Below, piece after piece: positions 1 through 64,000 of a DNA stretch of 64,000 nt. The notes below the pieces were generated by a model. The model was not told the DNA's origin, searched no databases, and worked only from the letters and a program-made list of their open reading frames with translations. Location of the stretch: positions 434,001-498,000 of the forward strand of contig NZ_JBCFYD010000001.1 of the NCBI RefSeq assembly GCF_038594945.1. The letters are read 5' to 3'. Each line of letters starts with the position of its first letter. The stretch's first letter is position 1. Source of the DNA: Fodinibius sp. Rm-B-1B1-1 (GTDB lineage Bacteria > Bacteroidota > Rhodothermia > Balneolales > Balneolaceae). Made by a program: the position numbers and the translations under genes.

Positions 1-2698
1 CACCACCCGTCCAGTCAGGATTCTGGTTTCCAATAATATTATTGGAGTTTGAGGTTATAGCATAGTAACCACCTTCAGTCAAACGTTTTCCACCGTTTTC
101 ACTCCAGGATTCTCCGTCAAGATTGACAAAGTCAGTACCACGGATTGCTCCAAAAGGTTCACCCTTAGCAGCACTAATAGAAACAGAGCCCTGCGGGTTA
201 GCCAACTGGTAATTAGTTACCCCTGGGGCAAGTTCTTTTACTTCGTTGAAGTTTTTGCTCCAGTTCACATTCATTGTCCACGTAAAGTCTCGTGATACAA
301 CAGGCCGTAGTGTCGAAGAAACTTCCCAACCACGGTTTTCTACATTACCGGCATTAACAAACTTCGTTGCATAACCGGATGCACGAGAAACCTCAGTAGC
401 AAGAATCTGATCGATAGTATTGAGGTCGTAATAGTTTACGTCCAACGTAGCACGATCATTCAATACACCCAACTGTACTCCAACTTCCCAACTCTTTGTA
501 CGTTCAGGTTTCAAGTCAGGATTATTCTTGGTATTAGGAAGGGTATATAGACCTGTAGGACCAAAGTTATTAGGACGATCATAGGTATCATTCAAACTAT
601 GGGGTGGTGCCGTATTACCAACTTCAGACCAGTTACCACGAATCTTACCGAACGATAACCAATCAGCATCAATAAACTCGCTGAAAGTAAATCCAGCCGA
701 GACTGATGGATAGTAATATACGTTTTCACCATCAGGCAAACTGGATGCTTTGTCACGTCGGCCTGTGGCCTCTATGTTTAAGAATCCACCATAATTTACT
801 TTCAAGCTGGCAAAATAACCATTTACTGCCAACTGCTCATCGGTTTCATCCGGGAATTGAATGGGACTTGCCGAATTGTTTAGTGAATATACACCAGGCA
901 CAAGCAACCCACCATTGGTTTCAGCAGTAGTGCTTTGTCTGTGATTGCGACGCAAGTTCATACCAACCACACCACTAATACGGACATCTTCGTTCAGCTG
1001 CTTATTATAGTTGGCAAGAAGGTCATAGTTAAACTCCGAAAAGTCTTCCACCCTCTTGTGATAACCAGTCCAATCGGAACCGTGACCAATACTACTAACA
1101 TTGTTACGCTCCTCAATAAGCTGACTATAACTATCAATACTTACTCGACCTGTTACATTCAGCCAATCAGTGAATTCGTAGTTTGCTTCCACGTTACCGA
1201 AATAACGGTCACGTTCATCAGTAGAAAAGTTTTCGTAACGAGTCCAATAGGGATTATCCCAGTAAATAGGACTTCCACCAAGATCACCTTGCGACCAATT
1301 CCACGTCTCGTTCGTACGATTTCGGAAATAAGCACGGCGTTGATCTTCAATATCTACTGAAGTATTCCACCATTGGCGAAACATACTCATCATGGTACTG
1401 TAACCACGAGCCGGTCGCGCACGACCTTCAGTCTTAGAATACTGAATTTTACCAGATACCGTAAACTTGTCACTTACATCATACCCGGCAGAGAAATTTA
1501 GCTTATTCTTGTCAAGCTTAGCATTGGGAAGGATACCAGTCGTATTGGTTTGGTTGTATCCCATATTATAGTATCCACCTTCAAAGCCACCATTAATCTG
1601 GAAGCTATTGGTAAAATCTGTACCGGTATCAAAGAAGTCCATTGGTGTATTTTCAGGAGCTTCCCATGGAGTTGCCGTCATAAAGTTAGGCCCTCCTTCT
1701 ACAAAAGCATCCCATTGATACACTTGCTGGCCTTCAAATTTAGGTCCATAAGAACCGTCATCCCATGGATTACCAATGGTTTCGTCAGTGCCGTCTCCAT
1801 CAATATCTATTGCACCAAAAGAAGGCACATATCCACCACCATATTCCATCTGGTGATCAATAAATGTATTGGGATTAATTTTCTGGATAGTAGCACTGGA
1901 GTTAAAGGTAACTTCTACCGGTCGGCTTCCAGACTTACCACCTTTGGTTTCAATTACAATAGCTCCGTTAGATGCACGAGAACCATACAGCGCTGCCGCA
2001 GCAGGTCCTTTCAGCACGTTCACAGATGCAATATCATCCGGATTAATATCGACTCCAGTATTACCATAGTCATACCCGGCAAAACCAGCTTCTGTACTTG
2101 CATCGTTGAATTCTTCGTTCGCATAGGGAACGCCATCAACAACGAAAAGCACTTGGTTATTTCCAGAAATAGACTGATACCCACGCATTACAATATTTGT
2201 GGAACCGCCCATTCCGCTTGTCTGACTAACCTTAAGACCGGATACACGGCCGCTTAAAGATGCAGCAAAATTATCACTTCGGTTTTCTGATATGATTTCA
2301 CCATCTACCTGTTGAGCAGAATAGGGGAGATCGTTCATACTTTGTTCTACCCCATAAGCTGTTACAACAACATCATCAAGTTGTTGTGTAGATGAAGTGA
2401 GAGGAATATCAAGCGTAACCGTTGATTGGTCAACTGTAACCTCTTGTTCAAAAGTATTATACCCAACGAAGCTGGCACGTACAGTATAAGTACCGTACTC
2501 AACACCTTCTATTGTAAACTCACCCTGTGCGTTGGTAGCAGCACCTCGCTGCAACTCAACCACATAGACGTTTACACTGGGCAGTGTTTCACCTGAACTT
2601 TCATCGGTTACCGTACCTGTTATCGTCCCGGACTGCGCAAAGGCAGTAGCGGAAAATATCAGGCATAACGTAAATAGAGATAGTAATCTTTTTACCAT
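1..2698 (-). CDS. SusC/RagA-family TonB-linked outer-membrane protein, C-terminus beyond window
   Basis: This is an open minus-strand frame from the ATG at 2698 to the window edge, about 899 codons with no stop, so the C-terminal end of the barrel is missing. A signal peptide (MVKRLLSLFTLCLIFSATAFAQ) leads into a CarboxypepD_reg-like beta-sandwich (roughly residues 25-110, with TGTVTDESSGETLPSVNVYV). A TonB plug domain follows (LFVVDGVPY, then VNVLKGPAAAALYGSRASNGAIVIETK) and then the long barrel region with PERTKSWEVG. Proteins of this family import oligosaccharides, peptides or other polymers across the outer membrane using TonB energy, normally with a SusD lipoprotein partner. Any partner would lie to the left, outside the window. 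The substrate cannot be read from the sequence. The family assignment is very secure. Confidence 0.96.
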   Translation of the reverse strand, partial: MVKRLLSLFTLCLIFSATAFAQSGTITGTVTDESSGETLPSVNVYVVELQRGAATNAQGEFTIEGVEYGTYTVRASFVGYNTFEQEVTVDQSTVTLDIPLTSSTQQLDDVVVTAYGVEQSMNDLPYSAQQVDGEIISENRSDNFAASLSGRVSGLKVSQTSGMGGSTNIVMRGYQSISGNNQVLFVVDGVPYANEEFNDASTEAGFAGYDYGNTGVDINPDDIASVNVLKGPAAAALYGSRASNGAIVIETKGGKSGSRPVEVTFNSSATIQKINPNTFIDHQMEYGGGYVPSFGAIDIDGDGTDETIGNPWDDGSYGPKFEGQQVYQWDAFVEGGPNFMTATPWEAPENTPMDFFDTGTDFTNSFQINGGFEGGYYNMGYNQTNTTGILPNAKLDKNKLNFSAGYDVSDKFTVSGKIQYSKTEGRARPARGYSTMMSMFRQWWNTSVDIEDQRRAYFRNRTNETWNWSQGDLGGSPIYWDNPYWTRYENFSTDERDRYFGNVEANYEFTDWLNVTGRVSIDSYSQLIEERNNVSSIGHGSDWTGYHKRVEDFSEFNYDLLANYNKQLNEDVRISGVVGMNLRRNHRQSTTAETNGGLLVPGVYSLNNSASPIQFPDETDEQLAVNGYFASLKVNYGGFLNIEATGRRDKASSLPDGENVYYYPSVSAGFTFSEFIDADWLSFGKIRGNWSEVGNTAPPHSLNDTYDRPNNFGPTGLYTLPNTKNNPDLKPERTKSWEVGVQLGVLNDRATLDVNYYDLNTIDQILATEVSRASGYATKFVNAGNVENRGWEVSSTLRPVVSRDFTWTMNVNWSKNFNEVKELAPGVTNYQLANPQGSVSISAAKGEPFGAIRGTDFVNLDGESWSENGGKRLTEGGYYAITSNSNNIIGNQNPDWTGG

Positions 2699-3083
2699 AG
2701 CCCTGGTTTAATTTTAAATTATTATTAGAGTAAATCTATAAAAGAGTGCCAAGTACGTAGACTTAACACTCTCTTAATGGTTATTTAACCACCCTTTTAT
2801 ATATGTAAAATTGTGAAAAGAATAAAATAATTATTGATAGATAACCGTTATGCGACACTCAATATCAGGTTTTTAGTAGTAATAGTTTCATCAGCTTGAC
2901 AGACAACCAATTAACAAAAGCTCCCTTTTCAGATGGGATTTTATCCTATCTTATATTGGTAGGATAGACAAATAAAAAGTTACTGAATTGTGCTTACCTT
3001 ACCGATATAAGCCACATGTCCTTTCGCTATAAAACTACTTCTCCCTACACATCTTTATAGAAAACCTATTACAAAACTAAAAA
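2699..3083. promoter_or_regulatory. Leader region upstream of the truncated SusC gene
   Basis: This AT-rich gap lies between the SusC start and the end of the plug-domain lipoprotein gene and contains no convincing reading frame. It must hold the SusC promoter. One imperfect hairpin or operator-like inverted repeat is visible, TATCCTA at 2942-2948 and TAGGATA at 2960-2966. No known regulator box was recognised. Confidence 0.35.
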
Positions 3084-3111
3084 AGCACCGGGCATTGCAA
3101 TACCCGATGCT
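3081..3111 (-). terminator. Intrinsic terminator of the plug-domain lipoprotein gene
   Basis: A 12-bp stem (3084-3095 with 3100-3111, two G-U pairs when read as minus-strand RNA) closes a UGCA loop. On the minus strand it is followed directly by a short run of U. It lies 26 bp past the stop codon of the minus-strand gene ending at 3137. Confidence 0.8.
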
Positions 3112-3136
3112 TAATTTTTCTGATAATTAAAAAAAG

Positions 3137-3604
3137 TTAATTGTCGGCAGCAACATTAGTGATAATTTCAATGACTCCATGACCACCCTCACTGCCATAT
3201 TGCGAAGCTTCCGATTCAGGCAACAAACGAACCGATTTTATTTCCCCTTCAGAAAACATATCGGCTACAGATGGATAATTCCGACCCGCCTTTTGTCCAT
3301 CGATAACAAACAAGGGCTGACGCTGATCACTGTCACCTAATCCGGGATCACCTTTGCCAGAAGAACTTACCCCCCTACTGGCATTCGACATCCCCCTTGG
3401 ACGCAATATAACCTTGGCATAATCGCCACTGCCCGAAATCCGAACACCATTTAGGCGCCTTATATGATCCTCCAATGTCATATATTCCGTTCCATCTGTT
3501 CCCTCGACACTTGACTGATTTGAGGTACTACTTGTTGCACATCCTGTCATTACCAATAAAGCCGCAATAACAAGCAACTTTATCCCCTGGTTTAGATAAG
3601 TCAT
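3137..3604 (-). CDS. Small lipoprotein with a TonB-receptor plug-like domain
   Basis: The product is 155 aa. An N-terminal signal ends in a lipobox (VMTGC, Cys at about 22), so the mature protein should be a membrane-anchored lipoprotein. After a short polar linker, the rest reads like an isolated plug domain of SusC-type receptors: PLFVIDGQKAG corresponds to the PLYVIDG motif and SEASQYGSEGGHGVIEI to the A-A-YG-RG-NGVI motif. There is no barrel. The gene is monocistronic and has its own terminator. Stand-alone plug-like lipoproteins are seen in this phylum, but their role is not established. It might interact with receptors or be a relic of one. The domain call is good and the function is unknown. 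Confidence 0.82.
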   Translation of the reverse strand: MTYLNQGIKLLVIAALLVMTGCATSSTSNQSSVEGTDGTEYMTLEDHIRRLNGVRISGSGDYAKVILRPRGMSNASRGVSSSGKGDPGLGDSDQRQPLFVIDGQKAGRNYPSVADMFSEGEIKSVRLLPESEASQYGSEGGHGVIEIITNVAADN

Positions 3605-3715
3605 AACTTTTGTATCCGCTTCTGTTTAGGTTTAACAAAAAATAGTACGAACTAAATAGTAACAAGTAAAGATAGCTTATCACATTTATCGACATGCCTA
3701 AGTTAAGAGTCACTA

Positions 3716-5257
3716 TTATCCCAACCACCCTTCACGATCCAAACTTCGGTATTGAATAGCTTCAGCAATATGATTGGACTGAATTTGTTGGGACTGCTCC
3801 AAATCAGCAATGGTTCGAGACACTTTTAAAATACGATCATAGGCACGGGCTGATAATCCCAATGAAGTAATAGCTTTCTTGAGCATCTGCTTACCTGCAT
3901 CATCCAGCTTACATATCTTCCGCGACATCTTGGTATTCATCTGGGCATTACAATACACATCTTTAATCCCCATGAAACGTTGAGTTTGTACCTCCCGGGC
4001 CTGAACTACTCTCTCCCTTATTTGTTTTGAGGATTCCCCTTTCGCCTTGCTGGACAACTCTTCATAACTTACTTTTTGGACCTCTATATGCAGATCAATC
4101 CGATCAAGCAGCGGACCGCTTATTTTACTTAAATACCGTTGCATCTGTGACGGAGAAGCGCCTCCGGGATCTGTGGGATCATACCAGTCGCCCGTTGGCG
4201 ACGGGTTCATCGAAGCTACCAACATAATTCTACTTGGATAACTCACACTCATACGCGCACGCGATATACTAACGGAGCCATCTTCCAGCGGCTGACGCAT
4301 TACTTCAAGTGCACTTCGCTTGAATTCAGGCAATTCATCCAAAAATAATACTCCATTATGAGCCATCGAAATTTCGCCAGGCATAGGAATACTCCCACCG
4401 CCAACCAAAGCCACATCCGAAACGGTATGGTGAGGAGATCGAAAGGGACGGCCCGTTACCAATGCTTCTCCTGAAGGAAGTAACCCAGCTACAGAATGTA
4501 TTTTTGTCGTCTCGAGAGCTTCATCTAATGTTAAAGGTGGAAGTATTGTTGGCAGGCGACGAGCCATCATGGTTTTTCCAGACCCTGGCGGTCCTACCAT
4601 AATTACATTGTGCCCTCCGGCAGCAGCTACTTCCAATGCACGTTTTACGGTTTCCTGTCCACGAACATCACAAAAATCCAGGATCTCACCGTCTCCATCC
4701 TTCCGGAACATCTTTTCAACATTCACATTTAGTGGCGAAGACGATGAACCATCCCGCAACCAATCCATTACTTCAGTCAAATGTTCAAAAGCGTAGACAT
4801 CAATCCCGTCAACTACGGCAGCTTCAGGACCATTATCTGCCGGTACAACCATATGTTGGATTCCTTTATCTCGTGCCTGCACAGCCATGGGTAACACTCC
4901 CTTTACTGGTCGCAGCTGACCGTCAAGTGCCAGCTCCCCCAATATCAATGTTTGTTCTAACTTATCTGTTTTTATCTGGCCGGACACATTTAATAGTGTT
5001 ACAGCTATAGGTAAATCAAAAGCACTTCCCTCTTTCGGCAAATCCGCCGGAGCCAAATTTACCGTTTTCCGCCCTTTCGGAAATTCCGCATTCGAATTTT
5101 TAAGCGCCGCCTCAATACGATCTCTTGATTCGCTGACGGCGCGATCTGGCAACCCCACCAAAAAATATTTTGGCACTCCACCCGACATATTCGTTTCCAC
5201 TTCAATAAGACGGGCATCTACTCCAATAGTAGAAGCACAATAAACACGTGATAGCAT
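3716..5257 (-). CDS. YifB/ComM-family magnesium-chelatase-like AAA+ ATPase
   Basis: The product is 513 aa, the usual full length for this family. The N-terminal part is an S5/Lon-protease-like fold (residues 1 to about 170). It is followed by a Mg-chelatase-type AAA+ core with Walker A GPPGSGKT near residue 220 and Walker B VLFLDEL near residue 305, and then the C-terminal Mg-chelatase helical domain (ARAYDRILKVSRTIADL). ComM homologues are hexameric helicases that help branch migration of incoming DNA during natural transformation. Many genomes carry the gene without being demonstrably competent. The gene stands alone on the minus strand, 111 bp from the lipoprotein gene, and no dprA or comEC is in view. 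Confidence 0.95.
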   Translation of the reverse strand: MLSRVYCASTIGVDARLIEVETNMSGGVPKYFLVGLPDRAVSESRDRIEAALKNSNAEFPKGRKTVNLAPADLPKEGSAFDLPIAVTLLNVSGQIKTDKLEQTLILGELALDGQLRPVKGVLPMAVQARDKGIQHMVVPADNGPEAAVVDGIDVYAFEHLTEVMDWLRDGSSSSPLNVNVEKMFRKDGDGEILDFCDVRGQETVKRALEVAAAGGHNVIMVGPPGSGKTMMARRLPTILPPLTLDEALETTKIHSVAGLLPSGEALVTGRPFRSPHHTVSDVALVGGGSIPMPGEISMAHNGVLFLDELPEFKRSALEVMRQPLEDGSVSISRARMSVSYPSRIMLVASMNPSPTGDWYDPTDPGGASPSQMQRYLSKISGPLLDRIDLHIEVQKVSYEELSSKAKGESSKQIRERVVQAREVQTQRFMGIKDVYCNAQMNTKMSRKICKLDDAGKQMLKKAITSLGLSARAYDRILKVSRTIADLEQSQQIQSNHIAEAIQYRSLDREGWLG

Positions 5258-5362
5258 AAAAACTCCTCATGAATCATTTACAGTTATTTAACGTAGTAAG
5301 ACCTTAGAACAAATGATTCCTTACAAAAAGAAGTTATTTTAGCCTAAAAATCTGATCTGATT

Positions 5363-5788
5363 ATGAATACCTCGGACTCACAAAAAACGTTTAAGGAAGA
5401 AATCACCGGTACCGTTAATGAAATCATCAAACAAGTAAAACGATTGATTCGAGAGGGTAATGCCCGGCGTGTTATGATCCAGGACAAAAACGGGAAGACG
5501 CTGTTTCAATCTCAGTTAACGGTCGGTGTTGGTGGAGCCGCCCTGCTAACAACTATTGCACCCATTGTTTCGGCTATTGGGATGTTTGCTCTCTTTATGA
5601 ATGATGTGAAAATTATTGTAGAACGCTACCCCGATGAGGAAAATGACCAAAATAAAGATGAATACGAAGTGGAGGCCGAATATATCGAGATTCGAGATGA
5701 TGAAGAATCAGAGGAATCCGATACTAAAGAAGAGCCCACATCAGAAAAGACAGCCAAAACGGTAGGTAAAGATAACAGTGACCAGTAA
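5363..5788 (+). CDS. DUF4342-domain protein
   Basis: The product is 141 aa. The first 90 residues match the DUF4342 pattern: an N-terminal amphipathic helix (EEITGTVNEIIKQVKRLI), a basic turn (REGNARRVMIQDKNGKTLF) and one hydrophobic segment (VGGAALLTTIAPIVSAIGMFALF, about residues 48-70) that is probably membrane-inserted. The C-terminal 50 residues are very acidic and probably disordered. The domain's function is unknown. The gene is divergent from yifB and convergent with trxB, with no obvious operon partner. Confidence 0.8.
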   Translation: MNTSDSQKTFKEEITGTVNEIIKQVKRLIREGNARRVMIQDKNGKTLFQSQLTVGVGGAALLTTIAPIVSAIGMFALFMNDVKIIVERYPDEENDQNKDEYEVEAEYIEIRDDEESEESDTKEEPTSEKTAKTVGKDNSDQ

Positions 5789-5831
5789 ACAGTATCCAAC
5801 CTGCTATCTAATCACTGCATACTACTGAAAA

Positions 5832-6812
5832 TTATTTCCAGTGTTCTTCGGCAACAGCTTCTTTGCTGACTTCCGCCTCCGCCAAATAACGCTCGGCATC
5901 AAGCGCAGCTTTACAACCCGTACCCGCTGCTGTAACAGCCTGACGATATACCGCATCCATCGCATCACCGCAGGCAAAAATGCCGGGCATCCCCGTCTTT
6001 GTTGACTGGCCTTTGGTTTGAATATATCCAACATCATCCATTTCAAGCACACCTTTAAACAGGTCGGTATTGGGCTTATGTCCAATTGCGATAAATACCC
6101 CTTTCACGTCATCAAGTGTAGTAACTTCCTGCGTTTCATTATTGATGACCTTAACACCATCTACAGCACCTTCGCCCAACACTTCTTCGAGCTCGGTATC
6201 CCACATAAACTCAATCTTATCATCATTAAAAGCCCGCTGCTGCATCGCTTTCGAAGCACGCAGCTCTTGGCGACGGTGCAACACCGTAACTTTACTGGCA
6301 AATTTGGTAAGGAACGTCGCTTCTTCCATAGCTGTATCCCCTCCGCCAACCACAACTACGTGTTGGTCACGGAAAAAGGCTCCATCACAAGTAGCACAGG
6401 CTGATACCCCCTTTCCACGCAGCTGCTGCTCACTGTCCAGCCCTAACCATTTGGCCGAAGCACCCGTAGATACAATAATTGCCTTGGCTTTAATGTCCAC
6501 CTCTTCATCAATAGTCATTTTATAAGGACGCTCATCAAACTCGATGTTTGTCACCATGCCATAGCGCGTATCAGCACCAAAACGCTGAGCTTGCTCACGA
6601 AAATCCTGCATCATCTTGGGCCCCATCACACCTTCAGGGTAGCCAGGGTAGTTTTCTACATCCGTTGTTTGCATTAACTGTCCGCCGGGCTCGGGTCCCT
6701 CAAACACAATAGGACTTAAATCAGCGCGTGCAGCATACAACGCCGCTGTTAATCCTGCGGGCCCACTTCCAACGATAACAACATCAAATGTTTTACCTGC
6801 AATATCTTCCAT
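5832..6812 (-). CDS. trxB: Thioredoxin-disulfide reductase
   Basis: The product is 326 aa, full length for the low-molecular-weight enzyme. It transfers electrons from NADPH through FAD and a redox disulfide to thioredoxin in the cytoplasm. The FAD-binding GSGPAG is at residues 15-20, the catalytic CATC pair is C139/C142 within ACATCDG, a second dinucleotide fold starts with VVVGGGDTAMEEA, and the C-terminal FAD motif is GIFACGD. It is monocistronic. The 220-bp AT-rich gap upstream, shared with the transhydrogenase operon, should hold both divergent promoters. Confidence 0.97.
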   Translation of the reverse strand: MEDIAGKTFDVVIVGSGPAGLTAALYAARADLSPIVFEGPEPGGQLMQTTDVENYPGYPEGVMGPKMMQDFREQAQRFGADTRYGMVTNIEFDERPYKMTIDEEVDIKAKAIIVSTGASAKWLGLDSEQQLRGKGVSACATCDGAFFRDQHVVVVGGGDTAMEEATFLTKFASKVTVLHRRQELRASKAMQQRAFNDDKIEFMWDTELEEVLGEGAVDGVKVINNETQEVTTLDDVKGVFIAIGHKPNTDLFKGVLEMDDVGYIQTKGQSTKTGMPGIFACGDAMDAVYRQAVTAAGTGCKAALDAERYLAEAEVSKEAVAEEHWK

Positions 6813-7041
6813 GAAAAACTCTCAATATTTTCGCTTTTGAAATTTCATCTAAATGTACAAAAATAAGAGGTAATGATTGAGTCAATATTTCCTATCATAC
6901 CAATAGGATTCATCAATAAATTCTTACCCCAATAATTATTCAGATACGCAGTATCATAACAATCTTACATTTTCCTTATTTGCAATACCGTTACTTTTCA
7001 ATAAGTTATCCCCTTAACCTAAAACTTTTCGGGTGCCTATT

Positions 7042-8166
7042 GTGATTATAGCTATTCCAAAAGAAACAGCTGAGCGCGAGAAGCGTGTAGCCCTCATTCC
7101 TGATACAGTTTCTAAACTCGTTGAAAATAATCATGAAGTCTGGGTAGAGTCCAATGCTGGTAAAGCTTCCAGCTATTTAGATGAAGCTTATCAATCAGCA
7201 GGTGCCAACATTATCAACAATCGCACCACGCTTTTTTCGGATGCAGATATTCTAATTAGCATTCAGTCCCCAGCGCAAGATGACCTCAGCAAGATGAAAT
7301 CAGAAAGTGTCCTAATCTGCCTGCTGTGGGCGCTCCAAAATGAAGATTTAGTCAATTTCTTACAAGAGCAGAACATTACTGCACTGGGGATGGATGCCAT
7401 TCCTCGAATTTCACGTGCTCAAAGTATGGATGCACTTTCATCAATGAGTTCTATTGCGGGATACAAGTCTGCACTTATTGCAGCCAACGAACTGGACCGC
7501 TATATGCCCATGATGATGACCGCGGCGGGAACAGTGGCTCCGGCTAAAGTACTGGTGCTTGGCGCTGGAGTAGCAGGACTCCAAGCCATTGCCACAACAA
7601 AACGACTGGGTGCTAAGGTCGAGGCTTTTGATATTCGCCCAGCTGTCAAAGAACAAGTCGAAAGTTTGGGAGCCACCTTTGTAGAAGTCCCCGATCTGGA
7701 TGACGAATCGGAAACAGAAAGCGGCTATGCCAAAGAACTGGCTGAGGATGAACAAGAACGCCAGCGACAGGTAATCCATGAACACGCCCAAAAATCGGAC
7801 ATTATTATTACAACAGCGCTCATACCCGGCAAGCCTGCCCCGCTGTTGGTTACCAAACAGATGGTCAACGATATGCATGCCGGAGCTGTTATTGTGGATT
7901 TGGCTGCGGAGCAGGGCGGCAATTGTGAACTAACAACACCGGGAGAAACAACTATTGTAAATGAGGTGAAAGTCATTGGCCCGTTGAATATACCCAGCAT
8001 GTTGGCTTATCACGCAAGCCAACTGTACTCTAAGAATATGTTGTCATTATTGGACCACCTAATTAAAGATGGCAAACCAGAATTCGATTTTGAGGATGAA
8101 ATCACGCTACATACAACTATAACGCACCAAGGAAAAATTATCAGCCCTGTATTAAAAAATAATTAA
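7042..8166 (+). CDS. pntAA: NAD(P) transhydrogenase subunit alpha, part 1 (domain I)
   Basis: This is the NAD(H)-binding domain I subunit, 374 aa from the GTG at 7042. That start gives MIIAIPKETAEREKRVALIPD, which matches family N-termini; a GTG at 7033 would add three residues. The alanine-dehydrogenase-like fold has the glycine-rich motif VLVLGAGVAGLQAI and the ExxVDLAAEQGGNCE region. Together with pntAB and pntB it forms the proton-translocating transhydrogenase, which uses proton-motive force to reduce NADP+ with NADH. The alpha chain is split into two polypeptides, as in Rhodospirillum rubrum and many Bacteroidota. A dispersed repeat sits between this gene and pntAB. Confidence 0.95.
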   Translation: MIIAIPKETAEREKRVALIPDTVSKLVENNHEVWVESNAGKASSYLDEAYQSAGANIINNRTTLFSDADILISIQSPAQDDLSKMKSESVLICLLWALQNEDLVNFLQEQNITALGMDAIPRISRAQSMDALSSMSSIAGYKSALIAANELDRYMPMMMTAAGTVAPAKVLVLGAGVAGLQAIATTKRLGAKVEAFDIRPAVKEQVESLGATFVEVPDLDDESETESGYAKELAEDEQERQRQVIHEHAQKSDIIITTALIPGKPAPLLVTKQMVNDMHAGAVIVDLAAEQGGNCELTTPGETTIVNEVKVIGPLNIPSMLAYHASQLYSKNMLSLLDHLIKDGKPEFDFEDEITLHTTITHQGKIISPVLKNN

Positions 8167-8176
8167 ATAAGGAGTA

Positions 8177-8255
8177 GTCATTTCGAACGCAGTGAGAAAT
8201 CCTTGTTCACTTAATATTTTACAAGACAAAGATCTCTCCCGTTGGTCGAGATGAC
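8177..8255. repeat. Dispersed imperfect palindrome (GTCATTTCGA...TCGAGATGAC)
   Basis: The termini are complementary (GTCATTTCGA against TCGAGATGAC), with partly complementary interior arms (GAGAAATC against GATCTCTC). It fills the pntAA-pntAB gap and may fold in the polycistronic RNA. The same GTCAT...ATGAC termini recur in the repeats at 12924 and 16530, with different interiors. Confidence 0.6.
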
Positions 8256-8280
8256 AATAAAATTATAGCAACCAAATAAT

Positions 8281-8574
8281 ATGTCTGGACTTATTTTCAA
8301 TCTTTTCATTTTTGTACTGGCCTCATTTGTTGGCTTTGAACTTATTTCAAAAGTCCCTCCCACACTACACACCCCGCTAATGTCGGGGGCCAATGCTATC
8401 TCAGGTATTACCATTTTGGGTGCCCTCGTGGTAGCAGGTCAGGTTGACCACCAAATTGCCCAGCATATCGGGTTTACAGCCATTGTTTTTGCAACCATCA
8501 ACGTAGTTGGTGGATTTATGGTGACCGATCGTATGCTCGAAATGTTCAAGAAAAAAGATACCACCAATGAGTGA
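8281..8574 (+). CDS. pntAB: NAD(P) transhydrogenase subunit alpha, part 2 (membrane)
   Basis: The product is 97 aa with three predicted membrane segments (FNLFIFVLASFVGFELI, the segment around SGITILGALVVAG, and IGFTAIVFATINVVGGFMV). Family motifs SKVPPTLHTPLMSGANAISGI and the terminal VTDRMLEMFK are intact. It forms part of the proton channel (domain II) of the transhydrogenase. Its 3' end overlaps the pntB start by 8 bp, which indicates translational coupling. Confidence 0.95.
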   Translation: MSGLIFNLFIFVLASFVGFELISKVPPTLHTPLMSGANAISGITILGALVVAGQVDHQIAQHIGFTAIVFATINVVGGFMVTDRMLEMFKKKDTTNE

Positions 8575-9985
8575 TTTTCTACCGCCATCAATACAAGCTA
8601 TTCTCCCAGACGTTATCCAGCTTATTTACCTTGTAGCCACCGGCATTTTTATTGTAGGGATAAAGCGACTCGGTTCTCCCGCCACGGCCCGATCAGGGAA
8701 TCAACTTGCTGCACTGGGTATGTTTATCGGTATTATTGTCACGCTCTTTGATCAGCAAATTCTCTCGTTCGACTATATTATTGCTGGTATTCTGGTGGGT
8801 GCTACAATTGGTGTTACCGCGGCTAAAAAAGTAGAAATGACTGCCATGCCCGAGATGGTAGCTATTTTTAACGGTTTTGGCGGCGGTGCTTCAGCACTGG
8901 TAGCATGGGGAGAATTCACTCGCTTCGAAGCTTCTGCTTTTGTCACGCAAGATCTAATAACCATCGGACTTAGTATTCTGATTGGTTCCATCACCTTTAC
9001 CGGAAGTTTTATTGCATTTGGAAAACTAAAGGGATTTATCAGTGGCAATCCTATCACCTTTCCGGGACACAATATTTTCAATGCATTCTTAACGGTGGGC
9101 ACTTTGGGATTAGTTGGCTGGCTCACTTTTGATCCCACCAGTCAACTTACATTCTGGCTACTTTTTGGTATTGCCCTGTTACTTGGCATCCTGACAGTAA
9201 TCCCAATTGGTGGTGCCGATATGCCGGTAGTCATTTCGTTGCTCAACTCCTATTCAGGCATTGCTGCGTCCATGGCTGGATTTGTGATCAATAATAACCT
9301 GCTCATTATTAGTGGTGCGCTGGTTGGGGCAGCAGGACTCATCCTCACAAATATCATGTGCAAGGCTATGAATCGTACGCTCGGCAATGTACTTTTTGGT
9401 GCCTTTGGGGGCGACGGTGGATCGGGTGGAGGCCCTGCGGATGATACCGACAAAACAGTCCGTGAAACAACTCCTGATGATGTAGCCCTACAATGTGCCT
9501 ATTCTGATCGCGTGGTGATCGTCCCCGGATATGGATTGGCAGTGGCTCAGGCACAACACGTACTCAAAGAAGTAGCTGACAAACTGGAGAAAAAGGGCGT
9601 GGAAGTAAAATATGGCATTCATCCGGTTGCGGGACGTATGCCCGGACACATGAATGTATTGTTAGCCGAAGCCGACGTTCCGTATGATCAACTTTACGAC
9701 ATGGAACAGATCAATCCCGAATTTAAATCGACGGATGTAGTGCTCATTATTGGCGCCAATGACGTGGTAAATCCTGTTGCCAAAACTGAGCCGGGTAGTC
9801 CCATTTATGGCATGCCTATTATGAATGTAGATGAGGCCAAACGAACAATTATCTTTAAGCGAAGTCTAAGTCCCGGTTTTGCCGGCATTGACAATCCACT
9901 TTTTTATGACGAGAAGAATCAGATGTTTTTTGGGGATGCCAAGGATTCATTACAGGCATTAAGTCAAGCTTTAGCTGATATTTAA
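8567..9985 (+). CDS. pntB: NAD(P) transhydrogenase subunit beta
   Basis: The product is 472 aa, full length. The N-terminal half is membrane domain II, with about eight hydrophobic helices including GFGGGASALVAWGE and FPGHNIFNAFL. The C-terminal domain III binds NADP(H), with VVIVPGYGLAVAQAQH, HPVAGRMPGHMNVLLAEADVPYD and GANDVVNP. It completes the pnt operon, the route for NADPH supply. The stop codon overlaps the end of the convergent thioesterase gene by 4 bp, so the two transcripts must overlap. Confidence 0.97.
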   Translation: MSDFLPPSIQAILPDVIQLIYLVATGIFIVGIKRLGSPATARSGNQLAALGMFIGIIVTLFDQQILSFDYIIAGILVGATIGVTAAKKVEMTAMPEMVAIFNGFGGGASALVAWGEFTRFEASAFVTQDLITIGLSILIGSITFTGSFIAFGKLKGFISGNPITFPGHNIFNAFLTVGTLGLVGWLTFDPTSQLTFWLLFGIALLLGILTVIPIGGADMPVVISLLNSYSGIAASMAGFVINNNLLIISGALVGAAGLILTNIMCKAMNRTLGNVLFGAFGGDGGSGGGPADDTDKTVRETTPDDVALQCAYSDRVVIVPGYGLAVAQAQHVLKEVADKLEKKGVEVKYGIHPVAGRMPGHMNVLLAEADVPYDQLYDMEQINPEFKSTDVVLIIGANDVVNPVAKTEPGSPIYGMPIMNVDEAKRTIIFKRSLSPGFAGIDNPLFYDEKNQMFFGDAKDSLQALSQALADI

Positions 9986-10374
9986 CATCCCACAGAAATT
10001 GGAGTAGGCTTTCGATCATCATCGATAGCAACCATATTAAATTTACCTTTAATTGCTTCCGAACACTTCTCGGAATACATATCCTCGATTACCATGGTGA
10101 CTATAACCGTTAAGCTGGTATTACCAACATGACTAACTTCGCCCGTGAGTTCCACCAGCTTTCCAGCGGGAATGGATTCGGTAAAATCAATACGTTCGGA
10201 TGAAACAGTTACCATTTTTTGACGGCTAAAACGCGTAGCCGTAATAAAAGCTGTCTCATCCATCCACTGAAGAGCGGTACCACCAAAAAGAGTATCATAG
10301 TGGTTCGTCGTGTTAGGAAAAACGGCTTTCACCATTTGGGTACGAGAACGTTCTTTTCGATCAGATAATGTCAT
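9982..10374 (-). CDS. Acyl-CoA thioesterase, hotdog fold (YciA/BACH type)
   Basis: The product is 130 aa with a single hotdog domain. Motifs typical of cytosolic acyl-CoA hydrolases are NHYDTLFGGTALQWMDETAFITATRFS, with the conserved N...GG..L.WMD pattern, then FTESIPAGKLVELTGEVSHVGNTSLTV. It hydrolyses acyl-CoA thioesters; chain-length preference cannot be read from the sequence. It lies downstream of nrdA on the same strand, but a strong terminator separates the two, so it is probably transcribed separately. Confidence 0.88.
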   Translation of the reverse strand: MTLSDRKERSRTQMVKAVFPNTTNHYDTLFGGTALQWMDETAFITATRFSRQKMVTVSSERIDFTESIPAGKLVELTGEVSHVGNTSLTVIVTMVIEDMYSEKCSEAIKGKFNMVAIDDDRKPTPISVGC

Positions 10375-10407
10375 AACAATATACTATGGCGTTTTGACTT
10401 AGAAATA

Positions 10408-10443
10408 AAAAAGAGCGATGTCGTCACTGTTGACGACATCGCT
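10408..10443 (-). terminator. Intrinsic terminator of the nrdB-nrdA operon
   Basis: A perfect 12-bp stem (10414-10425 with 10432-10443) has a 6-nt loop and is followed on the minus strand by a T-run. It lies just after the nrdA stop codon. Confidence 0.88.
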
Positions 10444-10459
10444 ACCGGAGTTGCCAAAC

Positions 10460-12889
10460 CTATTCACAGGCTGGACAAATTCTGCGTAACATCGGATCGG
10501 TCGGACATGAATCAGCATCTTGGGCATTGAGCGCCTCTTCGACAACGTCATCCCCAAATTTTTCGCGCGCTTTGGCTTCCAGATCTTCATGATCACTGAC
10601 TTCTTTATGCCCCTCTTTTTCTGCATGCGACGATGTCCCATTTGAGGATCCACTACCAGAAGCCGCGCCAAACCCTTTACGGGACCCCCGCTTATTGACC
10701 TCTTCGGTATATTTCTCCCCTTTTACCACTTTGTCGATAAAGCAGTAGTACGTGGATTTTAGTTTTTTCTCCCATGCATACAGATAAAACTCCTCCATAT
10801 CATCGCGCATCCGCTCAGCAATATAGAGTGATTTAGAAACAGACTGATCGATAGATTCCTGAAACGCTGCAGCGATATCGATTTGTCGCTCAGGATGAAT
10901 TTCATAAGCCGTTTTATACAGATCTTTGTTAATCACACCATCCAGCTCCTGAATGGGTTGTACCGAGCCATTATTCACTTTTATTTTCTGAGCCATCTCG
11001 TCGCTCCAATACCCTTTTTCTTCGAGATCCTCAATGAGCTGACGATTAATAACAATATGCTTGCCAGAAAGAGTATCTCGTGAATAAAGGTTACTAAAAT
11101 AGCTGTCGATAGATGAGGTCGTACCCGATATGATAGAGATTGAAGCCGTGGGCGCAATAGCTAACAACACTGCATTGCGTCGCGGTTTGTAATCATAAGG
11201 ATTACCCGCTTCTTTCATCTCCTTATAGTGTTCAAAAGCACCACGCTCATCAGCCAATTGTTGAGAGGTACGATACGTTATTTTTCGCATAAAAGAACCG
11301 ATTTTTCGAGCCAGGATAACGGCTTCTTCAGAATCATAAGGAATGCCCAGATCAACCAGAGCTTCGGCAAATCCCATGAGACCAATGCCCAGCGGACGTA
11401 AATCCATGGTATTTTTTTCGGCCGGCTGAGAGGGGTAAAAATTCTTATCGAGCACATTATCGAGTCCGCGTGTCATCGTCTCTAACGTATCTTCAAATTT
11501 ATCCCAATCAATATCGCTTTGATCATCCGTTAGATGCTTCGACAAATTAACCGATGCCAGCGTACACACTGCTGTAGAATCGGAACTGTTGGGAATAGAA
11601 ATTTCGGTACAGAGATTCGAACTATTGATTACACTATACTTGGGGCACGGATTATGACGATTGTGTTCGTCTTTGAATATCAGCCATGGATGACCCGTTT
11701 TGGCTAATTTGAAGAGGTATTTTTTGAAGAAATTTTTGCTATCACGCTTGTCATATTGCTTTAAATCCCCATCCTCGGCCTGCTCAATACGCTTTTCATA
11801 CTTTTTCTTAAAATCATCACCTACGGCATCCACCAACTCGGGACATTCCCCGGGATCAAAAAAGTACAATGGCTCTCCATCCTTGATGCGACGCATCATT
11901 TCGTCGGGCATCCAAAGACTGGTATTCAGCGACGGCGTCCGAAAATACGCGTTTCCCGTAGTTTCGCGCAGGTCCAGGAATCCATCAATATCGAGATGCC
12001 ACGGTTGCATAGACATCACCTGAGAACTCCTGCGGCGCCCGCCTTGCTGAATAGAATTTACTAATGTATCAAAAATTTTAATGAACGGGATAGCCCCTGA
12101 CGAGGGTGCATTCAACGATTTAATATTTGAACCCGTTGCCCGAATTCGGGTAACATCCGTACCCACGCCACCGGCATACTTTGCCAAGAAAGCCGTTTCG
12201 CGGGCTTTGTCCATAATAGAATCCAGCGAATCGTCAATAACGCTCACATAGCATGATGAATACTGGGAAGTAGTCGTACCAGAGTTAAACAACGTAGGCG
12301 TAGAGTGCAAGTATTCCAGTTTTGAAAGTTTATTGTAAACCTTCACAACTTCTTCATTGGAATTCCCAATTCCCATAGCCACCCGCATGAAAAACCATTG
12401 CGGCTTCTCTAAAAGTTGGTCATCTCGATCTCGCATCAAGTAACGATCTTTAAGGGTAGTTAGCCCAAAATACCCAAGCAAGCCATCACGGTTAAAATTT
12501 AAGCTCTCTGCTAATAGCTCAAAATCAAACTCTTTAAGGTTCTCATCCAGCAAATTTTCTTCAAACCCTTGGGCCAAATAATCCCGAAAATGATCCAATC
12601 GCCGGTTGATATCTTTGTCCACTATTTTCAACAGCTGCCGAGTGGCCAGCGTATCGTAAACAGGATGCTTGGGGATAAGCTGCTCAATAGCTTTTAGCAC
12701 AAGCTGGTCAAGCTCCTCGGTAGTAACCCGTTCGGGAACTTTGAGATCAAGCTCTTTCATGATTTTGAAGACGATTTCGTAATCATCTTCAACCTCCAGT
12801 CCCTGGATAATTTCAAAGATGGCGTTAATAATTTTTTGAGTTCGGAAAGGTTCTTCTGTTCCGTCGCGTTTTATAACTGTTCGTTTCAT
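10460..12889 (-). CDS. nrdA: Ribonucleoside-diphosphate reductase, alpha (catalytic) subunit, class I
   Basis: The product is 809 aa. An N-terminal ATP-cone (MKRTVIKRDGTEEPFRTQKI, to about residue 90) provides allosteric activity control. The barrel carries the catalytic cysteines in SSCYVSVIDDS, NLCTEI and CTLASVNLSKHL, and the substrate-loop region KSLNAPSSG. The chain ends in a CPACE redox tail that relays electrons to the active site. It reduces NDPs to dNDPs using the radical generated by NrdB. It is the second gene of a minus-strand operon behind nrdB and a cobalamin riboswitch, and is closed by the terminator at 10408. Full length and intact. Confidence 0.97.
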   Translation of the reverse strand: MKRTVIKRDGTEEPFRTQKIINAIFEIIQGLEVEDDYEIVFKIMKELDLKVPERVTTEELDQLVLKAIEQLIPKHPVYDTLATRQLLKIVDKDINRRLDHFRDYLAQGFEENLLDENLKEFDFELLAESLNFNRDGLLGYFGLTTLKDRYLMRDRDDQLLEKPQWFFMRVAMGIGNSNEEVVKVYNKLSKLEYLHSTPTLFNSGTTTSQYSSCYVSVIDDSLDSIMDKARETAFLAKYAGGVGTDVTRIRATGSNIKSLNAPSSGAIPFIKIFDTLVNSIQQGGRRRSSQVMSMQPWHLDIDGFLDLRETTGNAYFRTPSLNTSLWMPDEMMRRIKDGEPLYFFDPGECPELVDAVGDDFKKKYEKRIEQAEDGDLKQYDKRDSKNFFKKYLFKLAKTGHPWLIFKDEHNRHNPCPKYSVINSSNLCTEISIPNSSDSTAVCTLASVNLSKHLTDDQSDIDWDKFEDTLETMTRGLDNVLDKNFYPSQPAEKNTMDLRPLGIGLMGFAEALVDLGIPYDSEEAVILARKIGSFMRKITYRTSQQLADERGAFEHYKEMKEAGNPYDYKPRRNAVLLAIAPTASISIISGTTSSIDSYFSNLYSRDTLSGKHIVINRQLIEDLEEKGYWSDEMAQKIKVNNGSVQPIQELDGVINKDLYKTAYEIHPERQIDIAAAFQESIDQSVSKSLYIAERMRDDMEEFYLYAWEKKLKSTYYCFIDKVVKGEKYTEEVNKRGSRKGFGAASGSGSSNGTSSHAEKEGHKEVSDHEDLEAKAREKFGDDVVEEALNAQDADSCPTDPMLRRICPACE

Positions 12890-12923
12890 GGCATTGGTAG
12901 GTTTATTCGTAATTAGGCTCTAT

Positions 12924-12983
12924 GTCATACTGAACTTGTTTCAGCATCTCTTGCAATGGATCCCGAAACAGGTTCGGGATGAC
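12924..12983. repeat. Dispersed imperfect palindrome between nrdB and nrdA
   Basis: The left arm begins GTCATACTGAACTTGTTTCAG and the right arm ends GAAACAGGTTCGGGATGAC. The two arms pair with a few mismatches that are mostly G-U. It sits inside the nrdB-nrdA operon, where a hairpin could affect message stability or the subunit ratio. It is related to the repeat at 16530, including the shared GATGACACGG right end. Confidence 0.65.
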
Positions 12984-13002
12984 ACGGAGAATGACATAAC
13001 TG

Positions 13003-13989
13003 TTAATAGTTTGTGTATTCAGTAGATGAGACTTCGAAAAAGTTGATCAGCTTTTTAACGTCTTCTTTCTGCAGAAATCGCAGTGGGTTTTCATTGATAT
13101 GGAACTCCTGCTGAAAACCAAGCTCTTGCAGCCGGCGGTCGGTTATGTATTTGAGATAACGCTCCATTTCCCCCGATGAAATACCCAGAATTGTCCGGTC
13201 CCCGAACTGGTGCTTCACGTATTCAATTTCGAGTGAGGTTCCTTCCAAAATCACATTGCGGATGTCCTGCACATATTCGGTATCCTCAACAATTTCTGGG
13301 TTTTCGTCCAGCATAATCAGGATGGCTTCAATACCGTTTTGCAGGTGAAGCGACTCATCGATGAGTACCAGCTCTACCCCTGAGACCACATTTTTCATTT
13401 TTGCCATATCTTTGAGTGCAAAGAAATGGGCAAAAGAAGAGTAGAAGAAAATCCCTTCAAGGATAATGTTGTTGAGCAGAATAGCTCGGAGTACCTGCTT
13501 TTGCCCTTTGAGGGTTTCAGGATTAATTTTCCCGTGACTAATTTTGTCGATCTCATCGACAATAAGGTTCTGTTTTTTTCGCAGTATGGGATCGTCGAAA
13601 GCCACATCGTACATTTTCTCTCTATCCAGCCCGAACGATTGCAGCACAATTTCAAAGAAATCGCTGTGTATATTTTCCATAAAAAGCTGTGTACTGAAAC
13701 TCATCTTCGCATGCGGATCAGTCAACAGCGGAAAAAAAGAATTGACCAACACATTTTGCACCAGTAGCTCCGACGAACAAAAATAGCCCACCGCTGTATC
13801 GAACAATTCTTTTTCATCGTCGGTAAGTGAATGATAGTCGAGGGCATCCTGCTGGATATTCAGCTCCTCGGGGAACCACACCACTTTTTTCTGTTTCTCG
13901 TACAGTTCTTTAAAAATGGGATAAGAAGGGTCTTCGCTCAGTTTGATATTATCACGCACCGAAGTACGTCCAATTAATTTTGTAGGCAT
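13003..13989 (-). CDS. nrdB: Ribonucleoside-diphosphate reductase, beta (radical-generating) subunit, class Ic-like
   Basis: The product is 328 aa from the ATG at 13989, which has GGAG six bases upstream; a TTG at 14013 would add eight residues. The ferritin-like fold carries metal ligands E74 (SSELL), E105 and H108 (MENIHSDFF), and later carboxylates and a histidine (EGIFFYSSF; LVLIDESLHLQNG). The residue four after H108, where class Ia enzymes have the radical tyrosine, is F112. The first ligand is Glu rather than Asp. Both are the signature of class Ic R2 proteins such as that of Chlamydia trachomatis, which use a Mn/Fe centre without a tyrosyl radical. A C-terminal YTNY tail probably docks NrdA. 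Transcription appears to be under B12 control. Confidence 0.95.
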   Translation of the reverse strand: MPTKLIGRTSVRDNIKLSEDPSYPIFKELYEKQKKVVWFPEELNIQQDALDYHSLTDDEKELFDTAVGYFCSSELLVQNVLVNSFFPLLTDPHAKMSFSTQLFMENIHSDFFEIVLQSFGLDREKMYDVAFDDPILRKKQNLIVDEIDKISHGKINPETLKGQKQVLRAILLNNIILEGIFFYSSFAHFFALKDMAKMKNVVSGVELVLIDESLHLQNGIEAILIMLDENPEIVEDTEYVQDIRNVILEGTSLEIEYVKHQFGDRTILGISSGEMERYLKYITDRRLQELGFQQEFHINENPLRFLQKEDVKKLINFFEVSSTEYTNY

Positions 13990-14037
13990 AAAGGTCTCCG
14001 TTTTAGCTTGCAATTATGAGGAGGGATGCTAAAACGT

Positions 14038-14148
14038 TGATAAGGCAGACATCAAATAGGAACAGTAGTGAAAGTCGGATATTCCATACCTGCCTTTCAA
14101 CAACGCCCTAACTCCCGAAGGCCTCGTTTACTTGATTTAAAGGCAGGT
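14038..14148 (-). promoter_or_regulatory. Candidate expression platform of the cobalamin riboswitch
   Basis: Read on the minus strand, the aptamer ends in ACCTGCCTTT (14148-14139). This is exactly complementary to AAAGGCAGGT (14097-14088). The same middle segment can instead pair with CTGCCTT (14048-14042) about 40 nt further on. The three segments therefore give mutually exclusive hairpins ahead of the nrdB start, the usual layout of a switch. There is no clear U-run, so it may act on translation or by another route. Confidence 0.55.
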
Positions 14149-14301
14149 CTCCTGACTTACCGACCAACTCTTTGCACCTTCCCATCTCGTTTGGGCTGAG
14201 ACAGTGGTTGCTACAAAGAATATTGCGGATTACAGTTGCGGGAACAGTTCCGGCTTTCCACCGGATTCCCTTTTCATCCCGACAGCTGTCGGGACACCTT
14301 C
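14142..14301 (-). promoter_or_regulatory. Cobalamin (B12) riboswitch aptamer upstream of nrdB
   Basis: The minus strand carries the conserved cobalamin-aptamer blocks in order: a GGTG opening helix, AAAGGGAATCCGGTGGAAAG (14277-14258), CCGGAACTGTTCCCGCAACTG, the GGGAAGGTGC block near 14180, and the closing GTCAGGAGACCTGCC (14156-14142). The spacing fits the class. It lies about 150 nt upstream of the nrdB start with no gene between. B12 would be expected to shut off this B12-independent reductase, as described for Streptomyces nrdABS. A class II enzyme elsewhere in the genome is predicted. Confidence 0.93.
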
Positions 14302-14395
14302 AAATCTATTTTTAAGAAAACAGCTACCGCTCTCATTGTCAATGACTACTTTTCCACAAATAGCCAGGGTTTTCCACAATTGGTATTGAAAACAG

Positions 14396-15676
14396 CTATT
14401 CTATCTCCTCATCCTGAGTATAATGTTGCATGGCCAACCAGAAAAAGATTGTTGCCAGTACCCCGCAAAAGCTGAACACCGTCATCAATGCCTTGGCCGT
14501 ACCATAATCACCGGTAAAAATTGTATCCATCAACCAACCGGTAAGAGGCGGCCCAATACCAAACCCCACTACACTAATTACAAATAAATACAAGCCACTG
14601 GCCAGTGCTCGCATATTCGGCTTTACCAAGTACTGCAAAATTGCTGCTGCAATGCCGTTGTATGATGATGAGATAATATTTGCCAATCCAATCAGGATCA
14701 GTGCCACCATCGCGGATTCAGCAAATAACCCAAAATAATAGAACGGCAAACAAGCTAACGCGGCTACTACGCCCGGTACAAATCGATAGGAAGCCTCAAA
14801 CTTTTGTGCCAGCCAGTCAGCTGCTTTACCTGATGCCATTACGCTAAGTCCCGTTGCCATCATAAACCATCCATATTGCGGAATTAACGATCCAGCCCCA
14901 TGAATATCAGTCAATACTTTACCCACAAACCCTAATATAGTGTAGCCCGTAAAGGCCATAAAAGAGAAGCCCAGAAAATGGTAGCGTACGGTTTTTTTTC
15001 GGATGATGTACCGAACCACATCACCAAATGACTGTTCGGTATCATATCGCTTATTCTTGGGAGATTCGGTAATTCCTCTGGGAAACTCTTTGATCACAAC
15101 CCAAGCTACAACAGCTATTAATAGTCCGGGCGCTCCCACTGATATCAGCGAAGTGCGCCAGTCATAGGCCTGAGCAATACTCCCCCCCACTAAAAATGAA
15201 ATTCCAATCCCCAGAAAAATTCCGGCCGCATAAATGGAAAAGACCGTCCCCCGCTGTTCGGGTTTAAAATAATCCGAAAGCAGGGAATAAACCGCTGGAC
15301 TTAATGCCGACTGGCTGATCCCCACAAAAAAACGGGCAACAATCAAAAACGTAAGCGAGGTAGCAAATCCACTGACAATCGTCATCAGGCTCCACACCAC
15401 CAATCCAGCAATAATCATGAGCTTACGGGAATAGATATCTGCCAATCGCCCCATTGGGATACCGCACAGCGCATAAATAAACGAAAAAGCTGTTCCGTAG
15501 AGAATGCCGACTTGGAAATTACTGAGCGATAGTGCATCCTGAATACTTGGCGCCAGCACAGCAATGATCTGGCGATCCACAAAGCTGGAAATGTAGATAA
15601 GTGTTAACAATCCCAGTACCAACCAGGCATAGGGAGAGGAAATGAGTTCTTTGGCTTTCTGTTTTGGTAGCGACAT
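14396..15676 (-). CDS. MFS transporter, Spns/sugar-phosphate-like
   Basis: The product is 426 aa with about 12 hydrophobic segments. The first helix region has YISSFVDRQIIAVLAPSIQDAL, the (Y)xDRxxIAxxxPxI signature of Spinster-like major facilitator carriers. The loop 2-3 motif GIPMGRLADIYSRK and the loop 5 region FVGISQSALSPAVYSLLSDYF are intact. It is an inner-membrane secondary carrier whose substrate cannot be inferred. It lies upstream of the riboswitch on the same strand. The gene may read toward nrdB, but the aptamer and a 380-bp gap separate them. Confidence 0.9.
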   Translation of the reverse strand: MSLPKQKAKELISSPYAWLVLGLLTLIYISSFVDRQIIAVLAPSIQDALSLSNFQVGILYGTAFSFIYALCGIPMGRLADIYSRKLMIIAGLVVWSLMTIVSGFATSLTFLIVARFFVGISQSALSPAVYSLLSDYFKPEQRGTVFSIYAAGIFLGIGISFLVGGSIAQAYDWRTSLISVGAPGLLIAVVAWVVIKEFPRGITESPKNKRYDTEQSFGDVVRYIIRKKTVRYHFLGFSFMAFTGYTILGFVGKVLTDIHGAGSLIPQYGWFMMATGLSVMASGKAADWLAQKFEASYRFVPGVVAALACLPFYYFGLFAESAMVALILIGLANIISSSYNGIAAAILQYLVKPNMRALASGLYLFVISVVGFGIGPPLTGWLMDTIFTGDYGTAKALMTVFSFCGVLATIFFWLAMQHYTQDEEIE

Positions 15677-15810
15677 TCCTTAAGTTTTCCTTTATTTAGT
15701 GAAGCTAAAGGTAGGGTAATTTAATTGTTGATTTCCACCTTAAATAAGCTGGAATTACACTACCAGCAATCCCATAATACAGTATTCTAAACCGAGGACA
15801 TCTATCACAC

Positions 15811-16518
15811 ATGGCCAAAACCAAGCAGTACGAAGATCTTCCCAAACTCCCCGAGAAAACTGACGAAGAAAAGGCACGAGCCCAAGAAATTTTAGATCAA
15901 CTTTACAAACATTATCCCAACCCCCATTGCGCGCTTGATCACCGAAATCCATTTGAACTCTTGTGTGCTACTATCCTAAGTGCACAGTGCACCGATGTTC
16001 GGGTAAATAAGGTTACGCCGGATCTGTTCGAGGCTTACCCAACGCCCGAAGCCATGGCCGAGGCTCCCATCCAAGAGCTGGAGGAGTTGGTTCGTTCCAC
16101 CGGATTTTATCGCAACAAAGCCAAAGCCCTCAAGCAATCTTCGCAAACTATTGTAGAAAAACATGATGGAGAGATTCCACAAAATATTGATGACCTGCTC
16201 GAATTTTATGGCGTTGCTCGCAAAACAGCTAATGTAGTACTGGGCAATGCATTTAATATCAATGTAGGTGTAGTCGTAGATACCCACGTGCGGCGTTTTT
16301 CCAACCGGTATGGACTTACTGAGCACGAAAAAAATACCGACAAAATTGAGCGCGATCTGATGGCACTATTTCCACGTGAGCACTGGACAAACTTATCGCA
16401 CCTGATGATTCACCACGGACGTAATGCCTGTAAAGCTCGTATTTCTGAGCCGCCCGATCATCCGCTCTGTGAAAATTATGGAATCCATTGTGAATGCCAG
16501 GCGATGCGGAAAGAATAA
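15811..16518 (+). CDS. nth: Endonuclease III (DNA glycosylase/AP lyase), with unusual iron-sulfur cysteine spacing
   Basis: The product is 235 aa. The helix-hairpin-helix and catalytic region is canonical: LSAQCTDVRVNKVTP, then GVARKTANVVLGNAF with the nucleophilic lysine, then VVDTHVRR with the catalytic aspartate. It removes oxidised pyrimidines and cleaves the abasic site. The C-terminal [4Fe-4S] loop differs from the usual C-x6-C-x2-C-x5-C. Here the four cysteines fall as C-x12-C-x6-C-x1-C (CKARISEPPDHPLC...CEC). Whether the cluster still forms is unclear. The gene stands alone, divergent from the MFS gene. Confidence 0.94.
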   Translation: MAKTKQYEDLPKLPEKTDEEKARAQEILDQLYKHYPNPHCALDHRNPFELLCATILSAQCTDVRVNKVTPDLFEAYPTPEAMAEAPIQELEELVRSTGFYRNKAKALKQSSQTIVEKHDGEIPQNIDDLLEFYGVARKTANVVLGNAFNINVGVVVDTHVRRFSNRYGLTEHEKNTDKIERDLMALFPREHWTNLSHLMIHHGRNACKARISEPPDHPLCENYGIHCECQAMRKE

Positions 16519-16529
16519 TAATCAAAATA

Positions 16530-16622
16530 TCATGCTGAACTTTGCCGTGTTCCGACCTTTCGGGGTTGCAGCATCTCTTGAGATAACTAAAATGGCAGAT
16601 CCTGAAATAAATTCAGGATGAC
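16530..16622. repeat. Dispersed imperfect palindrome between nth and the MEMO gene
   Basis: It begins TCATGCTGAAC and ends with GATCCTGAAATAAATTCAGG and ATGACACGG. The right-end hairpin (CCTGAAATAAATTCAGG) and the ATGACACGG tail resemble the repeat at 12924. It lies just before the start of the downstream gene, whose apparent upstream ATG at 16618 falls inside the repeat. Confidence 0.6.
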
Positions 16623-16647
16623 ACGGTATTCCAAAAACTACCTACTC

Positions 16648-17889
16648 ATGAGTGAAGAAAAGCTATTTAGTTCTAAAATTGATCCTATCCCACCGCTACG
16701 TCGTGACTTGCAGATTATCCCTGTACAAGACAACGGAACCGCGCTCCTCTACTTTCATGATCAACGGGGATATACCACCCCTGATTTTGCGTTGAAGCGC
16801 GAAGCCCAACAACTTCTTTCACTGTTCGATGGTCAGAAAAGTATTAACGACTTAGAATCTCATTTGGGGAATGGGATAGGTAAAGATGATCTGCTTGATT
16901 TTATTCAACTATTGGACCAAAACCGGGTTTTGGATTCTGCCTATTTTGGAAACCATGCCGAAAAAGTCGAAGCAGATTATGAGTCAGCTGACATCCACAA
17001 ATCCGTAACTGCCGGCGGTTCGTACCCGGCTGATGCCGAGGAGTTACAACATTACTTGGACGAGGCTTTTGCCAAACATGCTGAAAATATTAGCCCTGCG
17101 AGCTCTGCCAAGGCACTTTATGCACCACACATCGATCCGCGCGTAGCTTTAGATAGTTACGTAAAAGCGTTTGCGCCCATCCGGAACTTAAAACCCAAGC
17201 GTGTGATTATTCTGGCAACTTCGCACTATGCTGGACTTTATCCCGACCTTTATCAAAATGCCCCTTTCATTCTGGTTGATAAAGACTTTAAAATGCCATT
17301 GGGAACAATTCCCCGAGATCAAGAAGCCATTGAAGAACTCCCACGTTCCGCCTCTGACTTAGGAATCTCATTCCATGATCGTGCACATCGTATGGAGCAC
17401 AGCATCGAACTGCACCTGCTCTTTTTAAGCTATCTCTGGAATCACAATTACGAAATTGTGCCTTTCGTGGTACGCGGGTTTGATGACCTGTATTACATGA
17501 AAGAGGGTCAGCTTGGAAAACAGCTGGACAACTTTTCTAACCTGCTTCAAAAACGTTTTGGAGATGATGAAGAAACCTTTTTTCTGATCAGCGGTGACCT
17601 TGCTCATTTTGGCAAAAAGTTTGGAGATGAATCACCAGCCCAAACGATGTTTGACGATGTAGAACATTTTGACAACAAGTTTTTAGACTACGGTTCTAAC
17701 AATGACCGTGAATCCATGCTCACATTAATGAAAGAGGGCTATGATCCATACCGTATTTGTGGATTTCCGCCGCTTTATACCTTTTTGCAATCCATGCCAG
17801 ACCTAAAGGGTGATATTTTAAGCTACGATCTTTGGGATGAGCGTGAACGAGACAGCGCTGTAACTTTCGGATCCATTCTTTATCAATAG
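16648..17889 (+). CDS. MEMO1/AmmeMemoRadiSam system protein B family protein
   Basis: The product is 413 aa from the ATG at 16648 (MSEEKLF). An in-frame ATG at 16618 belongs to the repeat and is unlikely to be used. Residues 1 to about 115 form an extra N-terminal region of unknown fold. The remainder is the MEMO domain: AGGSYPADAEEL, YAPHIDPRVALDSYVKAF, VIILATSHYAGLY, HRMEHSIELHLLFL and ISGDLAHFGKKFGD, with the conserved His/Asp residues that form a metal site related to class III extradiol dioxygenases. No AMMECR1 or radical-SAM partner is in view. The biochemical role of bacterial MEMO proteins is unresolved. Confidence 0.9.
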   Translation: MSEEKLFSSKIDPIPPLRRDLQIIPVQDNGTALLYFHDQRGYTTPDFALKREAQQLLSLFDGQKSINDLESHLGNGIGKDDLLDFIQLLDQNRVLDSAYFGNHAEKVEADYESADIHKSVTAGGSYPADAEELQHYLDEAFAKHAENISPASSAKALYAPHIDPRVALDSYVKAFAPIRNLKPKRVIILATSHYAGLYPDLYQNAPFILVDKDFKMPLGTIPRDQEAIEELPRSASDLGISFHDRAHRMEHSIELHLLFLSYLWNHNYEIVPFVVRGFDDLYYMKEGQLGKQLDNFSNLLQKRFGDDEETFFLISGDLAHFGKKFGDESPAQTMFDDVEHFDNKFLDYGSNNDRESMLTLMKEGYDPYRICGFPPLYTFLQSMPDLKGDILSYDLWDERERDSAVTFGSILYQ

Positions 17890-17984
17890 AGCACAGCTTC
17901 TACGGATGCAGCTAATAAGCACCGATAGTAAAATCATCCCTTTTCGCTGTGAGAATCCGCCTAATCGGTGTCACCTGCGGTCTA

Positions 17985-18320
17985 TTAATCCACTATTTCC
18001 ATTTTTTCAGCAAAGTAAGACGTAAAGTCCCGCATATCTTCGGCCATACCTTCTTCTTCGGTAGAATTCTCTAAGGTATCAGCCATAGTTACCAATGTTT
18101 GATGAAAGAAAATTTTCATTTCTTCTTTCGTCATTTCTTTTGTCCACAGATCCAATCGCAGCGTATCCTGCTGTTCAGGATCCCACATCGATAACAACAT
18201 TGCCTTGCAGTTGGCAATGCCTTCGCCTTCTTTATCAGTGGCATTCCAATCTATTTTTTCGGGGACGTTATTATCGTCGAGTTCTACAGTAATGCTAATT
18301 TCTTTCTTGTTATCAGCCAT
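17985..18320 (-). CDS. gldC: Gliding-motility-associated protein GldC
   Basis: The product is 111 aa. The whole chain matches GldC: an N-terminal strand (KEISITVELDDNNVPEKIDWNA), then CKAMLLSMWDPEQQDTLRLDLWTKEM and MKIFFHQTLVTMADT. GldC is a small cytoplasmic protein confined to the Bacteroidota and relatives. It often occurs in species without visible gliding, so it does not by itself show motility. No other gld gene is in the window. It is convergent with the MEMO gene. Confidence 0.9.
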   Translation of the reverse strand: MADNKKEISITVELDDNNVPEKIDWNATDKEGEGIANCKAMLLSMWDPEQQDTLRLDLWTKEMTKEEMKIFFHQTLVTMADTLENSTEEEGMAEDMRDFTSYFAEKMEIVD

Positions 18321-18403
18321 AAATCAACTACCTTTTTTAGATCCTGATTCCGAAAACTTTCGGGGCAGGGTAACACATTAATTTCATTTCCATTCTCAAA
18401 TAA

Positions 18404-18435
18404 AAAAGCCTCATCCATCGCAAAATGAATGAGGC
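18404..18435 (-). terminator. Intrinsic terminator of ahcY
   Basis: A stem pairs GCCTCAT-CAT (18435-18425) with ATG-ATGAGGC (18418-18408) around a short loop. It is followed on the minus strand by TTTTTT. It lies 25 bp beyond the ahcY stop codon. Confidence 0.82.
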
Positions 18436-18460
18436 CAAAATTACAAACTGCTATCGAAAA

Positions 18461-19774
18461 TTAATAGCGATAATGGTCAGGCTTATACGGTCCCTCTTTG
18501 GGAACGTCAATATATTCAGCCTGCTCATCAGAAAGCTCATCAAGCTCCACACCAATTTTCTTAAGGTGCAGACGTGCGACCTTTTCATCCAGATCTTTAG
18601 GAAGTACACTTACTTCCAGATTGAAATCTTCTGGACGATTCCAGAGTGCAATCTGTGCTAATGTCTGGTTGGTAAAACTGTTCGACATCACAAAAGAAGG
18701 ATGTCCTGTAGCATTACCAAGATTCATCAGACGACCTTCCGAAAGGAGAATAATTTCCTTACCGTTTTCGTTGAGCTTAAATAAGTCAACTTGCGGCTTG
18801 ATGTTGTCGCGCTCAGCATTCTCTTTCAACCAAGCTACATCAATCTCGTTATCAAAGTGACCGATATTTCCGACAATCGTCTTATCCTTCATATTCTTGA
18901 AGTGACGTTCGGTAATAATGTCTTTGTTACCCGTTGCCGTAACAACGATATCTGCTTCTTTAACAGCATCATCCATCTTCATGACTTCGTAACCTTCCAT
19001 TGCAGCTTGAAGTGCACAGATAGGATCGATCTCGGTAACAATTACGCGGGCACCTGCGCCTCGAAGCGAAGCAGCAGAACCTTTTCCGACATCACCATAA
19101 CCAGCAACAACAGCAACCTTTCCAGCAAGCATAATATCAGTCGCACGCTTAACCGCATCCACACAAGACTCGCGGCAACCGTACTTATTATCAAATTTCG
19201 ATTTGGTTACCGAATCATTAACGTTAATTGCAGGAGCACCAAGAGTGCCATTTTTCGCCATTTTATACAGGCGATTTACACCAGTCGTAGTTTCCTCAGA
19301 AATTCCGTTAATGCCGTCAAGCAGCTCAGGATAATCTTCGTGAACCAACTTCGTAAGATCCCCACCATCATCGAGAATCATATTCAACGGTTCGCCATCT
19401 TCAAAGAAAAGTGTCTGCTCAATACACCACCAAAACTCTTCCTCATTCATTCCTTTCCAGGCATACACCGGAATATCCTGATCAGCAATAGCGGCTGCAG
19501 CATGATCTTGTGTTGAAAAGATGTTGCAAGAAGACCACTGTACCTCGGCCCCCAACTCAACAAGCGTTTCAATAAGTACTGCTGTTTGTACCGTCATATG
19601 CAGGCAACCCGCAATACGAGCCCCCTTCAACGGTTGTTCTTCCGCATACTCTTCGCGGAGCGCCATCAAGCCAGGCATCTCTGCCTCAGCCAAACGAATC
19701 TCTTTTCGGCCAAACTCAGCCAAACCAATATCCTTAACCTTGTAAGGAAGTTTCTCTTTTACCTTCTGTGCCAT
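18461..19774 (-). CDS. ahcY: Adenosylhomocysteinase
   Basis: The product is 437 aa, standard length. It hydrolyses S-adenosylhomocysteine to adenosine and homocysteine in the methyl cycle, with bound NAD+. Landmarks are [57 protein letters not shown] with the catalytic lysine, the NAD-binding [21 protein letters not shown], and the conserved C-terminal KPDHYRY. No SAH riboswitch motif was seen in the short upstream gap. It is monocistronic. Confidence 0.98.
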
Positions 19775-19874
19775 GAATGTTAATCCTTAATTTCCGTTTT
19801 GTGAAAGTCGTTAAAAATACAAGTTTTATGCGTAGTACTCAACAGTATTACTATAAAATAGATTCAAACAAAAA

Positions 19875-20450
19875 CTACATCTTCTTATGTTCCTCAATAA
19901 TCTTTTTAAGTTTCTCATAATCACCCTGCGGACCTGAGGTTCCCATCGACTTTTCGATAAAATTTCCAGCTGTATCCACATATACCTTATATGGAATGCC
20001 TTGAACCCCTAATTTTTGATGTAAGTTATTGGAGTCCATGAGATATTCAAAGGTATAATCGTTGTTTTTAGCAAATTCTTGAGCATCCTCCCTTGTATCT
20101 GTAAACCCAGGTGTTACGGCCAGTACTACAAACCTATCGGGATATTCTTCTTGAACCTTTTGCATCGTCGGGAAACTTGCCAGGCAAGGCTTGCACCAGG
20201 TCTCCCAGAAATCAATGAGCACCACCTTACCTTCAAAATCAGATATTGACACTTCATTTCCTTCAAGATCAGTAAATGTTGCCTGCTCTACATAATCAGC
20301 ATCTGTTAGATTTTCTTTAGCTTCCGTTGTGGGATTTTCAGTTTTGTTCGTCTCAGTTTCATTATTCCCACAAGATAACATCGTTACTGCACATAAAATT
20401 ACAAGGACCCAAGATTTTCTCTTTCTCATAAAAAAGCTTTTCAAATTCAT
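19875..20450 (-). CDS. TlpA-like thioredoxin-fold lipoprotein
   Basis: The product is 191 aa. A signal peptide ends in a lipobox (TMLSCG), so the protein is likely anchored facing the periplasm. After an acidic linker comes an AhpC/TSA-TlpA thioredoxin fold with VVLIDFWETWCKPCLASFPTM (active-site WCKPC) and the cis-proline region GVQGIPYKVYVD. Such proteins reduce periplasmic disulfides, for example in cytochrome c maturation or oxidative-stress repair. An in-frame ATG seven codons in (MRKRKSWVLV) is an equally plausible start. No cytochrome biogenesis genes are adjacent. Confidence 0.92.
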   Translation of the reverse strand: MNLKSFFMRKRKSWVLVILCAVTMLSCGNNETETNKTENPTTEAKENLTDADYVEQATFTDLEGNEVSISDFEGKVVLIDFWETWCKPCLASFPTMQKVQEEYPDRFVVLAVTPGFTDTREDAQEFAKNNDYTFEYLMDSNNLHQKLGVQGIPYKVYVDTAGNFIEKSMGTSGPQGDYEKLKKIIEEHKKM

Positions 20451-20687
20451 TTTAGTAGATCGTTAACAGAATAACCAAAATAAGCATTCACGACACTTAT
20501 CTAATAATTTTCTTTACGCTCCGAAATAATTAAACAAAATAGTCCATATAGTTTCTATTTTTAGGATATAACGTTTTAAAATTAACTTTATTCGGTTTTT
20601 ATTATTTCTGGGTAAAAAAAGTACTACTCTACCTTATTTGAGAGTATATTGTATATGTAAGTCCAATACTAACATCACTTTGCGACT

Positions 20688-23600
20688 ATGACACACATAT
20701 ACAAACACTTACTCATACTGGGCTTTACCTTACTGTTTTCATATGAAGTTTCAGCCCAGTTTACAGTATCCGGTACTATTATAGATGAACGTACTGGAGA
20801 CGTACTTGTAGGGGCAAATATTTTCCATGCCGAAACAAGTAGAGGCACCACAACTGATGTTGATGGTCAATTTACCATTGAATTACCCGGCAACGAAGCG
20901 GTGCTTCGCATTAGCTATGTTGGCTATATTGCTAAAAATGTAGATGTAGATGCAAGCTCTGATAACATAACGGTAGAACTGGCACCTGATGTAGCAAACC
21001 TCGAAGAGGTTGTTGTTACCGGGCTTGCCACCACTATCCGGAGAGCTAATCTGGCCAATGCTGTCTCGTCTATCTCTTCGGATGAATTACGAGGCACGAC
21101 CCAATCCCAAACCCTAAGTTCCGACTTATACGGTAAAATACCGGGCGCTAACATCAGTGCAAACTCAGGCGCTCCCGGTGGTGGAATTTCCATGAAACTG
21201 CGTGGCGTAACAACTATCAATGGATCTTCGGAACCACTTTACATTGTAGATGGCATCTACCTGAATAATGATGCTATTCCCAATGGATCAAATGCTGTAA
21301 CTGCAGCTGCGGCCGGCGGTAGTGCATCTAACCAAGACAACGCGGTAAATCGCATTGCTGATCTTAATCCGGATGAAATCGAAAGCATAGAAGTACTCAA
21401 AGGAGCTTCTGCCGCAGCCATTTACGGGCAACGAGCATCCAGCGGGGTGGTTATCATCCAAACAAAACGAGGCAGTGTTGGACAACCTGAGTTTAGCGTT
21501 TCTCAATCGGTAGGCTTTAATACGATCATCAAAAAGCTCGGTTCACGCGACTTTACCACCGAAACAGCTGAAGCAGCATTTGGATCGACCGGACTTGCTC
21601 TCTTTAATGAGGCTCAAAGTGCAGGACGTTTCTTGGATTACGAGGAGCTCATGTATGGGCAAGAAGGAATGCTGGCTCGCACGCAAATAAGCAGCAGCTT
21701 TGGTAACGAATCTACCAGCTTTTACGTGAGCGGAAGTCTACAAGATGATGAAGGTATCATTCCCACTACGGGATATGAAAAACAGTCGATACGAGCGAAT
21801 GTGGATCACCAGTTTACAGATGACCTTTCGATTAAGGTATCTTCTAATTATATCCACTCTGAATCATTCCGAGGGCTGACCAATAACGACAACACCGGTA
21901 CCACCTTTGGTGTATCGATGGTTGCCACTCCCAATTTTATCGACTTGCGTCCTGATGAAACGGGCATATATCCGGAACATCCATTTAATTCGGCCAACCA
22001 ACTGCAAACTCGTGATCTGTTTTCAAACGGTGAATTTGTGAACCGGGTCTTAACATCAGTAGAAGTTGACTACCGGATACTCCAACGAGCAAACCAGACC
22101 TTAAACTTCCGGTTTTCCGGTGGAGTGGATCACTTTAGCCAAAACAACAAACTTATATTCCCCAGCGAATTACAGTTTGAACAAGCCAGTGGTGCCCCTG
22201 GAACGCTGATTGAAACCAATACCAGTAACCTCAACACAAATACCTCTGCTTTATTCGTGCATACCATTTCTGCTAACGAAGAGCTCACCTTCACATCACA
22301 AGCTGGATACACCTCATTCAACAACGACCAAAACCGGGTATCAAATGTTTCGAACGGTGTACTTGGCACTCAAACGAATGTTGATCAGGCCGTATCCGTA
22401 AACGTAGATCAAACGAGAATCTTCCAGCGCGACCGCGGGTTCTTTGTCCAAGAGGAGGTCAACTTTGCTGATACGTACATAGCCACCGTTGGATTACGAG
22501 GCGATAAATCAGATCGCAACGGGGATGTCAATAAAACCTACCTGTATCCAAAAGCTTCAATAGCATGGAATATCACCAACGAAAACTTCTGGTCGACTGA
22601 TGCCATTGACAATTTCAAGCTTCGCGTTGCTTATGGACAAACAGGAAACCTTTCTACGTTCGGGGCAAAATTCACTTCTTTGGCTCCCAACAATATTGGG
22701 GGATTAGGGGGTGTACTTCTTACTAATACACGCGGTGTTGATGACATCAAACCTGAACGGCAAAAAGAAATCGAAGGAGGCTTTGACATCACCCTTAAAG
22801 ATGGTGTGGCATCTCTTGAGCTAACGGTCTATCAAAAGAAGATCGAAGATATGCTCCTGCAGCGAGAGCTCGAACCTTCTACCGGGTTTAGCTTCGAAAG
22901 TTTTAATGCCGGTGAAATGCGTAACAGGGGAATTGAAGCAAGCCTAAGCCTGCTCCCCGTAAATCGGCGCAACCTCAATTGGAGTGCTAATATCAATTTC
23001 TGGAAAAACGTTTCCAAAGTTACTGACCTCCCTGTTCCCGCTTTTGATGTTGGAGGTTTTGGTACTTCGCTCGGCGTATATCGCATCGAGGAGGGACAAT
23101 CAGCCACCCAAATAGTTGGGCTCGACCCCCAAGTAGAAAATGGAAACCTTGTTACGGATGGAGACGGAAATCCCGTTATCATCCCTAAAAAGCTGGGCGA
23201 TGGTGAACCCGACTTCCAGATGTCGATGCAAAATGAATTTAAAATCTTCAGAAATGTGGATTTCTCATTCCTGCTTCACTGGAAACAAGGGGGGGATATG
23301 GTTAACCTAACCGAGCTGCTGTTTGACCTCAATGGTACCACGCCCGACTATGATGATACCGACCTTACCTTCAAAGACTATCAAAATGAAGCCGCCGGTA
23401 TTACTGATGACACTCCAAACGGTGTTAAACGACTAAACCTGTTGGGTATTAGCACTGATCAATTTATACAGGATGCTTCATATCTGCGGCTCCGTGAAAT
23501 TGGCCTATACTACAATGTCCCAAACTCGCTGCTTGAAAATATAGGCGGGGGCCTGCGTGGTATCCGACTGGGAGCATCAGCAACCAACATGTTTACCTTT

Positions 23601-23726
23601 TCTCCCTATCGAAGCTACGATCCCGAGGCTTCTAATTTTGGAAATCAACCTATTGCCCAAGGTATTGAGGTAGCTCCTTATCCCTCATCCAAGCAATATT
23701 ATTTCCACTTCAAAATCGACTTTTAA
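20688..23726 (+). CDS. SusC/RagA-family TonB-linked outer-membrane protein
   Basis: The product is 1012 aa and complete. A signal peptide (residues 1-24, ending EVSAQ) precedes a CarboxypepD_reg-like domain (VSGTIIDERTGDVLVGANIF, to about residue 105). A plug domain follows (EPLYIVDGIYLNN; IEVLKGASAAAIYGQRASSGVVIIQTK), then a 22-strand barrel ending in the aromatic SKQYYFHFKIDF that fits outer-membrane insertion. With the adjacent SusD-like lipoprotein it should form a nutrient-import complex. The SusD gene starts 20 bp after this stop. The substrate is unknown, and no glycoside hydrolase or peptidase is adjacent. Confidence 0.97.
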   Translation: MTHIYKHLLILGFTLLFSYEVSAQFTVSGTIIDERTGDVLVGANIFHAETSRGTTTDVDGQFTIELPGNEAVLRISYVGYIAKNVDVDASSDNITVELAPDVANLEEVVVTGLATTIRRANLANAVSSISSDELRGTTQSQTLSSDLYGKIPGANISANSGAPGGGISMKLRGVTTINGSSEPLYIVDGIYLNNDAIPNGSNAVTAAAAGGSASNQDNAVNRIADLNPDEIESIEVLKGASAAAIYGQRASSGVVIIQTKRGSVGQPEFSVSQSVGFNTIIKKLGSRDFTTETAEAAFGSTGLALFNEAQSAGRFLDYEELMYGQEGMLARTQISSSFGNESTSFYVSGSLQDDEGIIPTTGYEKQSIRANVDHQFTDDLSIKVSSNYIHSESFRGLTNNDNTGTTFGVSMVATPNFIDLRPDETGIYPEHPFNSANQLQTRDLFSNGEFVNRVLTSVEVDYRILQRANQTLNFRFSGGVDHFSQNNKLIFPSELQFEQASGAPGTLIETNTSNLNTNTSALFVHTISANEELTFTSQAGYTSFNNDQNRVSNVSNGVLGTQTNVDQAVSVNVDQTRIFQRDRGFFVQEEVNFADTYIATVGLRGDKSDRNGDVNKTYLYPKASIAWNITNENFWSTDAIDNFKLRVAYGQTGNLSTFGAKFTSLAPNNIGGLGGVLLTNTRGVDDIKPERQKEIEGGFDITLKDGVASLELTVYQKKIEDMLLQRELEPSTGFSFESFNAGEMRNRGIEASLSLLPVNRRNLNWSANINFWKNVSKVTDLPVPAFDVGGFGTSLGVYRIEEGQSATQIVGLDPQVENGNLVTDGDGNPVIIPKKLGDGEPDFQMSMQNEFKIFRNVDFSFLLHWKQGGDMVNLTELLFDLNGTTPDYDDTDLTFKDYQNEAAGITDDTPNGVKRLNLLGISTDQFIQDASYLRLREIGLYYNVPNSLLENIGGGLRGIRLGASATNMFTFSPYRSYDPEASNFGNQPIAQGIEVAPYPSSKQYYFHFKIDF

Positions 23727-23746
23727 CCTTGCAAGGTATCTTAATT

Positions 23747-25120
23747 ATGAAACGATCAAATAAACTACTTTCAAAGATTGTACTACTTAGTACCATTTTG
23801 ATGGTTTGGGGGATGGGATGCAATGTCGTAGATATTGACGACCGTCCGGACCCCAATAATTCGGAACTGCAAAACATTCTCGATAATCCATCACGATCGG
23901 ATATTAGCACCCTCGTTTCCGGAACCGAAGCAGGGTTACGTACCGAACTCCGCATCTATCATATCAACGTTGGTATGATAGGACGGGAGATGTACCGCTT
24001 CCTTTCTGCCGAACCCCGCAATACCGGTGATTTACTCGGCAAAGGGAATGCACAGCTGGATGCTGGATCATTCTATATAACGCGAACCTGGGCTTCGTTT
24101 TATCGCGTTATTCGCAATGCTAATATTACCATCCAAGCTGCAACCACGCTCAACGACAATGGCATATATTCGGACGAAGAACTCAACGGTACGCTGGGGT
24201 ATGCACGAACCATGAAGGCCTATCAATACCTGATGGCACTAACACAAACTAACGAAAATGGTATCCGGCAACAGTTAGAAGAGGATATCTTTAACACCGG
24301 CGATTTGCTTAGCACGGCAAATTCGTATCAGCTTATTGCTGACTTACTGGACGAAGCCGCCACAAATCTCACCAATGCTGGCTCAACCTTCCCATTCAAT
24401 CTTTCCAGTGGATTTGACGGGTTAAATACTCCGGAAACCTTCCGGCAATTCAACCGCGCCCTGCGTGCTCGTGTTGAAGTATATCGCTCACAGCCCGACT
24501 GGAATGCCGTGCTCACTAACTACTTGCCTGAATCGTTTATTGATGAAACGGCAGATTTAGAATTTGGAGCCTATCACGTATTCTCAACGGCTACCAACGA
24601 TCTGCTCAACCCGGTTTTTGCAGATCCACAAGCAGGCTCTGGCGACAGTTGGGTAGCCCACAACTCCTGGGTTGAAGATGCCGAAGCTGGTGATCTGCGT
24701 ATCGACCAAAAAGTACAGCTTAGAGATGAACCAGCTTCACTTGATGGGCTTACCAGCGATTACGGATTATTTGTATATCAATCCCAAACCGCTCCCATGC
24801 CTATCCTTCGTAATGCAGAACTCCTGCTTATTCGAGCTGAAGCTCTTGCACAACGCAATAATATTGGCGACCTCGATGCGGCGGAAGATGATCTCAATGT
24901 CATTCGCAATGCAGCCGGACTTGCTGACTTTAACCGGGGCACTGGAGGCCAGGCTGAAGTTATCGACGAGATGCTTAACCAACGTCGATATGAACTATTC
25001 TTCGAAGGGCACCGCTGGGTTGATATGCGTCGGTATGATCGACTGGATGAACTCCCCATCGACCGCCCCGAAGATAATGTGTGGAGCTCATTCCCTATTC
25101 CCGAGAATGAAAATTTATAA
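23747..25120 (+). CDS. SusD/RagB-family nutrient-binding lipoprotein
   Basis: The product is 457 aa from the ATG at 23747 (MKRSNKLL); a TTG at 23729 would add six residues. The lipobox is MGMGC. The chain is rich in TPR-like helices and ends with the family motif RRYELFFEGHRWVDMRRYDRL, common to SusD proteins, followed by a short FPIPENEN tail. It acts as the surface lid that captures ligand for the upstream SusC channel. It is the last gene of the operon, with a strong terminator 20 bp downstream. Confidence 0.95.
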   Translation: MKRSNKLLSKIVLLSTILMVWGMGCNVVDIDDRPDPNNSELQNILDNPSRSDISTLVSGTEAGLRTELRIYHINVGMIGREMYRFLSAEPRNTGDLLGKGNAQLDAGSFYITRTWASFYRVIRNANITIQAATTLNDNGIYSDEELNGTLGYARTMKAYQYLMALTQTNENGIRQQLEEDIFNTGDLLSTANSYQLIADLLDEAATNLTNAGSTFPFNLSSGFDGLNTPETFRQFNRALRARVEVYRSQPDWNAVLTNYLPESFIDETADLEFGAYHVFSTATNDLLNPVFADPQAGSGDSWVAHNSWVEDAEAGDLRIDQKVQLRDEPASLDGLTSDYGLFVYQSQTAPMPILRNAELLLIRAEALAQRNNIGDLDAAEDDLNVIRNAAGLADFNRGTGGQAEVIDEMLNQRRYELFFEGHRWVDMRRYDRLDELPIDRPEDNVWSSFPIPENENL

Positions 25121-25136
25121 ACACAGAAGTTTTACA

Positions 25137-25172
25137 AGTAAAAAGGCCCCGGACCAATCGGGGCCTTTTTTA
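25137..25172 (+). terminator. Intrinsic terminator of the susCD operon
   Basis: The hairpin AAAAGGCCCC(GGACCAATC)GGGGCCTTTT has a GC-rich stem followed by further T residues, 20 bp after the SusD stop. Confidence 0.92.
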
Positions 25173-25238
25173 TTTATCTCCATCCTTCGTTTTTGTATTT
25201 TAGGCGACTAATTTTAGGGATGAACAAACTTTTAGCTC

Positions 25239-26444
25239 ATGTCAACATACGATTTCATCATTGTGGGGGCCGGTATCGTTGGGCTTTCTACTGCTTTTAA
25301 ACTCTCTGAATCCTACCCTGACTTAGACATTCTGGTACTCGAAAAGGAAAATGAAGTAGCCGCCCATCAGACCGGAAATAACTCCGGTGTTATTCACTCC
25401 GGCATCTATTACAAACCCAACAGCTACCGGGCTAAAAATTGTGTCGACGGACGGCATCAATTGGTGGACTTTTGCGAACAGCATAAGGTCGATTACGAAA
25501 TCTGTGGAAAAGTCATTGTCGCTACCGAAGAAGAAGATATTCCGAGGCTGGATACTATTTTTGAAACAGGACAGATCAATGAAATCGAAGGCATTAAAAA
25601 AATTGATCCCCAGGAAGTTGTTGAAATTGAGCCCTATGTAACAAATAGCGTAAAAGGTATTCACGTGCCGTGCTCAGGCATTGTTGATTATGTGGGCGTC
25701 TGTAAAAAGCTGCGTCAACTTATCGAACAAAAGGGAAATCGCGTGGCATGCGGACAGGAGGTCACAAATATCAACCAAGAGAACAGCGCCCTTTCTGTTA
25801 AAACAACAACGGACTCTTTTTCCGGTCAACATTTAATTAATTGTGCAGGACTGTATAGTGATCACGTTGCTAAATCTGCAGGCGTTCATCCTAACATCCA
25901 AATTGTCCCTTTCCGCGGTGAGTATTATGAGCTCAAGCCAGAAGTCCAACACTTTGTTAACGGATTAATTTATCCCATGCCCAATCCAGCTTTCCCATTC
26001 CTGGGCGTTCATTTTACCAAAATGGTTCGAGGAGCTGTGGAATGTGGCCCCAATGCCGTTTTTGCTTTCAAACGCGAAGGCTACGATAAGCTCTCTTTTG
26101 ATATGGAAGAAACCATCGAAACACTCAACTTTCCAGGCTTTTATAATTTAGCTCGCAAATATTGGAAAATGGGACTGGATGAGTGGTATCGATCCTTTTC
26201 AAAACGGGCATTTGTCAAAGGACTTCAAAAGTTAATTCCCTCTATCCGACCTAAACACTTAAAACCTTCGCCATCGGGCGTTCGAGCCATGGCCCTAAAA
26301 CCGAATGGTGAAATTCTGGACGACTTCCAGTTTGAAGTCACTCAGAATGAAATCCACGTACTCAATGCTCCGAGTCCTGCTGCAACGGCCGGATTAGCCA
26401 TCGGCGACGAAATTCTGAAACGTGCTGAAAAAGCATTTATGTAG
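25239..26444 (+). CDS. lhgO: L-2-hydroxyglutarate oxidase
   Basis: The product is 401 aa. The N-terminal FAD-binding Rossmann motif is DFIIVGAGIVGLSTAFKL. Characteristic LhgO motifs follow: HQTGNNSGVIHSGIYYKPNS, VPCSGIVDYVGV, VPFRGEYYEL and HVLNAPSPAATAGLAIGDEI. The enzyme oxidises L-2-hydroxyglutarate to 2-oxoglutarate and is membrane-associated in E. coli. The next gene on the same strand, 102 bp on, encodes a D-2-hydroxyacid-type dehydrogenase, so the pair may handle both enantiomers of a metabolic by-product. Confidence 0.94.
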   Translation: MSTYDFIIVGAGIVGLSTAFKLSESYPDLDILVLEKENEVAAHQTGNNSGVIHSGIYYKPNSYRAKNCVDGRHQLVDFCEQHKVDYEICGKVIVATEEEDIPRLDTIFETGQINEIEGIKKIDPQEVVEIEPYVTNSVKGIHVPCSGIVDYVGVCKKLRQLIEQKGNRVACGQEVTNINQENSALSVKTTTDSFSGQHLINCAGLYSDHVAKSAGVHPNIQIVPFRGEYYELKPEVQHFVNGLIYPMPNPAFPFLGVHFTKMVRGAVECGPNAVFAFKREGYDKLSFDMEETIETLNFPGFYNLARKYWKMGLDEWYRSFSKRAFVKGLQKLIPSIRPKHLKPSPSGVRAMALKPNGEILDDFQFEVTQNEIHVLNAPSPAATAGLAIGDEILKRAEKAFM

Positions 26445-26546
26445 GTAAAAGCATACTAATTATCTAAATCCTGAGGGTTGTGGAACCCTTCCCGATTTGT
26501 ATTCTAACCTTGCAAAGGCATTTAAATATTGGTATATCTCCTCCCT

Positions 26547-29432
26547 ATGGATATACCAACACTCGAGACTACTACAGAAATTCATACCGATGAACAGACG
26601 CGCCGTCTTTACGCTACGGATGCTTCCAGTTATGAGGAGTTACCGGCTGGCGTAGCATTTCCAAAATCCGCCCAGGAAATTGCCCAAATAGTAAAAAAAG
26701 CACGGCAAATGGGTCAACCTATCACGGCCCGAGGAGCAGGCACAAGCCTCGCAGGACAAACAACCGGCGGTGGTATCATCATGGATGTGGGACGTAATAT
26801 GAACCGTGTTGTTGAGATCAATCCGGACCAACAGTTTGCGCACGTACAACCGGGTGTAATCCGAGATACTCTAAATCGCGAGTTGGATCAATACAATTTA
26901 CTATTTGGACCCGATACAGCCACAACTAACCGCTGCATGATTGGCGGTATGATTGGTAATAACTCCTGCGGAATTTTTTCCATCAAATACAAAACGACCC
27001 GCGAGCATGTGCTCGAAATTGATGCCGTACTGAGTGATGGGTCGCATGCTACCTTTAAGCCACTTTCAGAAACGGAACTGGCAGCCAAAATGGAACTCGA
27101 TACGCTTGAAGGACACATCTATCGAGAAATAATTGCGCTCGTTCGTGAGCATCGCAACGAAATTTTAGAAAACTATCCCCATCCCGAAATTATTCGTCGC
27201 AACACCGGCTATGCCCTCGATCGTCTTTGCGAGATGCAACCTTTCAATCCCGATGGACGAAAGTTTAATATGGCCGAATTGCTTTGTGGAAGCGAAGGGA
27301 CACTGGCCATGACGTCTTCGGCGAAGCTAAATATTCTGCCCAAAGATCCCGAATCCGTCATTCTTGCCCCACATTTTCCAACCATCAGGAAAGCACTTGA
27401 AGCCACCGTCGAAATTGTGGAAGAAGATCCCGCCGCCGTTGAGTTGGTTGACGACATTATCCTAAATGCAACCAAAGGCAATATCGAACAGCGCGAAAAT
27501 CGTTTCTTTTTAGATGGCGATCCCAAGGCGATTCTCATCGTGCAGCTCGATGGTAATGATATCGGTGAGCTGCAACAAAAAGCCAAACGCCTTTCGCAAA
27601 AGTTACAAAAAGCAGGACTTAGTGAATCTACCCCCATTATCACTGATGAAGATAAAAAGCAGCGAGTATGGAATCTGCGCAAAGCAGGCTTGGGATTACT
27701 CATGGGACTCGGCTCTGAAGGACGTACCCCTACTTTTGCTGAAGATACGGCGGTTCGCGTTCCTGACTTGCCCGATTATATAGATGATTTTCAAAAGATT
27801 TTAGACAAACATAAAACCAACTGCGTGTTTTATGCGCATGCGTCGGTCGGTGAACTGCACCTGCGTCCAGTGATTAACCTGCAAAAGCCGGATGAGATTG
27901 AAAAAATGAAAACTATGGCTGGTGAAATTGCGGATCTAATACGCAATTATCGCGGTTCACTATCGGGTGAACACGGTGATGGTCGAGCACGTGCTCCCTA
28001 TATCGAGAAAGTACTGGGTACAGAGATGATGCCGCTGCTGAAAAAGGTAAAACAGATCTGGGATCCCGAAAATATTTTCAATCCCGGTAAAATTACCGAT
28101 CCCAAGCCTATGGAGCAGGATCTCCGCTATTCCCCCCGCTATCAGCGTCCCGATGTAGACACGCATTTTAATTGGCGTAAAGAAGACAGTTTTGCCGATG
28201 CTGTGGAACTTTGCAATGGCGCGGGAGTCTGCCGAAAGCTTGCTGACAGTGGGGGCACGATGTGTCCCAGTTATATGGTTACCAAAGAAGAAAAAGATTC
28301 TACACGTGGACGAGCAAACCTATTCCGTCAACTTTTTTCAGGTAAGCAGCAAGAGGCGTTTAAATCTGAAGAACTTAATGATGCCCTGGATCTTTGCCTG
28401 AGCTGCAAAGCGTGTAAAAGCGAATGTCCCGCCAATGTAGATATGGCTAAGATGAAAGCTGAATTTATGCAGGGATGGCACGAAGAACATGGGATTTCGC
28501 TTGGGGAACGCTTTTTCGCGCAAGCAGCAACGTTATATCCGTTGGCTTCGCTGTTTCCCACACTTTCAAATTGGATCATGGAACAGCCTGTTACCAAAGA
28601 ATTGCTACAACAGTTTTTGGGGATTGACAAGCGCCGGAATCTGCCGACGTTTGCTGACCAAACGTTTATGAACTGGTGGAATAACCACAACAACTCATCG
28701 GATCGCAAAACCAGCAATCAGATGAGAGTCGTTCTTCTTATCGATATTTTTACCAACTACCACGAACCGAAAATCGGAAAATCGGCAGTGCGGTTTTTGG
28801 AATCGCAGGGATACGAGGTCATTACCCCTGATTTTCATGAAGTGGGGCGCCCACAAATTTCCAAGGGAATGCTCGATCATGCTAAAGAAATTTTGGATCA
28901 GAACCTGCCCAAGCTGGCTACTTTTGCCGAACAGGATATCCCCATTGTGGGGCTGGAACCTTCTGAAATTCTGACGTTACGCGATGAATACCTCGATTTA
29001 TGTGACGAAGACCAAGTTCACTCAGCACAAATAGTGGGTAAAAACAGCTATATGTTTGAGGAATTTGTCACTCAAATACTGGCGGAGGCTCCTTTATCCC
29101 CCAAAAAACAGCAGGTTTATGTACACGGACATTGTCACGCCAAATCGCTCGTGGGCAATAAACCTGTTGCTACTGTCTTGCAAAATGCGGGATACCAGGT
29201 AAAAGTACTGGACACCGGATGCTGTGGGATGGCAGGCAGTTTTGGATATGAAGCTGACCATTACGAGGTATCAATGAAAATTGGCGGGCAGCGATTATTC
29301 CCTGCTTTGCAAGAGCTGACAGATGAGGCGATTATTTGTGCCCCAGGCTTTTCGTGCCGACATCAAATAAATGATGGCGTGGGCAAAAAAGCATATCATC
29401 CCGCTGAATTGCTTGCTCATTCACTGGGATAA
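26547..29432 (+). CDS. FAD-linked oxidase / Fe-S fusion, D-2-hydroxyglutarate or glycolate dehydrogenase-like (YdiJ type)
   Basis: The product is 961 aa from the ATG at 26547; a TTG at 26529 would add six residues. Residues 1 to about 530 form the FAD-binding_4/FAD-oxidase_C module: ITARGAGTSLAGQTTGGGIIMD, IGGMIGNNSCGIFS, and the C-terminal GEHGDGRARAPYIEKVLG with the flavin and substrate residues. The second half is a GlcF-like iron-sulfur unit with ELCNGAGVCRK, the ferredoxin motif CLSCKACKSECP, and a C-terminal CCG domain (GCCGMAGSFGYE). The architecture matches YdiJ-type D-2-hydroxyglutarate dehydrogenases. Glycolate or D-lactate are alternative substrates. Confidence 0.92.
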   Translation: MDIPTLETTTEIHTDEQTRRLYATDASSYEELPAGVAFPKSAQEIAQIVKKARQMGQPITARGAGTSLAGQTTGGGIIMDVGRNMNRVVEINPDQQFAHVQPGVIRDTLNRELDQYNLLFGPDTATTNRCMIGGMIGNNSCGIFSIKYKTTREHVLEIDAVLSDGSHATFKPLSETELAAKMELDTLEGHIYREIIALVREHRNEILENYPHPEIIRRNTGYALDRLCEMQPFNPDGRKFNMAELLCGSEGTLAMTSSAKLNILPKDPESVILAPHFPTIRKALEATVEIVEEDPAAVELVDDIILNATKGNIEQRENRFFLDGDPKAILIVQLDGNDIGELQQKAKRLSQKLQKAGLSESTPIITDEDKKQRVWNLRKAGLGLLMGLGSEGRTPTFAEDTAVRVPDLPDYIDDFQKILDKHKTNCVFYAHASVGELHLRPVINLQKPDEIEKMKTMAGEIADLIRNYRGSLSGEHGDGRARAPYIEKVLGTEMMPLLKKVKQIWDPENIFNPGKITDPKPMEQDLRYSPRYQRPDVDTHFNWRKEDSFADAVELCNGAGVCRKLADSGGTMCPSYMVTKEEKDSTRGRANLFRQLFSGKQQEAFKSEELNDALDLCLSCKACKSECPANVDMAKMKAEFMQGWHEEHGISLGERFFAQAATLYPLASLFPTLSNWIMEQPVTKELLQQFLGIDKRRNLPTFADQTFMNWWNNHNNSSDRKTSNQMRVVLLIDIFTNYHEPKIGKSAVRFLESQGYEVITPDFHEVGRPQISKGMLDHAKEILDQNLPKLATFAEQDIPIVGLEPSEILTLRDEYLDLCDEDQVHSAQIVGKNSYMFEEFVTQILAEAPLSPKKQQVYVHGHCHAKSLVGNKPVATVLQNAGYQVKVLDTGCCGMAGSFGYEADHYEVSMKIGGQRLFPALQELTDEAIICAPGFSCRHQINDGVGKKAYHPAELLAHSLG

Positions 29433-29529
29433 TTCTATCTCCAAATTGTCAGGCAACCCTTTCTGTGGAATTGCTGTATAGGTAAGAAACGATCGTTAGC
29501 AATCTAACCTATAATTATGGGGATATATT

Positions 29530-29970
29530 ATGCTTATCAACAGCCATCGAAATAAACTAATGACCATTGTGGTATCGCTATTTTTAGTGTTTGCGGGATG
29601 CGATTCGTCGAGTACGGATTCAGATTCCGACGGTAACAATAATAATGGCGACCAAAACCAATCAGCAAGCTTTGAAAGTGGCACTATTGGTCCCGGCGAA
29701 ACGTTTAGTTACACTTTTGAAGAAGAGGAAACCGTTGATTATTACTGTACGATCCATGCCCCGGATATGACGGGAGAAATTGTTGTAACAGCTGATGCTG
29801 AAGCCGTGGAGCGAGATACTGTTTCTATGGAAAATGACCAGTTTAACCCGTCGAGCCTTGAGGTTGCCCCTAATACCGAAGTGGTGTGGGTAAATAACCA
29901 AGAGCATAATCATGATATTAAAACCGGCACCCCTTCATCTAATGATGATGGAGGAGATCCTGACTATTAA
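29530..29970 (+). CDS. Cupredoxin-like lipoprotein with circularly permuted motif order
   Basis: The product is 146 aa. A signal peptide ends at the lipobox FAGC (C24), followed by a Ser/Asp/Asn-rich linker. Residues 47-87 are what is normally the C-terminal half of a plastocyanin-like domain (ESGTIGPGETFSYTF, then YYCTIHAPDM with Cys73, His76 and Met80). Residues 97-135 are what is normally the N-terminal half (VSMENDQFNPSSLEV, VVWVNNQEHNHDI with His128). The four type 1 copper ligands are present, but the halves are swapped. The chain ends (GGDPDY) where the canonical domain would continue into FESGTIGPG. It probably binds copper at the cell surface and transfers electrons. A truncated tandem protein is the alternative. 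Confidence 0.82.
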   Translation: MLINSHRNKLMTIVVSLFLVFAGCDSSSTDSDSDGNNNNGDQNQSASFESGTIGPGETFSYTFEEEETVDYYCTIHAPDMTGEIVVTADAEAVERDTVSMENDQFNPSSLEVAPNTEVVWVNNQEHNHDIKTGTPSSNDDGGDPDY

Positions 29971-30058
29971 TAAAAACCGCTATTAAGATCTTATTCTATA
30001 CACAGCTCACCTGATCTTCATCTACAGCTCTATTAATTTCGGCTAACCATTTGCCTTA

Positions 30059-30086
30059 GGGGATGGATGCTCTTGCATTCATCCCT
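30059..30086. terminator. Bidirectional hairpin between convergent genes
   Basis: GGGATGGATGC (30060-30070) and GCATTCATCCC (30075-30085) pair with one mismatch around a TCTT loop. It sits between the convergent cupredoxin and rhodanese genes and probably terminates transcription, although the T-runs are short. Confidence 0.55.
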
Positions 30087-30089
30087 ACT

Positions 30090-30473
30090 TTATATCGTTT
30101 CTTTTTGGATAGGATACCCCGCTTCGGTCCACGAACGAAATCCACCAGCCAGCGATTTCACGTTTCGATATCCCATTTTCTGAAGATTATCTGCTGCCAG
30201 TGCAGAACGATATCCACCACCACAATAGAGTATCAACTCTTGGTCTATATCGGGATATTCTTCCTCGACATCTCGTTCTATCACACCCTTCCCAAGATAC
30301 TCAGCACCGGCGATACGAGCTTTCTCCCATTCATCCTGCTCGCGGACATCCAACAGTACAAAACTGTCATTGGACTTTTGTTTCTCCCTGACTTCTTCGG
30401 GAGAAATTTCATCAATACGTGTTTTAGCGTCATCAACAAGCGTTACAAAACGGTCGGAATGATGTTTAGCCAT
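30090..30473 (-). CDS. Rhodanese-like domain protein
   Basis: The product is 127 aa from the ATG at 30473 (MAKHHSDRF); an upstream in-frame start at 30521 would add 16 residues of no family similarity. It is a single rhodanese domain with DSFVLLDVREQDEWEKARIAGAEYLGKG and the active-site loop LYCGGGYRSALAADNL, a CxxxxR loop with the catalytic Cys. It probably transfers sulfane sulfur or handles thiosulfate in the cytoplasm; the acceptor is unknown. It is monocistronic. Confidence 0.9.
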   Translation of the reverse strand: MAKHHSDRFVTLVDDAKTRIDEISPEEVREKQKSNDSFVLLDVREQDEWEKARIAGAEYLGKGVIERDVEEEYPDIDQELILYCGGGYRSALAADNLQKMGYRNVKSLAGGFRSWTEAGYPIQKETI

Positions 30474-30586
30474 AACAATAAATATTGGGGCCACAGATCT
30501 GCACAGATAATTGCAGATCAATGTTGAGCTTTACATTCATAGAATTAGTTCTAACCTGTGTGAATCTGTAGCCTATGATATATTAA

Positions 30587-30627
30587 GATTCCGAAACTCC
30601 AAATAATCAACGAGTTTAGAATGACAC
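30587..30627. repeat. Degenerate relative of the dispersed palindrome
   Basis: GATTCCGAAACTC...GAGTTTAGAATGACACG shows weak inverted symmetry and the GATGACACGG-like right end seen at 12924 and 16530. It sits downstream of recN. The relationship is suggestive only. Confidence 0.35.
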
Positions 30628-30628
30628 G

Positions 30629-32341
30629 TTAATTCTTAAAGGTGTTTTTATTTATTAATTCCTGTGCACTTTCGAGTGCGGCTTCTGTGATATTTTCACC
30701 GCTCATCAACGTAGCCACTTCGGTTATGTGCTCGTTATCATTCAATGGAATAATCTGGGATACCGTTCGTCCGTCTTGTTCTAACTTCTGTACTTTATAA
30801 TGCTTGTGCGCCTGACTGGCTATCTGTGGCTGATGAGTGATAGCAATAATTTGGCAACGCTTGGAAAGTCGTCGCATGGTACGGCCCACTTTTTCGGATA
30901 TCTCCCCACTAATACCCGTATCAATTTCGTCAAAAATCATCACTGGCAGACTTTGCTCACGGGCTATAATCGATTTCAGGGCTAACATCACACGACTAAC
31001 TTCTCCACCGGATGCAATTTTAGCCAAAGGCTTGGGCTCCTCCCCTTTATTTGTAGAAATATACAACCGAATCTCATCGCAGCCATGTTCAGTGCATTCT
31101 ACCGGCTGACCACCAACCGTTATCCAGCCCTGCGACTCCGATACTGTCATCCAATCAACCCGGACCTCGAAATCAGCGTGCGGGATACCCAACTTGTTTA
31201 GTTCATCTTCGATCTGACCCGATAATTGTTCTCCAACTTTCTTGCGAACATTATGGAGTTCTCTTGCTTTTTTCGCAAGCACATCAGCCTGATCATCAAT
31301 CTGTTTTTGAAGCTTTTCAATCTCGAGATCAAAATTTTCAGCTAAGCTTAACTCCTTTTTAATCTCCTGGAGATACTCAATCAATTCAGGAATACTGCGG
31401 TGATATTTTTTCTGAAGGCTATTTAACTGATTCTGACGTTTTCGAAGTTTCTCTAACCGATTGGCATTAAACTCGATTTTGCTACGATATCGCTCTGCAA
31501 ATTGTACCGTTTCCCGAATGCTAATCCGCGCCGAGGAAATCTCATCGAGATAGCTTTTAAACTCGGGCTCGATGCGAGCAATGTCTTCCAGGTGTAACTT
31601 TATCTGATTCAGCAACGACATCACATTAACCTCATCGCGATCACCCATCTCCACAATAGCTCCCGCTTTCTGGTCAAGCTCCTCTGCATTATCAAGCAAG
31701 TTAATCTCCTCCTCGAGCTTTTCTTCCTCATCAGGATCAAGCTCAGCATCTTCAAGCTCTTCAACCTGAAATTGGTATAACTCTACCTTTTCCTGAAGCT
31801 CACGTTCGCGCTTTTTAAGACTCCGTAACTCTTTGCGAAGCTCTACCATCTGCTGATATGATTCTCTATACGCTTCCAAAGCAGGTTTTACGTCTGCAAA
31901 ACCATCAATAACCCCACGGTGATTTTCTTCTTTAAGCAACATCTGATGATCGTGCTGGCCGTGCAGATCTACAAGATAATTTCCCACCTCTCTCAATACC
32001 GAAATTGTTACCGGCGTATCGTTAATAAATCCCCGGCTACCCGACGAGCGAATTTCGCGCCGTAAAATTAGTTCGGGACCTACCTCTACAGCATTTTCTT
32101 CTAATAACTGATTGATCTCTTCATTTTTACCAATGGCAATAATTGCTTCGGCAATTGCTTTATCGGCACCTTGACGGATCACTTCGGTATCAGCGCGCTC
32201 TCCTAAAATCATATTTAACGCTCCAATGATAATAGACTTACCAGCACCAGTCTGTCCGGTTAGGATGTTAAGCCCACTCTGAAATGAAACATCCAGCTCA
32301 TCAATCAATGCAAAATCTTTTATATAAAGAGATTGTATCAT
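30629..32341 (-). CDS. recN: DNA repair protein RecN
   Basis: The product is 570 aa from the ATG at 32341 (MIQSLYIKDFALIDEL, typical for the family). In-frame ATG and TTG codons lie just upstream at 32347 and 32350. It is an SMC-like protein: Walker A LTGQTGAGKSIIIGAL, a long coiled coil (about residues 155-380), and then the signature and Walker B KIASGGEVSRVMLALKSII and MIFDEIDTGISG, with a D-loop and ITHQPQIA. It acts early in double-strand-break repair. It is monocistronic. A 12-bp palindrome 50 bp upstream may be an operator. Confidence 0.97.
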   Translation of the reverse strand: MIQSLYIKDFALIDELDVSFQSGLNILTGQTGAGKSIIIGALNMILGERADTEVIRQGADKAIAEAIIAIGKNEEINQLLEENAVEVGPELILRREIRSSGSRGFINDTPVTISVLREVGNYLVDLHGQHDHQMLLKEENHRGVIDGFADVKPALEAYRESYQQMVELRKELRSLKKRERELQEKVELYQFQVEELEDAELDPDEEEKLEEEINLLDNAEELDQKAGAIVEMGDRDEVNVMSLLNQIKLHLEDIARIEPEFKSYLDEISSARISIRETVQFAERYRSKIEFNANRLEKLRKRQNQLNSLQKKYHRSIPELIEYLQEIKKELSLAENFDLEIEKLQKQIDDQADVLAKKARELHNVRKKVGEQLSGQIEDELNKLGIPHADFEVRVDWMTVSESQGWITVGGQPVECTEHGCDEIRLYISTNKGEEPKPLAKIASGGEVSRVMLALKSIIAREQSLPVMIFDEIDTGISGEISEKVGRTMRRLSKRCQIIAITHQPQIASQAHKHYKVQKLEQDGRTVSQIIPLNDNEHITEVATLMSGENITEAALESAQELINKNTFKN

Positions 32342-32390
32342 AGCCATCAAGGTTTAATTAGATGCTAAAAGTACAAAAAATTCGACACTG

Positions 32391-32402
32391 ATTAACGTTA
32401 AT
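32391..32402. promoter_or_regulatory. Palindrome ATTAACGTTAAT upstream of recN
   Basis: This perfect 12-bp palindrome lies 50 bp before the recN start in a very AT-rich leader. Because recN is an SOS gene in many bacteria, a repressor site is plausible. The LexA motif of this lineage is not known to me, so the call is tentative. Confidence 0.3.
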
Positions 32403-32500
32403 TAACCCATTTTCACTAAAATATTACTTGCAAAAATATAATTCCTACAACGTTATATTTTAATAACCTGAATTATCGATATCTTGTACCAATCCAAAAA

Positions 32501-32620
32501 TAAAAAAGGCCCCCGCTTTTTTACGGGAGCCTAATTGGGTTGAGCCCTCAAGGTAGTCCATCTTAATGAACAGTCGTTAGTAAGACCCTTAAGAGAGGCA
32601 ATCCTTACAAAATAATTTCA
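32501..32620 (-). ncRNA. Candidate minus-strand small RNA or leader attenuator
   Basis: A clear intrinsic terminator (AGGCTCCCG paired with CGGGGGCCT, 32507-32532, followed by TTTTTT on the minus strand) has no coding sequence upstream of it on that strand. The nearest gene there, rluD, runs the other way. The segment before it is structured: GTAAG/CTTAC arms near 32585-32613, and a GGA-TT-GCCT element that could pair with AGGCTCC and so compete with the terminator. It could be a free small RNA or a 5' leader of recN. The 5' end is a guess, and no Rfam family was recognised with confidence. Confidence 0.4.
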
Positions 32621-32673
32621 AAAATTTTGTAGTTTCTTGAACAAGCAATCCAAATCCCTATTGAAACAACCTA

Positions 32674-33690
32674 ATGGCTAATAACAACAGTAAAGAATTC
32701 CAGGAATACCATCTTCAGGTTCCCGAAAATGAATATTCGGATATCCGTTTGGATAAGTATCTTGCATCAAAAATTGATGATACTTCCCGCACCAAAATTC
32801 AGGAAGCCATTAAAAAAGGATATATTACCGTAAATGGGGAGCAAGAAAAGTCATCTTATCCTGTTGAGGTCGGAGATTCTATTGAAGTACGTATTCCCAA
32901 TCCTGCTCCACCAGAAATCACGCCCGAAGAAATTCCTTTAAACATTGAATATGAGGATGATGATCTGCTGGTGGTCAACAAAAGTGGCAACATGGTTGTA
33001 CACCCTGCCAAGGGAAATTGGAGCGGCACCCTTGTTAACGCCTTAATGTGGCACACCGAAGAACTTTCGGAACCTGAAGAAGATACCGTAAGACCAGGAA
33101 TCGTCCACCGGCTGGATAAAGATACCAGTGGATTACTTGTAGTGGCCAAAAATGATGAAAGCCATCGCATACTAAGTGAATATTTCCGTACAAAGGATAT
33201 CGAACGTACCTATTGGGCTATTGTCTGGGGAACGCCTGATGATAAAGAAGGAACTATTACCGGGGCTATCGGGCGCGATCCACATAACAGAAAGCGGATG
33301 GCTGTTGTACCGGAGGACAAGGGAAAAAATGCGACCACCCATTATAAAGTGCTGGAATATTTTGATCATCTGACGCTCCTGGAACTTAAGCTGGAAACTG
33401 GCCGAACTCACCAAATTCGTGTCCATCTGGCCGATAATAATCTGTGGGTTTTTGGGGATAAAAAGTATGGCGGCGATTCGGTTCGTTACGGTCCCAATAC
33501 CGGTAGTCGCAAACAGATGTTTAACAATCTCTTCGCCTCGCTTCAACGTCAATGCCTGCATGCCAAAACACTGGGCTTTGAGCATCCAACCTCGGGCGAA
33601 ATGGTAGAATTTGATTCAGAGCTGCCGGGTGATTTTGAACAGGTGTTGGGGATGCTTCGGCAGAATTGCCAGCCGGAACATATCTATTAG
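32674..33690 (+). CDS. RluD-family 23S rRNA pseudouridine synthase
   Basis: The product is 338 aa. An N-terminal S4 RNA-binding domain (RLDKYLASKIDDTSRTKIQEAIKKGYITVNG, about residues 27-90) is followed by the RluA/RluD catalytic domain, with the aspartate-containing motif HRLDKDTSGLLVVAKN and then GRTHQIRVHL. It isomerises uridines in 23S rRNA. RluD-like specificity (the helix 69 region) is inferred from length and domain order. It is monocistronic, with small hairpins downstream. Confidence 0.94.
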   Translation: MANNNSKEFQEYHLQVPENEYSDIRLDKYLASKIDDTSRTKIQEAIKKGYITVNGEQEKSSYPVEVGDSIEVRIPNPAPPEITPEEIPLNIEYEDDDLLVVNKSGNMVVHPAKGNWSGTLVNALMWHTEELSEPEEDTVRPGIVHRLDKDTSGLLVVAKNDESHRILSEYFRTKDIERTYWAIVWGTPDDKEGTITGAIGRDPHNRKRMAVVPEDKGKNATTHYKVLEYFDHLTLLELKLETGRTHQIRVHLADNNLWVFGDKKYGGDSVRYGPNTGSRKQMFNNLFASLQRQCLHAKTLGFEHPTSGEMVEFDSELPGDFEQVLGMLRQNCQPEHIY

Positions 33691-33710
33691 CACGAAAAAG
33701 ATTCCGTGCA

Positions 33711-33784
33711 TAAAAAATCCCGATGCTAAACACCGGGATTATATCGTATAATAAAGGATGCTATCACTTTATGTGACAGCATCC
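33711..33784 (-). terminator. Tandem hairpins ending the metalloprotease transcript
   Basis: Two hairpins follow the metalloprotease stop on the minus strand. The first pairs 33756-33767 with 33773-33784 with one wobble. The second (AATCCCG 33716-33722 with CGGGATT 33734-33740) is followed directly by TTTTTT. A small GCACG/CGTGC hairpin at 33690-33710 may serve rluD on the other strand. Confidence 0.75.
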
Positions 33785-33793
33785 AGAATACAA

Positions 33794-36409
33794 TTAGCTT
33801 TCAATTTCTAAGCCAGCTTCAAGCGCCGCTTCGATACGGGCTTTTGACTCTTCCAAATGAGCATGCGTATACTCATCGAAATCATAAGTCGGTGGTGCTA
33901 AACGAGCTTCCAACCAGCTATGCAATGTCTTTAATTGCTGACGGGCTATAGATCGTGCATCAGCAGGAGCTTCATCAGGAGCATCTGTTACGAGCATTTC
34001 CATTTTATTAAGATAAGCTCGCTGCAAATCACGTCGATTACTCGCGATATTGCTTCCGGGAGAAGTTTGTGCCTCTGACCATATTGACTCAGTTAAAGCA
34101 GTCATCAACTCTGGAATCGTCACCGTTTGGTCAGCCCCAAACTTCACCTCAGTATCTCGTATTCGAGATAGTCGAACCGGATCCAAAAGCTGCTCCAGCA
34201 AGGCATCTTGGATACCGAGCATCGTACCATGTAATGGATAATCAACGCGACCGCCGTAGGTGGTACTATTTCCCCAGTGACTCCATCGGTCAGCGCCCAT
34301 TTTTTGGAAAATATCTTGAGGTAAGACTACAGCATTTTCCACAAAAGCAAAATCCACGATCATATTAAGCGCTTCTTTTTGCTCTTTATAATCTACTGGC
34401 TCAAAAGGCATACGTCCGTCGGGATCACCTACGTGATCTCGATACTGGTGCTGACCACCAATATACTTTATGGCCGGTGCAAGCACGCGAGCATACTGAT
34501 AAAGATAACTCTGAAATAAATCTGTGGCTTCAAAATAAGGTGCATTATCCTCAAGTTTAATATCAGCAATTTGAGGGATAAGCCCACTCAGCAGATCAGC
34601 TCGCTCTTTTCCCCAAGCCAATGGATTGGACCCAAGGTCATACACATTTACATGCGGATCGACCGCCCCGGCACCACGAGCGTCTTCGTCAGTCCCATAA
34701 GCATGTCCTGGCTGTGCAGCTTGACGGGCAATCTCCTCAGCCTTTTCATCATCAGTTGTATATCCATAAGAAATTACCCAACGATCGTATGAGCCAACAC
34801 CAGGATTGTAATAGTAAGCGTCTTCAGATTTATTTTCGGGATGGAGATTTATCGACGGATATTCCATAGCCGAACTAAACACGCCATTTTCTTCGCCCCA
34901 CTCCTTATCATACAGTTTATCAAGCGGGGTATCTATAGAAGAACGAAAATTGTGGCGCAAACCAAGCGTATGCCCAACTTCGTGCATGGTCACCCATTTA
35001 AGCGCTTGGTTCACAAACTCCTCTGGCACGGGGTCATCAGCTTTAAGCTGGCCGTTAGCCATCAGGACACTTTGTGCAAGATCAAACTGGGCATTCATCT
35101 CATTATAAAAGGATTCCGTTTTCACCCCTTTACTCATAAGTGCCAACTCCTTATCACTCACGTTAAAGATTTCATCGATGGCCGTTCGCGGCTCAACTAA
35201 ATTACGATAGGTCTGCTTATCTCCCAATAACATACTGGCTTCAAAAAGAATATCAGCATCCATAATTTCTCCTGTGCGCGGATCTACTACTGATGGTCCA
35301 ATAGCTCCATAACCCGGCTGATCAGAGGTACTCCAACGCAAGGTAGGATATCGGATATCTTCGGCCATAGCATCTTCGGGCAACATTTCAGCTTGTACAG
35401 CATCCTTAAAACCGGCGGCCTCAAAGGCTTTAGACCATGCTTCCACTCCATCCATCATCGCACCACGATACTTTTCCGGAACGGTATGATCGATATAATA
35501 GGTAATAGGCTTTTTAGGTGTACACAACTCCCCATCAGCAACTTCGTCTTCACACTCCAATCGCCATCGATTAACATAGCGCTTGTAAAAGTTATCAGAT
35601 TCTTTAGAAAAATCTTTATGCACCGTCATAAAATATCCCGTGCGATCATCAGCCATCCGTGGTTTCATCGGCTCTTCTGGCAACTTCACCATGGTATAAA
35701 ATAATGACAAAGGAATATATCGGCCATCCGCTACCGTTCGCGGAGCATCTCCACTTGCATTATTAAACGTAAGTTTAGCTTGGATATTTACATTTTCAGG
35801 AAATGCCTGCACCTTTTCTAAATGTGATCGACTTTTATCAAACGTAACACGTCCAGGTTGTCCATTGCTTCCCACAGCATAGCTTAATCGCTGAGAAATA
35901 TTCGAAAGCTCTCCCACAAACCAATCATGTACGTTAATCAGCATTTGAGAACTATCCGCATTAAAGGCTTCTACTTCGGCTGTTTCAAGGACTGAAGTCC
36001 CATACGCGAGATTAAGTGCATTTTCCAACGACTCATTTCCACCGGCATTATAGCGATGCGGATGCTGAACCAGCATGACTTTACCCTCATTTTTTTCCAT
36101 GGATACTACAAGCCCTTCAAAGATTGAAAGCATGCTCCCCCCATAAAGTCCGGCTGCCCCAATACCGCGAGCAAGTTCAAAATTCATCAAAAACTGCTCA
36201 TTCAACTGATCCTCAGACACTGACAAATAAAGGCTTCCATCTTTTTGATAAAGATCAAAATAACCTTCATGCTTTTCGGCATCCTTAGTTAGCTCTTCAA
36301 ATTTATTTTCCTGCTGTGTATCATCGGTTTGTTTGTCTACCGTTTGCTCTGTCGTAGAACAGGCTGTAAACATAACCCCAACACACAACATCAATAATAT
36401 CTTTTTCAT
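33794..36409 (-). CDS. Large zinc-dependent metalloprotease lipoprotein (DUF5117/DUF4953 type)
   Basis: The product is 871 aa. A signal peptide ends in the lipobox MFTACS. The N-terminal ~300 residues resemble the DUF5118/DUF5117 region of Bacteroidota metalloproteases. The catalytic domain has WVTMHEVGHTLGLRHNFRSS near residue 473, an extended HExxHxxxxxH metzincin-like zinc site, followed by the AMEYPSINL turn. It should be exported and degrade proteins or peptides at the cell surface or in the periplasm. It stands alone, immediately left of the tRNA-Arg gene. Confidence 0.9.
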   Translation of the reverse strand: MKKILLMLCVGVMFTACSTTEQTVDKQTDDTQQENKFEELTKDAEKHEGYFDLYQKDGSLYLSVSEDQLNEQFLMNFELARGIGAAGLYGGSMLSIFEGLVVSMEKNEGKVMLVQHPHRYNAGGNESLENALNLAYGTSVLETAEVEAFNADSSQMLINVHDWFVGELSNISQRLSYAVGSNGQPGRVTFDKSRSHLEKVQAFPENVNIQAKLTFNNASGDAPRTVADGRYIPLSLFYTMVKLPEEPMKPRMADDRTGYFMTVHKDFSKESDNFYKRYVNRWRLECEDEVADGELCTPKKPITYYIDHTVPEKYRGAMMDGVEAWSKAFEAAGFKDAVQAEMLPEDAMAEDIRYPTLRWSTSDQPGYGAIGPSVVDPRTGEIMDADILFEASMLLGDKQTYRNLVEPRTAIDEIFNVSDKELALMSKGVKTESFYNEMNAQFDLAQSVLMANGQLKADDPVPEEFVNQALKWVTMHEVGHTLGLRHNFRSSIDTPLDKLYDKEWGEENGVFSSAMEYPSINLHPENKSEDAYYYNPGVGSYDRWVISYGYTTDDEKAEEIARQAAQPGHAYGTDEDARGAGAVDPHVNVYDLGSNPLAWGKERADLLSGLIPQIADIKLEDNAPYFEATDLFQSYLYQYARVLAPAIKYIGGQHQYRDHVGDPDGRMPFEPVDYKEQKEALNMIVDFAFVENAVVLPQDIFQKMGADRWSHWGNSTTYGGRVDYPLHGTMLGIQDALLEQLLDPVRLSRIRDTEVKFGADQTVTIPELMTALTESIWSEAQTSPGSNIASNRRDLQRAYLNKMEMLVTDAPDEAPADARSIARQQLKTLHSWLEARLAPPTYDFDEYTHAHLEESKARIEAALEAGLEIES

Positions 36410-36581
36410 AGTATGTATTCTTTGTTGATGGATTTTAGATATAATTTATAAAGTAAACAGAAATGGCTTACGATATGATCTGAATTTTGTTTTAAAATGT
36501 TAAGACTTATCATAAAATTCTTATACCAAAAAGAGTTGAAATGAAATAAATATAGGCGTATCTTTGGCCTCTTATTGAACT

Positions 36582-36655
36582 GCGCCTGTAGCTCAACTGG
36601 ATAGAGCACCTGATTACGGATCAGGAGGTTAGGGGTTCGAATCCTCTCAGGCGTA
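36582..36655 (+). tRNA. tRNA-Arg (anticodon ACG)
   Basis: A 74-nt cloverleaf has acceptor GCGCCTG paired with CAGGCGT (a terminal G-U), D-arm AGCTCAACTGGATAGAGC, and an anticodon stem CCTGA/TCAGG with loop TTACGGA giving anticodon ACG. The T-arm is GGGGTTCGAATCCTC. CCA is not encoded. Its 3' half is the attachment site of the integrated elements to the right, and the gene is left intact by the insertion. Confidence 0.97.
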
Positions 36656-36659
36656 CTCT
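36610..36659 (+). repeat. Left attachment-site repeat (attL) in the tRNA-Arg 3' half
   Basis: Fifty bases from the anticodon stem through the tRNA end to CTCT are identical to 44885-44934. Such a duplication is the expected mark of tyrosine-integrase insertion into a tRNA gene. Confidence 0.93.
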
Positions 36660-36664
36660 CTGAT

Positions 36665-36699
36665 AAGCCCTTGACTCGCAAAGAGTTACGGGCTTTTTC
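36665..36699 (+). terminator. Terminator after tRNA-Arg
   Basis: AAGCCC (36665-36670) pairs with GGGCTT (36690-36695), with an inner ACTC/GAGT helix, followed by TTTCTTTT. It would end the tRNA transcript and is itself element DNA. Confidence 0.75.
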
Positions 36700-36740
36700 T
36701 TTTGATAAAAACCCTATCTTTTTAAGGCTTTTATTAACTC

Positions 36741-36760
36741 TGGTATCAGAATGGTATCAG
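36741..36760 (+). other. Arm-type integrase sites, left end (TGGTATCAG x2)
   Basis: Two copies of TGGTATCAG lie 11 bp apart (36741 and 36752). The same pair with the same spacing occurs at the right end of the element (44737 and 44748). This is the arrangement expected for arm-site binding by the DUF4102 integrase. Confidence 0.65.
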
Positions 36761-36822
36761 AAAATGAGCCGTAACCCCTGTAATATTTCCCTCTGAAATA
36801 GCTGGAATTTTGTGCGTAAAAT

Positions 36823-36853
36823 AAAAAAGCCCTCACATTTTACTGTGAGAGCC
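36823..36853 (-). terminator. Terminator at the left end of the element 1 operon
   Basis: GCTCTCACA pairs with TGTGAGGGC across a short loop and is followed by TTTTTT on the minus strand, 26 bp after the last small gene. Confidence 0.85.
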
Positions 36854-36878
36854 TGAACAAAAGTAGGGCTATGATCAG

Positions 36879-37100
36879 TTAATCTTCGTTTCCGGGGGTT
36901 GTGTTTTCCCAATGCCGTTCTCTTAATTCACTAACTAAAGTGTCGGCCTCCTCGAAAGCCCATGCTAAACCGGGTGAACACTCATGATGTTTTAGTATCC
37001 CATGAACACAAAGTCCTAAGACTTCCATTTTTCGCCTCAACTCTTCGTCAAGGTCCAATCTATCCATTTCTTTTACCTGTTCTTGTGATATCATAATCAT
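36879..37100 (-). CDS. Hypothetical small protein, element 1
   Basis: The product is 73 aa: acidic and helical (VKEMDRLDLDEELRRKMEVLGL), with one Cys-Val-His segment (GLCVHGILKHHECSPG). No family was recognised. Its start overlaps the stop of the upstream gene by 4 bp (ATGA), a sign of translational coupling and good evidence that it is real. It is the last gene before the terminator at 36823. Confidence 0.65.
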   Translation of the reverse strand: MIMISQEQVKEMDRLDLDEELRRKMEVLGLCVHGILKHHECSPGLAWAFEEADTLVSELRERHWENTTPGNED

Positions 37101-37579
37101 TGCCCTCCCTGGAGTTCTTTTATTTCATTTCGATATATCTGGATACGATCGTAAAGATCAAAATTAAGCCATTTCTGAAGCTGTTTTTTGTCAGAGTTTA
37201 AACCATCATACGCATATTTGTAATCTTCAGGATCTATCTTATAGCCGTTTTTAAATTGGCTTAGCATGTTTATCGCATTATTGCATGAATAGATATGATC
37301 CAGTAGCCAACAAATAGCATCATCATTCATAAAGCTCATAGCATCTTTCAAAGGATAACCTTTGTTTTCTAATTCTGATCGGCTTAAAATAACGGCTATC
37401 CTAAGTTTGCTGAAAACAGATGTAGAAAAGAGTTGATCATCCTTTTTCAATACTGGAGCAACCTCTTCAATTAAGTAATTATCAAAGTCGCTTTCGGGAT
37501 AGGCTTCTGCCAGTTGCTTTAGCTCGGTTATGAAGTTGTTGAGTGCTTTCTGTAGGTCGGTTTTTTTTGTAGATTTCAT
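37097..37579 (-). CDS. Hypothetical protein, element 1
   Basis: The product is 160 aa, mostly helical and polar, without membrane segments or a recognisable motif. It contains a hydrophobic helix around SVFSKLRIAVILSRSELE and a C-terminal coiled segment. It is coupled to the 73-aa gene downstream by an ATGA overlap. Function is unknown; by position it belongs to the accessory part of the element. Confidence 0.65.
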   Translation of the reverse strand: MKSTKKTDLQKALNNFITELKQLAEAYPESDFDNYLIEEVAPVLKKDDQLFSTSVFSKLRIAVILSRSELENKGYPLKDAMSFMNDDAICWLLDHIYSCNNAINMLSQFKNGYKIDPEDYKYAYDGLNSDKKQLQKWLNFDLYDRIQIYRNEIKELQGGQ

Positions 37580-37610
37580 AATAGTGATCTCATTTGTTTG
37601 GGATTATAGG

Positions 37611-37647
37611 AGCCTCGGACGTTCCCGCAAAGAATTAGTCCGGGGCT
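37611..37647 (+). terminator. Hairpin with weak plus-strand terminator character
   Basis: AGCCTCGGAC (37611-37620) pairs with GTCCGGGGCT (37638-37647) and is followed by TTCTTT on the plus strand. It sits between two minus-strand genes, so it may instead be an RNA-processing or stability hairpin. Confidence 0.35.
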
Positions 37648-37651
37648 TTCT

Positions 37652-37834
37652 TTATGCTGCAAAGTCTCGATCGAATAATGGATTGATCATTTGGTCCATG
37701 CAGATTTTTTCAAGCTCTTCAAATCTCTCTTCGGAAATTAGATCCCGGCGTTGATTCAGAAAATTTAGCTTTTCCGCTGCGCTTCGATTTCCATTTTTGA
37801 TGATTTCGTCAAGTAAATTCTTTGTATTATTCAT
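37652..37834 (-). CDS. Hypothetical 60-aa protein, element 1
   Basis: The product is a charged helical protein (LLDEIIKNGNRSAAEKLNFLNQRRDLISEERFEELEKICM). No motif was recognised. The gene is preceded by a 288-bp gap containing a terminator for the upstream operon, so it likely starts a separate transcript. It may be a small regulator. Confidence 0.5.
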   Translation of the reverse strand: MNNTKNLLDEIIKNGNRSAAEKLNFLNQRRDLISEERFEELEKICMDQMINPLFDRDFAA

Positions 37835-38122
37835 GATGTATCGGTCTTAATTGATGTTCATTTTTTACCACTTTTTCAGCGGCGTTCAGTTCAACTATAG
37901 GGCAAAAAATCGGCCTTCACAAATTATAAGGGCAATTTTTACAAAAAAACGGCTAAAATTATTGCATGCTTAAATCGTTGTTTTGGCGGGTGTTTTCCAT
38001 TTAAGAATACAATGACAAATCACAAAATGTGAATCCCTTTTGGGTGCAAAATAAAAAAGGCTTCCAGCCGTAAAGCCGAAAGCCTGGTATCTTTGCACAA
38101 TAAGCGCGCCGGGGTTATTTAT
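37835..38122. other. Non-coding gap with an operon-end terminator and presumed promoter
   Basis: No supported gene is present. It contains the minus-strand terminator at 38052-38086 and, to its left, AT-rich sequence that must hold the promoter of the gene ending at 37652. A short plus-strand frame starting at 38093 is the antisense shadow of the small gene at 38123-38287. Confidence 0.5.
38052..38086 (-). terminator. Terminator of the main element 1 operon
   Basis: AGGCTT (38058-38063) pairs with AAGCCT (38080-38085), with an inner CGGCT/AGCCG helix, followed by TTTTTTATTTTG on the minus strand. It lies about 40 bp after the 54-aa gene. Confidence 0.85.
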
Positions 38123-38287
38123 TTAGTCGTACTGTGGTTCGGTATATTGGGGATCTTTAACTACTCGGGTGGCTTTGGCTGTTTCTCCATCACTACCATA
38201 GTAATACAAGTAGCCATCGTTTTGGAGTTTTATTTCTACTGTCTTTGTTCCGTCCGGGCTTTCCAGTGTTATGCTTGACTGTGCCAT
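38123..38287 (-). CDS. Small paralogous protein (MAQSS...), element 1
   Basis: The product is 54 aa: MAQSSITLESPDGTKTVEIK, continuing through LQNDGYLYYYGSDGE and ending EPQYD. It shares the MAQS-IT-LESPDGT-...NDGYL pattern with the neighbouring 45-aa product, so the two are tandem paralogues. The pattern suggests a small beta-hairpin or beta-sheet protein. It is the last gene before the operon terminator. Codon-by-codon similarity to its neighbour is the evidence that it is real. Function is unknown. Confidence 0.7.
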   Translation of the reverse strand: MAQSSITLESPDGTKTVEIKLQNDGYLYYYGSDGETAKATRVVKDPQYTEPQYD

Positions 38288-38322
38288 AGTCTTCGAGTTT
38301 GTAATTTAAGAGATTTGAGGTC

Positions 38323-38460
38323 TTATGATTTATCAATCATTAATCGCTTACCACCATCCGGACCAAATACTAAGTATCCATCGTTATCTAATCTTAAAGT
38401 GATTTGCGTTCCATCTGGTGATTCAAGAATAATTTCACTTACTGTGATTGATTGAGCCAT
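38323..38460 (-). CDS. Small paralogous protein (MAQSI...), element 1
   Basis: The product is 45 aa: MAQSITVSEIILESPDGTQI, then RLDNDGYLVFGPDGGKRL. It is the tandem paralogue of the 54-aa gene, which starts 35 bp downstream. Both begin MAQS and both have ESPDGT and NDGYL at matching positions. No known family was recognised. Confidence 0.68.
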   Translation of the reverse strand: MAQSITVSEIILESPDGTQITLRLDNDGYLVFGPDGGKRLMIDKS

Positions 38461-38574
38461 AATATTTGACTGATTTAGTTATTGCCTTTAATCGGCTTTT
38501 AAATTTTAGTTCTAAGCGGTTAAAATTTTGTTTGACATGCTATGCCATTGGGTTGTATCGCTGTTATTGAAATT

Positions 38575-38736
38575 TTACTGGTCCCGGCCGTTATCTGGTA
38601 ACATGATGACAACATTCGTTGCATCTTTTGGAGGCTTCGGTTTACCGGGTGCTTCCAAGTCATAAATCACAAGATTATCTGGTTGCTCATTTAGTTTCTG
38701 CTTTTTCCGTTGCTCAATTAGTTTATCCAGTCGCAT
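38575..38736 (-). CDS. Small protein with MRLDKLI N-terminus (copy 4)
   Basis: The product is 53 aa from the ATG at 38736 (MRLDKLIEQRKKQKLNEQ). The start overlaps the end of the preceding gene. The C-terminal half is proline- and valine-rich (LEAPGKPKPPKDATNVVIML). It is the last of four consecutive genes with the same N-terminal signature followed by unrelated tails. Function is unknown. Confidence 0.65.
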   Translation of the reverse strand: MRLDKLIEQRKKQKLNEQPDNLVIYDLEAPGKPKPPKDATNVVIMLPDNGRDQ

Positions 38737-38905
38737 GATCAGCCTCGTTTGTTTCAACCCATTCAATCGCCATCACATCGGATAGTCCTATTTCTTTTAA
38801 CTCCTCACGCTGAACTTTAACTGGTTTAAGCCAAAAGGTAGGAGGGATATTAGGGCTTTTATTTCTGTTGATACGCATCTGGTTAAGTAGTTTATCTAAT
38901 CGCAT
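38723..38905 (-). CDS. Small protein with MRLDKLL N-terminus (copy 3)
   Basis: The product is 60 aa: MRLDKLLNQMRINRNKSPNI, then a tail with FWLKPVKVQREELKEIGL and an end DHATG. The same DHAT ending occurs in the terminase-like protein upstream of copy 1, because the junction sequence GAYCATGCGACT is repeated. It overlaps both neighbours at its start and stop. Confidence 0.65.
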   Translation of the reverse strand: MRLDKLLNQMRINRNKSPNIPPTFWLKPVKVQREELKEIGLSDVMAIEWVETNEADHATG

Positions 38906-39045
38906 GGTTTTTCCTCCTCATCTTTGTCTTCGTTGTAAAAAGGATCATCATAGTTAGGGTCATTGATAATCTTATAAAATCCATTCAGCGTTCTTGGAAT
39001 CGGCTTTTTAGGTTGTCGGTCTTTTATAAGTTGATCGATTCTCAT
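38896..39045 (-). CDS. Small protein with MRIDQLI N-terminus (copy 2)
   Basis: The product is 49 aa: MRIDQLIKDRQPKKPIPRTL, then an acidic tail (NYDDPFYNEDKDEEEKPCD). Its ATG overlaps the upstream stop (ATGA), and its own TAG lies within the first codons of the next gene. The overlapping, shared-signature arrangement is the main support. Function is unknown. Confidence 0.65.
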   Translation of the reverse strand: MRIDQLIKDRQPKKPIPRTLNGFYKIINDPNYDDPFYNEDKDEEEKPCD

Positions 39046-39272
39046 AGTATTAAATCTCTGTTTGCATTAGCAGCCCTTCGGCATATTTTATTGAGTTCTG
39101 TCTTTTCGCTTGGAGTCATTGGCCTGTTTGCTTCTGGATCCCTCTCATGTTGGATACCAACTTCCGTTAGCTCAATGATCCTTTCCAGCTCTTCATTTGT
39201 CAAAACATCAAAGTTTAATTTATCAGCATCCCATCGTTTCCCGGGATCTTCGATTAAATCAGTTAGTCGCAT
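39042..39272 (-). CDS. Small protein with MRLTDLI N-terminus (copy 1)
   Basis: The product is 76 aa: MRLTDLIEDPGKRWDADKLN, followed by a helical acidic and basic region (TNEELERIIELTEVGIQHER; SEKTELNKICRRAANANRDL). Its start overlaps the 3' end of the terminase-like gene. It is the longest of the four MRL-type genes. No family was recognised. Confidence 0.68.
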   Translation of the reverse strand: MRLTDLIEDPGKRWDADKLNFDVLTNEELERIIELTEVGIQHERDPEANRPMTPSEKTELNKICRRAANANRDLIL

Positions 39273-39780
39273 GGTCTGAAATTTGATATCTTTGCATTTC
39301 GTCTAATAGTTGATAGGCTTCATCTTCATCCATACGGTTGATCAATAGATCCTCAATAAAGGATAAAAACAGACTCACATCTTCGGCCGGGATAAGGCGT
39401 TGCTCTTCGATTTTTAAGGCAACGGCGCGCTGCTTTGCTTTGACAAGTCTATCAATAACCTTAGATAAACCTTCAATCTCTTCCAGCTCTCCAGTTCCAT
39501 TTTTTAAGGCCTTGGATTCAATGATTAATGCCTGGAGTAACCTCAATTCATTATCTGCATTAAGAAGCTCCTCACTCGGAAGCTCTTGCAGCTGATCCAG
39601 AACATCTTTTAAAGACTTGGAGGCATAACGGCTGTATATTCCACTTTTCCACGTTTTAGAATCCTTTCCCTTTAAAGATTTTCCCCCGTGCATTCTGCAA
39701 CGGCCGTTATCCATTGCATAGTTACGGCATTTGCTTCCATCTCTACATTTCGCGCCGCATCGCTGTTTATCATCTGCCAT
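39259..39780 (-). CDS. Protein with Cys-rich/HGG motif, possible terminase-small-subunit-like
   Basis: The product is 173 aa. The N-terminus has paired cysteines (RCGAKCRDGSKCRNYAM) leading to CRMHGGKSLKGKDSKTWKSGIYSRY. The HGG-K-(S/T)-G...G.YS block recurs in phage-encoded terminase small subunits and related packaging proteins. The remainder is helical (KSLKDVLDQLQELPSEELLNADNE; EEQRLIPAEDVSLFLSFIEDLL). If it is a TerS-like protein, it could redirect helper-phage packaging, as satellites do. The similarity is to a short motif only, so the role is tentative. Confidence 0.6.
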   Translation of the reverse strand: MADDKQRCGAKCRDGSKCRNYAMDNGRCRMHGGKSLKGKDSKTWKSGIYSRYASKSLKDVLDQLQELPSEELLNADNELRLLQALIIESKALKNGTGELEEIEGLSKVIDRLVKAKQRAVALKIEEQRLIPAEDVSLFLSFIEDLLINRMDEDEAYQLLDEMQRYQISDHATN

Positions 39781-39866
39781 AGTTCTATAGGGTGTTTAAA
39801 CGTTGTTATGATTGCATGGGGTGTTAGCAGCTGGTTCCCTTGGAACCAACTACCATTCCCGGGCGG

Positions 39867-40574
39867 TTAATCTGATAAGATCTTTCGATTCACCTTTTTG
39901 AGCATGTCGAATATTGCCCATCCGAAATGATCGGTATTAGGTTTCAGTTCACGGCCGTTGTTTTTAGCAATTCTGTAATACTTGTAATCGCAATAGATTT
40001 CAGTAATAGCCGCGCCGGTATCAACATTACCTGCCTCTTCGATCTCCTCAATGAGACTTTTCGCTGCCTCTTCCAGCTCTGCCCTTGTCATATCCTCGGG
40101 TTCGTGTCTGGTTTTAATAGCTGGTTCTAATTTGTTGGCAATGGTTAGGAATGTATTTGCAGCATTAGCCCACTCTTTTTGCTTTTTGGCAATCGCTAAC
40201 ATCTTGTCCAGTAGATCTTCATCCAGTTGCTCAAAGAGTTTCCGGTACTCCTTATTGGCTGCATCTGCTTTTTGTGCAAGCTCAATGCAGCGTTGTAGGC
40301 GTTGCTCTCTTACTTCTTTACTCTCGACCTTTTCACGTTCGGCGCGCAACTCATTCAGCTTTTCTTTTCGCTCCTGGATAGCCTCGGAAATGAGTTCCCG
40401 GGTTGTTGTAACGTTGCTGATCTTTTCCTGTACTTCTTTGGCATCCATCAGCATCGAATAATCATCCTTAATCTCGGATAGTTGATCCTCTAATTCATCG
40501 CGCCGGGTCTCCAGCTCGTTAACTTCGGATTCCAGTTTATTAATGTCAGTTGTGATCTCTTCGGTTGATCTCAT
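39867..40574 (-). CDS. Coiled-coil protein, element 1
   Basis: The product is 235 aa. Residues 3 to about 140 form a nearly continuous coiled coil (INKLESEVNELETRRDELED; QERKEKLNELRAEREKVESK). A helical region and a more globular C-terminus follow (AGAAITEIYCDYKYYRIA-like; FGWAIFDMLKKVNRKIL). No enzyme motif. It may be a structural or scaffolding component of the element. Function is unknown. Confidence 0.65.
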   Translation of the reverse strand: MRSTEEITTDINKLESEVNELETRRDELEDQLSEIKDDYSMLMDAKEVQEKISNVTTTRELISEAIQERKEKLNELRAEREKVESKEVREQRLQRCIELAQKADAANKEYRKLFEQLDEDLLDKMLAIAKKQKEWANAANTFLTIANKLEPAIKTRHEPEDMTRAELEEAAKSLIEEIEEAGNVDTGAAITEIYCDYKYYRIAKNNGRELKPNTDHFGWAIFDMLKKVNRKILSD

Positions 40575-40595
40575 AATTAATAAATATTTATGCGT

Positions 40596-40745
40596 TTAAG
40601 ATTTAGGCTTTCTGCCTGATTCGATTCTATTTTTGTTGATTCTTTTTTCAAGCGGTGTATCACCTGGAACCTTTTTGACTCCAGCTTTCTTATGATTCCG
40701 CTCAATAAAGCGTTCGACATGATTGGTTTCTGACTCTTTACTCAT
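40596..40745 (-). CDS. Small basic protein, element 1
   Basis: The product is 49 aa: MSKESETNHVERFIERNHKK, then VPGDTPLEKRINKNRIESGR. It is strongly basic and probably helical, and could bind nucleic acid. It fills the gap between the replication-like gene and the coiled-coil gene on the same strand, just upstream of the latter. No family was recognised. Confidence 0.55.
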   Translation of the reverse strand: MSKESETNHVERFIERNHKKAGVKKVPGDTPLEKRINKNRIESGRKPKS

Positions 40746-40788
40746 TGGTTTAAAATTTGGGGGTTGTGATTAACTTTCTGCTACCATC

Positions 40789-40797
40789 CTGATACCA
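40789..40797 (-). other. Internal copy of the TGGTATCAG arm-site motif
   Basis: CTGATACCA on the plus strand is the reverse complement of the motif paired at both element ends. It stands singly in the gap after the replication-like gene and may be coincidental. Confidence 0.3.
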
Positions 40798-40917
40798 AAA
40801 CCATAAAAGGGAAATATTCACTATTCTTTATTTTTCTTAATTCCTTGTCGTTCATGCGCTTATAGAAATACTTTTATTTTATAGCCTCCTGATATGATGT
40901 CAGATAATGCCGTTATT

Positions 40918-41823
40918 TCACGATTCAAGAATATCATCCTCATATTTGTTTTCTGTTATGTTTTCGGCTTGCCTCCTGCCTTCAAAAACGGCCTCGGTGT
41001 CTTTGTCTATTGTCTCAAATAACCCCTCACCTTGTTCAAAATATTCATCCGTTCGTGATTTAGAGTTTCCATCTTTGCCATTCTTGAACCATTCTCTTTG
41101 ATCATCCAGATACCGTTCATCCCTAAAAAAGTTATCGGGGTGTGGTGTAAACCGATCCCCTTTACCGGCTGGGGAACTGGCAAAAGTTTTTACTCTCTCT
41201 AAGAGCCAATCTACTGGCTCGCTAATAACTCTTTTATCAACCTCGGTTCCCTCCAGTCGTTTAATAGCTTTCTCAATTTCCTTTAGAGCTTTAACCTTTT
41301 TGACTTTCCGGGGATAAACAGAAAATATCTTCTCGCAATCCTCACGCGCTATAGAGTTTGTTGATTCTCTTCTCTGATTCTCTTCATTATGATTCTCTTT
41401 ATATGGACCGGAACTATTGTTCCTATCGGGGGTGGAACTATAGTCCTGTGTGGGTGGAACTTTAGTTCCGGGGTGTGTGGAACCATTGTTCCGCTCACTT
41501 TTAGCATACTTCTTGTCCTGGTCCATCCAGCTATGCCGTAAAAACCTGTAACTATTGGGCTGCTTTTTCCCTTTCTGCTGTACCTCGATTAGATTGGCTC
41601 CTATCAATTCATTAAGATACTTTCTGATCATCCTGCTGGAGACTCCCAACTCTTTGGATAACTGCTTTTGTTTAGGATACGCTTTCCCATCCCTTCCAGC
41701 GTATTGAGCCAAACGGCCGTAACATAGTTTAGCACCTTGGGACATTTCCTTTCTCCTCATTAGAAAGTTTGGGATAAGGCAACCAATAAATCGTTTATAT
41801 GGTATGATATACTTATTGCCCAT
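40918..41823 (-). CDS. Helix-turn-helix replication-initiator-like protein
   Basis: The product is 301 aa from the ATG at 41823 (MGNKYIIPYKRF), which overlaps the stop of the upstream gene. The N-terminal ~95 residues are a winged-helix module of the phage replication type (LPNFLMRRKEMSQGAKLCYGRL; KQLSKELGVSSRMIRKYLNEL). The C-terminal domain has IFSVYPRKVKKVKALKEIEKAI and FTPHPDNFFRDERYLDDQREW, the pattern of phage replisome-organiser proteins (YPRK...A..E..K.I; P.P..FL....W.D). It probably binds the element origin. An in-frame start at 41940 would add 39 unrelated residues. Confidence 0.75.
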   Translation of the reverse strand: MGNKYIIPYKRFIGCLIPNFLMRRKEMSQGAKLCYGRLAQYAGRDGKAYPKQKQLSKELGVSSRMIRKYLNELIGANLIEVQQKGKKQPNSYRFLRHSWMDQDKKYAKSERNNGSTHPGTKVPPTQDYSSTPDRNNSSGPYKENHNEENQRRESTNSIAREDCEKIFSVYPRKVKKVKALKEIEKAIKRLEGTEVDKRVISEPVDWLLERVKTFASSPAGKGDRFTPHPDNFFRDERYLDDQREWFKNGKDGNSKSRTDEYFEQGEGLFETIDKDTEAVFEGRRQAENITENKYEDDILES

Positions 41824-42013
41824 TCCTGCTATTTGAAATTCTCTGGTTGAAATGATGTAGCACCTCCTGGCGCTCGGGATCACTAAATTTGTCCGTGAGA
41901 GCCTCGAACACTTCCAGAAAGGTATCAGCTCCATACTCAACAGAATGGTAAAGCCTTGCTAAACGCTCGGCGGTCTCGGCTGTTTGTGGGGGCTTAGCCT
42001 TAGCTGTTTTCAT
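41813..42013 (-). CDS. Small hypothetical protein, element 1
   Basis: The product is 66 aa, helical (ETAERLARLYHSVEYGADTFLE; DPERQEVLHHFNQRISN). It is sandwiched between the winged-helix gene (4-bp ATGA overlap at its start) and the replication-like gene (overlap at its stop), which supports it as a translated operon member. No family was recognised. Confidence 0.65.
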   Translation of the reverse strand: MKTAKAKPPQTAETAERLARLYHSVEYGADTFLEVFEALTDKFSDPERQEVLHHFNQRISNSRNGQ

Positions 42014-42300
42014 AATTCGTAGATCTTACTTTTTGTTTTCGGTGGGAATAACTGGGATTGCGTTTCATCTGGGAAATAGGCTTCATCCGTTGAATAGTAT
42101 TTCGCCGTACAACCTGTTATCTCACAAGGTTTACGCTCAACAGTTGTTACCTTTTTCCGCTTTTCCAGCCGGGCGATGTATCGCGTGATATGCTCTCTGG
42201 GGATTCCAGTCTGCTTTTGGATCATCTTTGTGGTTTTCGGCCTTGTCTTTAAAGCCTTGAAAACCTGCTGTATCTGTGATCTCTTTTTTTCTTCGTTCAT
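42010..42300 (-). CDS. Winged-helix DNA-binding protein, element 1
   Basis: The product is 96 aa. Residues 5-60 form a winged helix: QQVFKALKTRPKTTKMIQKQ, TGIPREHITRYIARLEKR, KKVTTVERKPC. The tail (FPDETQSQLFPPK) is short and polar. It is probably a transcriptional regulator of the element. It is coupled downstream to the 66-aa gene by an ATGA overlap. Confidence 0.72.
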   Translation of the reverse strand: MNEEKKRSQIQQVFKALKTRPKTTKMIQKQTGIPREHITRYIARLEKRKKVTTVERKPCEITGCTAKYYSTDEAYFPDETQSQLFPPKTKSKIYEL

Positions 42301-42379
42301 AGTCCTTCCCTCCTCTTTTTTTCAGGTGTGCAATTTTGAGTACTAAGACTTACCTTAAGGATAGTCTTTTTCCTCTTCG

Positions 42380-42409
42380 GGTCGCTGCTGCAAACAGCGG
42401 CCTTTTTTT
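42380..42409 (+). terminator. Plus-strand intrinsic terminator opposite a minus-strand operon
   Basis: GGTCGCTG (42380-42387) pairs with CAGCGGCC (42395-42402) and is followed by seven T residues on the plus strand. No plus-strand gene ends here. It suggests a short antisense RNA starting near 42300 in the regulator region. The T-run is also the 3' end of the AlpA-like gene on the other strand. Confidence 0.5.
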
Positions 42410-42641
42410 ATTGCACGGGTTCAAGATTGGATTCCTGGCTCTCTTCAACTTCGGGATCGGCATAAGGGCGGCTATCAAACCAATCTTCGATAGTTGATTG
42501 CTTCCATCCCACGCATCTGTTGGTAAACTTTTTGCGCGGTGGTAATTCACCTCTTTTCTGCATCCTCCAAACTGTAACCCGGGATACATTCAACATTTCT
42601 GCAAGGTCGGAAACTCGAATAATTTTAAGATCGGTACTCAT
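42408..42641 (-). CDS. AlpA/excisionase-family helix-turn-helix protein
   Basis: The product is 77 aa. Its MerR-like HTH is KIIRVSDLAEMLNVSRVTVWRM with the wing QKRGELPPRKKFTNRCVGWKQ. This is the AlpA/HTH_17 signature found in P4-like elements and satellites, where such proteins activate integrase and excision. A 9-bp inverted repeat lies immediately upstream of its start. It is encoded between the integrase module and the replication module. Confidence 0.88.
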   Translation of the reverse strand: MSTDLKIIRVSDLAEMLNVSRVTVWRMQKRGELPPRKKFTNRCVGWKQSTIEDWFDSRPYADPEVEESQESNLEPVQ

Positions 42642-42643
42642 AA

Positions 42644-42685
42644 TTGAAGCAGTTTATTAGTGGTTGCTGTTTCTTTCTGCTTCAA
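42644..42685. promoter_or_regulatory. Inverted repeat abutting the AlpA-like gene start
   Basis: TTGAAGCAG (42644-42652) and CTGCTTCAA (42677-42685) are perfect inverted copies, 24 bp apart, with the inner copy two bases from the start codon. It is a candidate operator or a translation-blocking hairpin. Confidence 0.45.
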
Positions 42686-42774
42686 TCTAAAAGCCGTGAA
42701 AACTGGAAGGCAATGGCCTTTATAATTGGAATAGGTCTGGAAGGGTATGGAAGGGGCTGTTACTCTGTGCTAAC

Positions 42775-43371
42775 CTATCCTTCATTGTGTTTTAATCCTG
42801 CCTCTTCTGCATAAAACCTGATCCAGTTTTTCTGTGCGTTTTTACTCCCTTCTAAATCTTCAACCTTCTTATAAATCGTATGTACATGACCATACATGTT
42901 TTTAATCCCTTCATTTAAGATATAATCTCGGGTTGCTATCATAACTGGTTTTATCTCTTCCGGATCATAACTTTTGCGTGTATTTTTTGGCCTTTTGTAA
43001 AACCTTTCAGCTATTTTTCCCGGGGCTGGCAAATTGCTTTCTTCGCGCGCCGTTGGTTCCCAATTACTGTAATATTTTATCATCCTCTCTAATGTAACTT
43101 TGTGTTGCTTAATATAGCGTTCCAGCTTTGGTACTGATTGAAAATGAAGCTTATCAAATAATGGATTTTGGCGCGTTGGCTTAAGGATATCCTCACTTGG
43201 TGTAACTTCATCTATTGATACTTGGTGGGTTTTATCTGGTATATCATACATCATTTCAACGGTGCGTTCCGGGTAAACCGTTGGTGTTCTTAGGTGCTCT
43301 TTAAACGCTTTCCGGTTTGCCTCCAGATCCTCTTTATCCAGTTTTGTAAAATACTTTTCCTCTTCACTCAT
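42775..43371 (-). CDS. Hypothetical protein downstream of integrase 1
   Basis: The product is 198 aa: polar, helical and rich in charged residues (KYFTKLDKEDLEANRKAFKE; KLERYIKQHKVTLERMIKYY; HVHTIYKKVEDLEGSKNAQK). No motif was recognised. It begins 4 bp after the integrase stop and must be cotranscribed with it, so a role in integration or excision, or in early element biology, is possible. Confidence 0.7.
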   Translation of the reverse strand: MSEEEKYFTKLDKEDLEANRKAFKEHLRTPTVYPERTVEMMYDIPDKTHQVSIDEVTPSEDILKPTRQNPLFDKLHFQSVPKLERYIKQHKVTLERMIKYYSNWEPTAREESNLPAPGKIAERFYKRPKNTRKSYDPEEIKPVMIATRDYILNEGIKNMYGHVHTIYKKVEDLEGSKNAQKNWIRFYAEEAGLKHNEG

Positions 43372-43375
43372 TTTT

Positions 43376-44668
43376 TTAAGCTGATTTCATTTGGGTTACG
43401 TTCGCTTCTTTCTCTTTCAGGATACTATCTAACTTCCAACCCCATCTATTGAGAGCCTCTTGTTTTTGCTCTAAGTAGCTGGCGCGGTTATAACGCGCCG
43501 TAATAGTGTTTTCCTTAGCTAATCCTTTATGATTTAAAACCTTGCCTATAATCATAGGGCTTATACCTGAATCTGCCATGTAGGTAGCAACCGTGCGCCG
43601 TAAATCATGGGGGCGAAAGTCAGCTATCCCATTTTCCTTATCATCTTTGATCTTCTTAGTTGATGATTTTATCCATTTGATAGGCTCGTTATCCTTTCGG
43701 GGTGAACAAAAAACATAGTCGGTTTCTCCAGTTATCGGCCGCATGGTTTCAATAACCTGTAAAGCTAAATCTGATAACGGTACATCATGGGCTTTTTTAT
43801 TCTTAGCATCTTCGGCCGGGATTGTCCAAACCATACCCTCAAAATCATCCTTTTTTACCTTGCTGATATCATCCCATTTCATGTTCATTGTTTCGGTTTT
43901 CCGTTGCCCTGCTATTAGCAGCATCTTAAAAACCGATTGCACGGGCTGGTCGAATAGCTCAAACCATTCCCAAAGTGTTCTAATCTCTTCATCTTCATAA
44001 TACCGATCGCGCTTATTTTCTCCAGTCTTATAACGGCGGGTATCATCAACGGGATTATCCTTTAAATCTATTTCAGGATCAGTTCTACCATAATCAAACA
44101 TAGAAGATAGAACGGCGCGTATCCGATTAGCCATTGTGGGATAACCCTCTTTCTTTTTACGGCTCAATATTTTGCTTAATCGCGGGGCCTTTATCTCATT
44201 TACTTTCAATCCTTTCAGCTTAGGTTCCAACTCTTTTTTTATGATCCGCTTATACTCTTCACGGGTTGCCTCTCTTAATGTTGGTAGGTGGTGCTGTTTA
44301 TATTCACTAACCAACTTTTCAAAAAGCGTTGTTTTCGGCTGGTGCTTTCGCTTATTCTTTTCGGCCTGGGGGTCGATCCCATCATTCACATCAGCAGCAA
44401 GGCTTCGGGCCTCCTCCCTGGCTTCGGATAGTTTGATATTCGGATAACTGCCAATCTTATAACTTTTGGCCTTTTCGTTAAACCAATACCGATAATAAAA
44501 ATAGATATTTCCGGCCTTGGTTAAGCGAATAAAAAAACCTTTAACTCCCTTGGCTTTCAGCTTGTTATTTTCGATCCGGTGCTGGTCATAATATTCAACA
44601 CGTTTTGGATTACCTGGGTCTGGCTTTAACGTTTTAAGGAATCGAGCGGTCAAGTGTTGTTTCGGCAT
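43376..44668 (-). CDS. Tyrosine integrase of element 1 (DUF4102/P4 family)
   Basis: The product is 430 aa. The N-terminal arm-binding DUF4102 domain (KRVEYYDQH; GFFIRLTKAGNIYFYYRYWF; SYKIGSYPNIKLSEAREEAR) is followed by a core-binding SAM-like domain (about 115-205) and a catalytic domain. The catalytic residues are visible: R in GQRKTETMNMKW, H-x-x-R in RPHDLRRTVATYM, H in LNHKGLA, and the Tyr nucleophile in TARYNRASYL. Enzymes of this family insert into the 3' ends of tRNA genes, which agrees with the 50-bp tRNA-Arg repeat beside it. Intact. Confidence 0.96.
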   Translation of the reverse strand: MPKQHLTARFLKTLKPDPGNPKRVEYYDQHRIENNKLKAKGVKGFFIRLTKAGNIYFYYRYWFNEKAKSYKIGSYPNIKLSEAREEARSLAADVNDGIDPQAEKNKRKHQPKTTLFEKLVSEYKQHHLPTLREATREEYKRIIKKELEPKLKGLKVNEIKAPRLSKILSRKKKEGYPTMANRIRAVLSSMFDYGRTDPEIDLKDNPVDDTRRYKTGENKRDRYYEDEEIRTLWEWFELFDQPVQSVFKMLLIAGQRKTETMNMKWDDISKVKKDDFEGMVWTIPAEDAKNKKAHDVPLSDLALQVIETMRPITGETDYVFCSPRKDNEPIKWIKSSTKKIKDDKENGIADFRPHDLRRTVATYMADSGISPMIIGKVLNHKGLAKENTITARYNRASYLEQKQEALNRWGWKLDSILKEKEANVTQMKSA

Positions 44669-44736
44669 AACTACTAAAATTTATCCAACCCTAAGCTACC
44701 TGAATCCTTATCAGGCATGCTATCAAATATTGATTC

Positions 44737-44756
44737 TGGTATCAGGCTGGTATCAG
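44737..44756 (+). other. Arm-type integrase sites, right end (TGGTATCAG x2)
   Basis: Copies of TGGTATCAG at 44737 and 44748 have the same 11-bp period as the pair near the left end (36741, 36752). They lie between the integrase start and the right attachment repeat. Confidence 0.65.
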
Positions 44757-44884
44757 GATTTTAATGATTAAAGGTGTTTCGTTATGAAGTATCTGCAATA
44801 CAATGTAACCCATAAAATCATGTTTAGCAACGATTTAGGTAACATTCTTTACTAAATTGAAATATTATGAAATATGGTTATTAT

Positions 44885-44934
44885 CTGATTACGGATCAGG
44901 AGGTTAGGGGTTCGAATCCTCTCAGGCGTACTCT
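44885..44934 (+). repeat. Right attachment repeat of element 1, left boundary of element 2
   Basis: It is identical over 50 bp to 36610-36659. It carries only the 3' half of the tRNA, so it is not a functional gene. A second integrase gene starts about 185 bp to the right, consistent with this copy also being the left attachment site of another element. Confidence 0.92.
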
Positions 44935-44947
44935 TCTTTTTTATCCC

Positions 44948-44984
44948 AAAAACCCCGTTTATTTCACGATGAGCGGGGTTTTTT
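44948..44984 (+). terminator. Terminator behind the attachment repeat
   Basis: AACCCCG (44951-44957) pairs with CGGGGTT (44974-44980) and is followed by TTTT on the plus strand. It would stop transcripts reading in from the tRNA when element 1 is absent. Confidence 0.82.
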
Positions 44985-45058
44985 GTTGGTATATACACTA
45001 ACTACCATCTCTCCTTTTCGGGAAACCTTTTCCCAAATAGCCCCTATTTTCCTTGCTC

Positions 45059-45082
45059 GGTACTACATTTGGTACTACATTT
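45059..45082 (+). repeat. Tandem 12-bp repeats, likely arm sites of integrase 2
   Basis: GGTACTACATTT occurs twice back to back (45059-45070 and 45071-45082), 36 bp before the integrase 2 start codon and about 125 bp from the attachment repeat. Confidence 0.7.
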
Positions 45083-45117
45083 CTGGTGTACTCTTAACCA
45101 ACCCGATCAAATTACAT

Positions 45118-46272
45118 ATGGCAAGTCTAACTAAGAGAAGTGGGAACTATTCGATCGTCTTTAAAACCACCCTGAATGGCAAGTCTTATAAAAAGACCTA
45201 TGCCCTCGGTACCAAATACAAGAAGATAGCAGAACAAAAAAAGCTAGAGTATGAAAAGCTCTATGATGCTGGCAAAATAAATCCATTCGACGATGATTGG
45301 AATCTCCAGGAATATGAGAAAGAGCAAGAGCTCGATGGCACGTCTCTTACCAGTCCCGTCATTAATACGCTTCAGAGACAATTCTTAAAAGACAAAACAA
45401 ACGTAACAGAACAGACCAAAAAAACTTACCGGCAAGTTATTAGCCAGTTCATGGAACAGGTCGGATACAGTATGCCTGTAACAATGATCAATACCAATGA
45501 TATAAAAAAGTTTTGCTTGAAGCCTCATCTGGCCAACGCTTCGAAAAAGAACTACCTAATACATCTCAAAGCTTTTTTTAACTGGATAGTAGATAAGGAA
45601 ATTTTGGAATCCAATCCCTGCGATAATATTGGGTTACCTAAAACTCGTGATAATCTTGTTGATAAAATTATAGATGAGGCACAGCTCAAAGAGATCTTCG
45701 AAAAGTTCAAAGCGTATCAGAAAAAGCATCAAGAGTCAGGAGCCATTAAAACTGATCAGCAGAAACAACATTGGTTTATTCCACTTATCACCTTAGCCTT
45801 TTATACCGGGCTAAGAAGAAAGGAAATTATTCAGCTTCGATGGGAACATGTAAATCTTGAAGATCGGTTTCTTCGCGTTACCGACACCAAAAATGGATAT
45901 GAACGCACGGTACCTATTTTTGACAACCTTTATACTGAGTTAAAGCAGTGGCATAAATTCAATGAAAACCCTAAAAATGGTCTTGTGTTTCCAAGCCCTA
46001 TGTCAGTTCCCAATGGGGAAAAGGCTCTTATGGGTGATAATGTTTCGAAACGGTTCAAATACTTTGCAACCAAAGAGGCCAAGCTAAAAGATTCGATTCA
46101 TTTCCACAGTCTTCGACATTCCTGTGCTACGTTCCTTCTGCGTAATGGATTTAACGTGATAGAAGTGAAAAATATGTTGGGTCACAAAAGCTTGGAGGTA
46201 ACCAACAAGTATGTACATCTCGTACCTAATGATCTACTCAACACGGCTAACAGGAATGGACTTATTACCTAA
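45118..46272 (+). CDS. Tyrosine integrase of element 2
   Basis: The product is 384 aa from the ATG at 45118 (MASLTKRSGNYSIVF); an upstream TTG-initiated extension runs through the arm-site repeats and is unlikely. An N-terminal AP2-like arm-binding segment is followed by a SAM-like core-binding domain (about 100-190). The catalytic domain has R in YTGLRRKEIIQLRW, H-x-x-R in HSLRHSCATFLL, H in LGHKSLEV, and Tyr in TNKYVHLV. It belongs to a different integrase branch from that of element 1, yet both are next to the same tRNA-derived site. Confidence 0.94.
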   Translation: MASLTKRSGNYSIVFKTTLNGKSYKKTYALGTKYKKIAEQKKLEYEKLYDAGKINPFDDDWNLQEYEKEQELDGTSLTSPVINTLQRQFLKDKTNVTEQTKKTYRQVISQFMEQVGYSMPVTMINTNDIKKFCLKPHLANASKKNYLIHLKAFFNWIVDKEILESNPCDNIGLPKTRDNLVDKIIDEAQLKEIFEKFKAYQKKHQESGAIKTDQQKQHWFIPLITLAFYTGLRRKEIIQLRWEHVNLEDRFLRVTDTKNGYERTVPIFDNLYTELKQWHKFNENPKNGLVFPSPMSVPNGEKALMGDNVSKRFKYFATKEAKLKDSIHFHSLRHSCATFLLRNGFNVIEVKNMLGHKSLEVTNKYVHLVPNDLLNTANRNGLIT

Positions 46273-46403
46273 GCATTTTTCTACTTTCTAAGGCGCTTTG
46301 ACAGGACATTTTTTCATTAACTTTTTTTAATTAAAGAGGTGCATTTTGTTCTGAAAAGTCATTTCTTTTTGTGGCTAAAAAAATCACGCATCAAAGGAAT
46401 ATC

Positions 46404-46685
46404 ATGACAGAACAAGACCCCAAAGATTCTCTTCTCCAAACAATAGCTACCCTGGAAGCCAAATTGGATTTTGTTTTAGATTCTATATTGGTAAAACCAG
46501 ATAAATCAAAATATATGACAGCTCAAGAAATCCAGAAAGAGTATGGAATTTCCCATCGCACTATATTAAATCGAAGTAACTTTCTTCCCGGCCATAAAAA
46601 ATACATCCCGAGTTTTCAGACAGGTCCCCGGCGAAAATACTTTGAACGAACTGTAATCGAACGACTATTTAAACAAAACGAGTAG
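46404..46685 (+). CDS. Helix-turn-helix / excisionase-like protein
   Basis: The product is 93 aa from the ATG at 46404, which has AGGA six bases upstream; a GTG at 46371 would add 11 residues. An N-terminal coiled helix (LLQTIATLEAKLDFVLDSIL) precedes an HTH_17-like domain (YMTAQEIQKEYGISHRTILN) and a basic tail. It follows the integrase gene on the same strand and is probably a directionality factor or regulator. Confidence 0.7.
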   Translation: MTEQDPKDSLLQTIATLEAKLDFVLDSILVKPDKSKYMTAQEIQKEYGISHRTILNRSNFLPGHKKYIPSFQTGPRRKYFERTVIERLFKQNE

Positions 46686-46698
46686 TCTTTACTTTCTG

Positions 46699-47109
46699 CT
46701 AAATTGCCTTTTTTAGCAAGTCCAACAGTGCTGACATGACATCCGGATCCAGTTTGAGCTCCGGATGTTCCTCTAACTGCTGGTCGATATCTGACACCAA
46801 TTCTTTGATCTCCACCATCCTATTTTCCAGCAACTGCTTTTGCTTGAGCTCCGTTTTAAGCTCTTCCTCACTGCCTATCACAAAATGAGGGCCTTCCCCG
46901 GTCAACAGCCAATTAATGTTAATGCCAGCTTCTGCAAAGTGACGTAAGGTTGAGCTATTCACCTCACTTTTTGTCCCATTTTTTAGTTCAGATATGACCG
47001 AGCGATTAGCTCCAGTTTGTCGCTGCATTTCCGATACGTTCCCATCGTAATATTCATCTAACAAATACTGAATATTTTCCTGGAGAATATCTTCTTCAAT
47101 TTCTTTCAC
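46699..47109 (-). CDS. XRE-family repressor of element 2
   Basis: The product is 136 aa. Residues 8-65 form a lambda-repressor-like HTH (NIQYLLDEYYDGNVSEMQRQ; TGANRSVISELKNGTKSEVN). The phage-repressor-like sequence AEAGININWLLTGEGPHF follows, then a C-terminal coiled coil likely used for dimerisation. The gene is divergent from the replication genes, the classic lysogeny-switch position, and the shared gap contains several inverted repeats. Confidence 0.86.
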   Translation of the reverse strand: MKEIEEDILQENIQYLLDEYYDGNVSEMQRQTGANRSVISELKNGTKSEVNSSTLRHFAEAGININWLLTGEGPHFVIGSEEELKTELKQKQLLENRMVEIKELVSDIDQQLEEHPELKLDPDVMSALLDLLKKAI

Positions 47110-47304
47110 GGTATTATTCTATTTATGTCCTTGTTTTAGCTGAATTTCCTATCTCTCATTTCTCAAAAAAAGTCATCATCACAACGTTTTTTAGTTGTTT
47201 TGATGTTATCGCATCACTAAATTACCACTCCTGGTAACGGTACTCTTTACCTATAACAGGTCTATAATACTACTAACCAACAATATTAAAAAGATAATTT
47301 TGCA
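47110..47304. promoter_or_regulatory. Divergent control region between the repressor and the early operon
   Basis: This AT-rich gap has several short palindromes: TGATG/CATCA near 47200-47215, TTACCA/TGGTAA (the sequence TTACCACTCCTGGTAA) near 47222-47238, and GGTAA/TTACC straddling 47235-47253. These are the likely operators of the XRE repressor and of both promoters. Confidence 0.55.
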
Positions 47305-47604
47305 GTGTATCCAACAATAACCAAATATGATGTAAACCGTCTCCGGCTGAATGTCATCAAGGGTGAAATGCTTGATCAGTATGAAACCTATGATAAGTTT
47401 CGGGAGATCCTGTTCCCCAATGTCAAGCTCAACACTTTTCGACAGTGGTTTAAGAAACCCTATTACATTTCAGATCTCCGCTTGTGCAAAATGGAACAGG
47501 CATTAGGGATTTCCGAGCAAACAATTAGCCACCGTATAAACAGTGAATTTGACCTTCCCATCGATGCCCTTTGCAGAGCCAAAGGAATTCGACTAACCTT
47601 TTAA
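47305..47604 (+). CDS. Putative DNA-binding early protein of element 2
   Basis: The product is 99 aa from a GTG start. It contains an HTH-like region (NVKLNTFRQWFKKPYYISDL; MEQALGISEQTISHRINSEF). As the first gene rightward from the control region, it holds the Cro-like position. No exact family was recognised; regulatory function is inferred from position and helix pattern. Confidence 0.65.
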   Translation: MYPTITKYDVNRLRLNVIKGEMLDQYETYDKFREILFPNVKLNTFRQWFKKPYYISDLRLCKMEQALGISEQTISHRINSEFDLPIDALCRAKGIRLTF

Positions 47605-47620
47605 ACCAATCGCATTACCT

Positions 47621-47902
47621 ATGGCCAAAATACGTACCCGCTATACCCTTGGTGATCCCATTGAATTTATCGATGGCGACGGAAAGCCGCGCAGGGAGAT
47701 CGTCCGCATGATCGAAACCCAGCTGGTGGAAGATTACGACCTCTGGGTGATTTACGGATATGGCGACAACCTCTATGAGCTCAACCATGTGAGCGAACAC
47801 AAAATTTTAATATCTCAACGACAAATAAATGAGCAGCAAAAACCAGGAAGGGCCCTTAACACTACTATCACCAAACAACCGGCAACAACCAACCGAAATT
47901 AA
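47621..47902 (+). CDS. Hypothetical protein, element 2
   Basis: The product is 93 aa. Its first 60 residues look like a small beta-rich domain (RYTLGDPIEFIDGDGKPRRE; DYDLWVIYGYGDNLYELNHV). The tail is polar. Its last 74 bp overlap the start of the helicase gene in another frame. It has good codon character and the expected position, but no recognised family. Confidence 0.6.
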   Translation: MAKIRTRYTLGDPIEFIDGDGKPRREIVRMIETQLVEDYDLWVIYGYGDNLYELNHVSEHKILISQRQINEQQKPGRALNTTITKQPATTNRN

Positions 47903-49967
47903 ACCATCAACAGCCTCTGAAACTCAAAAAGAACCGTTTGAATACGTCGACAGCTCCGATCCCCTGGATTTTGGTTGGTATCGCAACGAAACCGATGGCA
48001 CTAGTCGCAAAATTGGCAATTTTGATATTGAAATTCACTCTAAGATCATCCGATACAATCCTGAAACGCTAAAATGGGATGAAACCCTATATGAGTGCCA
48101 AGTAAGTTGGCTGCTGCCCGATAGTCGTACCCTTACGCAAAGCGAGCTGTTCATATTGGAGCCCGTGGACCTTCTCTCAAAGAAAGCATTCCAGGTGCAG
48201 ATCTTTAAACATTCCTATCAGTCGGCACGATTTAAGTCTGATGATGAGATCCTTTTCTTTATGAGCTTTCTGTGTAACCGATGGCAACCGCAGACGGTCT
48301 ATGAGTTCAATTATTACGGGTTTATTGAGCATCATGGGTATAAATTCTATCTGACGCGCAATGCGTTAATCAATATTCCTAACGATCATCTTCGGGATCC
48401 ACAATATATTATCGCACCCAATGTAGATTCCGGCCTGTTCCCCATGGTAGCTGCGGACACTACCTTTTATGTGAAACCCGGACGAATTGAGCCCGCGCCC
48501 CAGCTGGACCTTAAATCTCCTATTGATGGATTCTACACCGATGACGAACATCATCTTTATACTGACCAAAACCTGCGATACTTCATTGATACCGTTCGGG
48601 ATAAGTTTGGCGAACTTATAGCTGGACAACAGCCTGAAAAACGAGCGGAGGGCTACCTCATTTTCTCCTACATGCTTTCATTTCTATTCTTCGATGAAAT
48701 CTATGACGTATTCAAACATGTCGTCTTTCTCTATTTGTATGGTGATCCCTCGACCGGAAAGGGACAGCTATCACAGATTATGCTGAACTTCTTTGGCCAA
48801 TCATTTACGGATGTAGATTCCAACCCAACGCTAAAATCAGCAGAAAATAAGTTAGCGAACCACAGCAAGATACCGGTGATCATGGACGAATTTGTCCCCG
48901 GAAAAGGCAAAATCACACCACAAGTATTTAACATGTGGTACGAGTTGAGACAACGTGGCGTTAGTGCATCCCACGACCGCTCGAAGAATGCCTGGAGCCC
49001 CGTACGATCACAGCTGATGTTTATCTCCAACTATAAACCCAGCGAAGACCACTTTCGCTCACGGTGTATCATGATTGAATATGCCAAAGAAAAACGAGGA
49101 GACGTACAAAATCTGTGGTGGTTTGAGAACCATAAACGGGAGATGCAACGACTTTTTATTTCTCTGCTATACAAATTCAATGACTTTAACCGAACACTGT
49201 TTAAAAGCGAGCTGCACTGGATCAAACGCCTGCTTACCGAAGCCGTAGAGGAAGAACTTGCCAAACGTAGCGACAAAGAAGGAACTCAATTTCAAATTAA
49301 AGACCGGCAGATCGAAAATATGGCGGCCCTTATTACGGTTGACCTATTTGTTTGCCGCCCAGGTGATGTTGAATTCGCTGAGTTTTTTACTCCTTCTCTT
49401 GATACTAAAAGTAACCGACACGTGTCCAGTGAGGAAGATTTAAATGAACTGCAGGACTTAATAAAAGAAAATCGCGTCAACTCTGAGATCTTTCGATATA
49501 GCGTGGAGTTTTTAGCCAATTCGGCCGAACGCGAGATTCAACAAACCCCGCTGCAGCAATTTCTGGCTAGTCTCGAAATCATCAATGAAAATGGCGAATT
49601 GCCCAAGCATTACTATGGACTCAATGCAAAGAATCATTTGGTTCTTTACTGGAGTGGAATATGGGATGTGTACTCTAATTATAACAAGGGACGAGAATAC
49701 GCTAGTCAGGATGCAGTACGAGAGGAGATCGAAGCCCTGGATATTAATGGAAAAGCGACAACGCACTATTATAAGTCTGAATTCTCTACTAAACCAAGTA
49801 ATAAGGAAGTCAGGCACGGCTACTGTATTCCACCGCAATATTTAACCCCGGCCTGGCTACGAGCCTTTGGTAAACGTATTGAAGCTAATACCAATAAACA
49901 TCAACAAATAAACGAACCGAACCTTGATGACACTTATGCAACCAATAACACAGCAGCGCCTTTTTAA
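47829..49967 (+). CDS. DUF927-like replicative helicase/ATPase of element 2
   Basis: The product is 712 aa. The central ATPase has Walker A LYGDPSTGKGQLSQIML (about residue 303), Walker B KIPVIMDEFVPG, and a sensor-like QLMFISNYKPSEDHFRSR, in the style of SF3/DUF927 helicases of P4-like elements and plasmids. The N-terminal 280 residues are of unknown fold, and no primase motif was seen. A C-terminal winged or basic segment may bind DNA. The iteron array starts 54 bp after the stop, so this protein probably unwinds that origin. The ATG overlaps the previous gene by 74 bp. Confidence 0.82.
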   Translation: MSSKNQEGPLTLLSPNNRQQPTEIKPSTASETQKEPFEYVDSSDPLDFGWYRNETDGTSRKIGNFDIEIHSKIIRYNPETLKWDETLYECQVSWLLPDSRTLTQSELFILEPVDLLSKKAFQVQIFKHSYQSARFKSDDEILFFMSFLCNRWQPQTVYEFNYYGFIEHHGYKFYLTRNALINIPNDHLRDPQYIIAPNVDSGLFPMVAADTTFYVKPGRIEPAPQLDLKSPIDGFYTDDEHHLYTDQNLRYFIDTVRDKFGELIAGQQPEKRAEGYLIFSYMLSFLFFDEIYDVFKHVVFLYLYGDPSTGKGQLSQIMLNFFGQSFTDVDSNPTLKSAENKLANHSKIPVIMDEFVPGKGKITPQVFNMWYELRQRGVSASHDRSKNAWSPVRSQLMFISNYKPSEDHFRSRCIMIEYAKEKRGDVQNLWWFENHKREMQRLFISLLYKFNDFNRTLFKSELHWIKRLLTEAVEEELAKRSDKEGTQFQIKDRQIENMAALITVDLFVCRPGDVEFAEFFTPSLDTKSNRHVSSEEDLNELQDLIKENRVNSEIFRYSVEFLANSAEREIQQTPLQQFLASLEIINENGELPKHYYGLNAKNHLVLYWSGIWDVYSNYNKGREYASQDAVREEIEALDINGKATTHYYKSEFSTKPSNKEVRHGYCIPPQYLTPAWLRAFGKRIEANTNKHQQINEPNLDDTYATNNTAAPF

Positions 49968-50020
49968 GTATTTATCCCAAAAGCGACTTTTCAGCCGGTT
50001 TTAAGAAATAGCGTCTAATT

Positions 50021-50226
50021 TTCTAACCAACAACAAAAACACCACACTTAAAACACTGTAAGTATAATAATATTAGTTAGTTATAAAATAATAATAATGG
50101 TTAGAAATGTAGTTAGAAACAGGTTAGAACGGTTAGATTTTGGTTAGAAAGATAAGATTGATCTAACCACATTTATAACCAATTTAAGTCCATAACTTTT
50201 AAACACTTAACCACGGGTGGTTAGAA
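50021..50226. repeat. Iteron array, probable replication origin of element 2
   Basis: GGTTAGAA or one-base variants occur in direct orientation at 50099, 50111, 50122, 50131, 50142 and 50219. Inverted copies lie at 50021 (TTCTAACC) and 50162 (TCTAACC). Spacing in the main block is 9-12 bp, about one helical turn, in very AT-rich DNA with long A/T runs. It lies directly after the helicase gene, like the origin regions of P4-type elements and iteron plasmids. Confidence 0.75.
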
Positions 50227-50239
50227 AATTAGAAAGATT

Positions 50240-50527
50240 ATGTCTAATTCAGAAAATATGCCAAACAATCCAACTCATTTATCCGAAGGAAATGAAAACC
50301 AAGACCAATTAATGACCATCGGAGAAGCAATAAGCTATATGTGTGAGAAGCTGGGACGCATCTCCCGGACCACCTTTTACCGGTGCGGCTATCGCAAAAT
50401 GATAACCGTACGCAGTTACGGGCGGAATAAAAGTACCGGGCGGGAAGCCGTTAAGCTATGCCGTAAGTCAGAAGTGGATTATATCATTCAGACAATCCAG
50501 GAGAATCCCCATGGCGAAAACCTATAA
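50240..50527 (+). CDS. Small HTH-like protein beside the iterons
   Basis: The product is 95 aa. After a polar N-terminus, it has an HTH/excisionase-like stretch (LMTIGEAISYMCEKLGRISR; TTFYRCGYRKMITVRSYGRN). It starts 14 bp after the last iteron, so it may bind there or act as a second excision factor. It overlaps the next gene by 17 bp. Confidence 0.65.
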   Translation: MSNSENMPNNPTHLSEGNENQDQLMTIGEAISYMCEKLGRISRTTFYRCGYRKMITVRSYGRNKSTGREAVKLCRKSEVDYIIQTIQENPHGENL

Positions 50528-51056
50528 CCGTATAGATGAAATGCCAATTACCAGACAAAAGATGGTGAATCCATCTATATCAACAGCTCATCTGGCAGCT
50601 AAAGTAGATGAAATCAACAGCCATTATCATGATTACAAGAAACTGCATATTTCTGTAGATAAAACAGGTCAATTAATACAGATCAGCTATACAAATGATG
50701 AGGATGTATATGTAATCCTCACCGATTGGCTCGACATGGAACAAGTTGGGACATACCTACACAATTACCAGCGCATGTTTTGCCTGGATCCCAAACGTCT
50801 AGATCGTTTCTTCATTATCGAAGAGTCTACAGCCATTGTTCCTATCAGCTGGCTCCGCCCAACAAGAAAACGCCCAAAGGGAGTTGCTAATGCTTACATT
50901 TATATGCGTCAGGCATATCATGGAATAATACCCCGGCGAAAATCCATTTCTATTAGACCAAGTGAAGAAAAAGGTTTTTTTGATATCGTAGATGGAAATT
51001 CAACCTACTATGTAGCCAAACAAATTGGGATAAAATCTTTACCCGTTAACTGTTAA
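50511..51056 (+). CDS. Hypothetical protein, element 2
   Basis: The product is 181 aa with mixed alpha/beta character (LHISVDKTGQLIQISYTNDE; VYVILTDWLDMEQVGTYLHN; RKSISIRPSEEKGFFDIVDG). No recognised motif. Translationally coupled to the preceding HTH gene. It is the last gene before base composition falls and the cargo begins. Confidence 0.6.
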   Translation: MAKTYNRIDEMPITRQKMVNPSISTAHLAAKVDEINSHYHDYKKLHISVDKTGQLIQISYTNDEDVYVILTDWLDMEQVGTYLHNYQRMFCLDPKRLDRFFIIEESTAIVPISWLRPTRKRPKGVANAYIYMRQAYHGIIPRRKSISIRPSEEKGFFDIVDGNSTYYVAKQIGIKSLPVNC

Positions 51057-51127
51057 AATCTGCTTTTATTAAAAGTTTCTTTTCAAATGAGGGACATTTG
51101 TTGAAAGTAACTCATAAAGCAATAAAT

Positions 51128-51198
51128 ATTGAAATTTTTCAAATTTCTTTATTTTTATTGTTTATAATGGTATTTTTAGATTGAAATATTTCAAATTT
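51128..51198. promoter_or_regulatory. Paired palindromic operators flanking a promoter
   Basis: ATTGAAATTTTTCAAATTT (51128-51146) and ATTGAAATATTTCAAATTT (51180-51198) differ by one base. The second contains the perfect palindrome TTGAAATATTTCAA. A TATAAT hexamer (51163-51168) lies between them. They probably bind the HTH domain of the gene that starts at 51211. Confidence 0.65.
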
Positions 51199-51210
51199 AA
51201 TTAAGATAGT

Positions 51211-52416
51211 ATGTCTGAGGAGATTTTTTTAGATCATATTAACAATATCCTGAAGTCATCAAGCCATGATCGTAACCTCCATGAAATCTATGACCAAAGG
51301 AAGGAAGAGCTTGATTTGTCTGATTCTCAGATAGCGAATGTCTTACAAATAGATTACAATACTTTAAAACGGATACTAAGAAAGGAAGCAAAAAAAATAG
51401 ATTATTTTCTGCTTTTAAAGTTAAGTCATTTTCTAAAGATAGAGCCAAACGAACTAGCCAATATTTATCATCAAGATGATACTCACAAGGTTAGTGAATT
51501 GGGGTCAGTTAGCAAACGAACTTATCTTGTTGAAAATTTTGACCTAAAATCCTTAAAAAGTATTGGTTTCATTGATTCGATAAATGACTTTGAATCAATC
51601 GAAAATAGGATTTTAGAGTATTTCGGCTTAGATAGACTTTCAGATTACGATAGGTTAATGACTGGGGTAATGTTTAGCAATTCTAACCAGAAACCTCAGG
51701 AAAAAATGAGGACTTTTTGGATTAAGTCCTGTTACGCCATGTTTGAAAAGATTCATAATCCTAATGAATATGACCGTAATAGCTTAAAAGAATTGATCCC
51801 TAAAATCAGACCTTATACTAAGGATGTAAAAAAAGGATTTAAAATTGTTATCCAAGCCCTGTACAATGCAGGAGTTACTGTAATTTATCAACCCTACCTA
51901 AAAAACACTCAAGTTCGAGGAGGTACTTTTATAGTTAATGGGAAACCATGCATAGTCATTACAAATTATCAAAAAAGATATCCAACCATTTGGTTTGCTC
52001 TCATACATGAGCTACACCATGTTCTTTATGACTTAGATGATATTAAAAGGAATAATACTTTTCATTTAACTGGAGAAGAACGATCAGAACTATTTCTACT
52101 ACAAGAAGATAAAGCAGATGAATTTGCCCGAGAAATTCTATTCTCAGATGACAAAATGAAGTATGTAGAGCCTATGATTAATAACAAGCATATTGTGGAG
52201 TCCCAGGCAGAAAAGTATAATGTACACCCATCAATAATATATGTATTCTATCAGTGGGATCATCAAGATGAGAATCCAAACATATGGGGAGCTTTTAACG
52301 ATTTAATTCCAGATTCTGATGAGGCTGTAAAAGACTTAAATTTAATTCCGTGGGAAAAAGAAACCATAGAACAAGGAGTTAAAGAGCTCAAAAGCAAAAT
52401 TCAAACTTTCAACTAA
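51211..52416 (+). CDS. HTH-ImmA/IrrE metallopeptidase-family protein
   Basis: The product is 401 aa. An XRE-like HTH (ELDLSDSQIANVLQIDYNTL; FLKIEPNELANIYH, about residues 28-90) is followed by a long linker domain. The ImmA/IrrE gluzincin-like domain has WFALIHELHHVLYDLDD, giving the HELHH zinc site, and a downstream acidic ligand region (EDKADEFAREILF). Proteins with this layout cleave a partner repressor or act as toxin-linked regulators in mobile elements. The next gene lies 8 bp on and is probably its partner. Confidence 0.88.
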   Translation: MSEEIFLDHINNILKSSSHDRNLHEIYDQRKEELDLSDSQIANVLQIDYNTLKRILRKEAKKIDYFLLLKLSHFLKIEPNELANIYHQDDTHKVSELGSVSKRTYLVENFDLKSLKSIGFIDSINDFESIENRILEYFGLDRLSDYDRLMTGVMFSNSNQKPQEKMRTFWIKSCYAMFEKIHNPNEYDRNSLKELIPKIRPYTKDVKKGFKIVIQALYNAGVTVIYQPYLKNTQVRGGTFIVNGKPCIVITNYQKRYPTIWFALIHELHHVLYDLDDIKRNNTFHLTGEERSELFLLQEDKADEFAREILFSDDKMKYVEPMINNKHIVESQAEKYNVHPSIIYVFYQWDHQDENPNIWGAFNDLIPDSDEAVKDLNLIPWEKETIEQGVKELKSKIQTFN

Positions 52417-52424
52417 TTAGCATT

Positions 52425-52928
52425 ATGAATAAAGAGGATTCAAATAATAAAACTGACCAAAAGCAAGAACAAGAGGTTTCAGAGGACGATTTAGAAAAAG
52501 CCTCCTTGTTTCAAGAAGCTGATAATATTAAAGGAAAACAGTTAGATATATCACCTGATGGGGATTTAATTAAAGTTGATGAAATTAATACAGCTGTAGA
52601 GAATATCGATGACCCAGAAAAGAAACACGATATTTACTATAAAGGTATTCAATCATTACTTATAGAACATCTCCCATCTGGAGACTATTACAAAGAAATG
52701 CGGGATACAATATATGAAGAAAAGAATATCCTGCTGACACGAGGACATAAATTAGATGAAAATGGTATTCGTGGGGCTGATAGCAGAATGGGGTATCTTG
52801 AGGATATGAAGATGGTTTTATCAATAGTTGCTGAATGGATTACGCAAAATGGTAGTCCTCAAGAAATCTATGATAAGTTTAGGGAAAAAAATATTGAACT
52901 TGGGTACCATGAAAACACTGAAGATTAG
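52425..52928 (+). CDS. Acidic partner protein of the ImmA/IrrE gene
   Basis: The product is 167 aa. The first 70 residues are acidic and probably disordered (EQEVSEDDLEKASLFQEADN). The remainder is helical (DIYYKGIQSLLIEHLPSGDY; MGYLEDMKMVLSIVAEWITQ). No family was recognised. It is cotranscribed with the protease gene and followed by a terminator, so the two form a module. It could be substrate, inhibitor or effector. Confidence 0.7.
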   Translation: MNKEDSNNKTDQKQEQEVSEDDLEKASLFQEADNIKGKQLDISPDGDLIKVDEINTAVENIDDPEKKHDIYYKGIQSLLIEHLPSGDYYKEMRDTIYEEKNILLTRGHKLDENGIRGADSRMGYLEDMKMVLSIVAEWITQNGSPQEIYDKFREKNIELGYHENTED

Positions 52929-53260
52929 TCAATAACACTTAACCTAAACTACAGGAGCCCATTACATCCTTACCGGGAATTTGATCCCATTCCCGACCGT
53001 CTAATTCTCGGTCGGCTTTTGCTCTAATTCTTGAGTCCTAATATTTACCGGTTTGTTCAACATATTATAGGTCTCTGGCATAAGCACGATCTGAATAAAA
53101 ATAGCTTTCCTTTTGGTAAACTAGTAGGCTTTCTAAAAGAACTATTCAAAAAATTTGGAATGAGGCTTACTTAACCCCATAGCGTTATTCCTTTTTGCTC
53201 TTTCCCCTCCCAGTCCTTAGAATGAGGTCAAACTAACGTTGGTTTATTTAACAATTACTG
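52929..53260. other. Intergenic region before the restriction-modification gene
   Basis: No gene is seen. It holds an intrinsic terminator near 52993-53020 at its left and AT-rich leader sequence that should contain the promoter for the gene starting at 53261. No distinct operator was recognised. Confidence 0.45.
52993..53020 (+). terminator. Terminator after the ImmA/IrrE module
   Basis: CCGACC (52993-52998) pairs with GGTCGG (53010-53015) and is followed by CTTTTG. A second small inverted repeat (GGGAAT/ATTCCC) precedes it. Confidence 0.65.
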
Positions 53261-56200
53261 ATGCAGATAGAGACGATATCCCCAAGACGAGCTGTTGACA
53301 ACGCATTCCTGCAAGAGTCGATTACCGAGACCGAATTCGAAACCTTTCGTCAGCGACTGTTAAAGCTGTTGAGCCAGGCTGACGATGCGGTGGAGGAAGG
53401 CGAATCCGAAGAACATCTGAAAAACCTGATCAAACCTTTCTTCAGCAAAACCAATTTCGAGGAAGACCACTACATCAACACCAAGGAGCGACAAGATCTG
53501 GCCATCCATAACGGCAAAACCCGAAAGTCGAATGTGGGTGTCATCATTGAAGCCAAGCGGCCATCCAATAGTTCGGAGATGATTACCGGGGATGACCTAA
53601 ACCGTAAGGCATTGCACGAATCCATTCTCTACTATCTACGGGAACGCATCGATAACGGCAACGAAGATATCAAACATATCATCATTACCGATGTGTACCA
53701 CTGGTATATCTTTGATGCCCAAGATTTCGAACGTTATTTCTACGAATCCAAAAAGCTTCAAAACTGGTATGAGGAGTGGAAACAGGGACAAAAAGTTAGT
53801 TCCGGTACCCAGTTTGTCTATGATCACCTGGCGAAATTTGTGGATGAACTTGAGGCAAATATTACTGCAGCCGAATTAGATCTGAGTAGGTATCGAAGGC
53901 TTTTGGAAAAAGATGAGCTCAGCCGTGATGAGCAGAAAAAGTTGGTGCCGGTTTTTAAACTATTTACGCCTACGCATCTGCTCAAACAACCCTTTGCCAG
54001 TGACAGCAACGAGCTCAACAAAGCCTTTTACCGTGAGCTGCTCTATATCATGGGCCTGAAAGAATACAAGGAGAAAGGCACCCACTACATTACCCGGCTG
54101 GATGAGGAAAACCGCCAGCATGCTTCCTTAATTGAAAACACCATCACCCAGCTTAAAAGCCTGAACGTAATTTCACGGCTCCCCAACCGATCGGGGTTTG
54201 GCGAAGATGAACAGGAGCAGCTATTTAATGTGGCCATTCAGCTATTAATCACCTGGATTAACCGGATCCTGTTTCTGAAACTACTGGAATCCCAACTCTT
54301 TAAATACCACCGGGAAGATGACCGGTTTCGGTTTTTAAGCCATCGCGACATTGACGAATATGATGGACTAAATAAACTTTTCTTCCAGGTTTTGGCCGTC
54401 CCTCAGGAGGATCGCTCCGAGCGCATCAACAAGCACTTTGGGCATATCCCCTACCTAAACAGCTCTCTGTTTGATGTGGCTGATATTGAGCAAGATACTA
54501 TTCGCATATCGGAGCTGGAAGACGGGCTACAAATGCCGGTGTACAACCGAAGTAAAATTCGCAACCGGGACGGCCAGCGCCTCAAAGGAGAAAAGCGGTC
54601 TGCTCTCGAATACCTACTGCGTTTTCTTGATGCCTATAACTTTAACACGGAAGGTACGGCCGAGGTCCAGAAAGAAGCTAAAACGCTTATTAACGCTTCG
54701 GTGCTGGGACGCATCTTTGAAAAGATTAACGGCTATAAAGATGGTTCGTTCTTTACGCCCGGCTATATTACCGAATACATGTGTCGCGAAACCATTCGTC
54801 GGGCGGTGGTGCAAAAGTTTAATGAAACCTACGAGAACTGGGACTGCGGGTCCATTGATGATATAGCCGCCAAGATATCCCGCCACGAAATCCCATATGA
54901 TAAGGCCAACGAAATCGTCAACAGCATCACGATTTGTGATCCGGCCGTAGGGTCCGGACACTTTTTGGTTTCAGCCCTGAATGAGTTGATAGCCATTAAA
55001 AGTGATCTCCGCATCTTTGTGGATGAGGATAATCACCGCATTCGGGATGTGGAGATCAGCGTGGACAATGATGAGCTCAGCATTTCGGTGGGACAAGATC
55101 CCTTTTTCGAATACCGGGTGCATTCCGAGTGGAAAGAAAATGTAACCATTGAACGTACCGTGGGTCCCGACACCCAGCGACTGCAGAAAGCGCTATTTCG
55201 GGAAAAGAATATCCTCATTGAAAACTGCCTATTCGGGGTAGACATCAATCCCAACTCGGTCAATATCTGTCGACTCCGCCTATGGATTGAGCTGCTTAAG
55301 CATGCCTATTACAAGGAAAGTACGGACTTTCAACAGCTCGAAGTGCTTCCCAATATTGATATCAATATCAAACAAAGCAATTCGCTGGTCAGTCGCTTTG
55401 ATCTGGATGCCAACCTTTCTCAAATTCTGGCCAATAACGACGATCTGACAATTGAGGAATACAAACAGGCCGTCCGAAGCTATAAGGAAACCGGCGACCG
55501 CGAGGACAAGCGGGCACTGAAAGAGCAGATTAATTCTATTAAGGAGAGCTTTTCGGTGGGACTAAAAGAACTGCACCCCGTCCGACAAAAACTGAAGAAA
55601 CAGCGCGAGATTCTGATTAAGGAAGAGGCAAAGCTGGACCTTTTTGAAGGGGAAAAGAAGAGCAAAAAGGAGCAGAAGAAGATTAAAAAGGTCAAGAAGA
55701 AAATTGGCAAGTTAGAAGAGGAGTTGAAAGAGCTAGAAAATGCTACCTTCTATGACCAGGCATTTGAGTGGCGCTTTGAATTTCCGGAGGTGCTGGATGA
55801 GGATGGCAACTTTACAGGTTTTGACGTACTAATAGCAAATCCTCCTTATGGTACTACCCTAACTTCTAATGAAAAGCAGTATCTGAAAAATAAGTTTTAT
55901 GCAGTGAAAGGTAACTATGACGTCTATTCTGCTTTTATTGAATTGGGACATATGATCGGCAAGGCTGATTCTTATACATCATATATCACACCTGTATCTT
56001 GGCTAACTGGTTCAAACTACAAATGGCTTAGAGAGCACCTTAAAGATGAACGTACTATAACACAAGCAATTATACTGCCATATGATGTATTTGAGGACGC
56101 ATACATTGATACTGGAATATACTTATTCCAAAATAAAAAACGAGATTCTTATAACTCAGAAGTATTTGAGTTTCACCCAAGAGAAAAAATAAGCGATGAC

Positions 56201-56950
56201 GAATTAAATGAAATATCGTGGAAGATATTACCCTCAGATTATTGGGAAAATGAAGAGAAGTATGAGATCATATTTAAACCCACCTATTACGAAATCAAAA
56301 ACAAAGCATTAAAGGAATCCTCCTTATTAGAAGAAATTTGTGATACAACACGAGGTATTTTAGCAAATGATGGAGACGTATATGATACCAAAGGTAAAGA
56401 TAGAAAACGCTACTTTATTGGAGACTTATACAGGTATACTCTTAAAGAAGATTATAAATGGGTTAAATATGGAGATAATCTTAGAGAAAAGCCGGGTGAG
56501 TACTCTTATTTCAAAGGAGAGCGTATATTAATTCGTCGTCTAATAAGTCGACAGTTCAGAATGATGGGTACTTTTACAAAAAAAGAGTTTGTTAACAAAA
56601 AAGACATATATAATGTTTTGTTAATTGATGACTCTTTTAGAATTAAATATATCCTGTCGCTAATTAACAGCAGCTTCTTTTCATATTTAGTTGTAGGCGG
56701 ATCATCTTTGGCAAGTAAAGATGACTTCTCCCAATTAACATTAACTGATATTAGAACTCTCCCAATTAAAGAGACAAATAATAAAAATCAGAAAAAATTT
56801 GAGAAAAAGGTCGACCAAATCCTTACTGCCAAAGAAGAAAATCCCGAAGCCGATACCAGCGAACTGGAAGAAGAAATAGACCAGCTTGTGTATAAGCTTT
56901 ATGGGTTAAGTGAGGAGGAGATTGGAATTGTGGAAGATAGTCTAAGTTAA
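53261..56950 (+). CDS. Type IIG restriction-modification enzyme (fused nuclease, methyltransferase and specificity domain)
   Basis: The product is 1229 aa. The N-terminal nuclease region has a PD-(D/E)xK-like pattern (RQDLAIHNG, then VGVIIEAKRPSNSSE, about residues 84-105). A helical domain follows, then an N6-adenine methyltransferase with motif I TICDPAVGSGHFLVSALNEL (about 557) and motif IV FDVLIANPPYGTTL (about 859). A charged coiled coil (about 775-830) lies between them. The C-terminal 340 residues would be the target-recognition domain. It should methylate and cut DNA near an asymmetric site. The C-terminal part is much more AT-rich than the rest, suggesting domain replacement. Confidence 0.92.
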   Translation: MQIETISPRRAVDNAFLQESITETEFETFRQRLLKLLSQADDAVEEGESEEHLKNLIKPFFSKTNFEEDHYINTKERQDLAIHNGKTRKSNVGVIIEAKRPSNSSEMITGDDLNRKALHESILYYLRERIDNGNEDIKHIIITDVYHWYIFDAQDFERYFYESKKLQNWYEEWKQGQKVSSGTQFVYDHLAKFVDELEANITAAELDLSRYRRLLEKDELSRDEQKKLVPVFKLFTPTHLLKQPFASDSNELNKAFYRELLYIMGLKEYKEKGTHYITRLDEENRQHASLIENTITQLKSLNVISRLPNRSGFGEDEQEQLFNVAIQLLITWINRILFLKLLESQLFKYHREDDRFRFLSHRDIDEYDGLNKLFFQVLAVPQEDRSERINKHFGHIPYLNSSLFDVADIEQDTIRISELEDGLQMPVYNRSKIRNRDGQRLKGEKRSALEYLLRFLDAYNFNTEGTAEVQKEAKTLINASVLGRIFEKINGYKDGSFFTPGYITEYMCRETIRRAVVQKFNETYENWDCGSIDDIAAKISRHEIPYDKANEIVNSITICDPAVGSGHFLVSALNELIAIKSDLRIFVDEDNHRIRDVEISVDNDELSISVGQDPFFEYRVHSEWKENVTIERTVGPDTQRLQKALFREKNILIENCLFGVDINPNSVNICRLRLWIELLKHAYYKESTDFQQLEVLPNIDINIKQSNSLVSRFDLDANLSQILANNDDLTIEEYKQAVRSYKETGDREDKRALKEQINSIKESFSVGLKELHPVRQKLKKQREILIKEEAKLDLFEGEKKSKKEQKKIKKVKKKIGKLEEELKELENATFYDQAFEWRFEFPEVLDEDGNFTGFDVLIANPPYGTTLTSNEKQYLKNKFYAVKGNYDVYSAFIELGHMIGKADSYTSYITPVSWLTGSNYKWLREHLKDERTITQAIILPYDVFEDAYIDTGIYLFQNKKRDSYNSEVFEFHPREKISDDELNEISWKILPSDYWENEEKYEIIFKPTYYEIKNKALKESSLLEEICDTTRGILANDGDVYDTKGKDRKRYFIGDLYRYTLKEDYKWVKYGDNLREKPGEYSYFKGERILIRRLISRQFRMMGTFTKKEFVNKKDIYNVLLIDDSFRIKYILSLINSSFFSYLVVGGSSLASKDDFSQLTLTDIRTLPIKETNNKNQKKFEKKVDQILTAKEENPEADTSELEEEIDQLVYKLYGLSEEEIGIVEDSLS

Positions 56951-56964
56951 ATAGACTTATAAAA

Positions 56965-57930
56965 ATGAAAAAAACATCTGGGCATAAAAGAAGAGAGAAA
57001 ATCTACAATATCTTCTCCAAGAATCTAGAATTACTGAAAAACCATCCAAAGTTTGACTTAAAAGGGAAAAAAACATCTGGATACATTTGTCCCCTGTGTC
57101 ATAAGATTTTTGATAAAAATGGACTATCAAAAGAATATGAAGATCACCTAACTCTGGAAGATGTTCCTCCTAAAACATTGGGGGGAAATGTAAAACTTTT
57201 AACCTGTAAGATGTGTAACAATGAGCAGGGAAGTTCTCTCGATAAACATTTAAAAGAACAATTACTCACAAAGGATTTTTTCTCTGGCATATCTAATATC
57301 AAGCGAAAAGCAAGATTTGAGGTAGATAACAAATGGAATATAGGTGGAACTATTCACCATACTGAAGAAGGTGGAATTAAACTTCTTGCGATTGAAGGAA
57401 GTTCCCATGAGAAACATTATCACCGCTTATTCAAAAGAGGTGATGCAGAAATGGAAAATATCAGAGTTACTATTTATGGTGAGCACAGGAAAAGTCGTGC
57501 AAGAGTTGCAAAGTTAAGAATAGCCTATCTTTGGTTGGTAAGTGAGTTTGGGTATGCCAGTTTAATCAATCCGCATATGCACGTTATAAGAGAGCAAATT
57601 CAAAATTATAACGACTTAAAGTATCCTGGGTTTGGGATTGCAGATGTAGACTTTCCATCAGAATTTGAAGGAATCAATTTAATTACGAAACCTGAAAGCC
57701 TAAAATCATTTGCTGTAGCATTTACATTAGAAACCGATCAAAGAGAAAGAAAATTTATAGTTTTGCTACCGGGTCCATCTGATCCGGGATTAAATATTTA
57801 TGATACTCTAAATGAATTGGGCCAAGATGGTAATAGAATTAATATAGACCTTACGAATTTAGACTTACAAAATGTCTTAAACGATCCTGACAGAGTTTAT
57901 GATTATTTCCGTTATTGGAAACAGCTTTAG
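56965..57930 (+). CDS. HNH-endonuclease-like protein
   Basis: The product is 321 aa. Residues 40-95 form a zinc-linked HNH-type core: SGYICPLCHKIF, then LTLEDVPPKTLGGNVKLLTC (in place of the usual H-x-x-PP entry), then CKMCNNEQGSSLD. The C-terminal ~200 residues are of unknown fold (FKRGDAEMENIRVTIYGEHR; FAVAFTLETDQRERKFIVLL). It starts 15 bp after the restriction-modification gene and is probably cotranscribed. It may be a second nuclease of the same system or a separate defence gene. Confidence 0.78.
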   Translation: MKKTSGHKRREKIYNIFSKNLELLKNHPKFDLKGKKTSGYICPLCHKIFDKNGLSKEYEDHLTLEDVPPKTLGGNVKLLTCKMCNNEQGSSLDKHLKEQLLTKDFFSGISNIKRKARFEVDNKWNIGGTIHHTEEGGIKLLAIEGSSHEKHYHRLFKRGDAEMENIRVTIYGEHRKSRARVAKLRIAYLWLVSEFGYASLINPHMHVIREQIQNYNDLKYPGFGIADVDFPSEFEGINLITKPESLKSFAVAFTLETDQRERKFIVLLPGPSDPGLNIYDTLNELGQDGNRINIDLTNLDLQNVLNDPDRVYDYFRYWKQL

Positions 57931-58046
57931 GATCAATGAAACAGAAAATAGATCAGCTTTAATATATTCCTCATGGATTCATTGAGGTAGAGATTGGGAT
58001 AGTGGGAATGAGTGTAAATATTTAAAACTAAATAATTCTTTAAGAG

Positions 58047-59696
58047 ATGATTTTTGAAAAAGTAATTATCAAAAATTTTAAATGTTTTAGTGGCACTTTT
58101 AAAATTGATTTGCAAGAAGGGCTAAATATTATAGTTGGGGACAATGAGGCTGGTAAGTCCACAATTTTAGATGCAATTCATTTAGCATTAACTGGTTGGA
58201 TAAATGGTAGGCACATCTCTAGTGAATTGTCAGAATACCTTTTTAATAAACAAGAGGTCACGAAGTATTTAGCAAGTTTAGAAAAAGATCCTATTGAACC
58301 TCCAAGTATCTTGATTGAGGTTTATTTTGATTCCGATGATGCAGCAGAGTTTATAGGAAATGGTAACAGTTTGAAAAGTAATAAGGCATGTGGTTTTTCT
58401 TTCAACATTGAGTTTGATGAAAACTATAAGGATGAGTATAAACATTTGGTTCAACAGGATGATATCAAGTCTTTACCTATAGAATATTATAAATACTATT
58501 GGAAGTCGTTTGCCAGAGACTCGTCTATTACACCTCGAAGTTTACCTGTGAAATCAGCTTTAATAGATTCATCAAACTCTAGATATAAAAGTGGATCTGA
58601 TATTTATATATCTCGTATTATTAGGAATTTGTTGGAGTCAAAAGAAATAGTTGATATTTCTCAAGCTCATAGAAAAATGAAAGATGTATTTCGGGATGAA
58701 GATGCCATTCAAGCAATTAATAAAAAAATCAAAGAGTCATCGGATATTTCAGATAAAGAAGTAGAACTATCTGTTGAACTTTCTTCGAGAGATGCATGGA
58801 AAAATACTTTGATGACTTATCTGGATGAAATCCCATTTCAACATATTGGGAAAGGAGAACAATGTGTTATCAAAACTAAATTGGCTTTGAGTCATAAAAA
58901 AACTAAAGAAGCCAATTTGATACTGCTTGAAGAACCAGAGAATCATTTATCTCATACTAAACTTAACCAACTTATTCATGACATTGAGGCTGGAAGTGAG
59001 GACAAACAGATACTCATTTCAACGCATAGTAGTTTTGTCGCGAATAAACTCGGCTTAGAAAACTTACTTCTTTTACATGAGTTATCGATTACACAGCTAA
59101 GTGATCTTGAAGAATCGACACAGACTTTCTTCAAGAAACTTTCAGGATATGATACACTAAGACTGATCTTATGTGATAAAGCTATACTCGTTGAAGGGGA
59201 TTCCGATGAACTTATTGTTCAAAGAGCCTATCTAGATGAAAATGATAAACTTCCAATACAGGATGGAATAGATGTAATATCAGTTGGTACCTCATTTAAA
59301 AGATTTTTAGAAATTGCTGAAAAATTAAAGAAAGAAGTATCTGTTGTAACTGATAATGATGGCGATATTGAAGCTTTAAAGAAAAAATACAAGAATTATC
59401 TAGATAAAGATTCTAAAGACTGCATCAATATTTGCTTTGACAGTGAAATTGATGATGGGGATCTGACGATCAGTAATAAAGAGTTTAATTACAATACACT
59501 TGAACCAAAAATATTGAAAGAGAATGACGTAAAAACTTTAAATAAAGTCTTTAACACTGATTATGATGAGGATGGAATTCTTAAATATATGTACAACAAT
59601 AAAACTGATTGTGCCTTAATGATTTTCAATTCCGATCAAGAAATAAGCTTTCCTCAGTATATACTTAACTCTTTTAAGTTCGAGAGAGATGAGTAA
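58047..59696 (+). CDS. OLD-family ATPase/TOPRIM nuclease, Gabija GajA-like
   Basis: The product is 549 aa. The N-terminal SMC/ABC-like ATPase has KNFKCFSGTFKIDL, Walker A IVGDNEAGKSTILDAI (about 31-40), and LILLEEPENHLSHTKLNQLI with ISTHSSFVANKLG. The C-terminal TOPRIM domain has the catalytic Glu in AILVEGDSDELIVQRAY (about 381) and the DxD in VVTDNDGDIEALK (about 435). This is the layout of GajA, the site-specific endonuclease of the Gabija anti-phage system. It overlaps the downstream helicase gene by 8 bp, as gajA and gajB usually do. Confidence 0.9.
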   Translation: MIFEKVIIKNFKCFSGTFKIDLQEGLNIIVGDNEAGKSTILDAIHLALTGWINGRHISSELSEYLFNKQEVTKYLASLEKDPIEPPSILIEVYFDSDDAAEFIGNGNSLKSNKACGFSFNIEFDENYKDEYKHLVQQDDIKSLPIEYYKYYWKSFARDSSITPRSLPVKSALIDSSNSRYKSGSDIYISRIIRNLLESKEIVDISQAHRKMKDVFRDEDAIQAINKKIKESSDISDKEVELSVELSSRDAWKNTLMTYLDEIPFQHIGKGEQCVIKTKLALSHKKTKEANLILLEEPENHLSHTKLNQLIHDIEAGSEDKQILISTHSSFVANKLGLENLLLLHELSITQLSDLEESTQTFFKKLSGYDTLRLILCDKAILVEGDSDELIVQRAYLDENDKLPIQDGIDVISVGTSFKRFLEIAEKLKKEVSVVTDNDGDIEALKKKYKNYLDKDSKDCINICFDSEIDDGDLTISNKEFNYNTLEPKILKENDVKTLNKVFNTDYDEDGILKYMYNNKTDCALMIFNSDQEISFPQYILNSFKFERDE

Positions 59697-60819
59697 AAAT
59701 AAACTATTGATTGCAGCTGCAGGAGCGGGTAAGACTACTCATATAGTTAAAAAAGCGCTATCAGTCGAAGAGGGTAATAATTTAATTACTACTTATACTC
59801 AAGTAAATGAAAAAGAAATAAGGAAAAAGTTTATAGAACTAAATGGGTTTATCCCAGAAGATATTACCATTCAAACTTGGTTTTCTTTTTTAATACAACA
59901 TGGTGTAAAGCCATTTCAAAGCTTCTTGTTTGAGGAAAAAGTAAAAGGGCTTACATTTGTTAATAAACAATCAGGAATAAAATACTATTACAAAGGGAAT
60001 CCAATTCCTTTTAAGGAATCAAAAAATTTCAAGAGACACTATTTTTCAAAAGGAAATAAGATTTATTCTGACAAGCTTTCGAAATTTGTGTACAAATGTA
60101 ACCTTGAAAGTAATGGATTAGTAATAGATCGCATATCAAAGATATATCAGAATATCTTTATTGATGAAGCCCAAGATTTAGCTGGTTATGACCTTTCTTT
60201 TTTGAAACAAATATTTAGTAGCAATTCATCTTTAACTCTCGTGGGGGATCCGAGGCAAGTTACATACTTGACCCACTGGGAGAAGAAGTTCAAAAAATAT
60301 CAGAATGGAAAAATTGCGGATTTTATTAACGATGAATGTGACGATAAGAATGTTGAAGTAGATAGAACAACACTATCAAATTCGCACCGAAATAATCCTG
60401 AAATATGTAACTTTGCAAATAGACTTTATCCAGATTTTGAACCTGCGAAATCAGCAAATAGTGAAGAGACTGAACATGATGGAATATTTCTTGTTAAGAG
60501 CAAAGATCGGTTTAAATATTTAGAAAAGTATGATCCCATTCAACTTCGGTGGAGTAGTAAGAACAAGAAAGTATTAGAAGAGTATCCCGTTTTAAATTTT
60601 GGAGAATCCAAAGGGCAAACTTATGATAGAGTTTTGATTTACCCTACAAAAAGCATGTTGAAATGGATAAAGGATCCTGAAACAAACTTAAAGGATCAAA
60701 CGAAAGCAAAATTTTATGTTGCAATCACAAGAGCCAGATTTAGTGTTGGAATAGTATGTGGTAATAATTTAAAAGAGTTAAATAAAAATAAACTAGTATC
60801 AGCTTTTACTTGTGAATAA
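59689..60819 (+). CDS. Compact UvrD/Rep-type helicase, Gabija GajB-like
   Basis: The product is 376 aa. All SF1A helicase motifs are visible in order: Walker A LIAAAGAGKTTHIV, Q-like and Ia region TTYTQVNEKEIRKKF, motif II IFIDEAQDLAGYDL, motif III LVGDPRQVTYLTHW, motif IV NSHRNNPEICNFANRLYP, motif V NFGESKGQTYDRVLIYP, and motif VI FYVAITRARFSVGIV. It is shorter than well-studied GajB (about 500 aa), with a reduced 2B region. It is translationally coupled to the OLD nuclease, forming a Gabija-like two-gene module. Confidence 0.88.
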   Translation: MSKNKLLIAAAGAGKTTHIVKKALSVEEGNNLITTYTQVNEKEIRKKFIELNGFIPEDITIQTWFSFLIQHGVKPFQSFLFEEKVKGLTFVNKQSGIKYYYKGNPIPFKESKNFKRHYFSKGNKIYSDKLSKFVYKCNLESNGLVIDRISKIYQNIFIDEAQDLAGYDLSFLKQIFSSNSSLTLVGDPRQVTYLTHWEKKFKKYQNGKIADFINDECDDKNVEVDRTTLSNSHRNNPEICNFANRLYPDFEPAKSANSEETEHDGIFLVKSKDRFKYLEKYDPIQLRWSSKNKKVLEEYPVLNFGESKGQTYDRVLIYPTKSMLKWIKDPETNLKDQTKAKFYVAITRARFSVGIVCGNNLKELNKNKLVSAFTCE

Positions 60820-61099
60820 CAAACCCCTCTAAAACACATCAGTAACTACCAAAAGGAAAAAATAAGCCAATCCTCTTCAGTTCCAGGAAAATTATAGCGA
60901 TTTATTAGTAGCCTGCACTTATACAAGCATTAGATTTTCTACTCAGCATATTCCGTAACAAGTTCAAAGCTTTCTTGCCGAGCGAAAATAAATATATCCA
61001 CTACGTCAAGTAAACAACGCAAATAACTTGACATATCTAATGATTAAATGCTATATTGATACAAGCTGTTGAAAGGTCACTAGTATAACACCTAGCATT
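60820..61099. promoter_or_regulatory. Control region of the AbiE operon
   Basis: GTCAAGT (61005-61011) and ACTTGAC (61026-61032) form an inverted repeat. It overlaps a sigma70-like promoter with TTGACA at 61028 and TATATT at 61052, spaced 18 bp. AbiEi antitoxins repress their operon by binding inverted repeats at the promoter, so this is the likely operator. The rest of the gap shows nothing. Confidence 0.6.
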
Positions 61100-61825
61100 A
61101 TGAGTACTGCAAAAAGAATAAAAGAGAAAGTTTCCTCCTTTGACGAAGGAACCACATTTAAATATGACCAGCTCGACATCGATAATAGCGAGTACGGGGC
61201 TGCTACCAAAGCCATCGAGCGGTTGATATCCAACGGTGCTGTAAAAAGGATTTCCAAAGGCCTGTTTTACAAGCCCAAGAAATCGGTATTTGGTGATTTA
61301 AAGCCTAATGAAGAACAGCTGCTTAAACCCTATACGTATGAAGGCGACAATCGTATAGCCTATATCACCGGTCTATCTTTGTACAATCGGATGGGGCTTA
61401 CGACGCAGATCCCAAAAACCGTTACCCTGGCCTGCAATAAAAAAAGGATAAATGCCAAGATTGATAACCTGAAGATAAAATCAGTCAAAAGCTACGTGGA
61501 TCCCACTGACGACAACATCCGTTTCCTGGAGATCCTGGATGCCATAAAGGATTTTAAGAAAATCCCGGACCTAGATATCGATGATGCTATCGGGCAACTT
61601 CAAGGGCGCATACGTGATTTGAGTACTACCGACAGAAATAGGCTAATTACATATGCCCTGCAATATCCTCCCCGCGTGCGGGCGCTGCTGGGAGCCTTGC
61701 TTACCGATCAGGAATTCAACAGCGCTTTTCCTAAATTGAAGAATAGCCTGAATCCCTTGTCGAGTTATGAATTCGGTAGTCTTAGCAGTAGCTTGTCCAC
61801 AGCCCAAAACTGGAATATTATCTAG
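61100..61825 (+). CDS. AbiEi-like antitoxin (DUF6088)
   Basis: The product is 241 aa. The N-terminal winged helix (SFDEGTTFKYDQLDIDNSEY; AIERLISNGAVKRISKGLFY) matches the DUF6088/AbiEi antitoxin type. It is followed by the AbiEi C-terminal region (AYITGLSLYNRMGLTTQIPK). In type IV AbiE systems this protein represses the operon and counters the toxin. The toxin ATG follows the stop codon directly, so the genes are coupled. Confidence 0.9.
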   Translation: MSTAKRIKEKVSSFDEGTTFKYDQLDIDNSEYGAATKAIERLISNGAVKRISKGLFYKPKKSVFGDLKPNEEQLLKPYTYEGDNRIAYITGLSLYNRMGLTTQIPKTVTLACNKKRINAKIDNLKIKSVKSYVDPTDDNIRFLEILDAIKDFKKIPDLDIDDAIGQLQGRIRDLSTTDRNRLITYALQYPPRVRALLGALLTDQEFNSAFPKLKNSLNPLSSYEFGSLSSSLSTAQNWNII

Positions 61826-62806
61826 ATGAACCTACACGAAGATGCCGAAATCTTTCGGGACGCTATAAGAGCTACCGCCGATCATAAGAATATTCGGGAA
61901 ATCTATATCGAGAAAGACTATTGGGTAACCTATGCCCTCCATGCGATCTTTCATTCAGACATGAAAGACGTTGCTGTATTTAAGGGCGGTACCTCGCTTG
62001 CTAAATGCTACCAGGCGATCAACCGGTTTTCGGAGGATATAGATCTTGTGGTGTTAGAAGATCCCGACCTGTCCAACACTCAAATGGACAAAAGAGTCCG
62101 GGATGTTAGCAAAGTGGTTGATGATACCGATTTGGAGGAAGTAGAATTACCCAGGATTACCATGAAACGTGGGAAAAATAGAAAGGTAGCCTACGAGTAT
62201 GCAAAACATGGATATGACCAAACCTATGGGCAGGTTCGCGATAAAATCATAGTTGAGGTTTCAAGGCTGGGACATTTTGAACCTCATGAAGAAGTAGAGG
62301 TTCACTCGTTTATAGCCGATATGATGAAAGCGAGAGGTCAGAAAGAGCTCATTGAAAAATATGGATTAGCTCCCTTCCCCTTGAAAGTACTAACGATAGA
62401 ACGGACCTTTTGCGAAAAGATAATGTCACTGGTCCGATTTTCTCACGCCGAAAATCCCTATGAGGATCTCGGGAATAAAGTCCGCCATACCTACGATATT
62501 CACATGCTGTTAAAGCAACCGGCAATTCAAGACTTCTTTGAAAGCGATAAGCTGGATGAGATGCTGCTTCAAGTGGGAGCAGACGATATCGAAAGCTATG
62601 GCGACAAATACAACTGGCTGTACAAGCATCCTGCATCAGCCCTTCTTTTTGACAAACCCGAAGCAACCTGGGATAAGATCAGGTCTGTTTATAACGGCAC
62701 TTTTAGTGAGTTGGTTATTGGCGATCTTCCGGAAGATGATGCTGTACTACAAGATATTAAAAGGGTTGCTGAGCGGCTGAAAGATATTGATTGGGATCTG
62801 GGATAG
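61826..62806 (+). CDS. AbiEii-family nucleotidyltransferase toxin
   Basis: The product is 326 aa. The nucleotidyltransferase motif is intact: VFKGGTSLAKCYQAINRFSE followed by DIDLVV, giving GG-S and D-x-D. The downstream RTFCEKIMSLVRF and DIHMLLKQP motifs are typical of AbiEii. Toxins of this family transfer nucleotides, for tRNA-modifying relatives to tRNA 3' ends, and cause growth arrest or abortive infection. It is directly coupled to the AbiEi gene and convergent with the next gene, 12 bp away. Confidence 0.92.
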   Translation: MNLHEDAEIFRDAIRATADHKNIREIYIEKDYWVTYALHAIFHSDMKDVAVFKGGTSLAKCYQAINRFSEDIDLVVLEDPDLSNTQMDKRVRDVSKVVDDTDLEEVELPRITMKRGKNRKVAYEYAKHGYDQTYGQVRDKIIVEVSRLGHFEPHEEVEVHSFIADMMKARGQKELIEKYGLAPFPLKVLTIERTFCEKIMSLVRFSHAENPYEDLGNKVRHTYDIHMLLKQPAIQDFFESDKLDEMLLQVGADDIESYGDKYNWLYKHPASALLFDKPEATWDKIRSVYNGTFSELVIGDLPEDDAVLQDIKRVAERLKDIDWDLG

Positions 62807-62818
62807 GACTACTTCACT

Positions 62819-63829
62819 TTAACCTTCCGCAAGCTTTCTACCCAATAAAGCTTCAAATCTATTTATAAGCATTGATTTAAGTTCGGTAATGTTACTGTAT
62901 GCCGGCACATTATGAATGGCTAAATCAAAATGTATTTCGGTTCCTTTCTTTCGATATAAAATCGGTTTTTTATCCATTGCATGAGCATAGCCGATTTCGT
63001 AGTAAACATTAGGCCTTGAACCAGACAAATCCGCAATCAAGTATTCAGATTTCCGTATATGTTTTAGAATCACGTCGGTAATCCGATCTTGATGCTCAAT
63101 ATCATCTGCTCTGATTGCTTTTAGTCCAAATTTATCACAGACTTCTTTAATAGTATTTTTTACATCTTCCAGTCCTGGAATGTCTTCATTCATATGCATC
63201 ATAATAAAAACGGTATTTTTGTAAATACCCTCCTTTTCCTCTTCTTGCTTCTCAGGAATAGAAAATTCATTTCTATTACTATTACTGCGTTTCTCTAGTT
63301 TCTTATTGATTTGATCCTTTATATCAGAATAACTGAGATACTCTATTATAACACCTTCTCTTTCTAACCTTATTTTTGAGTACCCTTCTACATCTTTTTC
63401 ACTTGATGCTCCAGACCAAAAGTTTCCGAGGTCCCTCAAATAGTCAAAGATCTTCCTGACCCTTTCCTCTTGAATACTTAGACTTTCAGCAATTCTTGCA
63501 GAACTAACTTCCTCTAGCTGAGGATTAGCAACTAATTGCTTTCTAACTTCTTTGATTACTGCATCAGTATCATTTAGTAATTGATTATTTGGATCAACTA
63601 AAAAGACCCCCAATAAAGTAAGTTCTTGATATCTGTCGTTTCTCGTATCACTCACATAAAAATTTGAATTGACATTTGTTGGGTGAAAGTCATCAGATAA
63701 ATCATCCCAAAGGTCTACTAATAATTCTCGGGAATTTGCTTTTCCTTCCCCATTCGTCTGTTCATAAACACTCTCTATCCATAAAAATTCATCTTGTGTT
63801 AGCTCGTTTTTCTCTTCTTCTAAAGTCAT
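62819..63829 (-). CDS. Winged-helix protein with nucleoside-deoxyribosyltransferase/TIR-like C-terminal domain
   Basis: The product is 336 aa. Residues 1-150 look like a winged-helix regulatory or sensor module (LTLLGVFLVDPNNQLLN; AESLSIQEERVRKIFDYLRD). A charged linker follows. Residues 205-336 form a Rossmann-like domain of the deoxyribosyltransferase/TIR type: TVFIMMHMNEDIPG, IRADDIEHQDRITDVILKHI, and YLIADLSGSRPNVYYEIGYA, in which the glutamate of YYEIGYA is the expected catalytic residue. Such domains cleave N-glycosidic bonds in nucleotides or NAD+. No partner gene is on the same strand. A stand-alone defence effector is plausible. Confidence 0.75.
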   Translation of the reverse strand: MTLEEEKNELTQDEFLWIESVYEQTNGEGKANSRELLVDLWDDLSDDFHPTNVNSNFYVSDTRNDRYQELTLLGVFLVDPNNQLLNDTDAVIKEVRKQLVANPQLEEVSSARIAESLSIQEERVRKIFDYLRDLGNFWSGASSEKDVEGYSKIRLEREGVIIEYLSYSDIKDQINKKLEKRSNSNRNEFSIPEKQEEEKEGIYKNTVFIMMHMNEDIPGLEDVKNTIKEVCDKFGLKAIRADDIEHQDRITDVILKHIRKSEYLIADLSGSRPNVYYEIGYAHAMDKKPILYRKKGTEIHFDLAIHNVPAYSNITELKSMLINRFEALLGRKLAEG

Positions 63830-64000
63830 TTTTTCAATTATGTTAATTAAACTCTGAGAATGATAAGGGCTTAAATTGGATCAGAATTTTAGCTATTTGT
63901 AATAAACTTGCCTTTAATTGTTTGGGTTAATTCTTGCTGAAAAATTTAGGGAAACTAACCAGGAAGAAAAAAGCATATCCGTTTCCCTATTGCTAGCAAG

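Follow-up and report, generated by a model that had tools for sequence, protein, structure and literature searches.

A cupredoxin lipoprotein of Fodinibius with its two halves in reversed order, probably a natural circular permutant

Here, we describe a lipoprotein of Fodinibius that probably arose in nature by circular permutation of a cupredoxin of the plastocyanin/halocyanin type and that likely serves as a type 1 copper, one-electron carrier made under the direction of an ECF sigma factor. The gene lies in a stretch of 64,000 nucleotides from the genome of Fodinibius sp. Rm-B-1B1-1, which was analysed as a whole and is called the window below (Table 1). The protein departs from the canonical strand order of the Copper-bind (PF00127) superfamily in that its second half comes before its first, and we therefore class it as a circularly permuted variant and not as a plastocyanin. 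Comparison of sequences establishes the reversed order itself, its conservation, the single clade formed by its carriers, the linker between the halves and the promoter-like element that the genes share.

Table 1. Features of the permuted cupredoxin gene and its upstream region, in positions of the window
Feature	Position	Strand	Basis or remark
Promoter-like element GGCAACC-N16-TGTATAG	29452..29481	+	Read as an ECF-sigma promoter; shared upstream occurrence
Permuted cupredoxin lipoprotein gene, 146 aa, ATG start	29530..29970	+	ORF, Pfam and alignment
Signal peptide and lipobox FAGC, Cys24	29530..29601	+	By eye
Asp/Asn/Ser low-complexity spacer, residues 25-47	29602..29670	+	Sequence
Canonical second half, residues 48-86, comes first	29671..29787	+	Copper-bind profile 44-98; model strands
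Ligand Cys73	29746-29748	+	In canonical second half
Ligand His76	29755-29757	+	In canonical second half
Ligand Met80	29767-29769	+	In canonical second half
9-residue linker TADAEAVER, old C-terminus to old N-terminus	29788..29814	+	Constant length; rotation point
Canonical first half, residues 96-135, comes second	29815..29934	+	Cupredoxin_1 profile 17-57; model strands
Ligand His128	29911-29913	+	In canonical first half
Gly/Asp/Asn tail, residues 136-146, last residue Tyr, then stop codon	29935..29970	+	Model pLDDT; alignment

The cupredoxin domain comprises about 100 residues and follows a leader and a spacer. A leader ending in Cys and resembling that of the window's protein was recognized by eye in all nine intact permuted copies, and the length of the Asp/Asn/Ser spacer varies among the aligned relatives. 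Cys73, His76 and Met80 lie near the start of the chain and His128 near its end; together they make up a type 1 ligand set, which the first-pass annotation had placed at exactly these positions and which the alignment finds unchanged in 9/9 intact copies. Equally constant is the distance from the old C-terminal strand to the invariant DTV in the former first strand, which is nine residues in every intact copy. The copper loop C-x2-H-x3-M (29746-29769 of the window) does not vary among the nine copies. In the canonical cupredoxins of the order, the Cys-to-Met loop reads CxxHxxM or CxxHxxxxM at 13/13 loci; outside the order, the canonical proteins L067 and L068 also have the x3 spacing between His and Met. 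The new C-terminal tail is 8-16 residues long, and its last residue is Tyr in all nine intact copies. A terminal Tyr (29965-29967 in the window) after a Gly/Asp/Asn tail is also found in 7 of the 13 canonical cupredoxins of the order (L014, L016, L017, L020, L021, L024 and L027), so the tail of the permuted proteins may derive from the end of the ancestral gene; it is possibly a C-terminal signal or an ancestral tail.

Several lines of evidence support the reversed order. First, linear profiles match the protein in two pieces. Pfam Copper-bind matches with 44.6 bits (cut-off 21.2), its best stretch pairing residues 34-86 with profile positions 44-98, and Cupredoxin_1 pairs residues 90-128 with profile positions 17-57 at 16.7 bits, below its cut-off of 27. 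Because the two profile ranges are inverted along the chain, the halves stand in reversed order. The same picture emerged from a phmmer comparison with the plastocyanin 1bxu of the PDB, in which residues 104-135 correspond to chain positions 15-47 and residues 50-86 to positions 53-90. Second, we scored every circular rotation of each intact permuted domain, omitting the frameshifted copy L010, against a profile of 17 canonical relatives, 13 from the order and 4 from outside it. This profile excludes L023, L025, L026, L028, L030 and L031, which were judged by eye to be multi-domain proteins or cupredoxins of another kind. In 9/9 permuted domains, one rotation raised the score from 45.6-58.6 to 85.0-108.5 bits, the best cut point fell inside the linker, and the rotated domain gave a single match running from profile positions 11-13 to 100-101 of 103. 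The 17 canonical domains, scored as controls against leave-one-out profiles, gained on average 0.7 and at most 3.3 bits on rotation. Third, the rejoined domain of the window reached 91.4 bits compared to at most 63.5 bits in 200 controls in which the real second half was combined with a shuffled first half, which excludes chance. Against Pfam Copper-bind, the rejoined domain likewise gives one continuous match (profile positions 13-98 of 99), with a small gain from rejoining, from 41.7 to 48.2 bits for the window and from 39.3 to 41.4 bits for L012. Thus, the claim of the first-pass annotation that the halves are reversed within one lipoprotein is borne out by Pfam, by the alignment to 1bxu and by the rotation test.

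The new chain ends can be located by comparison with the canonical protein L016, which reads without a break through TSGSNGQHDGLFDSGNIAPDG at the place where the permuted chain has its ends; the permuted chain ends in TGTPSSNDDGGDPDY and starts with FESGTIGPGE. In plastocyanin strand names, we take this place to be the loop that connects strands four and five of the canonical fold. By eye, no remnant of "missing" halves was seen in three frames of the 100 nt that flank the gene on each side.

A profile search found the reversed-order gene in 10 of 244 genomes of the class, so that the search for the same order in relatives proposed in the first-pass annotation adds nine genomes to that of the window. 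Nine of the ten are among the 12 genomes of Fodinibius, the window's included, while 3/12 are without the gene, and one copy (L012) sits in another genus of the Balneolaceae. Among 92 genomes of the family, 26 have a match at E <= 1e-3; open reading frames were read for all of these except two weak matches, showing the reversed order in ten, and the remaining matches examined are canonical or different kinds of cupredoxin. A profile built from the nine intact permuted proteins, with the frameshifted L010 left out, scored the ten permuted genes at 160-242 bits and the next best sequence at no more than 54.4 bits over 128 genomes of the order and 244 of the class. In 394 genomes of the phylum, no further permuted copy was found at E <= 1e-8 among the candidate places scored in each genome (up to ten); 20 genomes of this sample matched, of which 8 are permuted ones already counted, and in the six from outside the family the match covers one half only, with an order that reads as canonical. 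A plasmid collection held no match to the permuted gene at E <= 1e-3, no permuted relative was confirmed among viral contigs, and the two relatives returned by a scan of genome contigs were ones that had already been found in the genus.

The permuted copies appear to share a single origin and to have been kept by selection. When rejoined permuted domains and canonical ones were placed in one tree, from which L010 was omitted and in which L023, L026 and L073 served as outside rows only, the nine intact permuted copies form one branch with support of 100/99, a grouping to which the shared linker residues at the ends of the rejoined rows add somewhat. Rooted at the midpoint, the tree places this branch inside a 99/99 group of the order's canonical rows that is itself unresolved. 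L023 and L026 form a long branch placed inside the group with the permuted rows, and L073 has a very long branch in an implausible position. The tree fits a single origin of the permuted genes. Over the domain, dN/dS is 0.057-0.127 in 9 of 10 pairs among five copies and the tenth pair is saturated; these values are rough because dS often exceeds 1. In L010 (G009), a single-base change within a run of G splits the permuted gene; this may reflect decay, an error in sequencing or a slippery site.

These data bear on the alternative that the gene is a deletion remnant of a two-domain cupredoxin that encodes no working domain. Duplication followed by loss of the outer halves would yield exactly the reversed order, and one copy, L010, is indeed frameshifted; against this stand the retention of the gene in ten genomes of two genera, the invariant ligands and linker, the signs of purifying selection and the lack of a two-domain ancestor among the canonical loci read, and we regard a remnant as very improbable. 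A truncated tandem gene or a frameshift artefact was likewise rejected as a description of the present state, given the conserved order, ligands and linker and the low dN/dS. The first-pass annotation had named a deletion derivative of a two-domain protein as its alternative. As an account of the gene as it now stands, this does not agree with the conserved order, ligands and linker or with the dN/dS values; as history, it may well be right, because the likeliest route to the present gene is a tandem duplication after which the outer halves were lost.

If the protein is a circular permutant, its two halves should fold together. AlphaFold2 gave no usable fold for the full-length protein with three close sequences (pLDDT 35.2). 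In a second run, the input for residues 45-146 included 18 fragments of plastocyanin-like proteins encoded on viral contigs, ten from the first half and eight from the second and none covering both, which were picked to align each half with its counterpart; a set of 41 rows was rejected because first-half fragments aligned over the second half. Since the rows were chosen by half, the resulting model is not independent of the half assignment; the row set supplies the identity of each half and not their pairing. The five models span pLDDT 68.6-90.9, and the best of them, which was used here, predicts one all-beta domain of nine strands with a pLDDT of 90.9 and a pTM of 0.81. Counting residue 45 as model residue 1, the strands of the second half are 5-9, 14-19, 23-28 and 37-42, and those of the first half 51-57, 60-62, 65-68, 72-78 and 84-88; model residues 94-102 have a pLDDT below 50 and form a floppy tail. 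Thus, the second of two attempts returned a confident single domain and not two separate half domains, and this model, together with the conserved order, supports the proposal of the first-pass annotation that one permuted domain carries a complete type 1 ligand set.

Foldseek returned no match to the model at E <= 0.001 in the PDB and viral libraries; for the PDB, this is what we would expect from a sequential aligner should such a chain order be uncommon. VIA-align 2, applied to 852 chains as a re-examination of Foldseek's own candidates only, ranked 5syd, a circularly permutated azurin, first (rmsd 2.6, 80 residues, 22% identity) with a Z of 5.9, which is modest and lies in a range that, according to the tool, may reflect just a common arrangement. 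The aligned range ends at model residue 81, short of His128 (model residue 84). The second match was a de novo design (Z 4.8, 64 residues), and no canonical cupredoxin was among the best 50 matches listed.

We suggest that the nine-residue linker ties the old C-terminal strand to the old N-terminal strand, that the chain closes as one beta sandwich in which His128 would join Cys73, His76 and Met80 in one type 1 site, and that the new N-terminus bears the lipid anchor. The order of the chain by itself leaves the pairing of the halves undecided, and the halves of two chains might instead combine into a domain-swapped, obligate dimer in which each of two barrels, with its own copper site, would take one half from each chain. 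The shortness of the linker speaks for such a dimer. However, the monomer is modelled with confidence, and nine residues are enough if the canonical termini are close. In plastocyanin, the termini are close together, both at the pole opposite the copper. We consider the dimer unlikely and a closed monomer the better reading of the permuted chain.

The element listed in Table 1 precedes 10/10 permuted genes with 0 or 1 mismatch, including the copy in the other genus despite its different flanking genes. The exact element has a single copy in the genome of the window. In the family, 16 of 92 genomes contain it, at 19 places altogether, compared to 1 for a reversed control; these places are nine permuted genes, four ECF sigma genes, four lipoproteins read as CHRD, two of which were checked with Pfam, a lipoprotein that matches no Pfam family and a site with no clear gene. 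An orthologue of the ECF sigma gene is present in 12/12 genomes of the genus, each time with the element upstream at 0-2 mismatches and in one case with a 17-base spacer. With up to 2 mismatches allowed, sites in the window's genome are at chance level (18 compared to 27 for the reversed pattern), and we therefore read no wider regulon from the element. From their sequences, the element-marked genes make up an apparent ECF sigma regulon. It would be a small one, comprising the sigma factor, a putative anti-sigma factor, a cytochrome or cupredoxin, YceI, DUF5777, CHRD lipoproteins and the permuted cupredoxin.

The ECF operon of the window's genome (L143, at G000:C2:978388) encodes, in this order, the sigma factor, the putative anti-sigma factor, a PSCyt1-type cytochrome, YceI and DUF5777. 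The gene that follows the sigma gene (L143:1091-2401) is called anti-sigma by position, and a C-terminal stretch of its product resembles outer-membrane beta-barrel domains at scores under the Pfam cut-offs. A PSCyt1 gene precedes YceI also in G016 and G061, a canonical cupredoxin gene (L014) takes this place in G073, where the element stands before the operon, and no long open reading frame was seen in the corresponding slot of G010. Among the 13 canonical cupredoxin loci, YceI lies beside 12 and DUF5777 beside 11, within short stretches, and the putative anti-sigma gene is beside 5, with at least 1 kb of upstream sequence available at several of the others. By tblastn at E <= 1e-4, nine stretches of 10-18 kb around permuted genes contain no YceI, DUF5777, anti-sigma or ECF gene. 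Thus, in the window's genome a c-type cytochrome fills the cupredoxin slot of the operon, and the permuted cupredoxin is encoded elsewhere behind the same element. The element common to the permuted genes and the ECF operon makes the permuted gene look like a relocated and rearranged member of the regulon.

Within the genus, the location of the permuted gene is fixed, with two FAD oxidase genes to its left at 8/8 other loci and, as judged by eye, RecN- and RluD-like genes to its right at 7/8. The copy in the other genus (L012; region L078, G034:C1:636000-654000) lies in a heavy-metal export island, among genes for two P-type ATPases, one with a heavy-metal domain, a CusB/HlyD-type protein, an outer-membrane efflux protein (OEP), an ArsP-type permease, a DUF302 protein and a cytochrome c. 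The window's genome encodes two more Copper-bind proteins side by side (L076, G000:C1:596500-599500), preceded by a gene that by eye looks SCO1-type.

We suggest that the permuted cupredoxin is most likely a membrane-tethered, one-electron carrier on the envelope side, that the ECF sigma factor drives its production on demand, and that it would act next to the cytochrome produced by the same regulon. Alternatively, the permuted fold might bind a metal, be it copper or another, in order to sense, store or buffer it and not to transfer electrons, a role that would suit the copy in the heavy-metal export island and the presence of the non-redox YceI and CHRD proteins among the genes that share the element or the operon. 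By contrast, the four type 1 ligands are unchanged in 9/9 copies and are the same in the canonical relatives, and the alternative occupant of the operon slot, in the window's genome as in G016 and G061, is the PSCyt1 cytochrome, a one-electron carrier. We consider such a changed role rather unlikely.

The standard route to circular permutation begins with a tandem duplication and ends with the loss of the outer halves, and we consider it the likeliest one here. The canonical cupredoxin of the regulon would have been duplicated in tandem in an ancestor within the Balneolaceae, and the outer halves would then have been lost while the promoter, the signal peptide and perhaps the C-terminal tail were kept. 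Altogether, we think it likely that the outcome is a natural, selected and functional permuted type 1 copper protein, in which the anchor has moved and the copper site and the sigma control have been retained. With its anchor moved, the protein may possibly offer its copper to another partner.

Blue copper proteins serve as a standard model for how a scaffold controls the geometry and redox potential of a metal, and permutation in the laboratory has already been used to test this control. A permutant that occurs in nature alongside canonical relatives of the same family would provide a paired evolutionary experiment, in which the ligands are the same, the regulon is apparently the same, and the chain order and the anchor point differ. 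Linear profiles break the permuted cupredoxin into two partial matches, and further natural permutants may therefore hide in annotated genomes. If our reading is correct, evolution has made, in the salt-loving bacteria of the genus Fodinibius, a rearrangement otherwise known from an engineered azurin.

The closest known proteins are the canonical cupredoxin lipoproteins of the Balneolaceae (e.g., L016, L013 and L021), to which both halves of the permuted protein are homologous. They share with it the His-Cys-His-Met ligands, a lipoprotein-like leader and acidic or Gly-rich linkers, and one of them, L014 in G073, has before its operon the same promoter-like element as the permuted genes; they differ in having the usual order of the halves and, at 12 of the 13 loci in the order, an adjacent YceI gene. 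The nearest structural kind is the circularly permutated azurin cpAz (PDB 5syd), reportedly engineered by Yu et al. in 2017. Both are circularly permuted cupredoxins; however, cpAz is a laboratory construct made from azurin, while the protein described here is natural and plastocyanin-type, with its own linker and lipid anchor. To our knowledge, permutation in the cupredoxin family is otherwise known only from the engineered azurin. The open-licence literature, which leaves most subscription journals outside its scope, yielded no natural permuted cupredoxin. The excerpts of a paper on a Fodinibius species (PMC9909488) contain passages on copper but not the words plastocyanin, cupredoxin or halocyanin, and those of PMC12051499, PMC4532836 and PMC5734314 hold nothing that bears on the question. 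A natural parallel is found in another fold. The circularly permuted imelysin-like proteins of the Bacteroidales (PIBO), as described in PMC3143127, are all-helical iron-uptake proteins with a fold unrelated to that of cupredoxins; like the permuted cupredoxin, these natural, lineage-restricted permutants, known from crystal structures, have canonical relatives in the same bacterial order.
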